A stretch of 46,960 nt of DNA from Candidatus Siliceabacter maunaloa (GTDB taxonomy: Bacteria; Actinomycetota; Thermoleophilia; Solirubrobacterales; Solirubrobacteraceae), in contig JANDLV010000032.1 of assembly GCA_024330185.1 (NCBI GenBank), positions 1 to 46,960 of the forward strand. The letters are read 5' to 3'. The position numbers and the translations under genes are program-made. The notes under the pieces are model-generated. The model did not search any database, was not told the DNA's origin, and saw only the letters and a program-made list of their open reading frames with translations. Of the stretch, positions 1 through 46,960 are shown one piece after another; position 1 is the first letter of the stretch; each line of letters starts with the position of its first letter.

Positions 1-91
1 CGGACAGGGCGGGAGGGACCGCCGTTCAAAGTTCTACGAGACTTCGGACAACCTCTGCATGATCTGGCCGACGCCGAGGCAGGATCTTCCC

Positions 92-757
92 ATGACAACC
101 ATCGCGATCATCGGCGCCGGGCAGGGACTCGGCGCCGCTGTGGCCCGTCGCTTCGGCTCCGAGGGCTTCGCCGTCGGCCTCGTCTCACGCAACCAGGAGC
201 GCGTCGACGGCCTGGCCGCGGCGCTCGCGGGCGAGGGCATCAAAGCCCGCGGCTTCGCGGCCGACGTCCGCAGCCCACAGGCGCTCGCTCGCGCACTCGA
301 GCAGATCACCGAGACGCTGGGCCCAATCGAGGTCATGCAGTACAGCCCCCTGCCCCAGAAGGACTTCATGCGCCCTGTGCTCGAGACGACGCCGCAGGAT
401 CTCGTGGGCCCCATCGAGTTCTCGGTCCACGGGCCGGTGGCCGCCGTGCACCAGGTCGTGCCGGGCATGCGCTTCCTGGGCGAACGCCGCGGCACGATCC
501 TGTTCGTCAACGGCCAGACGGCCGTCCGCCCCCGCGCCCACCTGACCGGCACGAGCATCGCCTTCGCGGGCCAGGCCGCCTACGCCCAACTGCTGCACGA
601 AGTACTCGGCGAGGAAGGCATCCACGTCGCCCAGCTCATCATCGGCGGGGCGATCGAGCCCGGCCACCCCGACAAGGACCCCAAGCAGCTCGCTGAGCGC
701 CTGTGGGAACTCCATAGCCGGCGCGACCGCTTCCGCCTGGAGGTCGCGACAGAGTGA
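92..757 (+). CDS. Atypical SDR-family protein lacking the catalytic Tyr-Lys pair
   Basis: 221 aa. The N-terminus (IIGAGQGLGAAVARRF) is the glycine-rich Rossmann turn of short-chain dehydrogenases/reductases, followed by a basic SRNQER stretch expected to favour NADP(H), and an acidic residue after AAD near residue 60. The YxxxK catalytic segment should follow the FVNGQTAV strand, but the sequence there is AFAGQA, so Tyr and Lys are both replaced. Known SDR subgroups lack these residues, so the protein may bind a nucleotide without classical dehydrogenase activity. I chose ATG 92 because the family N-terminus begins there; the upstream ATG at 59 adds only 11 unrelated residues. It lies directly before a decayed DUF4143 ATPase, in a segment that looks horizontally acquired. 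Fold assignment is firm; function is unknown. Confidence 0.85.
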   Translation: MTTIAIIGAGQGLGAAVARRFGSEGFAVGLVSRNQERVDGLAAALAGEGIKARGFAADVRSPQALARALEQITETLGPIEVMQYSPLPQKDFMRPVLETTPQDLVGPIEFSVHGPVAAVHQVVPGMRFLGERRGTILFVNGQTAVRPRAHLTGTSIAFAGQAAYAQLLHEVLGEEGIHVAQLIIGGAIEPGHPDKDPKQLAERLWELHSRRDRFRLEVATE

Positions 758-1657
758 CTGATCAAGGTGACGGGTCGCTCGCGACCCGCGACCGGGCGCT
801 TTCTGATCAGCGGCTCCGCCAATCTCCTGCTCGCGCCGAGAATCGGCGACTCGCTCGCGTGACGGGTGGAACGCGTCCCGCTGCGCCCGTTCACGCAGGC
901 CGAGCTCAACCAGGCCTCGGTCCCCACCTGGCTCGACGACCTGTGGACGGGCGGCGACGCCCCACACATCGAGACCCCCACGGTCGGTCGCCAAGCTCAC
1001 GCGGAGCGGATTGTCGCCGGCGGCTTTCCTGCCGCCGTCGCGCGAGCTCCACATCGCCGCCACGCCTGGCTCGAGGACTACGTCGCCGCGCTCGTCACGC
1101 GCGATGTCCCGGATCTCGTCGACATCCGCCGCCCGGACCTCCTTCCCGCGCTCCTACGCCACCTGGCCGCCGGGTCGGGAGGGATGATCGCGTTACGCCC
1201 AATCGCACAGGCCCTTGCGGTCGACGAGAAGACCATCCGCACCTACGTCCGGCTGCTGGAGCTCTTGCACCTCGTCGTCAGCGTGCCGGCCTGGAGACCC
1301 GGTACCGCGGCACGCGCAGTACGAGTGCCACGCGTGCTCGTAGAGGATGCCGGACTGCTCACGCACCTGCTCGACGCCGATGCCGCCCGCATCGCCGCCG
1401 ACGAGACCGTGACCGGGCACGCGTACGAGTCCTGGGTCGCGGCAGAGCTCGCGCGCCTACTACCCCATACGCAGACCAACCCGTGCATGCGGCACTGGCG
1501 CAGCCACCACGGCGACGAGGTCGACATCCTGCTCGAGGATCGCCGCGGCTGGCTGATCGCTATCGAGATCAAAGCCGGCGCCACGCGGAGCGATGGCGCC
1601 AGTACTTTCGATCCATGGCAACGCGTCGCAGAGTCGGCGAGATCTACGAGCACCTGA
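758..1657 (+). pseudogene. Decayed DUF4143-type AAA ATPase
   Basis: Reading from 758 gives GRFLISGSANLLLAPRIGDS, the sensor region that follows Walker B in DUF4143 ATPases (usual form FLLTGSANLL..PR..DSLAGR). A TGA at 860-862 then falls where the conserved Gly codon should be. The same frame resumes at GTG 866 with VERVPLRPFTQAEL and runs through a winged-helix-like middle and the DUF4143 domain, with the nuclease-like HGDEVDILLEDR and IEIKAG at the end. The whole Walker A/B ATPase half is missing, because the SDR gene ends at 757, and the C-terminus after EIKAG looks out of register with the family. So it is truncated at the 5' end, interrupted by a stop and probably damaged at the 3' end. 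A shortened protein from GTG 866 could still be made, but it would lack the ATP site. Confidence 0.75.
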
Positions 1658-1819
1658 TCAAGCGCGCTCGCAAGGCTGATGCAGCGTCGGGCAGGTCCGA
1701 TGCCCAGTGCACGACGTCGCGCCGCGAGGAGCGGCGGCGTCCTCAGGCGGTGACGAGCGTCGGCACCGGCGCGACCTCGCGCTCGGGCTCCTCGTCCGCT
1801 CCGCGGCGCTCGATCCCGA

Positions 1820-2116
1820 TCAGCAGCCCTCGTCGAGCACGGCGAGGATGCGCTCGAGCACTGGGATCGTCGGAATGTGCTCGCCGCCCTCGAGCTTGGA
1901 GATGAACGACGGCGAAGTGCCGGCGCGCTCGGCCACGTGTCGCTGGGTCAGGTTCAGTTCGTAGCGGCGCTCGCGGATGTGCGCGGCGATCCAGTTTCGC
2001 TCGCGCAGATCGCGGATCGCGGCGTACTCGTCGCGGGCTTTCCGGTACTTCTCGCTGCGACGGGCGCGCTCCCGAGCCGCCTCGGCGGCGGGCTGTCCCT
2101 TCGGTGGGCGGCTCAC
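1820..2116 (-). CDS. Small XRE-family HTH regulator coupled to the SNF2 gene
   Basis: 98 aa. The N-terminal 45 residues are charged and probably helical. Residues about 46-97 are a Cro/C1-type helix-turn-helix domain with the typical LTQRHVAERAGTSPSFISKL recognition segment followed by E-GG--IPTIPVLERI. I start it at GTG 2116 because this GTG overlaps the TGA stop of the SNF2 helicase (GTGA, 2113-2116), a standard translational-coupling arrangement; longer upstream starts would lie inside the helicase frame. It is probably a DNA-binding autoregulator or antitoxin-like partner of the upstream helicase gene. XRE domains of this kind also occur as HigA-type antitoxins, but no toxin gene is next to it. 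Confidence 0.8.
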   Translation of the reverse strand: MSRPPKGQPAAEAARERARRSEKYRKARDEYAAIRDLRERNWIAAHIRERRYELNLTQRHVAERAGTSPSFISKLEGGEHIPTIPVLERILAVLDEGC

Positions 2117-5100
2117 TCGAGCAGGCCGCGGATGTCCTGCGCGGTGAGGCTGCTCGCGAAGAGGTCGCCGTCGTCCATGACCCCGCTGAACAGCTCGGCC
2201 TTGCGGCGTGCCAGCGCGACGACCTTCTGCTCGATCGTGGCGCTCGCGATCATGCGGTAGACCATTACCGGGCGGGTCTGGCCGATGCGGTGGGTGCGAT
2301 CGATCGCCTGTGTCTCTGTGGCGGGGTTCCACCAGGGGTCGAGCAGGAAGCAGTAGTCGGCTTCGGTTAGGTTCAGGCCGAACCCGCCCGCCTTGAGGCT
2401 GATCAGGAACACCGGGTCGCTGCCGGCCTTGAAGCGCTCGAGCACGCGATCGCGGCGGCGCGTCCGCCCGTCGAGGTAGCAGTAGCCGATGCCCTCGCCG
2501 TCCAGGCGGTCACGGACCTTGGCCAGGAAGCCGGTGAACTGGCTGAACACCAACGCCCGGTGGCCGCTGCCGCCGACCTCGTCCAGCTGCTCGACGAGCG
2601 CACCGAGCTTGGCGCAGGGCACGGCGTCGTGCTCGTCGTCGACGAGCCCCGGGTGCAGGCTGAGCTGGCGCAGCAGCGTGATCGAGCGCAGGATGGTGAA
2701 GCGGTTGCGGTCGAAGTCCCCGAGCAGGCCCAGGATCTTCTGGCGCTCGCGCTGCAGGTGGGTGTCGTAGAGCCTGCGATGGCGCGGGTGCAGCTCGACC
2801 TCGAGGGTCTGCTCCTGCTTGGGCGGCAGGTCGGCGGCCACCAGTTCCTTGGCACGGCGCTTGACCAGCGGCTTGATCCTGCGCCGCAGACGCGCGAGCC
2901 GCTCGCCGTCGCCCGCGCGCTCGATCGGCCGCTGGTACTGCTCGGCGAAGCGCTTGGGGTCGGGGAACAGCCCGGGGGCGGTAATCGACAGCAGCGACCA
3001 GAGCTCGAGGAGGTTGTTCTCCATCGGGGTGCCGGTGATCGCCAGCTTGAACGGCGCCGCCAGCTCCCGCGCGCAGCGGTAGGTCTTGGACTGGTGGTTC
3101 TTGACCTGCTGTGCCTCGTCGAGGATCAGGCCCGCCCAGGCCACGGTACGGTGGGCGTCCGCGTCCAGGCGAAACAGCGTGTAGGTGGTGACCACGACGT
3201 CGGCGCCGGCGACCTCGTCGATCGCGCGGCCGGACTTGGCCAGCGTGTCGGTGAGCGCGGCGACCTCGAGGCCGGGGGCAAAGCGCGCCGCCTCGGCCAC
3301 CCAGTTGGGCACGACGCTGGTCGGGGCGACCACGAGGAACGGGCCGGTGCTCGGGTCGCGTTCGCGAGCGTGACAGACGAGCGCGAGGGTCTGCAGCGTC
3401 TTGCCCAGCCCCATGTCGTCGGCCAGGATCCCGCCCAGCTGCAACTGCCACAGCGAGGCCAGCCACCCGAATCCCTCCCGCTGGTAGGGGCGCAGGTCGG
3501 CGACCAGGGCCGGCGGCGGGTCGTGCTGCGCGACGGCGTCGAAGTCCAGCAGCGCGCCGACCTGGTCCTGCCAGGCCCGCGCCTGCTCGGTCACGACGCC
3601 GAGCGCGGCCAGCTCGGCCCACAGGCCGGCCTGGTAGCGGCTGATGCGCAGCGGTGCCGACGGCGCGTCGGCCAGCGCGCGGGCCTCCTCGACCAGCTGG
3701 CGCAGCGCCTGCAGGTCCGCGCAGCGCAGCGAGAAGTGCGCGCCATCGGCGAGCAGCATGTGCGACTCGCCGCCGGCCAGGGCTGAGAGGACGTCGGCCA
3801 GCGGCGCCTCGCGGCCCTCGACGCTGACGGTCACGCCGAGATCGAACCAGTCGCGCTCACCGGCGATGTCGGCGGTCGACACGCCGATCTGCAGCGAGTC
3901 GCCGACGTCGCGATAGTCCGCGGGCTCGCCGGCGACCTCGACGGCGACGCCCTGCGGCAGCTCGATCCGCCCGAGCTCCTCGGTCAGGAGCATGGTGTCG
4001 GTGCCCGACAGGGAGACCACTTGTCCGTCGGCGGGCCGCCCGGCCTCGTCGAGCAGGCCGAGGGGCTGCAGGCCGGTCCCGGTGAGGACCGTCCCGGCGA
4101 GGATCGCGCGCTCGGCCTCCAGATCGCGAAACCCAGGGCCGTCCCCGTTGGCGTGCAGGGCAGCGTGCCGCACGCTCGCACCGACCCGGTACGCCCACTC
4201 CCAGCTGGCGTCGACAATGTGGTCGGGGCCGTAGCTCGCACGCAGGACGAGCGAGGGCGCGGAGATCTCGGGCGGGGTGAAGGACCGGTCCGACGACACC
4301 ACCGGTGCGACGCCGCGCAGCGCGGGGCACAGCTCGTCGGCGAAGCGCTGCACCTCCCCCGCTGGGACCTGCAGCCGTTCGCCGTCGAGAACCATGCGCT
4401 GCAGCTGCGCGGGCGCGGGCCGCGACAGGCGCACCGGCCGCAGCCTCCAGCTCTCGGTGTCCTTGCCCGCGGCGACATCGGCCCGCTCGGCGCACACGAC
4501 GCCGTGCCCCTCGCCCAGGAACAGCACCGGCTCGAGGCCGTCCGCGTCGTCGCCCTCGACGCGCACGACCGCGCTGGCCAGTGCCCCCTGGTCGCCCCGG
4601 CGCGTGACGTCGAGGAGCAGCTCGCCGTCGCGGAAGCGCGGCAGCTCGCCCAGCCCTCGGGCCGCGTGGACGAGTGGCAGGCCCAGCCGCGCCGCCTCCT
4701 CCAGCAGCGACCACAAGTGCGGTCCGTCGTCGCTGAGATCGATGGTCTTCTCGGCGCCCGAGCCGTAGTAGTGCGAGAAGCCGCTCCGTCCCTCGCGCGC
4801 CCGGTGCACGGCGTACAACTCGCGGACCAGCGCAAGGTGGTCGGGACGATGCTCGCCGCCGTGGACGTGCCACGAGTCCAGCGCGCCCCACGACAGCGCG
4901 CCGTTCACCCAGCCCCCGCGCGCTCCAGGCCGCATGAGCCGCGCCATCAGCCGCAGCACACCTCGCCCGGGCAGGCCGGGTGCACGCAGCGCCACCTCGA
5001 TGGCCAACGGATTGCCCTGCGTCCGCGCGGCCGGTGCCTCGATCAGCGCACGCAGCGGCAGCTCCCACGACGGTGACTGCGCCCCGGCCGCGGCCTGCCG

Positions 5101-5442
5101 CGGGCGTCGGTCGCGCGCCGACGGCCCTGCGCCCCGCGCGTCCGTGGCCGCGATCACGATCGCCGCGACATGCTTGCAGTTGTACCCGACCGGACACGTG
5201 CACTCGCCGTCGTCGAAGGCGAGCGCGCCGTCCCGATCGGCGGTGAAGAACGCCGCGGTCTGGTAGAGCGCGCCCTGGCCCACCACCGAGCCCGTGAGCG
5301 CCTCGCCGCTGGCGTCCCACTCGTAGGCGGCCACCCTCTTGCCCCGCGCGTAGCCGCGGCCACGCTTGAACGACCGCGATCCGACCGCCGCCTCGACGTC
5401 GGCCAGCTCGATCTCGCGCAGCTCTCCGATCGCACGCGGCAC
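2113..5442 (-). CDS. SWIM zinc-finger SNF2/HepA-family helicase
   Basis: 1109 aa. The SWIM zinc finger is at residues 81-91 (CxC, C, xH: C81, C83, C89, H91). A long, poorly conserved middle leads to the SNF2 core. Motif I is DDMGLGKT near residue 677, the DExx box is DEAQQ near 776, then ITGTPMENNLLELWSL (motif III), and the C-terminal helicase lobe ends with DRTHRIGQTRPVMVYR near 1050. This is the bacterial HepA/RapA-like architecture with an N-terminal SWIM domain, which remodels protein-DNA complexes using ATP hydrolysis; some members occur in defence loci. The ATG at 5442 gives the usual N-terminus. It ends in a GTGA overlap with an XRE regulator, so the two are made together. All helicase motifs are intact. 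Confidence 0.92.
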   Translation of the reverse strand: MPRAIGELREIELADVEAAVGSRSFKRGRGYARGKRVAAYEWDASGEALTGSVVGQGALYQTAAFFTADRDGALAFDDGECTCPVGYNCKHVAAIVIAATDARGAGPSARDRRPRQAAAGAQSPSWELPLRALIEAPAARTQGNPLAIEVALRAPGLPGRGVLRLMARLMRPGARGGWVNGALSWGALDSWHVHGGEHRPDHLALVRELYAVHRAREGRSGFSHYYGSGAEKTIDLSDDGPHLWSLLEEAARLGLPLVHAARGLGELPRFRDGELLLDVTRRGDQGALASAVVRVEGDDADGLEPVLFLGEGHGVVCAERADVAAGKDTESWRLRPVRLSRPAPAQLQRMVLDGERLQVPAGEVQRFADELCPALRGVAPVVSSDRSFTPPEISAPSLVLRASYGPDHIVDASWEWAYRVGASVRHAALHANGDGPGFRDLEAERAILAGTVLTGTGLQPLGLLDEAGRPADGQVVSLSGTDTMLLTEELGRIELPQGVAVEVAGEPADYRDVGDSLQIGVSTADIAGERDWFDLGVTVSVEGREAPLADVLSALAGGESHMLLADGAHFSLRCADLQALRQLVEEARALADAPSAPLRISRYQAGLWAELAALGVVTEQARAWQDQVGALLDFDAVAQHDPPPALVADLRPYQREGFGWLASLWQLQLGGILADDMGLGKTLQTLALVCHARERDPSTGPFLVVAPTSVVPNWVAEAARFAPGLEVAALTDTLAKSGRAIDEVAGADVVVTTYTLFRLDADAHRTVAWAGLILDEAQQVKNHQSKTYRCARELAAPFKLAITGTPMENNLLELWSLLSITAPGLFPDPKRFAEQYQRPIERAGDGERLARLRRRIKPLVKRRAKELVAADLPPKQEQTLEVELHPRHRRLYDTHLQRERQKILGLLGDFDRNRFTILRSITLLRQLSLHPGLVDDEHDAVPCAKLGALVEQLDEVGGSGHRALVFSQFTGFLAKVRDRLDGEGIGYCYLDGRTRRRDRVLERFKAGSDPVFLISLKAGGFGLNLTEADYCFLLDPWWNPATETQAIDRTHRIGQTRPVMVYRMIASATIEQKVVALARRKAELFSGVMDDGDLFASSLTAQDIRGLLE

Positions 5443-5548
5443 CGGCGCAACGTAGCCTCCGCCGCGGACGCAACGGCCGCGCGGCCGCTTCAGCGGTCGG
5501 CTCGAGCCTGTCCCGATCGCACGAGCGGACCCAAAGGAGGCCGCGGGG

Positions 5549-5920
5549 GTGTACGGTCGCTACGTGGACGACGCACCTGATCGCTTCGGTCCCCAGCCCG
5601 CAGGGACGATCCCACCAGCGTCCAAGGCCGAGCGCCGTGCGGCACGCCAGACCGTCAACGACTACCACGCAGCCGAGCTCGCGCGCCTGCTCGACCACCC
5701 CCGCGACGGGTTCGCGCGCTGGGACGCCGGCGACATCGACGCGTTCGAGCTCGACGATCTCATCCACCAGTACAAGCGCGCCTCCCAGCAGCTCTGGAGC
5801 TTCTGCACCGGAACCGGCGCACACGTCCAGAGCACCGCCCGGACGCTCGCGTGGATGCACGAGCAGGGCGAAACGACCGACTGGTGGGCCATGGGCATGG
5901 GAGCTCCTCGGCGCCGCTGA
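5549..5920 (+). CDS. Orphan small protein with a strong ribosome binding site
   Basis: 123 aa, not recognised. The GTG start at 5549 is preceded by AAAGGAGG at 5533-5540, a full-consensus Shine-Dalgarno sequence with 8 bases spacing. That makes translation likely even without a known family. The protein is hydrophilic, with a basic PASKAERRAAR stretch near residue 25 and a predicted helical, acidic middle (residues about 40-75, ARLLDHPRDG, DIDAFELDDLIHQYKRA). The C-terminus is Trp-rich (LAWMHEQGETTDWW). No signal peptide or membrane segment is visible. It diverges from the SNF2 helicase across about 106 bases that must hold both promoters. Confidence 0.65.
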   Translation: MYGRYVDDAPDRFGPQPAGTIPPASKAERRAARQTVNDYHAAELARLLDHPRDGFARWDAGDIDAFELDDLIHQYKRASQQLWSFCTGTGAHVQSTARTLAWMHEQGETTDWWAMGMGAPRRR

Positions 5921-6487
5921 GCGGCGAGCCAGGTCGCTGCGGCGCCTGGCCGGCCGGCGCCACCGGCGCGAGCCTCGGCGGCATCGGGTGGCCGACCCTC
6001 GGGACTGGGCTGGCTCATCACGCGAGGTCCGTCCACGTCCAGGTCCACGTACACGCACGCTGGCTCGTCTACCGCCCGGAGGACCCGTACGTCGGGAACC
6101 TGATCTCTCGAGTTGCGGGAGGCTCGCGTCGAGCGCCCGGACGTAGTCCTTCCACCTCCGCCGGCTTTCGACCGACTCCACCACTCGCCGTCTCGGTTCC
6201 CTGAAAACGTGCTGAATCGAGGAACCCTCGCGTCATCGCTCCGGCATCCGGCGAAGAGTTCAATCAGGCGTACTGCGGCACGGCCGATCTACTCGGCCCG
6301 CCGAGAGAAGCGCCGGAGAGCCCGGAGCAGCGGCGCATCGTGCCGGCCGTGCCCGCACTTCTCGGGCATGGGCCCCGGCTGCCAGCCGGATCACAGAGGA
6401 TGAGGGAGAGACCGATCGTTGCGTTTTGGCGCTTACTGCGGATAGTGGCTACCCTGGGCTGGCACGCGCGAAGACCAGGTGATCCCT
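5921..6487 (+). other. Gene-poor stretch before the toxin-antitoxin pair
   Basis: About 570 bases with no reading frame I can support. Composition is more AT-rich than the neighbouring genes (for example around 6190-6280 and 6410-6450). Several short frames are open on both strands but none has a credible start, ribosome binding site or recognisable protein. The last 70 bases probably hold the promoter of the antitoxin gene. It may be eroded mobile DNA. Confidence 0.5.
6426..6455 (+). promoter_or_regulatory. Possible promoter of the antitoxin-toxin operon
   Basis: TTGGCG (6426-6431) and TACCCT (6450-6455) are separated by 18 bases and lie 32 bases ahead of the antitoxin ATG. An alternative pairing is TTGCGT (6419-6424) with GATAGT (6441-6446). 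Both are weak matches to the housekeeping consensus, so the assignment is tentative. Confidence 0.3.
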
Positions 6488-6952
6488 ATGACGACCACGA
6501 CCGCCAAGGCTCCAGACGACAACCTGCTGCGGGCTGCCTCCGCTGAGGTGGATGCACTCGACGCGCTGCTTGACCAACTTCAGAACCTCTCCCACGAGCA
6601 CAGAGCCGCGCAGCTACGCGGCGCCGACGGCACGTCGGTCGAGATCCCGCCGACGGCGATCCGTGCCCTCGAGCTCCTCGTGCAAGGGCTGACGCACGGT
6701 CAAGCGATCAGCCTCGTCACGCACGGCAGCGAGCTGACGACCCAGGAGGCCGCCGAACTGCTGCACGTCTCCCGGCCCCACCTGGTCAAGCTGCTCGACG
6801 ATGGGACCATCGACCACTACAGGGTCGGGACGCACCGTCGCGTGCGCATCGATGACGTTCTCGCCTACCGCGAGCGTCGCGCCGGCATTCGCCGCGAGAA
6901 GCTCGACGAACTCACCCGCCTTGCCGAAGAGCTCCCGGGCGGCTACCGCTGA
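6488..6952 (+). CDS. Excisionase-family HTH antitoxin
   Basis: 154 aa. The first 75 residues carry a low-complexity N-terminus and a dimerisation-like region. Residues about 83-130 form the excisionase/MerR-like winged helix: LTTQEAAELLHVSRPHLVKL, then a wing with GTHRRVRIDDVLAY. This is the antitoxin found upstream of PIN toxins of the PF13470-like group, and the next gene is exactly that toxin, 35 bases downstream. I prefer ATG 6488, with AGGTG at 6477-6481, over the in-frame GTG at 6479, which adds three residues. It should neutralise the toxin and repress its own promoter. Confidence 0.85.
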   Translation: MTTTTAKAPDDNLLRAASAEVDALDALLDQLQNLSHEHRAAQLRGADGTSVEIPPTAIRALELLVQGLTHGQAISLVTHGSELTTQEAAELLHVSRPHLVKLLDDGTIDHYRVGTHRRVRIDDVLAYRERRAGIRREKLDELTRLAEELPGGYR

Positions 6953-6987
6953 CCGCGCGCCCGAATGGGCGCTGAGAAGCTTGCGCG

Positions 6988-7541
6988 ATGTCGCTCGCCG
7001 CCGTGCTCGACGCCAGCGTCCTCTACCCACTGCCCCTGCGCGACACCCTGCTGCGCCTCGCCGAAACCGAGCTCTACGACGTCTACTGGAGCGAGCGGAT
7101 CCTCGACGAGGTCACCCGCAACCTCGTCGCCGACGGCCGCGCCACCGACGAGCAGGCCCGGCGGCTCACCGACGCCATGACCGCCGCCTTCGAAGGCGCC
7201 GCGGTACCCCAAGACGCGATCGACCACATCGAGCCCGACATGACCAACGAGCCAGAGGACCGCCACGTCCTGGCCGCGGCGGTCGCGGCCCGCGTGGGCG
7301 CCGTGATCACGCTCAACCTCAAGGACTTCCCAGCCGACGCGTGCGAGCCGTTGGGCATCGACGCCATGCATCCCGACACGCTGCTGCTCGATCTCCACGC
7401 GCTGGACCCGGCCGAGGTCGGTGTCGCTCTCGAGCGCCAGGCCGCCGCGCTGCGCCGCCCACCGCTGTCGCTCCCAGACTGCTCGACCGCCTCGCAGTCA
7501 CTGTGCCGCGGTTCGCGGCCACCCTTCGCGAACCGCGGTAG
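6988..7541 (+). CDS. PIN-domain toxin, frameshifted near its C-terminus
   Basis: The PIN ribonuclease domain is intact in the first frame: D8 (VLDAS), E41 (SERILDEVTRN), D91 (NEPEDRH) and D113 (NLKDFP) are the metal-binding acids, with the typical ITLNLKDFPADA strand. The family normally continues after the PPLSL segment with a short helix and LPRFAATLRE. That ending is present here, but in the -1 frame: RLLDRLAVTVPRFAATLREP, stop at 7539-7541. The reading frame therefore shifts by one base near 7474-7478. Without correction the first frame runs on to 7890 through unrelated and integrase-remnant sequence. A one-base deletion, real or from sequencing, is the simplest explanation. The catalytic core would survive either way. 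Confidence 0.8.
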
Positions 7542-7674
7542 CCCCGCCGACTGCCGCGCGAGTCGGTCCTCTGACGATTGGTCGCCGTTTCGACGTGCCA
7601 GCGCGGCTCCGCAGTCCGGCTGGGGGGCAACTGGCGCGGGCGCCAGTGGTCCGAGGCGTGCTCAACGGCCGGGC

Positions 7675-8034
7675 TGGGTCACGGTTTCCCGGCCCTATGA
7701 CCTGCACCACTCGTTCGCGTCGCTGCTGCTGGCCGAGGGCCGCACCATCCACTACTGGCCGCCCGGCCGGACCTCCTCACTTGATCTGGGGTCAGCCGGA
7801 GCCTTCTCTCCGGCTAGGCCAGACAAGCCCCCGCGAGGAGCGTCCGGCCTACTACCCCGGCGGTCAACCCGTGCAGGCGACCGGCCATAGGGTCTAGCGC
7901 TAGCTACCTCCGCGCTGACACCGAGCACCTACGGCCACGTGCTCGCCGAGAGCGACCGCATCGACGCCGAGGCCGAGATCGCCAAGGCTCGCCGCGAGGC
8001 ATGTTCCCGCAGAGTTCCCTCGGCCTCGGTCTAG
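7675..8034 (+). pseudogene. Remnant of a tyrosine integrase C-terminus
   Basis: Two pieces of a phage-type integrase catalytic domain are visible. The first (about 7675-7760) reads VSRPYDLHHSFASLLLAEGR followed by TIHY, corresponding to the usual PYDLRHSFASLL...; the catalytic Arg is His here. The second (about 7912-8034) reads ALTPSTYGHVLAESDR then IDAEAEIAKARREA, with the nucleophile-region STYGHV, and ends at TAG 8032-8034. Between them about 150 bases have lost similarity, and the N-terminal two thirds of the gene is absent. The gene is dead. Its 3' end lies 64 bases from the 3' end of tRNA-Val, the usual attachment-site geometry. Confidence 0.75.
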
Positions 8035-8097
8035 GCTCTTCATCCGCCGATGCTCGCCTCCGGAGAAACCTCGTATTTGCAGGAGATTCCTTCGGAG

Positions 8098-8170
8098 TGG
8101 GCGATACTGGGCTCGAACCAGTGACCTCCGCCTTGTCGAGGCGGCGCTCTCCCAGCTGAGCTAATCGCCC
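8098..8170 (-). tRNA. tRNA-Val(GAC)
   Basis: 73 bases fold into a full cloverleaf: acceptor GGGCGAT/ATCGCCC, D stem GCTC/GAGC, anticodon stem CCGCC/GGCGG with loop TCGACAA, T stem ACTGG/CCAGT with loop TTCGAAC, discriminator A. CCA is not encoded. Anticodon GAC at 34-36 gives valine, and A73 agrees. Position 33, almost always U, is C. The 3' end faces the integrase remnant. Confidence 0.92.
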
Positions 8171-8182
8171 CGGGAGTCGAGG

Positions 8183-8188
8183 ATCCTA
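8183..8188 (-). promoter_or_regulatory. -10 element of tRNA-Val
   Basis: TAGGAT on the minus strand, 12 bases before the tRNA 5' end. The same hexamer precedes tRNA-Cys at 8434. A GGTTGA sequence 16 bases further upstream is a possible but weak -35. Confidence 0.45.
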
Positions 8189-8433
8189 GCAGCGGCCACG
8201 GGGCTCAACCGCCGCCCCCGCTTCCTCCCCCGCCCCCCGCGTCGCCGCCTCCGCCCCGCCGCCGAACCAGCCCTGGTAGGCATCCATCCGCCCGCCTCCA
8301 TCGGGGTGATCGAGCGGTCGGCGCTGCCTGGAGCCGACGAGCGCGTTGCTGGAGCTGAGGGCACGATCCTTGCGATGGCGGCATGATTCCCGCGTGGGAC
8401 GGGCGGCAGTCGCGGACATCGTCCGCCGCGACC

Positions 8434-8439
8434 TAGGAT
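8434..8439 (+). promoter_or_regulatory. -10 element of tRNA-Cys
   Basis: TAGGAT, 11 bases before the tRNA 5' end. No good -35 is visible; instead an imperfect palindrome (GTCGCGGAC...GTCCGCCGCGAC, 8410-8432) lies immediately upstream. The rest of the interval from 8171 between the two tRNAs shows no gene. Confidence 0.4.
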
Positions 8440-8450
8440 GGGTCCGCCAC

Positions 8451-8521
8451 GGCGCCGTGGCGGAGTGGCTACGCAGCGGCCTGCAAAGCCGTTTACACCG
8501 GTTCGACTCCGGTCGGCGCCT
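8451..8521 (+). tRNA. tRNA-Cys(GCA)
   Basis: 71 bases with acceptor GGCGCCG/CGGCGCC, anticodon loop CTGCAAA giving GCA, T arm ACCGG-TTCGACT-CCGGT and discriminator U73, a cysteine identity element. CCA is not encoded. Confidence 0.95.
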
Positions 8522-8690
8522 CTTCACGCAGAGCCTCGTAGAACGCGGGGCTCCTGCTGGGCGAGGGGTTGCACGGTCAACGTGTCCCTGCTGTGTCCCG
8601 AGGGTCACGCGGCACGCCTTAGCCGAGCGCCCTCGCGGGGGCTCGTGGCGGTGCGGCGCCACCTCTGGGGTCCTCGGACGTTGCAGGGGC

Positions 8691-9710
8691 ATGAACGCAC
8701 GACTCCTCACCCTTCCCGCCCTGGCGACGCTGGCGCTCGCGCCGGCGATCGCGCAGGCACAGGACACCGCGGTGTACCCGCTCGAGCGCCCGACCCAGGT
8801 GCGCGAGCTGGACGGCACCGTGCTCTACAGCGCCTTCGATCCCGCGATCGACGGCTACCGCCTGACGGTGCGTGACGCCCGGGGCGCGCGGGCCCTGCCC
8901 GTGCAGCCCTCCGAGACGCCCTTCGAGGCCGACATCGGCACGAACTCCTCCGGCGACCCACAGGTCATCTTCTCGCTCGACGTGGGCACTCAGGAGGGCG
9001 GCCAGGCCGGCGGACGCGACCTGTTCGTGCTCACGCTGGCCAGCGGCGAGGTGCGCCCGGTGCGCAACGCCAACACCGGCCTGGACGAGCGCAGCCCCAC
9101 CATCGACGGCGGGCGGATCGCCTTCAGCCGCGGCTTCGACGAGGGCGAGAACCCGGTCGTGTACACCAAGCGGCTCGTCGCCCCGCGCGAGCGGCCCTCC
9201 ACGCGGCTGTCCGGGGTGCCCCAGCGCCGCGACGGGCGCGACACCACCGCCCGCTCCGTCTCCGAGCTGGAGCTGGAGGACGGCCTCCTGGGTCAGATCG
9301 TGACCTACACCTACGACACGGCGGGGGGCTTGCGGACCAACGAGGTGCGCCAGGTCGAGCTCGACGAGCGCTCCTCGCGCCAGGTCGCGACGCTGACCAC
9401 CGGCCTCAACGGCCAGTTCTTCGTCGGCCTGTCCTTCGCCGAGGACTACCTGGCCTGGTACGAGACGTCGAACATCGGCAACTCCTCGGCCGGCGCCTAC
9501 CGCTACCAGCCCGGGCGCGCCTACCGCTTCGCCGAGGCGCCGCCCTACCTGTCGGGCTTCGCGTGGACCGGCGACGGCACCTGGCAGGCCCGCGCCTCCT
9601 TCGACCAGGAGTGCAACGACCCGAGCACCGGCGACGCCGTCGAGGAGTGCACCCTGGCGCGCACCGACGACCTGGCCTGGGAGATCATCGGGGCCCACCG
9701 CGTCCGCTGA
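8691..9710 (+). CDS. Secreted protein of unknown function, beta-propeller-like
   Basis: 339 aa. The ATG at 8691 opens a clear Sec signal peptide: MNARLLT, then a hydrophobic core LPALATLALAPAIAQA, with likely cleavage after AQA near residue 22. The mature part is acidic and rich in short beta-strand-like segments separated by polar turns, such as RDLFVLTLASGEVRPV, ERSPTIDGGRIAFSRG and QVATLTTGLNGQFFVG, resembling TolB/WD-like repeats that read out key-value data. Two cysteines near the end (DQECND, VEECTL) could form a disulphide. No catalytic motif is seen. It is the first of three rightward genes encoding envelope proteins and may share their transcript. Confidence 0.8.
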   Translation: MNARLLTLPALATLALAPAIAQAQDTAVYPLERPTQVRELDGTVLYSAFDPAIDGYRLTVRDARGARALPVQPSETPFEADIGTNSSGDPQVIFSLDVGTQEGGQAGGRDLFVLTLASGEVRPVRNANTGLDERSPTIDGGRIAFSRGFDEGENPVVYTKRLVAPRERPSTRLSGVPQRRDGRDTTARSVSELELEDGLLGQIVTYTYDTAGGLRTNEVRQVELDERSSRQVATLTTGLNGQFFVGLSFAEDYLAWYETSNIGNSSAGAYRYQPGRAYRFAEAPPYLSGFAWTGDGTWQARASFDQECNDPSTGDAVEECTLARTDDLAWEIIGAHRVR

Positions 9711-9787
9711 GCGCAGGAGCGGGAGGAGGCCAGCCTGCCGACACCCTCCGGCGTGCGCGCGCAGACGATCAGGGAGGATGCGTGGCG

Positions 9788-10381
9788 ATGGCCCGCCTGC
9801 TGCCCTCCGGTCGCACGATCCTCGTGCTCGACGTGATCGCGATCCTCTGGCTGGCCGCGTGGATCTTCGTGGGGGTGCGGGTGCACGACGAGGTGGAGGG
9901 GCTGCAATCGCTCAGCGACACGATCATCCGCACCGGAGAGGGCGTCGAGGACGTGGGCGGCGCGCTGCGGGGCATCGACCTCCCGTTGATCGGCGACCAG
10001 ATCCAGCGTGCGGGCGAGGAGGTCAGCGGCGTGGGGGCCGACACGCGGGCCAGCGGCCAGCAGGCCGCCCGCAGCGCCGAGGACCTCAGCATGCTTCTCG
10101 GTCTTTCGGTGGCCCTCATCCCCTCCAGCTCGCTCTTCCTCTTCTACTTCCCCGCCCGCCTCGCGCACGCCCGTGAGCGCCGGGCGCTGCGTCGCCTCAC
10201 CGCCCAGGCCCGCGAGGACCCCGAGCTCGAGCGCTTCCTGGCCGAGCGGGCGCTGATGGGGATGAGCTACCGCCGCCTGGCGGCCATGGGCGGCCATCCG
10301 TGGCGGGGCAACGCCGATGACGCCCGCCTGGCCGCCGCCGAGCGCGAGGAGATCGGTCTGAGCGGCGAGACCGGCCCGTAG
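9788..10381 (+). CDS. Two-helix membrane protein of unknown function
   Basis: 197 aa. One transmembrane helix at residues about 9-30 (ILVLDVIAILWLAAWIFVGV) and a second near 106-127 (MLLGLSVALIPSSSLFLFYF) bracket an external loop of about 75 residues rich in small and charged residues. The C-terminal cytoplasmic part is basic and helical, with RERRALRRLTAQARED and a final MGMSYRRLAAMGGHPW. A purine-rich AGGGAGG lies at 9771-9777; ATG 9788 and GTG 9782 are both possible starts, and I prefer the ATG. The arrangement resembles a tethered helical protein, but I do not recognise the family. It precedes the MMPL transporter by 20 bases, so the two are likely co-transcribed. Confidence 0.75.
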   Translation: MARLLPSGRTILVLDVIAILWLAAWIFVGVRVHDEVEGLQSLSDTIIRTGEGVEDVGGALRGIDLPLIGDQIQRAGEEVSGVGADTRASGQQAARSAEDLSMLLGLSVALIPSSSLFLFYFPARLAHARERRALRRLTAQAREDPELERFLAERALMGMSYRRLAAMGGHPWRGNADDARLAAAEREEIGLSGETGP

Positions 10382-10401
10382 TGGCTCGGAGGGAGCACTA
10401 G

Positions 10402-12672
10402 ATGGCGCGCGCGTTCGCGACCGCGATCGTACGCGCTAGATGGGCGGTGGTGATCGGGTGGATCGCGCTGACCGTGATCCTCACGTTCACGCTGCCCAGC
10501 ATCCAGGAGGCCCAGACCGGCGGGCTGGGCGACCTCGTCCCCACCGACTCGGCCGCCATCGACGCGGAGATCCGCTCGGCCGAGCTGTTCGCCTTCCCCT
10601 TCATCAGCCGTACGCAGGTGGTCGAGCGCGACCCGGCGGGGATGAGCGGCCAGCGCGTGGGGTTCCTCGTGCAGCGCACCGCGCAGCTCATCGACAACCA
10701 GCTCGACGGGCTGGGCGACGCCGCCGGCGCCTACCTCTACACCAACCACGTCGGCGACCGGCCCTTCGTGCGCGAGCGCGGCACCACGGCGGTCATGCCG
10801 ATCATCTTCCCGCCGGACATCGGCCAGGCGGGAAGGACCGCGCGCGCCGAACGCGTGGCCTACGACCACCTGCAGCCGGCGCCGCCGGGCGCGTTCGTCG
10901 GCGTGACCGGGACCATCCCGGCCCGCGCCGCCCAGGCCGACGTCATCGTCGACAGCCTGCCGCTGTTCGAGCTGGCCACGCTGGCCTTCGTGTTCATCGC
11001 CGTGGGGGTGTACACGCGGTCGATCGTCGCGCCCCTGGTCAACCTGATCGTCGTCGCGGTGGCCTACCTGATCGCCATCCGGCTCATCGCGACCGTCGGC
11101 CAGGCCGTGGGCGTCTCGGTGCCCGCGGAGGTGGAGCCGATCGTGGTGGCGCTGCTGTTCGGCATCGTCACCGACTACGTCCTCTTCTACATCTCGCGCT
11201 TCCGCCGCCGGCTGACCGACGGCGTCGGAGGCCACGAGGCCGCGCGCGACACCGCCGCCGAGCTCACCCCGATCGTCCTGGCCTGCGGCCTCGCCGTGGC
11301 CGCCGGCACCGGCGCGCTGGCCGTCGCCGAGCTGGGCTTCCTGCAGGCCTTCGGCCCGGGCATGGCCATGACCGTCCTGGTCGGCCTGGCGGTGGCGCTG
11401 ACCTTCGTCCCCGCGCTGCTGGCCGCGCTGGGGCCGGCGCTGCTGTGGCCCTCCCGCCCCGGCCGTGAATCCCGGGCCCGCGCGGCCTCCTCGCGGTCGC
11501 GCAGCGAGCGGCTGCTGCGTGTGGTCGTCCGCCGCCCGGCGGTGACCATCGTCCTGTCGCTGGTGGCCCTGGGGGCGATGTCCTCGGGGGTGGTGTGGTT
11601 GCAACTGGGCAATCCGATCATCCAGGGCCTGCCGCCCGACGCGGGCCCGCGCGTGGCCTACGACCAGGTCAGCGAGGGCTTCGCGCCCGGGGTGGTCTCC
11701 CCCACCGCCATCGTGGTCGAGGCGCCCGGCATCGGCGCGCAGGACCTGGCGCTGGAACAGCTCGCCGGCGTGCTGGCCGACCAGGCCGGCGTCGCGGCGG
11801 TCATAGGCCCGGGGCTCAACCCCACCGGCCAGACCTTCGGGGTGCTGACCTCGCTGAGCGGCGACGCCGCCCGCTTCGTCGTGGTCCTCGACGAGGACCC
11901 ACTGGGCAGCCGCGCCATCCGCCGCCTGGACAACCTGGAGGAGCGATTGCCCGGGCTGCTGGACGCCGTCGGAATCGAGGACGCCACGGCGGTGATCGCC
12001 GGCGACACCGCGCTGGCCTCCGAGACGGTCGAGGCCGCCGTCTCGGACATCTGGCGGGTGCTCCCCGCGGTGCTGGGCGCGGTCGCGCTCGTGCTGATCG
12101 TGTTCCTGCGCGGGCTGGTCGCGCCGCTGTACCTCGTCGCCGTCGCGGCCATCTCCCCGCTGGCCGCGACCGGCCTGGCCGTGTACTTCTTCACGGGGAT
12201 CCTCGGCTACCCCGAACTCAACTACTTCGTCCCGATCGCGGCGGGGGTGCTGCTCATCGCGCTGGGCTCGGACTACAACGTCTTCCTTGTCGGCCGGATC
12301 TGGGCGGAGGCCAGGCGACGACCGCTCGAGGAGGCGATCGTGATGGCCGGGGCGGGAGCATCGCGGGCCATCTCCGCCGCGGGGATCGTCCTGGCCGCCT
12401 CCTTCGCGGCCACCGCGCTGGTCCCCATCCAGACCTTCCGGGAGCTGGCCTTCCTCGTCGCCGTGGGCCTGCTCATCGACGCCTTCCTCGTGCGCTCGGT
12501 GCTCGTGCCCGCGGTCATCGCCCTGGTCGGCTACCGCAGCGGCTGGCCGGGCAACAGCCTGAGCCGGGTCGGCCCGCGCGCCGGACGGGCGGTGGGAGCG
12601 GGGGGTCTGGTGACCGCCGCGCGCGCCCGTGTGCCGGCCCCCGGCGCCAGTGCCGCCCCGCGCCCGGGGTAA
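10402..12672 (+). CDS. MMPL/RND-family membrane transporter
   Basis: 756 aa, with the duplicated RND layout: one N-terminal helix (residues about 15-33), a large extracytoplasmic domain, then helices 2-6 (about 185-340), and the same pattern repeated in the second half. The MMPL signatures are GIVTDYVLFYISRFRRR near residue 255 and GSDYNVFLVGR near 625, where the conserved Asp-Tyr of the proton relay sits. MMPL proteins export lipids or other hydrophobic compounds using the proton gradient. GGAGGGA six bases or so before ATG 10402 fixes the start. The substrate cannot be told from the sequence. Actinobacteria carry many paralogues, and no lipid-synthesis gene lies next to it. Confidence 0.92.
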   Translation: MARAFATAIVRARWAVVIGWIALTVILTFTLPSIQEAQTGGLGDLVPTDSAAIDAEIRSAELFAFPFISRTQVVERDPAGMSGQRVGFLVQRTAQLIDNQLDGLGDAAGAYLYTNHVGDRPFVRERGTTAVMPIIFPPDIGQAGRTARAERVAYDHLQPAPPGAFVGVTGTIPARAAQADVIVDSLPLFELATLAFVFIAVGVYTRSIVAPLVNLIVVAVAYLIAIRLIATVGQAVGVSVPAEVEPIVVALLFGIVTDYVLFYISRFRRRLTDGVGGHEAARDTAAELTPIVLACGLAVAAGTGALAVAELGFLQAFGPGMAMTVLVGLAVALTFVPALLAALGPALLWPSRPGRESRARAASSRSRSERLLRVVVRRPAVTIVLSLVALGAMSSGVVWLQLGNPIIQGLPPDAGPRVAYDQVSEGFAPGVVSPTAIVVEAPGIGAQDLALEQLAGVLADQAGVAAVIGPGLNPTGQTFGVLTSLSGDAARFVVVLDEDPLGSRAIRRLDNLEERLPGLLDAVGIEDATAVIAGDTALASETVEAAVSDIWRVLPAVLGAVALVLIVFLRGLVAPLYLVAVAAISPLAATGLAVYFFTGILGYPELNYFVPIAAGVLLIALGSDYNVFLVGRIWAEARRRPLEEAIVMAGAGASRAISAAGIVLAASFAATALVPIQTFRELAFLVAVGLLIDAFLVRSVLVPAVIALVGYRSGWPGNSLSRVGPRAGRAVGAGGLVTAARARVPAPGASAAPRPG

Positions 12673-12728
12673 TCGTCGCCGGATCGTCACGCGGACCGGG
12701 GCATTGATCATCTACCGTGGCGCGCCGC

Positions 12729-13592
12729 ATGGCCGACGGCATCCAGGACAAGGTCCGGATCACCCTGGCCCAGGCCTCCTCGATCCTGGGCGCCGTGGAC
12801 GCGAACCTCGAGCGGGCGGGTGCCATGGTGCGCGAGGCGGCCGCCGAGGGCTCGGACCTGGTCGTCTTCCCCGAGCTCTTCCTCACGGGCTACGCGCTGG
12901 GCCAGGTGGTCGAGGATCCCTCGCGCTCGGCGCGCGACGCCGGGCTGCTGGCACTGGGGGCGGCGCAGGAGACGGACGTGGTCGTGGGCTTCGAGGAGGA
13001 CGGCCTGGGCGTGCACACCTACAACTCCGCCGGCTACTACGACAGCGACGGGCTGCGCCACGTGCACCGCAAGCTGTTCCTGCCCACCTACGACATCTTC
13101 GAGGAGCGCAAGTTCTTCTCGCCCGGCCAGTCGCTGCGCGCCTACGAGACGCGCTGGGGGCGGATGGCCACCCTGATCTGCAACGACGCCTGGCAGCCCC
13201 ACCTGGTCTTTCTCGCCATCCAGGACGGCGCGCGGGTGCTCCTCGTGCCCACCAACTCCTCCCAGAGCCGCTTCCCCGAGCGCTATGACTCCCAGACGTA
13301 CTGGAAGGACATCACGACCTTCCTGGCGCGCATGTTCCAGTGCTACGTGGTCTTCGTCAACCGCGTCGGCGAGGAGCCCGGACTGCGCTTCTGGGGCGGC
13401 TCGCACATCGTCGACCCCTGGGGCCGCGTCGTCTGCGAGGCGCCCGAGCACGACGAGGCGCTGATCACCAGCGAGCTCGACCTGGGCCTGGTGCGCAAGC
13501 GTCGCCGCGAGGTCCCCCTCGTCCGCGAGGCGCGCCTGGGGCTGGTGGCCCGCGAGGCGGCGCGCCTGGCCGACGAGGGTGGGGACGTTTAG
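12729..13592 (+). CDS. Carbon-nitrogen hydrolase (nitrilase superfamily)
   Basis: 287 aa from ATG 12729 (GTG 12717 is an alternative adding four residues). The Glu-Lys-Cys triad is visible: Glu in VVFPELFLTGYALG, Lys in HRKLFLPTYDIF, and Cys in MATLICNDAWQPHL. These enzymes hydrolyse nonpeptide C-N bonds of amides or nitriles. The sequence resembles the amidase domain of NAD synthetases and related free-standing amidases more than true nitrilases, but the substrate is unknown. No clear ribosome binding site precedes either start. It converges on dodecin, and the 51 bases between the two stops are filled by a hairpin-forming repeat. Confidence 0.88.
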   Translation: MADGIQDKVRITLAQASSILGAVDANLERAGAMVREAAAEGSDLVVFPELFLTGYALGQVVEDPSRSARDAGLLALGAAQETDVVVGFEEDGLGVHTYNSAGYYDSDGLRHVHRKLFLPTYDIFEERKFFSPGQSLRAYETRWGRMATLICNDAWQPHLVFLAIQDGARVLLVPTNSSQSRFPERYDSQTYWKDITTFLARMFQCYVVFVNRVGEEPGLRFWGGSHIVDPWGRVVCEAPEHDEALITSELDLGLVRKRRREVPLVREARLGLVAREAARLADEGGDV

Positions 13593-13593
13593 G

Positions 13594-13645
13594 TGTGACG
13601 TCGCCGGAGGTCCGAACTTGAGAGGACCGCAGGCGAAAGCGTTCT
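13594..13645. repeat. Structured dispersed repeat, copy 1
   Basis: This fills the gap between the convergent stops of the amidase and dodecin genes. It contains CGCC (13602-13605), GGTCC (13609-13613), a 10-base loop, GGACC (13624-13628) and GGCG (13632-13635), which pair as a hairpin with a 3x3 internal loop. TGTGACGT lies on one side and CAGGCGAAA on the other. It is nearly identical, inverted, to copy 2 at 18727-18781. A bidirectional terminator or REP-like element is possible; there is no T-tract. Confidence 0.7.
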
Positions 13646-13859
13646 ACCGGACGCTCTCGTACTTGAACGAGATCGCCAGGCGCACCCGGTAGCCGGTGAT
13701 GGTGCCGTTCTCGATGGTGACGTCCTGGCGGATGACCTCGGCGATGCGCAGATCGCGCACCGACTTCGCCGCCGTCTCCACCGCCACCTTGGCCGCGGCG
13801 TCCCACGACTCACTGCTGACGCCGATCACTTCGGTGATGCGGTACACGCTTTCGGCCAT
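13644..13859 (-). CDS. Dodecin, flavin-storage protein
   Basis: 71 aa, the usual dodecin length. VYRITEVIGVSSESWDAA at the N-terminus, EVIRQDVTIENGTITGYRVR in the middle and the final ISFKYE follow the dodecin pattern; dodecins form hollow dodecamers that bind flavins (or CoA) and buffer free flavin. ATG 13859 is the natural start. It is transcribed toward the amidase gene and shares its short 3' gap with a structured repeat. Confidence 0.93.
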   Translation of the reverse strand: MAESVYRITEVIGVSSESWDAAAKVAVETAAKSVRDLRIAEVIRQDVTIENGTITGYRVRLAISFKYESVR

Positions 13860-13936
13860 CGTGGGGCTCCTCTGCTCGCGGTTGATCGGCCGCGAGCCTT
13901 TCACGTCGGGGCGTCCGCGCGCAAGGACGTCCGTGC

Positions 13937-15469
13937 TCAGGCGGTGGCGAAGCGGGTGAGCGTCTGCTCGGGCACCACGCCGGGCAGGTGCTCGGTGAAG
14001 ATCGCCAGGTAGGCGCGCTCCTCGTCGGTGCGCGCAAGCTCGCCCTCCCACGGGTCGTCGCTGACCGCTGGCCCGGGGTCGGGATCCTCCTCGAGGAGGG
14101 CGCCGGCGGCGCCGCTGCCGTCACCGAACTCGGCCTTCTTGCGCCATAGGAACTCGTAGGGAAGCCAGTCGGTGAACGCCTCGCGCAGGATGCGCTTCTC
14201 GGGACGGCCGGGCCCGGAGAGCTTCCACCCGGCGGGGATGGACAGCGCCAGCTCGATGAGGTCGAGGTCCAGGAACGGGACCCGGCCCTCGAGGCCATGG
14301 GCCATCGTCACGCGGTCGCAGCGCTGGAGGTTGAGGCCGTGGAGGTTCTCCACGGTACGCACCAGCTCGGCGTGCAGCTCGTCGTCGCTGGTCAGCTCGC
14401 CCACGTAGTCGTATCCGGCGAACAGCTCGTCGGCGCCCTCGCCGGTGAGCACCACCTTGACGTGCTCGGCGGCCAGCTCGCTGAGGAAGAAGTTGGGCAC
14501 GGCCGAGCGCACCAGCGACGGGTCGAAGGACTCGATCGAGCGCACGACCTCGGGCAGGACCTCGCGGGCCTCATCCGCGGTATAGACGCGCTCGTGGTGC
14601 TCGGTGCCCAGATGGGCGGCCACGGAGCGCGCGGCGGCCAGGTCGGGGCTGCCCTGCGTGCCCACCGCGAAGGTCGGCAGCACGTACCCGCGCTCGCGCG
14701 CCGAGCGGGCGGCGATGGCCGCGACGAGCGAGGAGTCAAGCCCGCCGGAGAGGAAGACGCCGACGCGCACGTCGGCCATCATGCGCCGTTCCACGGCGAG
14801 CACGAGGGCGTCGCGCAGGGCGTCGAGGATGGCCGGCGGCGTGTCGTCGGCCGGCGAGGTCGGGCGGGAGAAGCGTTCGACCAGCGACGTGGGGACGGCG
14901 TGGGCGAAGCGCACCAGGCCCTCCCGGGGCGTCCAGTAGTGGCCGGGAGGAAACAGCTCCACGTGCTCGCGGGCGGCGGGCTCGAAGGCCACGAGCTCGG
15001 ACGCGAAGGCGACCTCCTCGCGCTGCGCGGTCGGCGGCGTCCAGTACAGGGGCTTGACGCCCACGGGGTCGCGCGCGGCGACGAAGGTGCCGTCGGGGCC
15101 GGCGATGAGGACGGCGTACATGCCCCGCAGGCGCTCCAGGGCGTGCGGGCCCTCCTGCTCGACGAGGTGCAGGGCTGCCTCGTTGTCCGAGCCCGAGGTG
15201 AAGCGCGCGCGCCCGAGCTGCTCGCGGATGTCCTCGTGGTTGTAGATCTCGCCGTTGCCGACCATGAGCCACTCGCCGTCGGCCGTGCTCAGCGGCTGGT
15301 CGCCGCCCTCGAGGTCGACGATCGACAGGCGGGTGTGGCCAAGCCAGGCGTTGCCGAAGCGCCGCTCGCCCTGTCCGTCGGGCCCGCGGTGCTCGAGCCG
15401 GCCCAGCATCGCCAGACCGTGCTCCCCCGCTCGCTCGGCTCCTCCGTAGATTCCGGCTATTCCACACAT
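13937..15469 (-). CDS. asnB: Asparagine synthetase (glutamine-hydrolysing)
   Basis: 510 aa. Cys2 (MCGIAGIYGG) is the class II glutaminase nucleophile, with LEHRGPDGQGE and RLSIVDLEGGDQPL of the N-terminal domain. The synthetase domain has the PP-loop SGGLDSSLVAAIA near residue 245 and TGEGADELFAGYDY near 345, so both half-reactions should work: ammonia is released from glutamine and added to beta-aspartyl-AMP. The length is somewhat short of the 550-640 aa forms but typical of compact bacterial AsnB. An inverted repeat lies 35 bases ahead of the start, and GAGAGG precedes the ATG. Other asparagine-synthetase-like amidotransferases share these motifs. Confidence 0.92.
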   Translation of the reverse strand: MCGIAGIYGGAERAGEHGLAMLGRLEHRGPDGQGERRFGNAWLGHTRLSIVDLEGGDQPLSTADGEWLMVGNGEIYNHEDIREQLGRARFTSGSDNEAALHLVEQEGPHALERLRGMYAVLIAGPDGTFVAARDPVGVKPLYWTPPTAQREEVAFASELVAFEPAAREHVELFPPGHYWTPREGLVRFAHAVPTSLVERFSRPTSPADDTPPAILDALRDALVLAVERRMMADVRVGVFLSGGLDSSLVAAIAARSARERGYVLPTFAVGTQGSPDLAAARSVAAHLGTEHHERVYTADEAREVLPEVVRSIESFDPSLVRSAVPNFFLSELAAEHVKVVLTGEGADELFAGYDYVGELTSDDELHAELVRTVENLHGLNLQRCDRVTMAHGLEGRVPFLDLDLIELALSIPAGWKLSGPGRPEKRILREAFTDWLPYEFLWRKKAEFGDGSGAAGALLEEDPDPGPAVSDDPWEGELARTDEERAYLAIFTEHLPGVVPEQTLTRFATA

Positions 15470-15503
15470 GCCTCTCTACTGTACCCGAACGCCCGTTCGC
15501 CAA

Positions 15504-15533
15504 CCGTCGGGCGAGTTCCCCTGAGCCCGACGG
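15504..15533. promoter_or_regulatory. Perfect 9-bp inverted repeat upstream of asnB
   Basis: CCGTCGGGC (15504-15512) and GCCCGACGG (15525-15533) are perfect inverted repeats 12 bases apart. They end 35 bases before the asnB ATG, just upstream of TTGGCG and TACAGT promoter-like elements on the minus strand. It could be an operator for a dimeric regulator or an RNA hairpin. Confidence 0.5.
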
Positions 15534-15629
15534 CAACGACCTCATGCTCCACCACCGCTACGCGCCCTACGGGGGAAGCTGACGGTGGCGGCCGGGCCCC
15601 CCGGCCGCTGGCTATACTGGCTCGCTCGC

Positions 15630-15703
15630 GCGGCTGTAGCTCAGTTGGCTAGAGCGTCTGCTTGCCATGCAGAAGGTCGAGGGTTCGAGTCCCTTCAGCC
15701 GCT
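15630..15703 (+). tRNA. tRNA-Gly(GCC)
   Basis: 74 bases: acceptor GCGGCTG/CAGCCGC, D stem GCTC/GAGC, anticodon stem TCTGC/GCAGA with loop TTGCCAT giving GCC, T arm GAGGG-TTCGAGT-CCCTT, discriminator U. CCA is not encoded. TATACT at 15613-15618 is a good -10 element 11 bases upstream. Confidence 0.95.
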
Positions 15704-15729
15704 TTGCGTGAGGGCCCGCTCCCGGGCGG

Positions 15730-15817
15730 GACGTACGTTGCCGGAAGCGGGAGCCACGACTCTGACGTACGGAAATGCCGGACGGTAACGTCCGGTAGAT
15801 CCGTACACTCTTGGCCC
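15730..15817 (+). promoter_or_regulatory. Repeat-rich regulatory region before an AAA ATPase gene
   Basis: GACGTACG occurs twice (15730-15737 and 15764-15771), each followed within a few bases by TGCCGGA. Then comes a perfect 7-bp inverted repeat, CCGGACG (15778-15784) GTAA CGTCCGG (15789-15795), and a TACACT hexamer (15804-15809) that lies 8 bases before the GTG start. This looks like operator sites over a promoter that makes a leaderless message. Confidence 0.5.
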
Positions 15818-16918
15818 GTGAGCAACCCTTTCCGCTACCAGGGACCGGTCGATCCGACCTACCTGATCGATCGGCGAAGCGAGCTCGACGGCCTGCAGCG
15901 CGCCGCGGCCAACAGGGTCGCCATCAGGCTCGCGGCACCACGGCGCTTCGGCAAGACGAGCGTGCTGGATGCCCATGCCGCGACGATGCGCGAGGCCGGT
16001 CACCGTGCGGTGCGCGTCGACTTCTCGCAGGTCGGCAGCCTGGCCGACGCGGCTGCGCGGGTGACCTCGGCGTTCTCCGCCCTGCCCGCCGACCCGCGAC
16101 GCGCAGTCGGCCGCTGGGCCACGCGACTCGGCGTGAGCGTGGCCGGGATCTCGGTGAGCCCCGCCCCTCGCCCGGTGCAGGCCGACGAGGCCCGCCACGC
16201 GCTGCTCGAGCTGCTCGACCTCCCGCGCACGCTGTACGAGGCAGACGCTGGACTCACGGTGGTCTGCCTCGACGAGTTCCAGGATCTTCTCGTCGCCGAC
16301 GACGCACTCGACGGACTCGTGCGCTCGGTGATCCAGCACCACGGCGACGCTGCAGCGTACGTGTACGCCGGAAGCCAGCCATCGCTGATGCGATCGCTCT
16401 TCGCCGACCGCGAGCGACCGTTCTACGGGCAGGCGCGGCCACTCGAGCTCGGCGGACTGCCGGCCGACGAGGCGGGGCACGACATCGAGGCGCTGATGGT
16501 CGATGCAGGTATCGACCCGGGGCCCGCGGTCGATGAGGTCGTGGCGCTCGGCGCCGGTCACCCGCAGCGGACGATGCTCCTGGCCCATCACCTCTTCGAG
16601 CTGCTGCACGCCGACCAGAGGGGGGACGATCCCGCAAGGGAGGCTTTGGACCGCGCTCTGGACGAGACCCAGGACGTCCATCAGGGGGTCTGGGACGGCT
16701 CCTCCCGGCTCGAGCGACTCGTTCTGCTGGCTCTCGCCGAGGGCCGCGCGCCCACGGGTGATCGCCTCGCCGCGGAGCATCGCGTGGCCAGGTCGTCCCT
16801 GCACGATGCCCTGAACCGGATCGCCGATGACGGACAGCACGTCGAGCGCACCCCACGCGCCGGCCCGCGCCTGGTGGACCCGCTCCTGGGCGCCTGGCTG
16901 CTCCGGCGCCCGCGGTGA
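15818..16918 (+). CDS. AAA-type ATPase with C-terminal winged helix
   Basis: 366 aa. It starts at GTG 15818 (VSNPFRYQGPVDPTYLIDR), which matches the usual N-terminus of this ATPase group; the frame is open further upstream but that part overlaps tRNA-Gly and operator-like DNA. Walker A is RRFGKTS near residue 45, and Walker B is LTVVCLDEFQDL near 150. A sensor region VYAGSQPSLMRSLF follows at 185, and a winged-helix-like C-terminus (RLERLVLLALAEGR, then AARSSLHDALNRI-like) ends the protein. Such STAND-like ATPases of the PF01637 type are often carried on mobile DNA and have no agreed role. It stands alone, with no ribosome binding site and a close -10 hexamer. Confidence 0.82.
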   Translation: MSNPFRYQGPVDPTYLIDRRSELDGLQRAAANRVAIRLAAPRRFGKTSVLDAHAATMREAGHRAVRVDFSQVGSLADAAARVTSAFSALPADPRRAVGRWATRLGVSVAGISVSPAPRPVQADEARHALLELLDLPRTLYEADAGLTVVCLDEFQDLLVADDALDGLVRSVIQHHGDAAAYVYAGSQPSLMRSLFADRERPFYGQARPLELGGLPADEAGHDIEALMVDAGIDPGPAVDEVVALGAGHPQRTMLLAHHLFELLHADQRGDDPAREALDRALDETQDVHQGVWDGSSRLERLVLLALAEGRAPTGDRLAAEHRVARSSLHDALNRIADDGQHVERTPRAGPRLVDPLLGAWLLRRPR

Positions 16919-16933
16919 CCCGCTCGGGCTTGG

Positions 16934-16949
16934 GGACGCCGCGGCGTCC
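16934..16949. terminator. 16-bp palindrome between convergent genes
   Basis: GGACGCCGCGGCGTCC is a perfect palindrome in the 39-base gap between the convergent stops of the ATPase and ATP-grasp genes. As RNA it gives a 6-bp GC stem with a CGCG loop on either strand. There is no T-tract, so its termination role is only plausible. Confidence 0.4.
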
Positions 16950-16957
16950 ACAAGGCC

Positions 16958-17971
16958 TCACCGCGGCGCCCGGGGCCCGCCGGGCACGATGTCGCGGCCC
17001 GTGGGGCTGAGGTCCTCGTCGAGCTCGAGCTGCCAGTAGTAGCGCGAGAAGGTCTGGCCGGCGGCGAAGTCGCCCACATGGGGCTCGACCGTCCCCCCAC
17101 GGGCCATGCGCACGATCAGCTCCGGGTAGGTGCGCCCGGGCCGCGCGGCGTACATCGGCGCCGGGAACGCACCGCCGAAGCGACAGTTGACGTCGGTGAT
17201 GGCCAGGCCGATCTCGCGGTCGCGGAAGGCCTGGACGGTGCAGGGGCCACGCACGCCCAGCGCCTCGACCACGGCCCGGCCCAGCTCGACCAGCTCGGCG
17301 TCGGCGATCACCTGACCCTTGATCGACTCGCCCCCGCGCGACTCGAGCATGGTCCGCGGGATCGCGTTGAGGCAGCGCCCGTCGAGGTCGCCCAGGATGT
17401 CGATCGAGAACTCCGGGCCGTCCATCAGGCGCTGCACCATCACCGGCTCGTCGACGTAGCGGACGAAGAACTCGGCCTGCTCGCGGTCGGCGGCGGGGTG
17501 GATGGAGCGCGCGCCCGACCCGCGCCGGGGCTTGACCATCACGGGGTAGGCGTCGGGCTCGGAGCCCGGGAGGGCGGTGGGCGGGCTGGGCAGCCCGTGG
17601 GAGAGCAGCAGCTCGTGGCAGGCGAACTTGTCGAAGGTCGCGTGGCAGACCTCCGCCGGAGGAACGAACGCGGGGAGCCGCTCGGACGCGGCCAGCACCT
17701 CGATGTCCAGGTCGGTCAGTGGCACGACCGCGCGCACGTCGTGGGCGGCCATGAGCTGCTCCAGGAACGCCACGTAGTCGGGGTCGTCGATGCGCGGGGG
17801 CGCGACGCGCAGGTCGGCGGCGTACTGCGCGGGCGCCAGCGGACCCGGGTCCGCGGCGATGACGAAGGCGTGCTGGGCGAACGCGCTGACGATGTCGTAG
17901 CGCTTGCCCACGCCGGTGAGCAGCACGGCGACGTCGCGGCCGCCCCCGACCGCGGCGCGGCGGACGCTCAC
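16958..17971 (-). CDS. ATP-grasp ligase (carbamoyl-phosphate-synthase-like)
   Basis: 337 aa. An N-terminal Rossmann-like part (VAVLLTGVGKRYDIVSAF) is followed by the ATP-grasp domain: YPVMVKPRRGSGARSI near residue 150 is the nucleotide-binding lysine loop, VMVQRLMDGPEFSIDIL the second, and DVNCRFGGAFP near 280 carries the metal-binding Asn/Arg. Enzymes of this fold join a carboxylate to an amine or thiol through an acyl-phosphate. It begins with GTG at 17971 in a GTGA overlap with the stop of the ComA-like gene, so the two products are probably made in fixed ratio and work together. The substrate is unknown; peptide-like ligation to a sulphonated product is one possibility. Confidence 0.82.
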   Translation of the reverse strand: MSVRRAAVGGGRDVAVLLTGVGKRYDIVSAFAQHAFVIAADPGPLAPAQYAADLRVAPPRIDDPDYVAFLEQLMAAHDVRAVVPLTDLDIEVLAASERLPAFVPPAEVCHATFDKFACHELLLSHGLPSPPTALPGSEPDAYPVMVKPRRGSGARSIHPAADREQAEFFVRYVDEPVMVQRLMDGPEFSIDILGDLDGRCLNAIPRTMLESRGGESIKGQVIADAELVELGRAVVEALGVRGPCTVQAFRDREIGLAITDVNCRFGGAFPAPMYAARPGRTYPELIVRMARGGTVEPHVGDFAAGQTFSRYYWQLELDEDLSPTGRDIVPGGPRAPR

Positions 17972-18756
17972 GGCACCGGGTGGAAGACGTCGAGGGTGTC
18001 GGCGCGCAGGCCCAGGCGCAGCGTCTCCAGCCCCAGCGCGTCGTCGGGGCGCACGTTGCCCAGGTTCACCTCACCCCCCAGGCGGCGGATGAGCAGCGTC
18101 TGCTGGTGGCGGCGGGGCGCCTCGAAGACCAGCCGCGACGGGTCGATCTCGTGGACGATCTCGTCGATCAGACCGGTGCGCGCCTCGCCGTCACGGCGGT
18201 ACACGCCCGCGTCGCCGCTGGCGCGCCCCTCGCAGACCACGAGCGCAGCGCCCGCGTCCAGTGCGCCACGGATGAGCTCCACCCAGCGGTAGGGGGCCAG
18301 GATCGCGTCGGGGTCCTTCTCCCCCACCTCGGCGTACACGGTGAACCGCTGGGCCAGGCGCTCCACCAGCGCCACCTTGTCGGCGGCGGGCACGGGAACC
18401 ACGCCGCTGGAGACCTCGATGTGCTCGATGCCCAACCCGGCCAGCCAGTCGGCCAGCGCGTCGACCCGGCCGTGCAGCCAGGCCAGCTCCGTCAACGTCC
18501 CTCCGACCATGACCGGCACGCCGTGGCGAGCGTAGACGGCCAGCTTGGCCTCCAGAGCGGGCGTCACGTAGGCCGTCCCGAAGCCCAGGCGCACGAGGTC
18601 CACGAACGGCGCCGCGAGACTGAGGAAGGCGTCGACGTCCGCGGCCGCCAGCCCGGTGTCGATCACGTGGGTCAGGCCGTCGGTGCGAGGCTTGGCCGAG
18701 CGCCGCGGGAGCGGGAGGAACGTCGGGAGAACGGCTTTCGCCTCCGGTCCTCTCAA
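17968..18756 (-). CDS. Phosphosulfolactate synthase-like protein (ComA family)
   Basis: 262 aa. Family features run throughout: LVRLGFGTAYV near residue 60, PVMVGGTLTELAWL near 90, YAEVGEKDPDA near 145, CEGRASGDAG, LVFEAPRRHQQTLLI near 220 and GGEVNLGNVRPDDALGLETL followed by RLGLRADT at the end. ComA adds sulphite to phosphoenolpyruvate to give phosphosulfolactate, the first step of coenzyme M synthesis; bacterial homologues include sporulation and coenzyme M enzymes. I start at TTG 18756, because GGAGG lies 7 bases before it and no ATG or GTG in frame gives a full N-terminus. The start sits inside repeat copy 2. The following gene, an ATP-grasp ligase, overlaps by four bases. Confidence 0.8.
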   Translation of the reverse strand: MRGPEAKAVLPTFLPLPRRSAKPRTDGLTHVIDTGLAAADVDAFLSLAAPFVDLVRLGFGTAYVTPALEAKLAVYARHGVPVMVGGTLTELAWLHGRVDALADWLAGLGIEHIEVSSGVVPVPAADKVALVERLAQRFTVYAEVGEKDPDAILAPYRWVELIRGALDAGAALVVCEGRASGDAGVYRRDGEARTGLIDEIVHEIDPSRLVFEAPRRHQQTLLIRRLGGEVNLGNVRPDDALGLETLRLGLRADTLDVFHPVP

Positions 18757-18781
18757 GTTCGGACCTCCGGCGACGTCACAA
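18727..18781. repeat. Structured dispersed repeat, copy 2
   Basis: Inverted relative to copy 1, with only a few differences over about 50 bases: CGCC, TCC, GGTCC, 10-base loop, GGACC, TCC, GGCG, then ACGTCACA. On the minus strand it contains the TGA stop of the hydrolase gene at one end, and the ribosome binding site and TTG start of the ComA-like gene in its middle. Confidence 0.7.
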
Positions 18782-19450
18782 CTGGTCGCGCAGGAAGTCC
18801 CCCGTGCGGTGCCACGAGCGCAGGGCGGCGGCCTCGTCGTAGGTGCCCAGGCGGTTGGTGTCGTTGAAGAACGCGTGGCCTGCGCCCTCGTAGAACTCGA
18901 ACTCGACCTCCACGCCCGCGTCGCGCATCGAGCGCTCCAGGTCGCGCGCGGCGTCGACGGGCACGAACTCGTCTGCGGTCCCGAAGTGGCCGAGCACCGG
19001 CCCCCGGATGGCCGCGAAGTCCGGCGTGCCATGGGGCATCACGTAGTAATAGGTCACCGTCGCGGCGACCTTGGGGTTGGCCGCCGCTGCCCACACCGAC
19101 AGCCCGCCGCCCAGGCAGAAGCCCAGCGATCCGACGCGCCCGCCCTCGGCGGCCTCGTGCTCGGCGAGGAAGTCGACGGCGCCGCGCATGTCGCGCTCGG
19201 CCTCGTCCATGTTGAGGGCCATCATCTTCTGCTGCGCCTCGTCGGGCTGGATGGTCGTCTCGCCGCGGTAGAGGTCGGGCGCCAGGGCCAGGAAGCCGTT
19301 GGAGGCCAGGCGGTCGCAGACGGAGCGGATGTGGTCCTCGAGGCCCCACCACTCCTGGAGCACCACGATCGGCAGGCCGTGACCGTCCGGCGGGATCGCG
19401 AGGTAGCCGGGGGCGGTCGAGCCGTTGGAGGGGAAGGTCACATCGGGCAT
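18776..19450 (-). CDS. Dienelactone hydrolase family protein
   Basis: 224 aa with an alpha/beta-hydrolase fold. The catalytic triad is Cys112 (SLGFCLGGG), Asp160 (HFGTADEFVP) and His192 (GAGHAFFN), the Cys-Asp-His set typical of dienelactone hydrolases rather than the Ser form of lipases. PIVVLQEWWGLEDHI near residue 30 supplies the usual Glu-Trp-Gly-Leu segment. These enzymes open lactone rings of chlorocatechol-type intermediates, but many family members have other esterase roles. It lies 19 bases before the ComA-like gene and may be co-transcribed with it. Confidence 0.9.
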   Translation of the reverse strand: MPDVTFPSNGSTAPGYLAIPPDGHGLPIVVLQEWWGLEDHIRSVCDRLASNGFLALAPDLYRGETTIQPDEAQQKMMALNMDEAERDMRGAVDFLAEHEAAEGGRVGSLGFCLGGGLSVWAAAANPKVAATVTYYYVMPHGTPDFAAIRGPVLGHFGTADEFVPVDAARDLERSMRDAGVEVEFEFYEGAGHAFFNDTNRLGTYDEAAALRSWHRTGDFLRDQL

Positions 19451-19530
19451 GGCGGGTGCGTGCCCGAAGTCCGGCGCTGTGAATCGCCGGGGTGTCAGCC
19501 CGGGGTGCGGCGAGTTGACAGCCAGCGGCC

Positions 19531-19932
19531 TCAGGCCGCCGCGTCGAGCGCCTGGTTGACCAGCGCGTCGGCGTGCGCGTTGCGCGCGCGGGGCACCGAG
19601 CGAACCGTCCAGCGCTCGAAGCCCTCCAGCACCTCGCGCGCCGCGGCGTGCAGCGGCTTCATGTCGACGTGCTTGACCTTGTAGACGCCGTTGACCTGCT
19701 TGGCCACCAGCTCGGAGTCGTTGACCACCTCCACCTCGGTGGCGCCCAGCTCCCGGGCGCGCATGAGGCCCAGCAGCAGCCCGCGGTACTCGGCCACGTT
19801 GTTGGTGGCGCGGCCCAGCGTCTCGGCGCTCTCGTCGAGCACCTCGCCTTCGGGGGTGGACACGACGGCGGCCGCCGCGGCGGGCCCCGGGTTGCCCCGC
19901 GCTCCGCCGTCCACGTGGACGACGACCCTCAC
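19531..19932 (-). CDS. Ribonuclease HI-like protein
   Basis: 133 aa. The four catalytic acids are present: Asp8 (HVDGGARGNPGP), Glu48 (NNVAEYRGLL), Asp72 (VVNDSELV) and Asp122 (NAHADALVNQ). It therefore should cleave RNA in RNA-DNA hybrids. The short form without a basic handle region matches the RnhA-like proteins common in actinobacteria and archaea. A second RNase H, type II, is encoded at 34474-35109. The upstream small gene ends 12 bases before its start, so the two are likely one transcript. Confidence 0.92.
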   Translation of the reverse strand: MRVVVHVDGGARGNPGPAAAAAVVSTPEGEVLDESAETLGRATNNVAEYRGLLLGLMRARELGATEVEVVNDSELVAKQVNGVYKVKHVDMKPLHAAAREVLEGFERWTVRSVPRARNAHADALVNQALDAAA

Positions 19933-19944
19933 GCCCGGTGGTCC

Positions 19945-20166
19945 TCAGTCGCCCTCGGCGATGGGCGGGAACTCGCCCGGCACCCGCCGGCGGCGGCGGT
20001 CGCGCGTGGTGCGCTGCTCGTGCTGCGCGGGCATGGCCTCGCCACCGCGCCGCTCCGCCGTGCGCCGGTCCACGATCACCTCGACATCGGGATCGTCGGC
20101 GTAGTGGGCCACGAGCTTGTCGTAGAGCTCGTCGGCCAGCGCGGTGGGAACGACGCAGTAGATCAT
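19945..20166 (-). CDS. Small conserved hypothetical protein
   Basis: 73 aa starting MIYCVVPTALADELYDKLVA and continuing with DDPDVEVIVDRRTAERR. The first 40 residues look like a compact beta-alpha-beta unit. The tail is strongly basic (RTTRDRRRRR). I recognise the N-terminal pattern as a recurrent actinobacterial small protein without a function. It is 12 bases upstream of the RNase HI gene, and its ATG begins just beyond repeat copy 3. Confidence 0.7.
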   Translation of the reverse strand: MIYCVVPTALADELYDKLVAHYADDPDVEVIVDRRTAERRGGEAMPAQHEQRTTRDRRRRRVPGEFPPIAEGD

Positions 20167-20170
20167 GGAA

Positions 20171-20240
20171 AGCGGATTTCGCCTGACGGTGGCCGCAAGC
20201 GACGACCTACGGCGACGTTACACGGCCGGCAGGCGAAAGC
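20171..20240. repeat. Structured dispersed repeat, copy 3, with terminal inverted repeats
   Basis: It shares TTTCGCC...ACCTACGGCGACGTTACA with copy 4 but has a weaker inner stem. The whole 62-base unit is bounded by perfect 9-bp inverted repeats, TTTCGCCTG (20177-20185) and CAGGCGAAA (20230-20238). It lies downstream of the zinc-ribbon gene and next to a tandem repeat. Confidence 0.55.
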
Positions 20241-20288
20241 GGCCTCCCCAAGGATAGCTCCGAAAGCGGTCTCTCGAAGGATAGCTCC
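20235..20288. repeat. 27-bp tandem duplication
   Basis: Two adjacent 27-base units (20235-20261 and 20262-20288) agree at 24 positions; the shared ends are GAAAGCGG and AAGGATAGCTCC. They fill the space between the zinc-ribbon gene stop and repeat copy 3 and share the CGAAAGCG element with that repeat family. Confidence 0.75.
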
Positions 20289-20314
20289 GACCTGTGGGAC
20301 CGTCCACAGCGCGT

Positions 20315-21265
20315 TCACGCCAGTGCCAGCGCGCCGCGGTCGTCGGCCTCGACGTTGGCCTCGCGCTCGCGGGGCTCGAGCTCGTCGAGCTCGGCGCCCT
20401 GGGCCACCACGCGCACACCGGCCGCCTCGTCGGCCAGGTCGACCTCGTAGCGATACCAGCACAGCTCCCAGGCGACCGCGATGACCACAATGCTGCCCTC
20501 GGTGCCCGACGGGTGGGCGGCCACCATCGGCTCACCCAGGGAACGGGCCACGCCGGCCACCGTGCGCGGGTGGCCGCTTTGGTTGAAGACCTCCAGCGCC
20601 CGGCTGAGCTTCAGGCTCGCGTTGGTGGGCACGGCGTGCACGTGGCGCTGCGCGCGCGGCGGCTCGGGGGCGGGCTCGCCCCGGCGCACCCGGCGGCGCT
20701 CGCGCGGATGCGCAGCCTCCCCGACCGGCGGGGCGGGTTCATCGGGCAGCGGCTCCTCGGGGGCCCACTCCGCGGGGAGCGCGTCATCGTGGGCGTGCTC
20801 GTGGGCGGCGGGCAGACCGGGGGCGTCCTGCGCGACCGCCGCCGGGTCCTCCCAGCCGGCGTCCTCGGGGACGGGCTCGCCGGCCCAGGCATCGGCCGGG
20901 TGGCCGTGGTGGTCGGGGCCCCAGTCGGGCTCCTGGGTCCATACGGCTGCGCCGTCGTCGCGGCGGGGACGCTGTGCGCGCACCTCTCCCGGGCGTTCGC
21001 GGGGGGGCTCGCCGTTGTCGCCCTGACGGCGCAGGCGACCCAGGAACGAGCGCCGCCCGCGGCCGCCCGCGCTGCGTACGCCCACATCGTCGGCGCCCTC
21101 GCGGATCCAGCCCTCGTTGGCCGCCCGGCCGGTGCACAGCTCACAGACCAGGCGCCGCGACCCGCCGGCGACGAAGGGATCGGCCTTCTCGCCGCGCAGC
21201 AGGGTGCGACCGCACACGTCGCAGGCCAGGACGGCGTGGCTGGTCGTGATCGACTTGCGGGACAT
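20315..21265 (-). CDS. Zinc-ribbon protein with a disordered linker
   Basis: 316 aa. Cys15-x2-Cys18 (CDVCGRTLLRGEKADPF) and Cys41-x2-Cys44 (LVCELCTGRA) form a treble-clef or zinc-ribbon site at the N-terminus. Residues about 60-215 are of low complexity, rich in Pro, Glu, Ala and Arg, probably disordered. The last 100 residues are a folded domain: SLKLSRALEVFNQSGHPRTV, then GSIVVIAVAWELCWYRYEVD, containing a predicted helix-turn and a beta hairpin. I know of no function; a nucleic-acid-binding adaptor is possible. The start ATG at 21265 gives the zinc site close to the N-terminus. Confidence 0.78.
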   Translation of the reverse strand: MSRKSITTSHAVLACDVCGRTLLRGEKADPFVAGGSRRLVCELCTGRAANEGWIREGADDVGVRSAGGRGRRSFLGRLRRQGDNGEPPRERPGEVRAQRPRRDDGAAVWTQEPDWGPDHHGHPADAWAGEPVPEDAGWEDPAAVAQDAPGLPAAHEHAHDDALPAEWAPEEPLPDEPAPPVGEAAHPRERRRVRRGEPAPEPPRAQRHVHAVPTNASLKLSRALEVFNQSGHPRTVAGVARSLGEPMVAAHPSGTEGSIVVIAVAWELCWYRYEVDLADEAAGVRVVAQGAELDELEPREREANVEADDRGALALA

Positions 21266-21817
21266 GGGACCGGTCGAGGGTAGCGCCGGAAGCGGCCCCC
21301 GACCCCGACCGCAACGTTCCGTTCGTGCCCAGCCAGCCGCGCGCGAGCGGCGGGATGCAGCGAAGGCGATCTACCGCGTGGACGTTACGGTCTTGGGCCC
21401 AGCGCTCGCCGGACCTGCTCGCAGCCCGCTTCCACCCGCGCCGCTGCCCCGCACGGGGCGTTGCAGGTGACCTACGAGCCTCCTCCTCGACCACCGGCGC
21501 CTGCAGCCGTTCAGCTGGCAGCATCCGATACGGAAGCGCGCCGCGGGCCATCCCCGAATGGAGGTTCTTGGGCGCACTCAGCCCGCCTGACACCTCAAGG
21601 AAGCGCGGCCTGCGCCTTGCTCACCGATGTTGCGGAGAGCCTGGGTCCCAGTTCCCACCGACGACCAGGCGAACCGCTCCGGGCCCGCCCTTTGTGGCAT
21701 CCGCGTCCGCGCCCTCGCAGACGGAGTTGAGGGCCGCGGAGATGGACATGCCTCTTGCCCACGTCTCGGGGTTGGACGGCCGACCCTACCGGCGCCCCAC
21801 GCGATATCAAGCCGCTG
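21266..21817 (+). other. 552-base interval without a supported gene
   Basis: The region lies between the start of the zinc-ribbon gene and the stop of the whiG-like sigma gene, so it should hold the promoter of the former and the terminator of the latter. Rightward frames are open over parts of it, but the proteins are rich in Arg, Ser, Pro and Cys and look like noise. Base composition is lower in GC than the flanks around 21520-21650. I see no RNA gene. Confidence 0.5.
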
Positions 21818-22597
21818 TCAGGAGCCGTTCTCGTCGCTCATCCGCGAGCGCAGCCGCAGCACCGCCTTGGTGTGCATCTGGGAGACGCGCGACTCGGTCA
21901 CGCCGAGCACCTCGCCGATCTCGCGGAGCGTGAGGTTCTCGTAGTAGTAGAGGGCGATGACGAGCTTCTCGCGCTCTGGCAGGCGGGCGATGGCGTCGGC
22001 CACCCGATCCTTGAGCTCGCTCTCGTCGACGGCCTGCGAGGGGTCGGGCGCGCCCGGGTCGTGCAGCGTGTCCAGGAGGGAGACCTGGTCGCCACTGGCG
22101 TCGGAGACGGTCCACAGCTCGTCGAGCGCGGCGATGGTCGACGTGGAGATCTGCAGCAGCGACTCCTGGAACTCCTCGACAGGGATGTCCAGGGCGTCGG
22201 CCATCTCCTCGTCGGTGGGGGCGCGCTGGAGATGGTTCTCGAGCTTGGCGTTGGCCCGCTCGATCTCCCGCGCGCGGGAGCGCACCGAGCGCGGAACCCA
22301 GTCCTGGGAGCGCAGCTCGTCGATGATCGCGCCGCGGATGCGCGTGATCGCGTAGGTCTCGAACTTGATCTCGCGCTCGAGCTCGAAGCGTTCCACGGCG
22401 TTCATCAGGCCCATGAGCCCATAGGAGACGAGGTCGGCTTCCTCCACGTGTGCGGGCAGGCCGGAGGCCAGGCGCCCGGCGACGTACTTGACCAGCGGCG
22501 AGTAGGCGACGATGAGCTGCTCGCGCGCGCGCTGATCGCCGTGACGCTTGTAGCGGCGCCACTGGTCCTTCAGCTCGATCGCCTTGACGTTCAGCAC
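21818..22597 (-). CDS. whiG: WhiG/FliA-family RNA polymerase sigma factor
   Basis: 259 aa. Region 2 is [19 protein letters not shown] through [18 protein letters not shown] and [20 protein letters not shown], followed by [16 protein letters not shown]; this QDWVPRSVR segment is typical of the sigma-28 group. Region 3 follows, and region 4 is [20 protein letters not shown] with the [19 protein letters not shown]. In actinobacteria WhiG directs differentiation genes; in other bacteria FliA directs motility genes. No flagellar gene lies nearby, so whiG is the safer name. It begins 10 bases after the stop of xerD, so the two are probably co-transcribed. Confidence 0.9.
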
Positions 22598-22607
22598 CCT
22601 TCCCCAA

Positions 22608-23591
<984 letters not shown>

Positions 23592-23830
23592 CGTCAGCTC
23601 GTGGAGGCCGGAGTCGGCGACGGGGTCCAGCCCCCGCCGCGTCCGTGGCTGCGCATCCAGGGCACCAGGGACGCGACCACCATGTGGTACGCGGTGATGC
23701 GGCGGCGCGAGCGGGGCGTCTTCATCGGCTCGCTGGTCATTCGCCATTGCGACCACCATGCCCTGCTGCTCCGGCGTGGCTGGGAGGAGGTCCCGATCGC
23801 GGAGATCGGGACCACGCTGCGCGGCGCCCC

Positions 23831-24904
23831 TCAGTCGATGTAGACGGCCGTTTCGACGGGCACCCGCTCGTAGAGCGCCTTGACGTCCTCGACGAGCATG
23901 CGGATGCAGCCCTTGGAGGCGTTGGTGCCGATCGAGTCGCGGGCGTCGGTCCCGTGGATGCCCACGCCGTTGTAGATGCCCAGCCAGCGCGCCTTGAGCG
24001 GGTTGTCTGCCCTGCCGCCGGGGATGACCTGGCCCGCCAGGTCGCCGGCCCAGTCGCTGTTGGGCACGTTCCAGGCCGGGTCGACTGCCTTGTTGGCGAT
24101 GTCATAGGTGCCCGTCGGCGTGTCCTGGCCGGCCTCGCCCAGGGCGATCGGGTAGGTCTCGACGACCTCCTGGTCCTTGAACAGGCGCAGGCGGAAGTTG
24201 GCGCGATCGACGGTCAGCACGGTGTCGTACTTGTCGCGCACCTCCTCCTTGCTCAGCTCGGGCTCGGTCCGGTCGAACTGCGCCTCGACCACACGGTCGG
24301 CGTCGGGGTCGATCAGCCGCGCCATCACGTCGTCCTTGAGCTGGTCGACGTCGGTGGCGATCCCGTCGCGGCCCTCCTCGACGGAGACCGAGGTGGTCGT
24401 CAGCTCGACGTCGGCCTCGCGCGGGTCGCGGTCGGCGTCCACGCGCACCCTGTCGACCAGGCGTTGGACCGCCTCGGTGGAGAAGGCGATGCGCGGCTCG
24501 ATGCTGCGGTCGAGCTCGCCGCCACTGAGACCACGCCAGGTGCGCGCGAGCATTCCCTGGTCGCGCCCGGCGGCCAGGGCGTCGGCCACCATGCCGCTCA
24601 CGTCGGCGCTGATGCGCGCCTCCTTGGCCGTGAGCTCGAACTCCTCGTCGCCGTGGCCCTCGACCACCAGCGGCTCCTCGAAAGGCTCCAGGAGCTCGTA
24701 GCTCACAAGCTCGGAGGCCTCCTCGCCAGTCATCCCGCCGACGTCCATCGAGCCGATGGTCACGCCGTCGGCGATCACGTCGCGCGTCGAGTCGTCGTAG
24801 GCGTAGACGCCCACTGTCCCGCAGGCCACGAGAACCAGGGCCATCACGCTCAGGACGAGGGCTGTCGCGCGGGCTGAGCTGCGTCGGTTCATCCGTCGGA
24901 GCAC
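23831..24904 (-). CDS. L,D-transpeptidase (YkuD domain)
   Basis: 357 aa. A basic N-terminus and a hydrophobic helix (ATALVLSVMALVLVACGTVG) act as signal anchor; a Cys in it could be lipidated, but the surrounding LVACG is only a loose lipobox. Residues about 40-225 resemble the peptidoglycan-binding domain that precedes YkuD. The YkuD domain at about 235-357 has FRLRLFKDQEVVETYPIALG and the active site His317 (GIHGTD) and Cys333 (SKGCIRM). It cross-links peptidoglycan stems by 3-3 bonds outside the membrane. ATG 24892 is an alternative start four codons in. Confidence 0.93.
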   Translation of the reverse strand: MLRRMNRRSSARATALVLSVMALVLVACGTVGVYAYDDSTRDVIADGVTIGSMDVGGMTGEEASELVSYELLEPFEEPLVVEGHGDEEFELTAKEARISADVSGMVADALAAGRDQGMLARTWRGLSGGELDRSIEPRIAFSTEAVQRLVDRVRVDADRDPREADVELTTTSVSVEEGRDGIATDVDQLKDDVMARLIDPDADRVVEAQFDRTEPELSKEEVRDKYDTVLTVDRANFRLRLFKDQEVVETYPIALGEAGQDTPTGTYDIANKAVDPAWNVPNSDWAGDLAGQVIPGGRADNPLKARWLGIYNGVGIHGTDARDSIGTNASKGCIRMLVEDVKALYERVPVETAVYID

Positions 24905-24963
24905 CTTAGGGCATATCCTGCCCGTGATCGAGGTCTTGCAAGCTGCATCACAGCTTCCGCTCG

Positions 24964-26235
24964 TCAGGCCTGGCCGTCGAGGATGCGGTCAATGGCCTCC
25001 AGGACGCCCTTGCGACCCGCGTTGGAGCGCTCGTGGTCGCGCAGATCGCGCAGGTCGTCGCCGTCCAGCGAGGCCAGCAGCGCCACGACCTCCTCGTCGC
25101 GCAGGTCGGCGTAGGCGGTGACCGGACTGCCCGGGGCGGGCGCGGCGCCACCCTGCCCGGCGGGGACGTTGACCAGCCTGCGCCCGGCGTCGCGCTCCAG
25201 CGGGCGGACGCTGGGGCTGTAGCGCAGGAACTCCTCGACCTCCTCCTCGTAGCGGTAGGACTCGCCCGAGCGGCGCAGGAGAGGCGCCACGCGCTGGTGC
25301 TCGCGCAGCTTCACGACGGTCTCGCGCGTGGTGAAGCGGTAGCGGTAGCCCGTGGCCTTGAGCTTGCGATTGTCCAGCGCGCGGCCGAAGCGGAGCTGGT
25401 TGAGCATCTCTGGGGGGATGTGCAGGCCGGCGCGACGCAGGGCGCCGGCGGCCAGGCCGGTGCCCAGCGGAGGAAGGATGGGCACCGCCCGCTTGCCCAG
25501 CAGGTCGAGGACCTCGCTGAGCACCAGCACGCCGTCGGCGGCGCAGTTGTAGACGCCGTCGAGGTCGTTGCGCACGGCGTGCTCCAGGCAGCCGGCGATG
25601 TCGTCCTCGTGCACGAACTGGTAGCGCGGGTCGAAGCCCAGCAGCACGGGCACCAGCCCGCGGTCGAAGAGGGTGGTGTGGGAGGTGCGCAGGGCGGGCC
25701 CCAGCCCGTTGGCGTAGCGCAGCACCGTCACGGTGGCGGCGGGCTGGCGCTCGGCGAAGTCGCGGACCGCCGCCTCGGCCTCCACGACGTCGCGCTCCAG
25801 CGGGATGCGCGCGGGGTGCGGGCGGTCCATGTCCTCGGTGAAGTAGGCGGGGTCGTCCTGCTGCGCGCCGTAGAAGTGGGCGCTGGACTTGAAGACCACC
25901 TTGCGCACCGGGCTGTCGCTCCCGGCGCACGCGGCCAGGATGTTCATGGTCCCGATGACGTTGTTCTCGTGGGCCAGGCGCGGGGCGGTGACGATCGAGT
26001 CGACCACCAGGCGGGTGTCGACCACCGTGTCGATCTCGGCCGCCTCGACGATGCGCCGGATGAGCGAGTGCTGGTCGACCACGCGGACGAACTCGGTGCG
26101 CTGCAGCTCGACCTTGGGCGGCGTCTTGTCCACGCCGATGATCGCCTCGAAGCGCGGGTCGGCCTCCAGGGCCTGGGCCAGCCGCCCGCCCCAGTAGGTC
26201 GACAGCCCGGTGATGAGGACGCGCCGCGAGGTCAC
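24964..26235 (-). CDS. NAD-dependent epimerase/dehydratase family protein
   Basis: 423 aa. The Rossmann turn is VLITGLSTYWGGRLAQALE, the family's GxxGxxG variant, followed by VVFKSSAHFYG and the Tyr-region further on. The catalytic Tyr-x3-Lys is not obvious. The C-terminal 100 residues are an extension beyond the usual 300-320 aa: RYEEEVEEFLRYSPSVRP, then a charged tail LASLDGDDLRDLRDHERS. This N-terminal Rossmann plus tail is typical of an actinobacterial group found next to acyltransferases, as here, where the acyltransferase lies 10 bases upstream. A role in envelope lipid or polar-lipid metabolism is inference. The start is GTG 26235. Confidence 0.85.
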   Translation of the reverse strand: MTSRRVLITGLSTYWGGRLAQALEADPRFEAIIGVDKTPPKVELQRTEFVRVVDQHSLIRRIVEAAEIDTVVDTRLVVDSIVTAPRLAHENNVIGTMNILAACAGSDSPVRKVVFKSSAHFYGAQQDDPAYFTEDMDRPHPARIPLERDVVEAEAAVRDFAERQPAATVTVLRYANGLGPALRTSHTTLFDRGLVPVLLGFDPRYQFVHEDDIAGCLEHAVRNDLDGVYNCAADGVLVLSEVLDLLGKRAVPILPPLGTGLAAGALRRAGLHIPPEMLNQLRFGRALDNRKLKATGYRYRFTTRETVVKLREHQRVAPLLRRSGESYRYEEEVEEFLRYSPSVRPLERDAGRRLVNVPAGQGGAAPAPGSPVTAYADLRDEEVVALLASLDGDDLRDLRDHERSNAGRKGVLEAIDRILDGQA

Positions 26236-26245
26236 GAGTGGGCCA

Positions 26246-27157
26246 CTAGCCGAGCCAGACCGACTTGCGCGCGGCGACCATGTCGACCAGCTCCTCCTGG
26301 ATGGAGGCCCGGATGTCCTGGGCGACGGTCTGGACGAGGGAGCGGTCCTGCCACGGCTCCTCGCCGAGGTCGTCGGTGCGCACGGGGGGCAGGAAGCGGA
26401 TCTTGAACTTGGCGGGCAGGTAGCCCAGCATGGCCAGCGGCCCGCCGTGGGGGAACGTCGGGGTGATCGGGAAGTAGATGAGCCCGGTGAGCCGCTTGAG
26501 CAGCGATATGTGGCCGAAGATGGGCGCCGCCTCCTCGGCGCCCATGAGCGCCACGGGCACGATGGGCACGCCGGCGCGCATCGCCGCGGCCACGAAGCCG
26601 GCGCGGCCGAAGCGCTGCAGGCGGTAGCGGTCGCGGTAGAGCTTCTCGCTGCCCTTGCGCCCCTCGGGGAACACGAGCACGAGCTGGCGCTCGTCGGCCA
26701 GCAGGCGCTGGACGTTGGCCGGGTGGGCGGGCACGCAGCCGATCTTGGGCAGCAGCATGCTGAAGCCCGGGTAGCCCTTGAAGAAATGCTCGACGGTCAT
26801 GTAGAGCGGGCGCGGCCGGTCGTGCTCCTCCTTGATCGCCTTGCCGATCATCGGGCCGTCGGGCGGCAGGGCGCCAGAGTGGTTGGAGACCAGCAGCGCG
26901 CCACCGTCGGCCGGGACGTTCTCTATGCCCTCCACCTCGCAGCGGAACCACAGGTGGTAGTAGAAGTCGTAGAGGACCCGGTCCATGAAGCCCTCGACGC
27001 GCTCGGAGCGCCCCCAGTCGTTGACCTGGCGCTCGGGCTCGATCCCGGGCAGCAGGTCGCGCAGGTCGCGCGTGGCCGGCGCATCGTCCTCGGGCTCGCG
27101 CTGCACGAGGCTCTTGTGCGAGGGAGGGCCTTCGTCCACGGAACGGATGGTAGGCAC
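26246..27157 (-). CDS. Lysophospholipid acyltransferase (PlsC-like)
   Basis: 303 aa. The acyltransferase box NHSGALPPD (His-x4-Asp) near residue 95 and FPEGRKGSEKLYRDRYRLQR near 150 are the catalytic and glycerol-phosphate-binding blocks, and VPIVPVALMGAEEAAPI near 190 is the third. The protein should transfer an acyl group to a lipid hydroxyl at the inner face of the membrane. The first 50 residues are hydrophilic. It is followed by the epimerase gene, as in other actinobacterial loci. Confidence 0.9.
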   Translation of the reverse strand: MPTIRSVDEGPPSHKSLVQREPEDDAPATRDLRDLLPGIEPERQVNDWGRSERVEGFMDRVLYDFYYHLWFRCEVEGIENVPADGGALLVSNHSGALPPDGPMIGKAIKEEHDRPRPLYMTVEHFFKGYPGFSMLLPKIGCVPAHPANVQRLLADERQLVLVFPEGRKGSEKLYRDRYRLQRFGRAGFVAAAMRAGVPIVPVALMGAEEAAPIFGHISLLKRLTGLIYFPITPTFPHGGPLAMLGYLPAKFKIRFLPPVRTDDLGEEPWQDRSLVQTVAQDIRASIQEELVDMVAARKSVWLG

Positions 27158-27164
27158 TGGAGGG

Positions 27165-27731
27165 CTAACCAGCCTCGCCGCGGGCGAGCAGCGGCGCCAG
27201 GCGCTCGCGCAGCGCCGGCCAGTCGGCCGCGCAGATGACGTCCTCCTCCTCGCACACGTCCCGGTTCCACGGGTGGGCGATGGTGGCGGAGATGATGCCC
27301 CGCTCGAGGGCGCGCGCGATGTTGAGCGGGCCGTCGTCGATGAGCAGGTCGATGCCGATCTCCTCGCAGCGGCTGACCTTGTCGAACGAGCAGTACAGCT
27401 CGTCGTAGGCCAGGCCGATGCGCTCCAGCCAGCGCTCGGTGGCCGTGTGGGCCGTGTCGACGCGGTGGCTGGTGATGTGGATGAAGTGGCCGGCCGCGTG
27501 CCAGGCGCCCACGGTCTCCACCGCCTCGGGGTAGGGCTCGGCGGCCTCGATGGCGGCGGCGCGGTGGGTCTCCTCGACGCAGGCGTGAAGCTGCTCGGGG
27601 CGCAGGCGGGTGATGCCCCAGTCGTACTGCTCCTCGTAAGGCAGGTCGATGCCGAACCGCCGCTGGGCGGAGGCGCTGAGGACGTCCCAGTAGTGGTGCA
27701 ACGTGGAGTCGATGTCGATGGCGATGCGCAT
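27165..27731 (-). CDS. HAD-family phosphatase, 5'-nucleotidase-like
   Basis: 188 aa. DIDSTLHH at the N-terminus supplies the nucleophile Asp and the general acid Asp; THSHR-type motif II is ITSHRVDTAHT near 105; and LLIDDGPLNIARALE near 145 is motif IV with the metal-binding acids. This layout matches the NT5C/deoxyribonucleotidase group. ATG 27731 begins the conserved MRIAIDIDST segment. The gene lies 16 bases downstream of the ilvD stop and 7 bases upstream of the acyltransferase start, so it may be co-transcribed with either. Confidence 0.85.
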   Translation of the reverse strand: MRIAIDIDSTLHHYWDVLSASAQRRFGIDLPYEEQYDWGITRLRPEQLHACVEETHRAAAIEAAEPYPEAVETVGAWHAAGHFIHITSHRVDTAHTATERWLERIGLAYDELYCSFDKVSRCEEIGIDLLIDDGPLNIARALERGIISATIAHPWNRDVCEEEDVICAADWPALRERLAPLLARGEAG

Positions 27732-27747
27732 CAGGGCCGACCGAACC

Positions 27748-29433
27748 TCACCCCGTGACCGCGCCCTCGCTGGCGCTGCCCACCAGGCGGGCGTACTTGC
27801 CCAGGACGCCGGTGGTGTCGGTGGGCTGCGGAGGCTGGTAGTCGCGCACCCGTGCGGCGATCTCGTCGTCGTCCAGCGCGACGTCCAGGCGGCGCTCGTC
27901 CACGTCGATGACGATCTCGTCGCCGTCGCGCACCGCGCCGATCGGGCCGCCGCGGACCGCCTCGGGGGCGACGTGGCCGGCCATGAAGCCGTGGGTGGCG
28001 CCGGAGAAGCGCCCGTCGGTGAGCAGCGCGACGTGCTCCCCCAGGCCGGCGCCGTTGATGGCGGCGGTGACGGCGAGCATCTCCCGCATGCCTGGTCCGC
28101 CGGCCGGGCCCTCGTTGCGGATGACGACGACGTCGCCACGCTCGATCCCGCCGTGCAGCACGGCGTCCATGGCCGCCTCCTCGCCCTCGAAGACCTTGGC
28201 GGGGCCGCGCTGGTGGCGGCGCTCGTGGCCGCTGAGCTTCACCACGCAGCCCTCGGGCGCCAGGTTGCCGCGCAGGATCGCCAGGCCGCCGGTGGCCTTG
28301 ACCGGGTCGTCGAGCGGGCGGACCACCTGCTGGCCCTCGGTCTCCGTCGCCTCCCGCGCGTGCTCGCCGATCGTGCGCCCCGTGACCGTCATGGCGCCCT
28401 CGTGGAGCAGGCCGGCTTCGAGCAGACGACGGGCGACCAGTGGCACACCGCCGGCCTGGTAGAGGTCGGCGGCCACGTAGCGCCCGCCGGGCTTGAGGTC
28501 GCACCACAGCGGGGTGCGCTGCGATATCGCGTCGAAGTCGTCGATGGTCAGCTCCACGCCCATCTCCCTGGCCACGGCGAGGAGGTGCAACACGCCGTTG
28601 GTCGAGCCGCCCGAGGTGGCCACGGCCGCGATCGCGTTCTCCAGTGCCTGGCGGGTGATGACATCGGAGGGCTTGAGGCCGCGGCGCAGGACATCGACGA
28701 CCAGCTCGCCGGCCGCGAAGGCCTCGTCGGCGCGGGAGGTGTGCTCGGCGGGAACCATGGCCGAGCCCATCGGGCTGATGCCCAGCACCTCGAAGGCCAT
28801 GGCCATGGTGTTGGCGGTGAACTGACCGGCGCAGGCCCCGGCGCCGGGGCTCGCGACGACCTCCAGCTCGCGCAGCTCCTCGTCGGTCATGCGCCCCGTC
28901 GCGTGGGCGCCGACGGCCTCGAAGACGTCCTGGATGGTCACGTCGGCGCCCCTGTGGCGCCCGGGCATGATCGAGCCGCCGTAGAGCATCACCGCCGGGA
29001 CGTCGAGGCGGGCCAGGGCCATCACGGTGCCGGGAATGGTCTTGTCGCAGCCGCTGAGCGCGATAACCGCGTCGAAGTGGTGACCACGCGCGACCAGCTC
29101 GATGGAGTCCGCGATGACCTCGCGCGAGACCAGGCTGGTCTTCATCCCGCTGGTGCCCATGGTGATGCCGTCGGAGATCGCGATGGTGTTGAGCTCCATG
29201 GGCGTCGCTCCGGCGGCGCGGATGCCCTCCTTGACCTTGGCGGCCAGCGCGCGCAGGGTGAAGTTGCAGGGCATCGTCTCGATCCAGGTCGAGGCGACGC
29301 CGATGATGGGCTTGCTCACGGCCTCGGCGTCGAAGCCGATGCCGTGCAGGTAGGCGCGCGCGGCGGCGCGCTCGGGGCCGTCGGTCAGAGCACGGCTACG
29401 GTGCTTGGGGTCGAACCCGTTCGTGGCGCTCAT
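27748..29433 (-). CDS. ilvD: Dihydroxy-acid dehydratase
   Basis: 561 aa, the full length of IlvD. The iron-sulphur cluster cysteines are in [11 protein letters not shown] near residue 120 and [17 protein letters not shown] near 193; [13 protein letters not shown] near 470 is the other signature. It dehydrates 2,3-dihydroxy acids in valine, leucine and isoleucine synthesis. ATG 29433 opens the expected N-terminus. The other branched-chain genes are not in the window. Confidence 0.96.
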
Positions 29434-29457
29434 GGGCGCCGCAGACTACTGCCGGCG

Positions 29458-30078
29458 CTACGGGGCGGTGACGTTGCCCCGGCTGCCGGGCCCCAGCCGG
29501 GAGCGCTCCCACTGGCCCAGGCGCCACAGGTCGCGCTTGATCTGCTTGGGGTCGACCTGGCGGCCGGGCAGATGCATGTTGGCGGTGGTGATCAGACGCC
29601 GCTCGTCGGCGGTGAGCGCCATCCACTTGGCCAGCACGTCGTCGCTGTCGGGTAGGCGGGCGCTGCCGTAGGGGCGCGACTCGTCGGGGAACTCGACGCA
29701 GTACTCGCTGAGCAGCCGGCCGGTCTGGGGCAGATAGGCGACGACCGGCTTGTGGGGGTAGAGCAGGTAGGCGTAGGGCGCGCCGTTGGTGCGCGAGCCG
29801 CGCTGGGGGCCCTCGGACATCGCGCCCCACACGCGCAGGAAGCCCAGGTCGCGGTACATCCCCCACTCCTCCTCGTTCACGCAGGAGCGCAGCAGCTCGC
29901 GGGCGCGCTGCTCGGCGCGCCGCTCGCGGCCGGGGTCATAGCCGTTGAGCGCGTCGGCGTCGATGACGCGTGCGCGGCGGGCCTTGTGGCGGTCGATCTC
30001 CTCGGAGATGCGCGGCCAGCAGACCTCCCACAGCAGGACCAGGATGACGATGGTGGTGGCGCCGAGGGCGAGCAGCAC
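29458..30078 (-). CDS. Single-pass membrane protein of unknown function
   Basis: 206 aa. GTG 30078 is preceded by AGGGG at 8 bases. The N-terminal helix (VLLALGATTIVILVLLWEVCW, residues about 2-22) is a membrane anchor. The cytoplasmic part has a basic stretch (RHKARRARVIDAD), a folded middle with EEEWGMYRDLGFLRVWGAM and APYAYLLYPHKPVVAYLPQT, and a basic C-terminus with WRLGQWERSRLGPG. I do not recognise it. It lies 11 bases after an 86-aa gene, so they form a unit with thiD. Confidence 0.75.
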   Translation of the reverse strand: MLLALGATTIVILVLLWEVCWPRISEEIDRHKARRARVIDADALNGYDPGRERRAEQRARELLRSCVNEEEWGMYRDLGFLRVWGAMSEGPQRGSRTNGAPYAYLLYPHKPVVAYLPQTGRLLSEYCVEFPDESRPYGSARLPDSDDVLAKWMALTADERRLITTANMHLPGRQVDPKQIKRDLWRLGQWERSRLGPGSRGNVTAP

Positions 30079-30089
30079 GGCGGGAACCC

Positions 30090-30350
30090 CTAACGCCCGC
30101 CGGCGGCGCGGGGGAAGAAGATCACGCGATCGGCGTCGCGCGGGATCTCGTCGAAGCGACGCACCATCCGGGCCTGGCGCCGGCCGCCCGATGCGGTGGT
30201 CGGCACGGCGGCCCACAGACCCTCGTCGAGCTGGCGGCGGAAGGCCTCGATCAGCTCCCGCTCCTCCTCCGGGACGTCGACGTTCCCCGCTGCGAGGAGG
30301 ATCTCGCCGTGCCCAGGCTTCATGCGCAGGAACCTCATGGAGCCGGGCAT
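30090..30350 (-). CDS. Small hypothetical protein coupled to thiD
   Basis: 86 aa: MRFLRMKPGHGEILLAAG, then a helical ERELIEAFRRQLDEGLWAAV and a basic tail. Its ATG at 30350 shares one base with the thiD stop (TAATG), a classic termination-reinitiation junction; an in-frame ATG at 30338 would shorten it by four residues. No family is recognised. The following gene is a membrane protein 11 bases away. Confidence 0.65.
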   Translation of the reverse strand: MPGSMRFLRMKPGHGEILLAAGNVDVPEEERELIEAFRRQLDEGLWAAVPTTASGGRRQARMVRRFDEIPRDADRVIFFPRAAGGR

Positions 30351-31234
30351 TATGGCAGAGGCCGGGCCACGGAAGGAGGGATCGCCCGCCGGGTCTTCGC
30401 GCGGACATCCGCGGCCCGGGTCAGGCCCAGCACGTCGACCGGTCCCGCGCCCGCGCCCAGGCCCCGCAGCCCGTCGCGGACGGCGGCGCCGGATGCCTCA
30501 CGCGCCGCGCGGGCGGCCTCCAGTGGCGTCGAGCCCAGGGCGAGGTGAGCGGCCAACGTCGAGGAGTGGGTGCAGCCCGAGCCGTGGGCTGCGCCGTCGG
30601 CATGGCGCTCGCTGGGCAGCTCGTCGAGGCGCACACCGTCGAAGACCAGGTCGGTCACCTCGTCGCGATGGCCGCCGGTCACCACGACGACGGCGGGTCC
30701 CAGCCCGTGCAGCGCGCGGGCCAGGGCCTCGCCGTCGAGGTCGCCGGCGCAGGCGCCAGCGCCGCGGGCGCCCTCTTCGACCAGCGCCTGGGCCTCGGGC
30801 AGGTTGGGCGTGATGACCGTCGCGCGCGGAAGCACTTGCTCGATCAGCGCGGCCATGGCGTCCTGCGCCAGCAGCCGCGCGCCGGACTCGGCCACCATCA
30901 CGGGGTCGTGCACCACGGGGGTCCCGGCCGGGAGGCGATCCAGGGCGCGGGCAACGGCCTCGATGGTCGCGACGTCGCCGAGCATGCCGATCTTCACGGC
31001 GTCGACGCCCAGGTCGCCGGCCACGGCCTCGACCTGGGCCTCGACCATCGCGGGCGACACCGCCTCGACCGCGCTCACGCCGACGGTGCTCTGGGCGGTG
31101 AGGGCCGTGATCGCGGTCGCGCCGTGCACGCCCGCGGCCGCGAAGGCCTTCAGGTCGGCCTGGATCCCCGCCCCTCCCCCGGAGTCCGACCCAGCGATGG
31201 ACAGCACTACGGGGACGGGGCGGTCGGCGGCCAT
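30350..31234 (-). CDS. thiD: Hydroxymethylpyrimidine/phosphomethylpyrimidine kinase
   Basis: 294 aa, slightly longer than the usual 265. [20 protein letters not shown] at the N-terminus is the ribokinase-fold substrate loop, [16 protein letters not shown] near 105 and [17 protein letters not shown] near 235 the phosphate-binding anion hole with catalytic Asp region. It phosphorylates HMP and HMP-P for thiamine synthesis. No TPP riboswitch is visible upstream. It lies 15 bases after dprA. Confidence 0.93.
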
Positions 31235-31249
31235 CGGAGGTGGTCCAGG

Positions 31250-32386
31250 CTACTGCGGGATGACCGTGTAGCGACCGCAGTGGTCGCGGCGCAGGTGGCC
31301 CAGGAGCTCAAGCTCGGTCAGGGCCAGGCCCGCGGCATGGACGTCCGCGGGGTGGGTGGCCACCGTGCCGGCCACGTCACTGCCCGCGGCGACCGCTTCG
31401 AGCACGGCCCGCAGTCGCGGCTCGAGGCCGTCGCCCAGCGGGGACGGCGGACGGCGCTCGTGAGCGCCCGGCCCGAGGAGGAGGTCGAGCGCCTCGCACG
31501 CGTCGCGCACCAGGGCCGCCCCGTCGGCCAGCAGCGCGTTGGCGCCCGCGGCCTGCGGCGTGGTGACGCGTCCGGGCACCGCGCCGACGGTACGACCCAG
31601 CCCCGCGGCCAGATCTGCGGTGATGAGCGAGCCCGACCGCTCGGCGGCCTCGACCACCACGGTGAGCCCGGCCAGACCGGCGATGATGCGATTGCGCGCG
31701 GGAAAGCACCACCGGAACGGCTGGAATCCGGGCGGCAGCTCGGACACGACGCAGCCCGGCCCGCCCGGGCCGGTGATGCGCTCGTAGAGGCGGCGCTTGC
31801 TGCGTGGATAGGGCACGTCGGCGCCGCCGGCGAGCACGGCGATGGTCGGTCCGCCGGCCTCCAGCGCGCCGGCCTGCGCGGCTGCGTCTATGCCAAAGGC
31901 CATCCCGCTGACGACGGGGACGCCGGCGGCGGCGAGGCCGCGACCGAGGGCGCGGGCGACCTCGTCGCCATAGGCCGTCGAGCGACGGGCACCGACGATC
32001 GCCACGGCGGGCGCCGCGTCCATCTCGCCGGCGAGCGCCTCCAGGCATGCGGGGTTGCCGGCGACGTGGAGGACGGCGGGCGCGTCGGGCCCCTCGAGCA
32101 GGCGTGCCGGGTAGCGGGCGTCGCAGACACAGAGAGCGACGAGCCCGGCGGCCTCGCAGGCGGCCCGCGCGGCCGCGGGCGCGAACGCGGCGAGCCCGCG
32201 ACGCACCGCGGAAGCGTCACGCCCGGCCACCGCCGCCACCAGCGCCTCGTCGCCCAGGGCCAGCAGCTCGGGCAACCGCCGCCTGTGGCGTTCGCGCTCG
32301 ATCCGCCCGGCCAGCAACGCGATGAGGTGGGTTCGGCGCAGACAGTCGTCGCACGCCCGGCTCGTGCCGCTGACGCCGCCGCTCAC
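31250..32386 (-). CDS. dprA: DNA-processing protein DprA
   Basis: 378 aa. The Rossmann-like DprA core is recognised from [20 protein letters not shown] near residue 130, [53 protein letters not shown] and [19 protein letters not shown]-terminal winged helix ([20 protein letters not shown]) follows. DprA loads RecA onto incoming single-stranded DNA during transformation. GTG 32386 lies in a GTGA overlap with the comM stop, so translation is coupled. Confidence 0.93.
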
Positions 32387-33903
32387 GCCGCCAGCTCCAG
32401 GGCTCCGGTGTCCTGGCGGAACTGGAGCGCCTCGATGAGGTGCTTCACGCCGATCGCCTCGGCGCCGGCGAGGTCGGCGATCGTGCGGGCCACGCGCAGT
32501 ATCCGGTGGTGGCCCCGGGCGCTGAGGTGCTCGCGGTCGTACGCGCGGGCCAGCGTGGTCTCCCCCGTCTCGTCCAGGCCGGCGTGCACGCGTAGCAGCC
32601 GTGAAGGCATCTGCGCGTTGCAGGTGATCGGCGTGCCCTCGAACCGCGCGGTCTGGACCGCGCGGCTGCGGGCGACGTCGGCTCGTGCGTCGGCCGAGCT
32701 GGTCAGGGACTCGCCCGCGAGCTCGGCCGCGCTGGGCCGCGCGACGTGCACCAACAGATCCATGCGGTCCAGCAGCGGGCCGCTCAGGCGGCGGCGGTAG
32801 CGCAGGACGTCGCCCTCCATGCAGCGACAGAGCGGGCTCCCGGCGTGCCCGCACGGGCACGGATTGGTCGAGGCGACGAGCATGAACCGCGCCGGGTAGA
32901 TCGCCGTGCGCTGCGAGCGCACGACCACGACACGCCCGTCCTCCAGGGGCTGGCGCAGCGCCTCCAGCGACGTGCGCGCGAACTCCGACAGCTCGTCGAG
33001 GAACAGCACGCCGTGGTGCGCCATGCTGACCTCGCCCGGCGTCGGGCTCGACCCGCCGCCGACCAGGCCCGATGCCGAGATCGTGTGGTGCGGCGCGCGC
33101 AGAGGGCGGCGCTGCGCCAGGCCCTCCCCCATGCGCAGGCCCGCCACCGAGTGGATCCGGGTGACCTCCACCGCCTCGGGATGGGTCAGCGGCGGGAGGA
33201 TCGAGGGGAGGCGCCGCGCGAGCATGGTCTTCCCGGTCCCCGGCGGACCGGCCAGCAACAGGTTGTGCCCGCCCGCGGCCGCGACGACCAGCGCGCGGAT
33301 CGGGAGCAGGTGACCGCGTACGTCGTCGAGATCGTCGAGCGTCTCGCCCGGCTCCTCGCCTTGGGCCTCGGGAGGCGCAGGCGGCTCCACCTCGCCGGCC
33401 AGCACCGCGACGACCTCACGCAGGCTGCCCACCGCCGCGATGGACAGCCCGTCGACCAGCGCCGCCTCGCGCGCCGCGGCGCGCGGTACCAGCAGGCCCG
33501 TCGATCCGGCGCGTCGCGCACCCTCGGCGACGGCCAGCGTCCCTCGGCACGGGCGCACCTCGCCGCCCAGCGACAGCTCGCCGAAGATGGCCCAGCGCTC
33601 CAGTGACTCGACGGGCACCTGACCGCCTGCGGCCAGCAGTGCGCAGGCGATGGCCAGGTCGAAGCCCGGCCCCACCTTGCGCAGGGCAGCCGGCGCGAGG
33701 TTCGCGGTGATCCGCCGCGCCGGGAACTCGAAGCCCGAGTTCAGCAACGCGGCACGGATGCGCTCCCGCGACTCGCGCACCGACATGTCGCCACAGCCGA
33801 CGATGGTGAAGGCGGGCAGCCCGACCCGGACGTCGACCTCGACGAGCACCCGTCGCGATGCGATCCCGTCGATGGCGAAGGTGACGGCGCGGGCAAGGGA
33901 CAT
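32383..33903 (-). CDS. comM: YifB/ComM-family Mg-chelatase-like ATPase
   Basis: 506 aa. The N-terminal Lon-like domain runs to residue about 165 (VEVDVRVGLPAFTIVGCGDM). Walker A is GPPGTGKTMLARRLPSILPP near 220, Walker B VLFLDELSEFA near 295; CPCGHAGSPLCRC near 355 is a zinc-like loop of the family. The C-terminal Mg-chelatase lid ends the protein. ComM helicases extend branch migration during transformation. The ATG is 8 bases after TAGCGT on the minus strand, so the message is likely leaderless. dprA follows by overlap. Confidence 0.94.
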   Translation of the reverse strand: MSLARAVTFAIDGIASRRVLVEVDVRVGLPAFTIVGCGDMSVRESRERIRAALLNSGFEFPARRITANLAPAALRKVGPGFDLAIACALLAAGGQVPVESLERWAIFGELSLGGEVRPCRGTLAVAEGARRAGSTGLLVPRAAAREAALVDGLSIAAVGSLREVVAVLAGEVEPPAPPEAQGEEPGETLDDLDDVRGHLLPIRALVVAAAGGHNLLLAGPPGTGKTMLARRLPSILPPLTHPEAVEVTRIHSVAGLRMGEGLAQRRPLRAPHHTISASGLVGGGSSPTPGEVSMAHHGVLFLDELSEFARTSLEALRQPLEDGRVVVVRSQRTAIYPARFMLVASTNPCPCGHAGSPLCRCMEGDVLRYRRRLSGPLLDRMDLLVHVARPSAAELAGESLTSSADARADVARSRAVQTARFEGTPITCNAQMPSRLLRVHAGLDETGETTLARAYDREHLSARGHHRILRVARTIADLAGAEAIGVKHLIEALQFRQDTGALELAA

Positions 33904-33911
33904 GGCCGGGC

Positions 33912-33939
33912 ACGCTAGGTGCGCGCGTGTGCCGGATCA
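33912..33939 (-). promoter_or_regulatory. Mirror promoter element, comM side
   Basis: On the minus strand: TGATCCGGCACAC (33939-33927), nine bases, then TAGCGT (33917-33912), eight bases, then the comM ATG (33903). The same arrangement faces yraN on the other strand. The short distance suggests a leaderless message. Confidence 0.6.
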
Positions 33940-34055
33940 CCACGCGCTCGTCACGAGTGTGCGCCGGCCGCGCAACGCCTTTCCGCGCCACGCCGGCGGG
34001 TGGACGCGGAGCGAACACGGCACGCCTTCGTGGGGGAGTCGTCACCTCCGTGTGC

Positions 34056-34083
34056 TGATCCGTCACACCCGGGCGCGTAGCGT
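34056..34083 (+). promoter_or_regulatory. Mirror promoter element, yraN side
   Basis: TGATCCGTCACAC (34056-34068), nine bases, then TAGCGT (34078-34083), seven bases, then the yraN ATG (34091). It differs from the comM element by one base in the 13-base box, and the hexamer and N9 spacing are the same. Confidence 0.6.
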
Positions 34084-34090
34084 CGCCGCC

Positions 34091-34477
34091 ATGCCCCGTG
34101 AGCCCCGCGTCTCGACCGACCCGCGCCATGTCCTGGGCCGCGAGGGCGAGCGATATGCTCGGGAGCACCTCGAGCGCCTCGGGTTCGCGATCGTCGCCGC
34201 GAACTTCCGCACCCGTCAGGGCGAACTAGATCTCGTCGCCTTCGACGGGCGCACACTGGTCTTCGCCGAGGTCAAGGCCCGCCGGGCGGGCGGCGGGTCG
34301 CCGTGGTGGAACCTCGGTCAGGCCAAGTGCCGCCAGGTCCGCGCGATGGCCCGGGAGTGGCTGAGCACGACGGCCGACCGCCCCCGCGCAGCCGAGCTGC
34401 GCCTCGACGCCATCGGCGTCACAGTGGACCATCACGGCCGCCTGGCCTCCCTCGAGCACCTCGAGGGGGCGTTCTAG
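34091..34477 (+). CDS. YraN/UPF0102-family nuclease-like protein
   Basis: 128 aa. LGREGERYAREHLERLGF opens the domain, and FRTRQGELDLVAFDGRTL with VFAEVKAR provides the Glu, Asp, Glu-x-Lys set of the restriction-endonuclease-like fold. Family members sit in the rnhB-comM-dprA cluster of actinobacteria as here, and are suspected of acting on transforming or recombining DNA. ATG 34091 follows a promoter-like element by seven bases. Its TAG stop overlaps the TAG stop of the convergent rnhB at CTAG 34474-34477. Confidence 0.9.
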   Translation: MPREPRVSTDPRHVLGREGERYAREHLERLGFAIVAANFRTRQGELDLVAFDGRTLVFAEVKARRAGGGSPWWNLGQAKCRQVRAMAREWLSTTADRPRAAELRLDAIGVTVDHHGRLASLEHLEGAF

Positions 34478-35109
34478 AGCGAGAGCTGCGTGTACGCCGT
34501 GCTCTGGAAGGACAGACGGTGCAGCGGTGAGACGCCCTGGCGGGCGATCGCCGCGCGGTGCTCGGGCGTCGAGTAGCCGACGTGCGCTGCGAACTCCCAG
34601 CCCGGATGGAGCTCGTCCGCGCGGCGCATGAAGCGGTCGCGGGTGACCTTGGCGATGATCGAGGCCGCAGCGATCGCGGCGCTCCTGGCGTCGCCCTCCA
34701 CGATGGCGCGCGTCTCGTGGCCGATGGAGCCGACCGGGAAGCCGTCGCTGAGGCACAGGCAGCCCGGCACCGCCACACGCGCCAGGGCGTCGCGCAGCGC
34801 GGCGAGGTTGGTGCGGTGCAGCCCGCGCTCGTCGATGCCCCGCGCGCAGCGCGAGACCACGGCCACGCGGGTGGCCAGGCGCATGACGATCGGGTAGAGC
34901 GCCTCGCGCCCCTCGAGGTCGTGCTGCTTGGAGTCGTTGAGGGCGCCCAGCGCACGGACCTCGCGCGGCCCGAGGCGCTCGAGGTCGAACAGCACCGCGC
35001 CGGCCACCAGCGGGCCGGCCAGACAGCCGCGGCCCGCCTCGTCGGCTCCCGCCACGAAGCGAAAGCCCAACCGCCGGTCGTGGTTGACCAGCCGCCGCCC
35101 ACGGGACAT
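34474..35109 (-). CDS. rnhB: Ribonuclease HII
   Basis: 211 aa. VAGADEAGRGCLAGPLVAG near residue 20 carries the catalytic Asp-Glu pair, followed by LNDSKQ, AAASIIAKVTRDRFMRR near 145 and ELHPGWEFAAHVGYSTPEH. It removes ribonucleotides and RNA primers from DNA. ATG 35109 has AAAGGGGGG just ahead, which decides the start, although the frame is open for another 54 codons. The stop overlaps that of yraN. Confidence 0.94.
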   Translation of the reverse strand: MSRGRRLVNHDRRLGFRFVAGADEAGRGCLAGPLVAGAVLFDLERLGPREVRALGALNDSKQHDLEGREALYPIVMRLATRVAVVSRCARGIDERGLHRTNLAALRDALARVAVPGCLCLSDGFPVGSIGHETRAIVEGDARSAAIAAASIIAKVTRDRFMRRADELHPGWEFAAHVGYSTPEHRAAIARQGVSPLHRLSFQSTAYTQLSL

Positions 35110-35317
35110 GCCCCCCTTTGCGGTCTTCGCCCGACGGGGCGGCGCTGCTGCGGTGGAGACGGCCACGAGACGCTCATGTTCGCGCACGTGGCGGCGGAGC
35201 AGCGCGCTGAGATCCGGCGAGGCATCGCGGATGCCTGAGTGATTGACCGGCCGGGGACAGTGCGCCGGCACGGCCCCGGCCAGGGGATCCGCTCAGGCGC
35301 CACGAGGCCCGCCGCCG

Positions 35318-35911
35318 CTACAGCGGCCCGATGCGCTCCGGCGGCCAGTACGTCGCGAACGCGCCGCCGATGATCCACTCCTCCGGCACCGGACCCCAGA
35401 AGCGCGAGTCGTCGGAGGCCCCCCGGTTGTCCCCCATCATGAAGTAGTGGTCCTCGGGGATCGTGATCTCCTCGGGGAAGTCGCACTCCGATCCGCCGCC
35501 GCAGGGCTCGGTGAAGGGCTCCACCTGCGGCTCGCCGTTGAGGATCACCTGCCCCCCCTCGACGGCGAGGGTGTCGCCCGGGCCGGCGACGACGCGCTTG
35601 ATGAAGTTGACATCTGCGCGCTCCTCGGTCGGCCGGCTGCACACCTCGCCGTCCTCGGTGGGCGCGCCGCACTCGTTGGTGTCGGCGCCCGCAGGCGGGT
35701 GGAACACGGTCACGTTGCCGACCTCCGGCTGCCCGAAGCGGGCGCCGAGGCGGTTGACCAGCACGCGCTGGCCGATCTCGAGCGTGGGCACCATCGACTC
35801 GCTCGGGATGCGGTAGGGCTTGACCAGCAACGCCTGGATCCCCAGCGCCAAGCCGAGGGCCACGGCGACGATGACGACGAGCTCGACGAGAGAGTTGCCG
35901 GCCTGCTTCAC
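35318..35911 (-). CDS. lepB: Signal peptidase I
   Basis: 197 aa. An N-terminal helix ([20 protein letters not shown], residues 8-27) anchors the enzyme. Ser39 (PSESMVPTL) is the nucleophile and Lys in [11 protein letters not shown] near 103 the general base; [16 protein letters not shown] near 160 is box E. It cuts signal peptides outside the membrane. Four cysteines in the loops ([23 protein letters not shown]) could form two disulphides, which is unusual for the family. GTG 35911 lies in a GTGA overlap with the rplS stop. Confidence 0.93.
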
Positions 35912-36450
35912 GACGACGACGCGGTGCGCTCCTGCGAGCCCTCCGCGTCGCCCGAGCCGGCGGCGGCGGCCTGCGTCGCGCCGTCGGCGTCGGCCTGCTC
36001 GGCAGCGGCCTCCTCTGCGACCTCGTCCGCCTCGACGCCCTCGGCGTCGACCGCCTCGGGCTGGGCGGCGGCCTGGGCCTCGAGGGTGGCGGTGGGGTCG
36101 GGACCGGTGTAGCGACGCTCGCGCACGCGGGCGGCCTTGCCGACGCGGTCGCGCAGGTAGTAGAGCTTCGCGCGGCGCACGTCGCCGCGAGCGGCGACCT
36201 CGATCTTCTCGATCTTGGGCGAGTGCACGGGGAACGTCCGCTCCACGCCGACGCCGAAGGACTGCTTGCGCACGGTGAAGGTCTCGCGCGAGCCATGGCC
36301 CTGTCGCTTGATGACCACGCCCTCGAAGACCTGGGTGCGCCGTCGCGTCCCCTCGATGACCTGGAAGTGCACGCGCAGGCGATCGCCGGCCCGGAAGGCC
36401 GGAACCCGGCGCAGCTGATCGCGCTCGAGGCTTTCGATGACCGTGCTCAT
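35908..36450 (-). CDS. rplS: 50S ribosomal protein L19 with a long acidic tail
   Basis: 180 aa. The first 110 residues are ordinary L19 ([60 protein letters not shown]). The remaining 65-70 residues are a Glu/Asp/Ala-rich, Lys-free tail ([18 protein letters not shown] and similar), which is probably disordered. Bacterial L19 is usually 110-125 aa. ATG 36450 gives the standard start. It lies 63 bases after trmD and overlaps lepB. Confidence 0.95.
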
Positions 36451-36513
36451 GGCAAGAAGAACGCGTGGGGCGGGACGGCCTCCACGCGGATCGAGCATGG
36501 TAGCGCTCCGCCT

Positions 36514-37188
36514 TCAGGCGCCACCGCGTTCGATCGACCGCGCGCGGCGCCACTGGCGTATCTCCTCGTGGTGGCCCGAGAGGAGCACCTCGGGCACCTC
36601 CCAGCCGCGGTGGCGCGCCGGACGGGTGTAGTGCGGGTACTCGGGATGGCCCTCCAGCGCGGTGCTGAAGCTCTCCTCGACGGCGGAGTCGGCGTGGCCC
36701 AGCGCGCCCGGGAGCTTGCGCAGCACCGCATCGGCGACGACCATCGCCGCGAGCTCGCCGCCGCTGAGGACGTAGCGCCCGACCGACAGGGTGTCCGAGG
36801 CCAAGTGCTGGACGATGCGCTCGTCGAAGCCCTCGTAACGACCGCACAGCAGGGTCAACGCCGGCTCGGCGGCCAGCTCGTCCACGTAGGCGTCGTCGAG
36901 CATCCGCCCGCCGGGCGTCAGGGCGATGACGCGGCGGCGCAGGCGCAGCTCCGTCGGGTCCTCGCCGTAGTGTGCGCGCAACGCGGCGTCCATGACGTCC
37001 ACGCGCAGAACCATCCCCGCCCCGCCGCCGAAGGGCGTGTCATCGACCTGGCCGCCGGTCAACGGCGTGTGCTCACGCAGACCCAGCGTGCGCAGCTCGT
37101 GGCCCTCGGCCAGCACGTTGCGCACGTGACGCTGGCCGGCAAACCAGTCGAACCAGTCGGGGAACAGGGTGACGACGTCGAGCTGCAC
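36514..37188 (-). CDS. trmD: tRNA (guanine37-N1)-methyltransferase
   Basis: 224 aa. LDVVTLFPDWFDWF, TPFGGGAGMVLRVD, LLCGRYEGFDERIV near 115, YVLSGGELAAMVVADAVLR and HPEYPHYTRPARHRGWEVPE match TrmD of the SPOUT class, which binds AdoMet in a trefoil knot and methylates G37 next to the anticodon. ATG 37188 lies 3 bases after the rimM stop. Confidence 0.95.
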   Translation of the reverse strand: MQLDVVTLFPDWFDWFAGQRHVRNVLAEGHELRTLGLREHTPLTGGQVDDTPFGGGAGMVLRVDVMDAALRAHYGEDPTELRLRRRVIALTPGGRMLDDAYVDELAAEPALTLLCGRYEGFDERIVQHLASDTLSVGRYVLSGGELAAMVVADAVLRKLPGALGHADSAVEESFSTALEGHPEYPHYTRPARHRGWEVPEVLLSGHHEEIRQWRRARSIERGGA

Positions 37189-37191
37189 CGC

Positions 37192-37695
37192 TCAGGCCTT
37201 ATCCCCGAGGAACTCGGCGTCGACCTCGATGCGCCGCGCGGCCACGTCGATCCGCTTCACGGCGTCGGCGACCATGGGCACCAGCAGGCCGCCCTCGAGC
37301 TGCAGGGCCTCGCACGACGGCAGGGCGAGCAGCGCGGCGACGGTGCCCAGCTCCCGCTGGTCGGCCATCACCATGCAGCCCTCGAGGTCCTGCGCCCAGA
37401 ACTCGCCCTCCTCGAGCTCGGGCGCGGCGCCGCGCGGCGCGAGCAGCTCCCGGCCGCGCAGAGCCTCGATCGCGTCGCGGTCGGCGGCGAGCGCCAGGCG
37501 CAAGATCGGGCGCTCGTCGGTTCCCGCCCGGCGCACCACCTCCGTGTCGCTCTCTCCGACGCGCAGCGAGGTGCCCAGCGCCAGGAGCAGCGGCGTGGGC
37601 TGCGCCACGTGGAAGGAGCCGTCCAGGCCGTGGGGCCGCCCCACCCGCCCCGCGTGCAGCAGCTCGTCGGGGACTCGTCCGGAAGCGTCCTGCAC
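37192..37695 (-). CDS. rimM: 16S rRNA-processing protein RimM
   Basis: 167 aa. HAGRVGRPHGLDGSFHV at the N-terminus is the RimM beta-barrel start, and the C-terminal PRC-barrel contains EEGEFWAQDLEGCMVM and LLVPMVADAVKRIDV with the final EVDAEFL. RimM binds S19 and helps mature the 30S head. It is 6 bases after the KH gene and just before trmD, the usual order. Confidence 0.93.
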   Translation of the reverse strand: MQDASGRVPDELLHAGRVGRPHGLDGSFHVAQPTPLLLALGTSLRVGESDTEVVRRAGTDERPILRLALAADRDAIEALRGRELLAPRGAAPELEEGEFWAQDLEGCMVMADQRELGTVAALLALPSCEALQLEGGLLVPMVADAVKRIDVAARRIEVDAEFLGDKA

Positions 37696-37701
37696 GAGTC
37701 C

Positions 37702-37935
37702 TCACTCGACGATGTCGACGAGCACGCGCTTGCGCTCGCGTACGGCCGCGGCCTTGACCACGGTGCGCAACGCGTTGGCCGTGCGCCCGCCGCGGCCGAT
37801 GACCTTTCCGTAGTCGCCGTCGGCGACGGCCAGCTCGAACACCACGGTGCCGTCGTCCTCCTCGAACTGCTCGATACGAACCTGGTCGGGCTCGTCCACG
37901 AGCGCGCGGACCAGATAGAGGAGGAGGTCCTTCAC
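37702..37935 (-). CDS. khpA: KH-domain RNA-binding protein (KhpA/YlqC)
   Basis: 77 aa. The KH motif with the GxxG loop is DYGKVIGRGGRTANALRTVV near residue 45. GTG 37935 starts the conserved VKDLLLYLVRALVDEPDQV. KhpA-type proteins bind RNA and lie between rpsP and rimM in many Gram-positive bacteria, as here. The rpsP stop is 14 bases upstream. Confidence 0.9.
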   Translation of the reverse strand: MKDLLLYLVRALVDEPDQVRIEQFEEDDGTVVFELAVADGDYGKVIGRGGRTANALRTVVKAAAVRERKRVLVDIVE

Positions 37936-37949
37936 GCCGCCCGACGGCG

Positions 37950-38192
37950 CTAGGAGACGCCCTGGGTGCGCAGCAGCTTGCGGACCTGATCGGTCGGCTG
38001 CGCGCCGCGCTCCAGCCAGTGCCGCGCGCGGTCGCCGTTGACCGTGATGGAGGAGGGCTCGGTCTGCGGGTTGTACTGGCCCACCGTCTCGATGATGCGC
38101 CCGTCGCGGGGCGAACGCTGGTCGGCGACCACGATCCGCCAGATGGGGTTCTTCTTCCCGCCGACGCGGGTCAGTCTCATTCGGACGGCCAT
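37950..38192 (-). CDS. rpsP: 30S ribosomal protein S16
   Basis: 80 aa. AVRMRLTRVGGKKNPIWRIV and IIETVGQYNPQTEPSSITVN are the S16 signatures. ATG 38192 and the stop at 37950 give the usual length. It starts 43 bases after ffh and heads the rpsP-khpA-rimM-trmD group. Confidence 0.97.
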   Translation of the reverse strand: MAVRMRLTRVGGKKNPIWRIVVADQRSPRDGRIIETVGQYNPQTEPSSITVNGDRARHWLERGAQPTDQVRKLLRTQGVS

Positions 38193-38235
38193 GGCAGCGC
38201 ACGAGGGTAGCCGAAGGGACGAGGCAGCGTCGCTC

Positions 38236-39570
38236 CTAACGCCCGCCGCGCATGAGCGCGGCCATGTCGGGCATCTTGCCCTTGGTCATCTGCTTCATCA
38301 TCTTCTGCATCTGGGAGAACTGCTTGACGAGCTGGTTGACCGCCTGCACCGTCGTTCCCGAGCCGCGCGCGATGCGCAGCCGCCGGGAGCCCTTGATCAG
38401 CTCGGGCCGCCGGCGCTCCTCGGGGGTCATGGACAGGATGATCGCCTCGAGACGGTCCAGATCGGACTCGTCGACCTTGAGGTTCTTGAGCTGCTGGTCC
38501 TGGAAGCCGGGGATCATCCCCAGCAGCGAGGTCAGCGGGCCCATGCGGCGCATCGTCTTCATCTGACCCAGGAAGTCATCGAGCGTGAACTCGTTGCGGC
38601 GCAGCTTGCGCTCCAGCGCCTGGGCCTCGTCGGCGTCGATCTGGGACTCGGCGCGCTCGATGAACGACATGACGTCGCCCATCCCGAGGATCCGCTGGGA
38701 CATGCGGTCGGGGTGGAAGCGCTCGAACTGGTCGAGCTTCTCGCCCGTGGAGGCGAAGAGGATCGGCTTGCCGGTGACCGCCTTGACCGACAGGGCGGCG
38801 CCGCCGCGGGCGTCGCCGTCGAGCTTGGACATGACCACGCCGTCGAAGGCCACGGCCTGCGCGAACTGCTCGGCCACGTTGACGGCGTCCTGGCCCGTCA
38901 TGGCGTCGACGACCAGCAGCGTCGTGGTCGGCTTGGTGGCGTCGCGGATCTTGACCAGCTCGGCCATGAGCGCCTCGTCGACGTGCAAGCGGCCCGAGGT
39001 GTCGACGATGAGGACGTCCTTGCCGTCCATCTTGGCCCTGTCCAGCGCCCACCGGGCGATGTCGACGGGGTCGCGGTCGGTGCCCTGCTCGTAGACCTCG
39101 GCGCCGACCTGGCCGCCGACCTTGACGAGCTGGTCGACCGCCGCCGGGCGGTAGACGTCGCAGGCGGCCAGCGCGACGGAGGAACCGTGCTCGGCCTTGA
39201 GGAATCGGGCCAGCTTGGCCGTGGCGGTGGTCTTGCCCGAGCCCTGCAGGCCGGCCATGAGGATCACCGTGGGCGGGCGCGACGCGAACTCGGCTCGCTC
39301 GCTCTCGCCGCCCATGAGCGTGGTCAGCTCCTCGGCGACGATCTTGACCACCTGCTGGCCGGGGTTGAGCTGGCCGATGACCTCCTCGCCCAGCGCGCGC
39401 TCCTTCACGGTGGACGTGAACCGCTTGACCACCCTGAAGTTGACGTCGGCCTCCAGCAGCGCGAGGCGGATCTCGCGCATGGCCGCGTTGATGTCAGCCT
39501 CGGTCAGGGTCCCGCGCGCGCGGACGTCGCTCAGCGTCGCCTGGAGCTTCTCGGAGAGGGCGTCGAACAC
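38236..39570 (-). CDS. ffh: Signal recognition particle protein Ffh
   Basis: 444 aa. The NG domain has MAGLQGSGKTTATAKLA (G1) near 105, DTSGRLHVDEALM (G3), SKLDGDARGG (G4) and the final M domain with FDLDDFLGQM-type start and the Met-rich MQKMMKQMTKGKMPDM at the C-terminus that binds SRP RNA and signal peptides. I start at GTG 39570 (VFDALSEKLQATLSDVRARG), the conserved N-terminus; upstream residues in the frame belong to the methyltransferase region. ftsY, its receptor gene, is 2 kb upstream. Confidence 0.96.
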   Translation of the reverse strand: MFDALSEKLQATLSDVRARGTLTEADINAAMREIRLALLEADVNFRVVKRFTSTVKERALGEEVIGQLNPGQQVVKIVAEELTTLMGGESERAEFASRPPTVILMAGLQGSGKTTATAKLARFLKAEHGSSVALAACDVYRPAAVDQLVKVGGQVGAEVYEQGTDRDPVDIARWALDRAKMDGKDVLIVDTSGRLHVDEALMAELVKIRDATKPTTTLLVVDAMTGQDAVNVAEQFAQAVAFDGVVMSKLDGDARGGAALSVKAVTGKPILFASTGEKLDQFERFHPDRMSQRILGMGDVMSFIERAESQIDADEAQALERKLRRNEFTLDDFLGQMKTMRRMGPLTSLLGMIPGFQDQQLKNLKVDESDLDRLEAIILSMTPEERRRPELIKGSRRLRIARGSGTTVQAVNQLVKQFSQMQKMMKQMTKGKMPDMAALMRGGR

Positions 39571-39581
39571 TGCTGTCGAGT

Positions 39582-40217
39582 CTAGGCCCGGCGGATCAGC
39601 GTGATGCCGTCGCGCACGGTGAGCAGCACCTGCACGGTGCGCGGGTCGGCGGCGACGTGGTCGTTGAAGGCGCGGATGGCCCTTGCGGTGTCGTCGTCCG
39701 CGTCCGTGGCGGCACGCCCACCGGCCAGGGTGTTGTCGGCGGCGATGAGCCCGCGCGGCGCCAGCTTGGGCAGCACTGCCTCGTAGTAGTCGACGTAGCC
39801 GGCCTTGTCGGCGTCGATGAACACCAGGTCGAAGGGCCCGTCCAGCGCGGCGATGCTGTCCAGAGCCGGGCCGCGACGGATCTCGATCCTGTCGCCCGCG
39901 CCCGCGGCGTCGATGTGGCGCTGGGCGAAGTCGGCCCGCACGTCGTCCAGCTCGCAGGTGACGATGCGCCCACCCTCGGGCAGGGTCGCGACCATGCTCA
40001 GCGCGCTGTAGCCCGAGAAGGTGCCGACCTCGAGCACGAGCTGCGGGGCGGCGGCGGACACGAGCGTCTCGAGCAGCCGACCCTCGACCGGGCCGGTGAG
40101 CATCACAGTCGAGCCGAGCTCGTCGGCGGTCTCCCGCGCGACCGTCCGAAGATGCTGGGCGGGCGGGGTGACCTGCGCGTCGGCGTAGGCCGCGACGGTC
40201 TCGTCGATGAAGCTCAC
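39582..40217 (-). CDS. Class I O-methyltransferase
   Basis: 211 aa. VLEVGTFSGYSALSMVATLP near residue 60 is the AdoMet motif I, DLVFIDADKAGYVDYYEAVL near 130 the metal-binding region of catechol- and caffeoyl-CoA-type methyltransferases. GTG 40217 lies in a GTGA overlap with the SPFH-protein stop, so it is translationally coupled, and the ffh start is 11 bases downstream. The substrate is unknown. Confidence 0.9.
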   Translation of the reverse strand: MSFIDETVAAYADAQVTPPAQHLRTVARETADELGSTVMLTGPVEGRLLETLVSAAAPQLVLEVGTFSGYSALSMVATLPEGGRIVTCELDDVRADFAQRHIDAAGAGDRIEIRRGPALDSIAALDGPFDLVFIDADKAGYVDYYEAVLPKLAPRGLIAADNTLAGGRAATDADDDTARAIRAFNDHVAADPRTVQVLLTVRDGITLIRRA

Positions 40218-41107
40218 GAGGTCCCGGTGCCCTCCTTCCCGCCCCGGCCCAGCACCCCACCCAGGTCGCCCAGCGCCTGGGTGAACTCGGAGGGGATGAT
40301 CCACACCTTGCTGGCCTGCCCGTCGGCCAGCTCGGGCAGCATCTGCAGGTACTGGTAGGAGAGCAGCGCGTGATCGGGCTTGCCGTCGTGGATGGCCTTG
40401 AACACCGTGCCGATGGCCTCGGCCTCGCCCTGGGCGCGCAGGACCGCCGCCTCCTTGTCGCCCTGGGCGCGCAGGATGGCGGCCTGCTGCGCGCCCTCCG
40501 CGGAGAGGACCGCCGAGGCCTTCTCGCCCTCGGCGGTGAGGATGCTCGCGCGGCGATCGCGCTCGGCGCGCATCTGCTTCTCCATGGCCTCCTGGATGGA
40601 TCGGGGAGGCTCCACGGCCTTGAGCTCCACGCCGTTGACGCGTATCCCCCAGGGCCCCGTGCGCTCGTCGAGCACGATGCGCAGGCGGTCGTTGACCTGG
40701 TCGCGGCTGGTCAGCACCTGCTCCAGGGTCAGGGAGCCGATGATGTTGCGCAGCGTGGTGACGGTGAGCTGCTCGATGGCGGTCAGCGAGTTGGCGACCT
40801 CGTAGAGCTCGGACTTGGGCTCGGTGATGGTGAAGTACAGGACGGTGTCGACGCCCACCGAGACGTTGTCCTCGGTGATCACGGGCTGGGGCGGAAAGGA
40901 CACGACCTGCTCGCGCAGGTCGGTGAGCTGGCGCACCTTGTCGACGAACGGGATCACGATCGCCAAGCCCGGGCCCAGGGTGCGCTGGTAGCGCCCCAGG
41001 CGCTCCACCACGCCCGCGCGCGATTGGGGCACGATGCGCACCGTCCGCGCAGCCAGGAACAGCACCAGCACGGCGACCACGATCAGGGCGATCAGTCCAC
41101 CTGTCAT
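40214..41107 (-). CDS. SPFH/Band 7 membrane protein (QmcA/stomatin-like)
   Basis: 297 aa. An N-terminal helix (LIALIVVAVLVLFLAARTV) anchors the protein. The SPFH domain runs from residue about 20 to 190 (VVERLGRYQRTLGPGLAIVI, VDTVLYFTITEPKSELYEV, WGIRVNGVELKAVEPPRSIQ). A coiled-coil with EKQMRAERDRRASILTAEG and repeated AxxxAxLRAQG units follows. Such proteins form ring-like cages that organise membrane microdomains and FtsH. It follows the NfeD gene by 12 bases, the standard pairing. Confidence 0.93.
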   Translation of the reverse strand: MTGGLIALIVVAVLVLFLAARTVRIVPQSRAGVVERLGRYQRTLGPGLAIVIPFVDKVRQLTDLREQVVSFPPQPVITEDNVSVGVDTVLYFTITEPKSELYEVANSLTAIEQLTVTTLRNIIGSLTLEQVLTSRDQVNDRLRIVLDERTGPWGIRVNGVELKAVEPPRSIQEAMEKQMRAERDRRASILTAEGEKASAVLSAEGAQQAAILRAQGDKEAAVLRAQGEAEAIGTVFKAIHDGKPDHALLSYQYLQMLPELADGQASKVWIIPSEFTQALGDLGGVLGRGGKEGTGTS

Positions 41108-41119
41108 CTTCCTACCTCC

Positions 41120-41551
41120 TCACAGCTCGCTGACGAGCGCGGTCGCGCCCCGGATCTCCACCACGTGCACCCTGCGCCCGCTCTCGATGACCTCCTCGTC
41201 GAACGCGCGGGCGGTCCACACCTCGCCGGACAGGCGCACCGTGCCGGCGTTGGCGTCGTTGTCAACGGTCTGGACGACCATGGCCTCCTCGCCGATCAGC
41301 TTGTCGACCCCGGTGCGCAGCGACGGCCGCGTGCGCCGGTGGCGGCGGGCGATCGGACGCACGACGCCGAAGGACGCGACCGAGACCACGATGGCCAGCG
41401 TGAAGCTGAGCACGAGCGGGGCGCCGATCAGAGCGGCGACCATGCCGGCCAGCGCGCCCACCGCGAAGGGGGCGAGGAAGAAGCCCAGGGTGAGCACCTC
41501 GCCAACGGCGAGCAGGGCGGCGATGATGAGGAAGACGACCCAGGCGTCCAC
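41120..41551 (-). CDS. NfeD-family membrane protein
   Basis: 143 aa. Hydrophobic helices occupy residues about 3-75 (VVFLIIAALLAVGEVLTLGF, APFAVGALAGMVAALIGAPL, VLSFTLAIVVSVASFGVV), and the cytoplasmic C-terminal OB-fold is GEEAMVVQTVDNDANAGTV through RLSGEVWTARAFDEEV. NfeD partners SPFH proteins, and one follows 12 bases downstream. ATG 41551 is the natural start. Confidence 0.92.
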   Translation of the reverse strand: MDAWVVFLIIAALLAVGEVLTLGFFLAPFAVGALAGMVAALIGAPLVLSFTLAIVVSVASFGVVRPIARRHRRTRPSLRTGVDKLIGEEAMVVQTVDNDANAGTVRLSGEVWTARAFDEEVIESGRRVHVVEIRGATALVSEL

Positions 41552-41567
41552 GGGTCCACAGTAAACC

Positions 41568-41647
41568 GTTTCGCCTTGAGGTCATCGGGACCGAGGACCT
41601 ACGGCGACGTCACACATCGCAAGCGAGGATCGAAAGGCGACGTCACG
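41568..41647. repeat. Structured dispersed repeat, copy 4
   Basis: CGCC (41572-41575), TTG, AGGTC (41579-41583), 12-base loop, GACCT (41596-41600), AC, GGCG (41603-41606), then ACGTCACA. The inner stem differs from GGTCC/GGACC of copies 1-2, yet still pairs. A second ACGTCAC-type box follows at 41634-41645; on the minus strand it holds the TGA stop of ftsY. Confidence 0.65.
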
Positions 41648-42650
41648 GGGCGATGAGGGCCCGCGCGAAGTCGTCGGCGTCGAAGGGGCGCAGGTCCTCC
41701 AGCGCCTCCCCCACCCCGATGAGCTTCACGGGGATGCCCAGCTCGCCGGCGATGGCCAGCGCGATGCCGCCCTTGGCCGTGCCGTCCAGCTTGGTGAGCA
41801 CGACGCCGTCCACGGGGACGGCCCGGGAGAAGAGCTTGGCCTGGCGCAGGCCGTTCTGACCCGTGGTGGCGTCGACGGTGAGCAGCGTCTCGTGGGGAGC
41901 CGCGTCGAGCTGCTTGCCGATGACCCGGCGGATCTTGGTCAGCTCGTCCATGAGGTGGTCCTGGGTGTGCAGGCGCCCGGCGGTATCGATGATGACCACG
42001 TCCGCGCCCTGCTCGCGCCCGCGGCGCACCGCCTCGAAGGCCACCGAGCCGGGGTCGGCGCCCTCGCGGCCGGTGACGATCTCGCAGCCGGCGCGCTGCG
42101 CCCAGCCCTGGAGCTGCTCCACGGCGGCGGCGCGGAAGGTGTCGGCGGCGCCCAGGATCACCGTGCGGCCCAGCTCGCGCCGGAGGTGCCAGGCCAGCTT
42201 GCCGATGGTGGTCGTCTTGCCGGTGCCGTTGACGCCCACGGCCATGATCACCGTCGGCTTCGGGGAGAGATCGATGCGAACAGGGCTTTCGGTCCGGGCG
42301 ATGCCGGCCAGCAGCTCGGTCAGTCGGGCGCTGAGCGCCTCGCCGCCCTCCAGCCCGCCGTCCCGGGCCTCCTGCTCGAGCTGAGCTACGACCTTCGCCG
42401 TCGTGGAGGCGCCGACGTCGGCCATGATCAGCGCCTCCTCCAGGCGCTCCCAGGTGGCCTCGTCGACGGTCTCGAACAGGGTGGCCTGGATCTCGGCGCC
42501 CAGGGCCTGGCGGGTCTTGGAGAGGTTCTCGCGCAGCCGGCGGAAGAAGCGCCCGCGCCCACGCCCGCCCTCCTGCTCCTCGCCGCCGGCGTTGGCCGGA
42601 GGAGCCTCGCCGTCGGGCAGCACGAAGAGATCGGTCCACTCGCGGGGCAT
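41643..42650 (-). CDS. ftsY: Signal recognition particle receptor FtsY
   Basis: 335 aa. The N domain runs from FFRRLRENLSKTRQALG near 35, and the GTPase has GVNGTGKTTTIGKLAWHLRR near 135, DTAGRLHTQDHLMDEL near 225 and TKLDGTAKGGIALAI near 285. An acidic N-terminal extension of about 30 residues is short, as in Gram-positive FtsY. ATG 42650 opens MPREWTDLFVLPDG. It targets SRP-ribosome complexes to the membrane with Ffh. Confidence 0.95.
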   Translation of the reverse strand: MPREWTDLFVLPDGEAPPANAGGEEQEGGRGRGRFFRRLRENLSKTRQALGAEIQATLFETVDEATWERLEEALIMADVGASTTAKVVAQLEQEARDGGLEGGEALSARLTELLAGIARTESPVRIDLSPKPTVIMAVGVNGTGKTTTIGKLAWHLRRELGRTVILGAADTFRAAAVEQLQGWAQRAGCEIVTGREGADPGSVAFEAVRRGREQGADVVIIDTAGRLHTQDHLMDELTKIRRVIGKQLDAAPHETLLTVDATTGQNGLRQAKLFSRAVPVDGVVLTKLDGTAKGGIALAIAGELGIPVKLIGVGEALEDLRPFDADDFARALIAP

Positions 42651-42679
42651 GGGGCGGCGAGCGTACCCGCAGGGCCGGC

Positions 42680-43333
42680 TCAGGCGAGAAGGGCCGCGGC
42701 CACGTCGCGGACGTCCTCGCCCCGGACATCGGGCTCGGGGACGGTCGCACGCAGGATCCGCTCCCGTCGGGCCACCCACGCGGTGCGCAGCCCGGCGCGC
42801 CCGGCGCCCTCGACGTCCCACCAGTGCGCGGCGACCATGGTGACCTCCCGGGCCGCCACGCCGAGCTGCTCGACGGCGTGGCGGTAGGGCCGCGGGTCGG
42901 GCTTGAAGGCCTCCACGACGTCGGTGCCGGTGACCAGCTCGAAGCGGTCGCGCAGGCCGGCGCGCTCCAGCGCCGCCTCGGCGATCTCGACCGCGCTGTT
43001 GCTGAGCACCGCGAGACGGACGCCACGGGCACGCAGCAGGTCCAGCGCGCCGGGGACCTCCGGATAGGGCGGCATGCGCCTGGTCAGCTCCAGAGCGTCG
43101 TCGACGAGGCTCGCGTCCAGCCCCTGGAGGCGTACCCGCCGGTCCAGCGCGGCGTGCAGCAGCTCGGCGAAGGGCCGGTAGGTGCCGGTCAGCGTGGCGG
43201 TCATCCCCGCCATCACCGCGTCGTCCAGCGCCCGCAGCGCCAACGGACCCCGCTCGCTCCCCCACGGCCGCGAGATCGTCGCGATGTCCAGCAGCGTGCC
43301 GTTGAGGTCGAAGAGGACGGGGCCGGGCGCCAT
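42680..43333 (-). CDS. Haloacid dehalogenase type II-like HAD hydrolase
   Basis: 217 aa from ATG 43333 (TTG 43354 is an alternative). VLFDLNGTLLDIATI carries the nucleophile Asp, LAVLSNSAVEIAEAAL the motif II Ser-Asn, and EAFKPDPRPYRHAVEQLGV the motif III Lys; VAAHWWDVEGAGRAGL near 175 replaces the usual acidic motif IV and matches type II haloacid dehalogenases. It could dehalogenate 2-haloacids or act on another small substrate. It lies 29 bases upstream of ftsY. Confidence 0.85.
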   Translation of the reverse strand: MAPGPVLFDLNGTLLDIATISRPWGSERGPLALRALDDAVMAGMTATLTGTYRPFAELLHAALDRRVRLQGLDASLVDDALELTRRMPPYPEVPGALDLLRARGVRLAVLSNSAVEIAEAALERAGLRDRFELVTGTDVVEAFKPDPRPYRHAVEQLGVAAREVTMVAAHWWDVEGAGRAGLRTAWVARRERILRATVPEPDVRGEDVRDVAAALLA

Positions 43334-43346
43334 CGCCGTCGCCTTG

Positions 43347-43631
43347 TCAGCCAACGTATCCGACGTGCACTACTTCGGTTACGCCCTGCGCGGTCACACG
43401 CTCTCCTTCGGGGGTGGTGACGTAGAGAACACCGTCGCGGTTCAGCTTCTTTCCGGCCTCGTACACGAAGACGCAGGTGACGTGCCGACCGCGGCGCAGC
43501 CACGTGGCGTTCTCGGGGCCGTCGAAGAAGGCGCTTCCGCCCCAGTCATCAGCAACCGCCAGCTCCAGCAGATCGCGATCTGGGTCGTAGTCGGAGCTCG
43601 CGAACGTGTATGCGCCGATCGTCACCGCCAT
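43347..43631 (-). CDS. Small hypothetical protein downstream of a methyltransferase
   Basis: 94 aa, not recognised. It reads MAVTIGAYTFASSDYDPDRD, then LLELAVADDWGG, a GPENATWLRRGRHVTCVFV strand, and ends VTEVVHVGYVG; mostly beta in character. It is 8 bases after the preceding small gene and 13 bases before the dehalogenase-like gene. The N-terminal half has lower third-position GC than the ftsY side, as expected for imported DNA. Confidence 0.7.
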   Translation of the reverse strand: MAVTIGAYTFASSDYDPDRDLLELAVADDWGGSAFFDGPENATWLRRGRHVTCVFVYEAGKKLNRDGVLYVTTPEGERVTAQGVTEVVHVGYVG

Positions 43632-43639
43632 CTCGGGGA

Positions 43640-43990
43640 TCAGCCTACCTGCGGCGGGTTCTCGTCCACCATCGCGTTGTACACCCGTCCATCGCGACCG
43701 GACCACTCGACGACTATCCGTAGCCACCCCTCGGTTCGTGGCTCGTCTCGATAGAAGCGCTCACGCCCGACGAAAGGGTCGGGCGTCCGGAGCGTGCGCT
43801 GCGCTACGCCATCGCGCAGGCGCTGGACCGTGAGGTCTCGGCCCTGCTTGTCCATGTACGTCCAGTCGCTCGGCCAGAGGGCTACGACGCGCCGTCGATT
43901 CGGCGGTACGTCGAACTCATCCGGGTCCCAGACCGCCCACAGCGGCTGCCGGTCGCGCAACGACGCAGCGTGAGGGCTCGGCTCGCCCAC
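43640..43990 (-). CDS. Small hypothetical protein directly behind the methyltransferase
   Basis: 116 aa, not recognised. It starts at GTG 43990, ten bases after the methyltransferase stop at 44000, so it is co-transcribed. Features are a Trp-rich start (LWAVWDPDEFDVPPNRRR), VVALWPSDWTYMDKQGRDLT, and LRIVVEWSGRDGRVYNAMVD with a final ENPPQVG. It may be a further part of the restriction-modification locus. Confidence 0.72.
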   Translation of the reverse strand: MGEPSPHAASLRDRQPLWAVWDPDEFDVPPNRRRVVALWPSDWTYMDKQGRDLTVQRLRDGVAQRTLRTPDPFVGRERFYRDEPRTEGWLRIVVEWSGRDGRVYNAMVDENPPQVG

Positions 43991-43999
43991 GTGCGGCCA

Positions 44000-46698
44000 T
44001 CACTCGACTGTGTAGGTCTTCAGCACCTCGTCACCGTGATGGTTGATGACCTTGATGGCGATCCTCCCGGTGCTCGGCTTCGCGAAGGGACGGCTGCGAG
44101 TGCGGTAGAGGCTCTCCCAGGCGTCCCGGTCGATATCAGCCTTGAGGGCTTGGCGCAGGCGCTTGTACGGGTCGTTGGCGCCAGTGAAGTACGCGTCGCG
44201 GCGAAGAAGCTCTCGCCGTTGTAGTCGGTGTCGATGGACCAGCAGGCGATGTCGTCGGTCGAGTCCGAGCGGATCTCGCCCGTCGTGGGGTCGTAGACGT
44301 CCACACCGCGGACCTCGACCTCGACCATCCCGTCGTCCGACTGGTCGATCAGGACGTCGGGCTCGCCGAAGACCATGAAGAGGTTGCCGGCGCCCGTCTT
44401 CTTGAGCAGCTCCTCGCCCATAGAGAGGTCCTGGTTCATGCGCACGAGCATCACCGGCAGCCTCCCGAAGCTGCGTTCCTCCGTCGCGATCGCCCAGCCT
44501 CCGCCGTTCGCCTCCGGCGCGAACTCCCTGGCCGCCTCGTTGCTGTGGGCGTCGAAGGCGAAACCGCACACGAGCAGCAGGTCGAAGCCCACGCCCTTGA
44601 CCGCCTCCTTGGCGGCCTCGCGCACCTGGTCGGACCCGACCGTCCCGTACTCGGGGCCCAGCGAGATGCCGACCGTTCGGGTCTGGCCCTCCTCGTCGGT
44701 GAACGCTCCGCGGGCGTGAATCCACCGGCCACCGGCGTAGGGCTCGAGGGCCTCGAAGTCCAGGCGCTGGGCACGGTCGCGGTTCTGCACGCCGGCCTTG
44801 CGCAGGTTCCCGAGGATGGTGTCCTCGAAGCCGCCGCTGGATTGCGGGACGTTCTCGGCCTCGGGCACCTCGGCCTCACTGAGCATCCGGTGCGGCGACA
44901 GGCTCTCGACGGTGAACGGCCCGCAGACGCGCACGATGCGCCGGTCCTCGTAGGGCTGGTCGAACAGCAGCTCCTGCTCGCTGTGACGCTCGATAGCCTG
45001 CTCGACCTGCTCGCGCGACATCCCGGCCTCGATCTCCGCGTTCTGCGCGATGTCGCGCAGCATCACGTGGGGGACGCGCTTGTAAACGAACCCTTTGCGG
45101 ACGTCGTTGACGAACGAGCCGGTCGAGCCGGGTCGCCCTGTGATGGCGGACTCCTTCCCCTGACCCTCTTTGGAGTCGGCGAGGAGGTAGTACGGGAGCT
45201 TGAGCGCGGCAAGGCGGGTCCGCGTCAATGCGACGGCGACCCGTGAGGTGTCGATGGCGATCCACCGCCGACCCCACTCCTCGGCGACCACTGCTGTGCT
45301 GCCGCTGCCGTTGGTCGGATCGAGGACGAGGTCGCCGGGATCCGAAGTCATGAGGACGCAGCGCTCGACGACCTTGGTGTTGGTCTGGACGACGTACGTC
45401 TTCGGCTCGCCAAAGCCCGCGACAACAGTGTCCTCCCACGCGTTGTTGAGCGGGAATGCCGGAAAGTCGTCGAGGTAGCGCACGTAGGAGAGCGTCCGAC
45501 CCGCCGCCATCAGGCGCCGAGCAGCCTTGAGCCGTTCCATGCCGGTGCTGTTGGTCTTCCAGCCGCCTCGGGCAGGGCGGAAGGTCTCTCGTTCTACTTC
45601 GACAGGGAAGACGGTTGTCTGGGCCTCGCGTGTTGTCTGCGAGGTCAGGTTGTCCAGGCGGAAGAGCCGACCATCGACCCCGCCGCCCAGCAGCTCGGCT
45701 TTCGTCGCTCGTCGCCGGAGGCCATCAGATTCTTCGACGTAGCTGTAGGCCCCCGCCCCGGCCCCGCCCGCAGCCTTGGCGCGGTATAGGGGGCGGTACT
45801 TGACCTGCGATTTGTCTCGTGCGTACCAGAGCAGGTAGTCGGAGACTGCCGGGAGCGTCGTCGTCCCGCCCGTCGGACTGCCCGCTCCGCTCGTCTTTCG
45901 GAACGTGATGAGGCTGACGAAGTTGTCCCCCCCGAATGCCTCGTCAAGCAGGCTGCGCACGAGGTGCACGTTCTCGTCGCCGATCTGGACGAAGACGCTG
46001 CCCGAGCCGGTTAGCAGCTCCCGGGCAATGGCCAGCCGATCGCGCAGGTAGCTCAGGTAGCTGTGGATCCCGTCCTTCCAGGTGTCGCGAAAAGCCCTGA
46101 TCTGCTCGGGCTGGCGGGTCAAGTGGTCGAGCTTGCCGTCGCGGACGTCACGGTCCTGCGTCGACACCTGCCAGTTGGAGCCAAAGCCAATCCCGTAGGG
46201 CGGATCGATGAAGATGGTCTGGACCTTGCCGCGCAGGTTCTCCTTCTCGACGAGACTGTTCATTACAAGCAGGGAGTCGCCGAGGATCAGGCGGTTGGTC
46301 CAGTTCTGCTCGTGGGCGTAGAAGTCGACGAGCTCCTCGAACTCGATGCCGTTGAAGTCGCCGAACAGCGTCAGCTCGGGCTCGTCCTCGGAGCGCTGCC
46401 CCGTGCGGCGCAGATTCTCGACGAGCACCCGCGGGTGGACCTTCTCCTGGATGTAGATCGGGACGCTGGGCACCGCGAGATCGCCGCGATCCTGCTCGTC
46501 CTTGCCGCGCCAGACGAGCTGGGGGTCCAGCGATGGGTCACGCGGGTACAGCGCGGTCGGCGGCTGCTGCTCGTCCTGCTCCACGAAGCCGCGCAGCTCG
46601 TCCGTGGGGATGTTCGTCCGCTTGTCCTGGTGGCGCAGCACTTCGACCTGCCTAGGGTCGCCGGGCGCTTTGTTCGCCCCCCTCGGCGGCGGAGTCAT
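44000..46698 (-). CDS. mod: Type III restriction-modification methyltransferase, C-terminal frameshift
   Basis: About 890-900 aa. DPPYGIGFGSNW near residue 175 is motif IV and DPTNGSGSTAVVAEEWGRRW near 470 motif I, in the order of beta-class N-methyltransferases. The C-terminal part reads to YNGESFFA in one frame; the family then continues with RDAYFTGANDPYKRLRQALK and IAIKVINHHGDEVLKTYTVE, which is found in the next frame and ends at 44000. One base is therefore missing near 44197-44202. Without it the protein ends at 44020 with an unrelated tail. ATG 46698 overlaps the restriction-subunit stop (ATGA) and has GGAGGTG at 5 bases. Confidence 0.88.
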
Positions 46699-46914
46699 AC
46701 ATGCACCTCCTCGCGGGCGCCGAGCAGGGCACTGATCGTGTTCTGCGCGTCCCATGGATCGGCGATCTCGACGAAGGCCCAGCGGCCGAGCTCGCCCAGG
46801 TTGTTGACCGCCGGCACCCATAGGTCTCGCGCGGTGGTGACCTTGGCCTGCTTGGCCTCCAGCGCCTGCCCGGAGACCTCCACGATCAGCGTGAGAAGAT
46901 CCTCCTCCGGAGCC
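46695..46914 (-). pseudogene. C-terminal fragment of a type III restriction subunit
   Basis: In the leftward frame ending at 46695, APEEDLLTLIVEVSGQALEA is followed by KQAKVTTARDLWVPAVNNLG and RWAFVEIADPWDAQNTI. This corresponds to the last part of restriction subunits paired with this methyltransferase type (usual VEVSG...KVxTARDLWVPAVN). The frame meets a TGA at 46916-46918, where a different AT-richer sequence begins, so the gene is cut off and cannot give a full-length restriction enzyme from this copy. Confidence 0.75.
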
Positions 46915-46960
46915 TGTCAAGCCCAGTGAGACACCTCGCGTGTGAATTTAGTGAGCAACC
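46915..46960. mobile_element. Probable insertion-sequence end, cut by the window
   Basis: From TGTCAAG at 46915 the sequence contains two AGTGAG boxes (46925-46930 and 46950-46955) 25 bases apart and is AT-richer than the gene it interrupts. A TG terminus and repeated end boxes are features of IS21-family elements. Only one end is visible, so the family is a guess. Confidence 0.4.

What the first reader, a model, noticed from the sequence alone, without database searches (positions are those of the whole stretch)
13594..13645. Family of structured repeats at gene ends with a compensatory stem
Four copies (13594, 18727, 20171, 41568) share CGCC, a hairpin, GGCG, then ACGT(C/T)ACA. Copies 1-2 pair GGTCC with GGACC, copy 4 pairs AGGTC with GACCT, so the stem is kept while bases change. 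Each follows a stop codon within a few bases, and in two cases the TGA of the upstream gene is part of the box. This suggests a selected RNA or DNA structure, such as a terminator, a REP-like element or a site for a bound protein.
Basis: seen in the sequence. Interest (0 to 1): 0.58.

Follow-up and report, generated by a model that had tools for sequence, protein, structure and literature searches.

The report
Stop-codon hairpin repeats in soil bacteria
A short repeated hairpin sequence has spread through the genomes of one family of soil bacteria and sits almost on top of the stop codons of genes, often supplying the stop codon itself, so it may act on the ends of messages.

Summary
The four copies are real and belong to a large repeat family. 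A covariance model finds 108 matches in the window's genome (a lower bound), in 64 full-length arrays; 46 of the 62 with flanks lie at the 3' end of a same-strand gene, and in 29 the element's first bases (TGA/TAA) are the gene's stop codon. Core: TRACGTCG(N)CC-GNA-hairpin-GNA-GG(N)CGAAA, with covariation across genera. The family is nearly confined to Solirubrobacteraceae. Against a same-genus genome, of 27 informative sites 5 are shared, 1 is occupied in the other orientation and 21 are empty, the C-terminus usually unchanged. A few copies lie in frame inside genes. This is a REP-like, non-autonomous palindromic repeat with unusual traits: fixed orientation, head-to-tail arrays, a built-in stop codon two bases before the stem, and no RAYT-type transposase in this genome. 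It is not an ordinary terminator. Most likely it spreads as a mobile repeat and then forms a stop-proximal mRNA hairpin that slows ribosomes or blocks 3' decay. Mobility is well supported; the effect on expression is inferred.

The parts
13596..13647 (+). copy 1: full element (TGACGTCG ... GGCGAAAGCGTTCT), 3 nt after the TAG stop of the carbon-nitrogen hydrolase gene; its last bases overlap the end of a convergent ORF
   Evidence: Pfam CN_hydrolase; empty site in G001
18727..18778 (-). copy 2: full element; its TGA (18778-18776) is the stop codon of the dienelactone-hydrolase-like gene
   Evidence: Pfam DLH; empty site in G001 with the same C-terminus
20168..20220 (-). copy 3: full element starting TAACGTCG, just upstream of ORF 19945-20166 (-)
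20221..20314 (-). degenerate, partly inverted unit-like sequence between the called stop at 20315 and copy 3 (AGGCGAAAGCGG on the + strand and a tandem GGATAGCTCCGA motif)
   Evidence: sequence; not scored by the model
41560..41612 (-). copy 4: second, full unit of a head-to-tail pair, downstream of ftsY
41613..41645 (-). copy 4 first unit (head plus degenerate hairpin, no tail); TGA 41645-41643 is the ftsY stop codon
   Evidence: element also present at the ftsY end of G001
12717..13592 (+). gene upstream of copy 1 (carbon-nitrogen hydrolase)
   Evidence: own gene caller; Pfam
18776..19450 (-). gene upstream of copy 2 (dienelactone hydrolase family)
   Evidence: Pfam
20315..21265 (-). gene upstream of copy 3 (no Pfam match at E 1e-5)
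41643..42650 (-). ftsY-like gene (SRP54-type GTPase) upstream of copy 4
   Evidence: Pfam

Best explanation
The copies are members of a REP-like, non-autonomous palindromic repeat family of the Solirubrobacteraceae. Shown: the family is dispersed, spreads within a genome (sites empty in a same-genus genome, one loop subfamily found only at such sites), grows into head-to-tail arrays, and is placed with its head on or within about 10 nt of a stop codon, in the sense orientation, the head itself carrying TGA or TAA. Shown: the gene-sense strand is the one whose pairing and purine-rich internal loops are kept. Inferred: it moves as a hairpin handled by an enzyme not identified here. Inferred: once in place it is transcribed as the first thing after the stop codon; a stem that begins two bases after the stop lies inside the ribosome's entry channel at termination, so it should slow the last ribosome and lower or tune output of the upstream gene, as reported for E. 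coli REPs within 15 nt of a stop, and it should also block 3' exonucleases.
For: Copy number and dispersal: 108 matches, 65 clusters, 53 on + and 55 on -. Placement: of 62 arrays with flanks, 29 have the head's TRA as the stop codon, 12 start within 10 nt after a stop, 5 contain the stop, 3 lie 11-130 nt away, 13 other; only 3.8% of intergenic insertion points lie 0-10 nt after a same-strand stop. Replicate in named relatives: of 41 loci, 12 exact and 16 with the stop 3-13 nt before the head. Stop use: 15 TGA, 9 TAA, 1 TAG at the 25 offset-zero arrays against 222, 11, 108 in 341 other genes (Fisher p 7e-7 for TAA), so the stop comes with the repeat. Same-genus G001: of 27 informative sites (25 of 27, plus atpG and ftsY) 5 shared, 1 opposite orientation, 21 absent; loop type GAACTT is shared at 0 of 16 sites, other loops at 5 of 11 (my tally). 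C-terminus at the 10 offset-zero sites absent in G001: equal length in 4, one codon different in 4, four different in 2. Covariation: A4 (20 ungapped rows) 7 of 14 pairs changed on both sides, 0 of 500 shuffles as high on the covariation score; A5 (65 distinct rows, fitted to the model) 10 of 14. Strand: G.U 13 vs A.C 3 and G.A 103 vs U.C 13 in relatives. In-frame copies inside an Lhr-type helicase and an RNase R-like gene.
Against: No mobilising enzyme was found: no Y1_Tnp in this genome and none in most carriers. No target-site duplication could be read. Five of 27 sites are shared with G001 and the atpG site is occupied in 10 of 30 genomes examined, so some copies are old and may be kept by selection. 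The exact-stop class is partly circular (an ORF ends at any in-frame TRA); the C-terminus comparison answers this for 10 sites only. No RNA data exist here, so the effect on translation or decay is untested. The G.U asymmetry in the own genome is weak (13 vs 8) and rows are related.
Confidence: 0.72

Rival explanations
1. Transcription terminator: the hairpin after the stop ends transcription of the upstream gene.
For: Position right after stop codons, GC-rich hairpin, pyrimidine-rich tail such as CCGTTCTC in many own copies.
Against: No run of U in most tails; copies lie between atpG and atpD inside an operon; at groEL-like genes (C55:50163, L070, L079) a separate GC hairpin follows the element; the next gene is codirectional in 36 of 69; some copies are inside coding regions.
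Confidence: 0.08
2. Vertically inherited functional 3'-UTR RNA, selected at stop codons and not mobile.
For: atpG site occupied in 10 of 30 family genomes examined; paired changes at a shared site (C33:66624 own versus G001); narrow distance to the stop.
Against: 21 of 27 informative sites are empty in a same-genus genome and the most frequent loop type is never shared; in-frame copies inside genes; matches from 98 to 0 among relatives in one search.
Confidence: 0.1
3. RAYT-driven REP/REPIN family (GTAG type).
For: GNAG tetranucleotide at the foot of the inner hairpin; REP-like size and placement.
Against: No Y1_Tnp in this genome or in carriers such as G001, G010, G018, G114, G240, G267; 0 of 65 clusters hold inverted doublets (two self-overlaps set aside).
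Confidence: 0.05
4. Double-stranded DNA site for a bound protein (nucleoid or supercoiling factor).
For: Invariant ACGTCG and CGAAA blocks; E. coli REPs are said to be gyrase targets (PMC3733652, Discussion part 1 read).
Against: A duplex site need not keep hairpin covariation with one-strand G.A and G.U features, nor sense orientation at stops.
Confidence: 0.05

Closest known systems
CGTC-tagged palindromic repeats (Di Nocera et al. 2013, PMC3733652; include Neisseria dRS3 and Rickettsia RPE-4/RPE-6)
   Same: CGTC near one end, 4-nt loop, mostly 3' of genes, some in frame inside genes, no dedicated transposase, very uneven among relatives.
   Different: Two of the four tag bases are paired here; about 52-54 nt with a symmetric GNA/GNA internal loop instead of an 8-9 bp stem starting AT; no CCA tail; head-to-tail arrays, no inverted doublets; built-in stop codon; Actinomycetota, not among the five phyla listed there for CGTC repeats.
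GTAG REPs / REPINs with RAYT transposase
   Same: Short palindromes next to stop codons; PMC3733652 says GTAG termini often provide a TAG stop.
   Different: No Y1_Tnp, no REPIN doublets, stop is TGA or TAA.
Rickettsia palindromic elements (RPE)
   Same: In-frame palindromic inserts in conserved proteins.
   Different: Here copies inside genes are a minority; gene ends dominate.
E. coli REPs within 15 nt of a stop codon (Liang, Rudd, Deutscher 2015, seen only as cited in PMC12306157)
   Same: Stop-proximal hairpin; said to stall ribosomes and lower translation.
   Different: E. coli: about 11% of REPs within 15 nt of a stop by RepRanger; here 46 of 62 arrays are at the gene end. Function untested here.

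Membership tests
CGTC-tagged REPs | terminal CGTC motif | tested here: met
   CGTC (sometimes CATC) follows TRA in A1 and A4
CGTC-tagged REPs | CGTC not base-paired | tested here: not met
   T and C pair with the CGA of CGAAA in 20 of 20 rows, though these pairs never vary
CGTC-tagged REPs | 8-9 bp stem starting AT, CCA tail | tested here: not met
   alignments A1, A4; definition from PMC3733652
CGTC-tagged REPs | mostly inverted (HH) doublets, head-to-tail negligible | tested here: not met
   0 of 65 clusters inverted; multi-hit clusters are head-to-tail
CGTC-tagged REPs | units inside genes occur; no associated transposase | tested here: met
   (only Y1_Tnp was sought)
GTAG REP / REPIN | RAYT (Y1 transposase) in the genome | tested here: not met
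REP in the broad sense | short palindrome, many dispersed copies, mainly 3' of genes | tested here: met
Intrinsic terminator | hairpin followed by a U-tract | tested here: not met
   tails have no T run except a few atpG copies of relatives
Known Rfam family | match above the gathering score | tested here: not met
   only three tRNAs in the window
REP acting on translation | hairpin near the stop lowers translation | not testable with these tools
   needs reporters or ribosome profiling

The most novel reading that the evidence does not exclude
A mobile hairpin whose integration is aimed at stop codons: it brings its own stop and lands within about one codon of the native one, mostly without changing protein length, which would need a translation-aware (RNA-level) or otherwise stop-seeking insertion by an enzyme unlike RAYT.
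Probability: 0.22. Interest if true: 0.8.

Novelty: new variant of a known kind. Interest (0 to 1): 0.56.

Why it matters
REP-like repeats near stop codons are known, but here the stop codon is part of the repeat and its distance to the stem is fixed, so the idea that stop-proximal hairpins tune translation can be tested on a natural series of filled and empty orthologous genes. A repeat without a RAYT but with recent insertions is also a clean case for finding what moves CGTC-like palindromes, which the 2013 survey left open. A named strain with a complete chromosome carries it: Svornostia abyssi J379.

Tried and rejected
RAYT/IS200: Y1_Tnp absent from the own genome and present in 16 of 81 family genomes; of these, G003, G008 and G317 had element matches, the others that I could compare had none listed. 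Reverse transcriptase: one in the own genome, none in carriers such as G004, G009, G018, G114, G240, G267; no consistent link. Viral or plasmid spread: 0 pattern matches in viral contigs, no match to copy 2 in plasmids or phages. Known RNA family: none. Stop-codon recoding: both TGA and TAA are used at the same place, so rejected by reasoning only. C77:60626 was first taken for a chance match in coding sequence; its tail and the reading through a FAD oxidoreductase suggest an in-frame insertion, but its empty site was not read, so it stays open. Antisense copies next to start codons (C13:47749, C46:47296, C73:21908) are not explained. The binomial p printed used a denominator with an assumed count and is not relied on.

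Full report
Observation. The four copies are present on the strand of the upstream gene as TRACGTCGCCG-hairpin-AGGCGAAA. The window is contig 47 of a 3.79 Mb, 120-contig genome. A gene caller that I wrote and trained on the fetched sequence converged after a few rounds and gives 51 genes in the window.

Anatomy. The first alignment of 19 own-genome copies and an ungapped one of 20 more diverse copies give: TRA (stop), CG, stem TCG(N)CC, GNA, an inner stem of up to 8 pairs, loop usually CTTG, inner stem back, GNA, GG(N)CGA, AA, then a loosely kept tail. CCGNAGG stands on both sides of the inner hairpin; C24:11334 looks like a deletion between these two repeats. Covariation is clear: 7 of 14 pairs with changes on both sides in A4 and 10 of 14 in 65 distinct rows of A5 (that alignment is fitted to the model). 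Positions that do not pair as Watson-Crick are mostly G.A on the gene-sense strand (103 G.A against 13 U.C in relatives), and G.U exceeds A.C (13 to 3), so the gene-sense strand is the better candidate for the folded one; in the own genome G.U against A.C is 13 to 8. The five sense-strand copies folded as RNA are better than shuffles by 1.4 to 2.5 SD, and each has a lower energy than its antisense strand by 0.3 to 2.6 kcal/mol; this alone is weak.

Numbers. Model R1 finds 108 matches at E<=0.01 in the own genome, in 65 clusters, none with inverted doublets apart from two self-overlaps; 25 clusters hold more than one hit, one of these only through a self-overlap. In 41 genomes 14 have matches: own 98, same genus 16, others 1-10. 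With R2, 26 of 399 class genomes have matches at E<=1e-4, 21 of them in the own family; of the five outside only G389 is strong. In 396 phylum genomes 5 match, four in the own family. An exact pattern finds 42 loci in the named genome collection: 41 from records titled Solirubrobacteraceae, Solirubrobacter, Solirubrobacterales, Svornostia abyssi or 'Actinomycetota SZAS-16', and one from Minicystis rosea that I did not follow.

Placement. The 74 hits that span the whole model form 64 arrays, 62 with flanks. In 29 the first head's TRA is the stop codon of the same-strand gene; in 12 the stop lies up to 10 nt before; in 5 it lies inside the element; 3 are 11-130 nt away; 13 are other. The 'other' group holds copies inside coding regions, copies on the antisense strand a few bases from a start codon, and a few far from any called gene. 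In 41 of the 42 named loci (Minicystis left out) 12 are exact, 16 have the stop 3-13 nt before, one 23, four are later units of tandems, and eight have no same-strand stop, of which four lie inside called genes.

Insertion. A search with joined peptides located orthologous gene ends in G001. Of 27 sites matched, C33:67808 (short locus) and C77:60626 (wrong end compared) are not informative; one machine 'present' call, C24:76930, is a coding match upstream of the stop and is counted as absent. With atpG and ftsY this gives 27 sites: 5 shared (C33:66624, C42:14929, C99:49612, atpG, ftsY), one where G001 has copies in the other orientation (C61:8710), 21 absent, window copies 1 and 2 among them. 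Window copy 2 reads CAG TTG TGA[CGTCG...GTTCTC]CCGACGTTCC against CAG CTC TGA CGCCCGACTTCC in G001. In other genera, atpG is filled in G022 and empty in G209 (same genus), filled in G372 and empty in G333 (same genus), with downstream bases kept. At atpG 10 of the 30 genomes whose loci were given are filled (54 of 61 had a match); G009, not among the 30, is filled too. At ftsY only G000 and G001 of the 12 gene ends that my motif could read are filled; 17 of 30 loci were not read and one was misread. The names atpG, atpD and groEL are from reading the proteins and recall, not from a family scan; ftsY rests on Pfam.

Copies inside genes. An Lhr-type helicase (Pfam WH_Lhr, DEAD) carries an in-frame element between the ATP-binding motif and the next conserved motif, in a linker that differs in G001, G267 and G004. 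An RNase R-like gene (RNB, S1) carries three 39-nt units between its domains; G001 has one and G004 none. A glycosyltransferase carries an antisense array.

Mechanism. Movement is supported by empty sites and by the loop type seen only at own-only sites. How it moves is unknown; Y1_Tnp is missing from most carriers. The stop-proximal effect is inferred from position and from the report, seen as cited in PMC12306157 (passages), that E. coli REPs within 15 nt of a stop stall ribosomes. Whether placement reflects aimed insertion or selection for position cannot be told apart here; the near lack of copies 11-130 nt after stops (3 of 62), where 3' gaps have a median of 41 nt, speaks against simple tolerance alone.

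Literature. PMC3733652 was read as abstract, passages, sections 6 and 15 and the first part of section 17; PMC12306157, PMC2229807 and PMC1590033 as passages; PMC3116915 as abstract and section 12. Searches that would have shown this family in print gave nothing on it; the library lacks most subscription journals.

Noticed in passing
window 20221-20314: Between the called stop at 20315 and copy 3 lies a tandem GGATAGCTCCGA motif and an inverted AGGCGAAAGCGG half-element; possibly a decayed older unit or another repeat family.
   Followed up: no
L024 (own C42:14929-15061): RNase R-like gene with three in-frame 39-nt units between RNB and S1; same-genus G001 has one unit.
   Followed up: partly
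L098:8598-8651: In-frame 54-nt element inside an Lhr-type helicase gene.
   Followed up: partly
L105:5750-5803, L097:7297-7348, L092:7909-7960; also L252 (G001): Antisense copies whose head lies a few nt from the start codon of a gene; such genes would lack a usual ribosome-binding site.
   Followed up: no
L141:4117-4159 (Svornostia abyssi): Copy whose head abuts what looks like the 5' end of a tRNA gene on the other strand (read by eye).
   Followed up: no
L114:562-615 (G389, same order, other family): One strong match outside the family (E 4.7e-17); transfer or a mis-binned contig.
   Followed up: no
L171-L200: The atpG-atpD junction is occupied in 10 of 30 family genomes, with same-genus filled and empty pairs.
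   Followed up: partly
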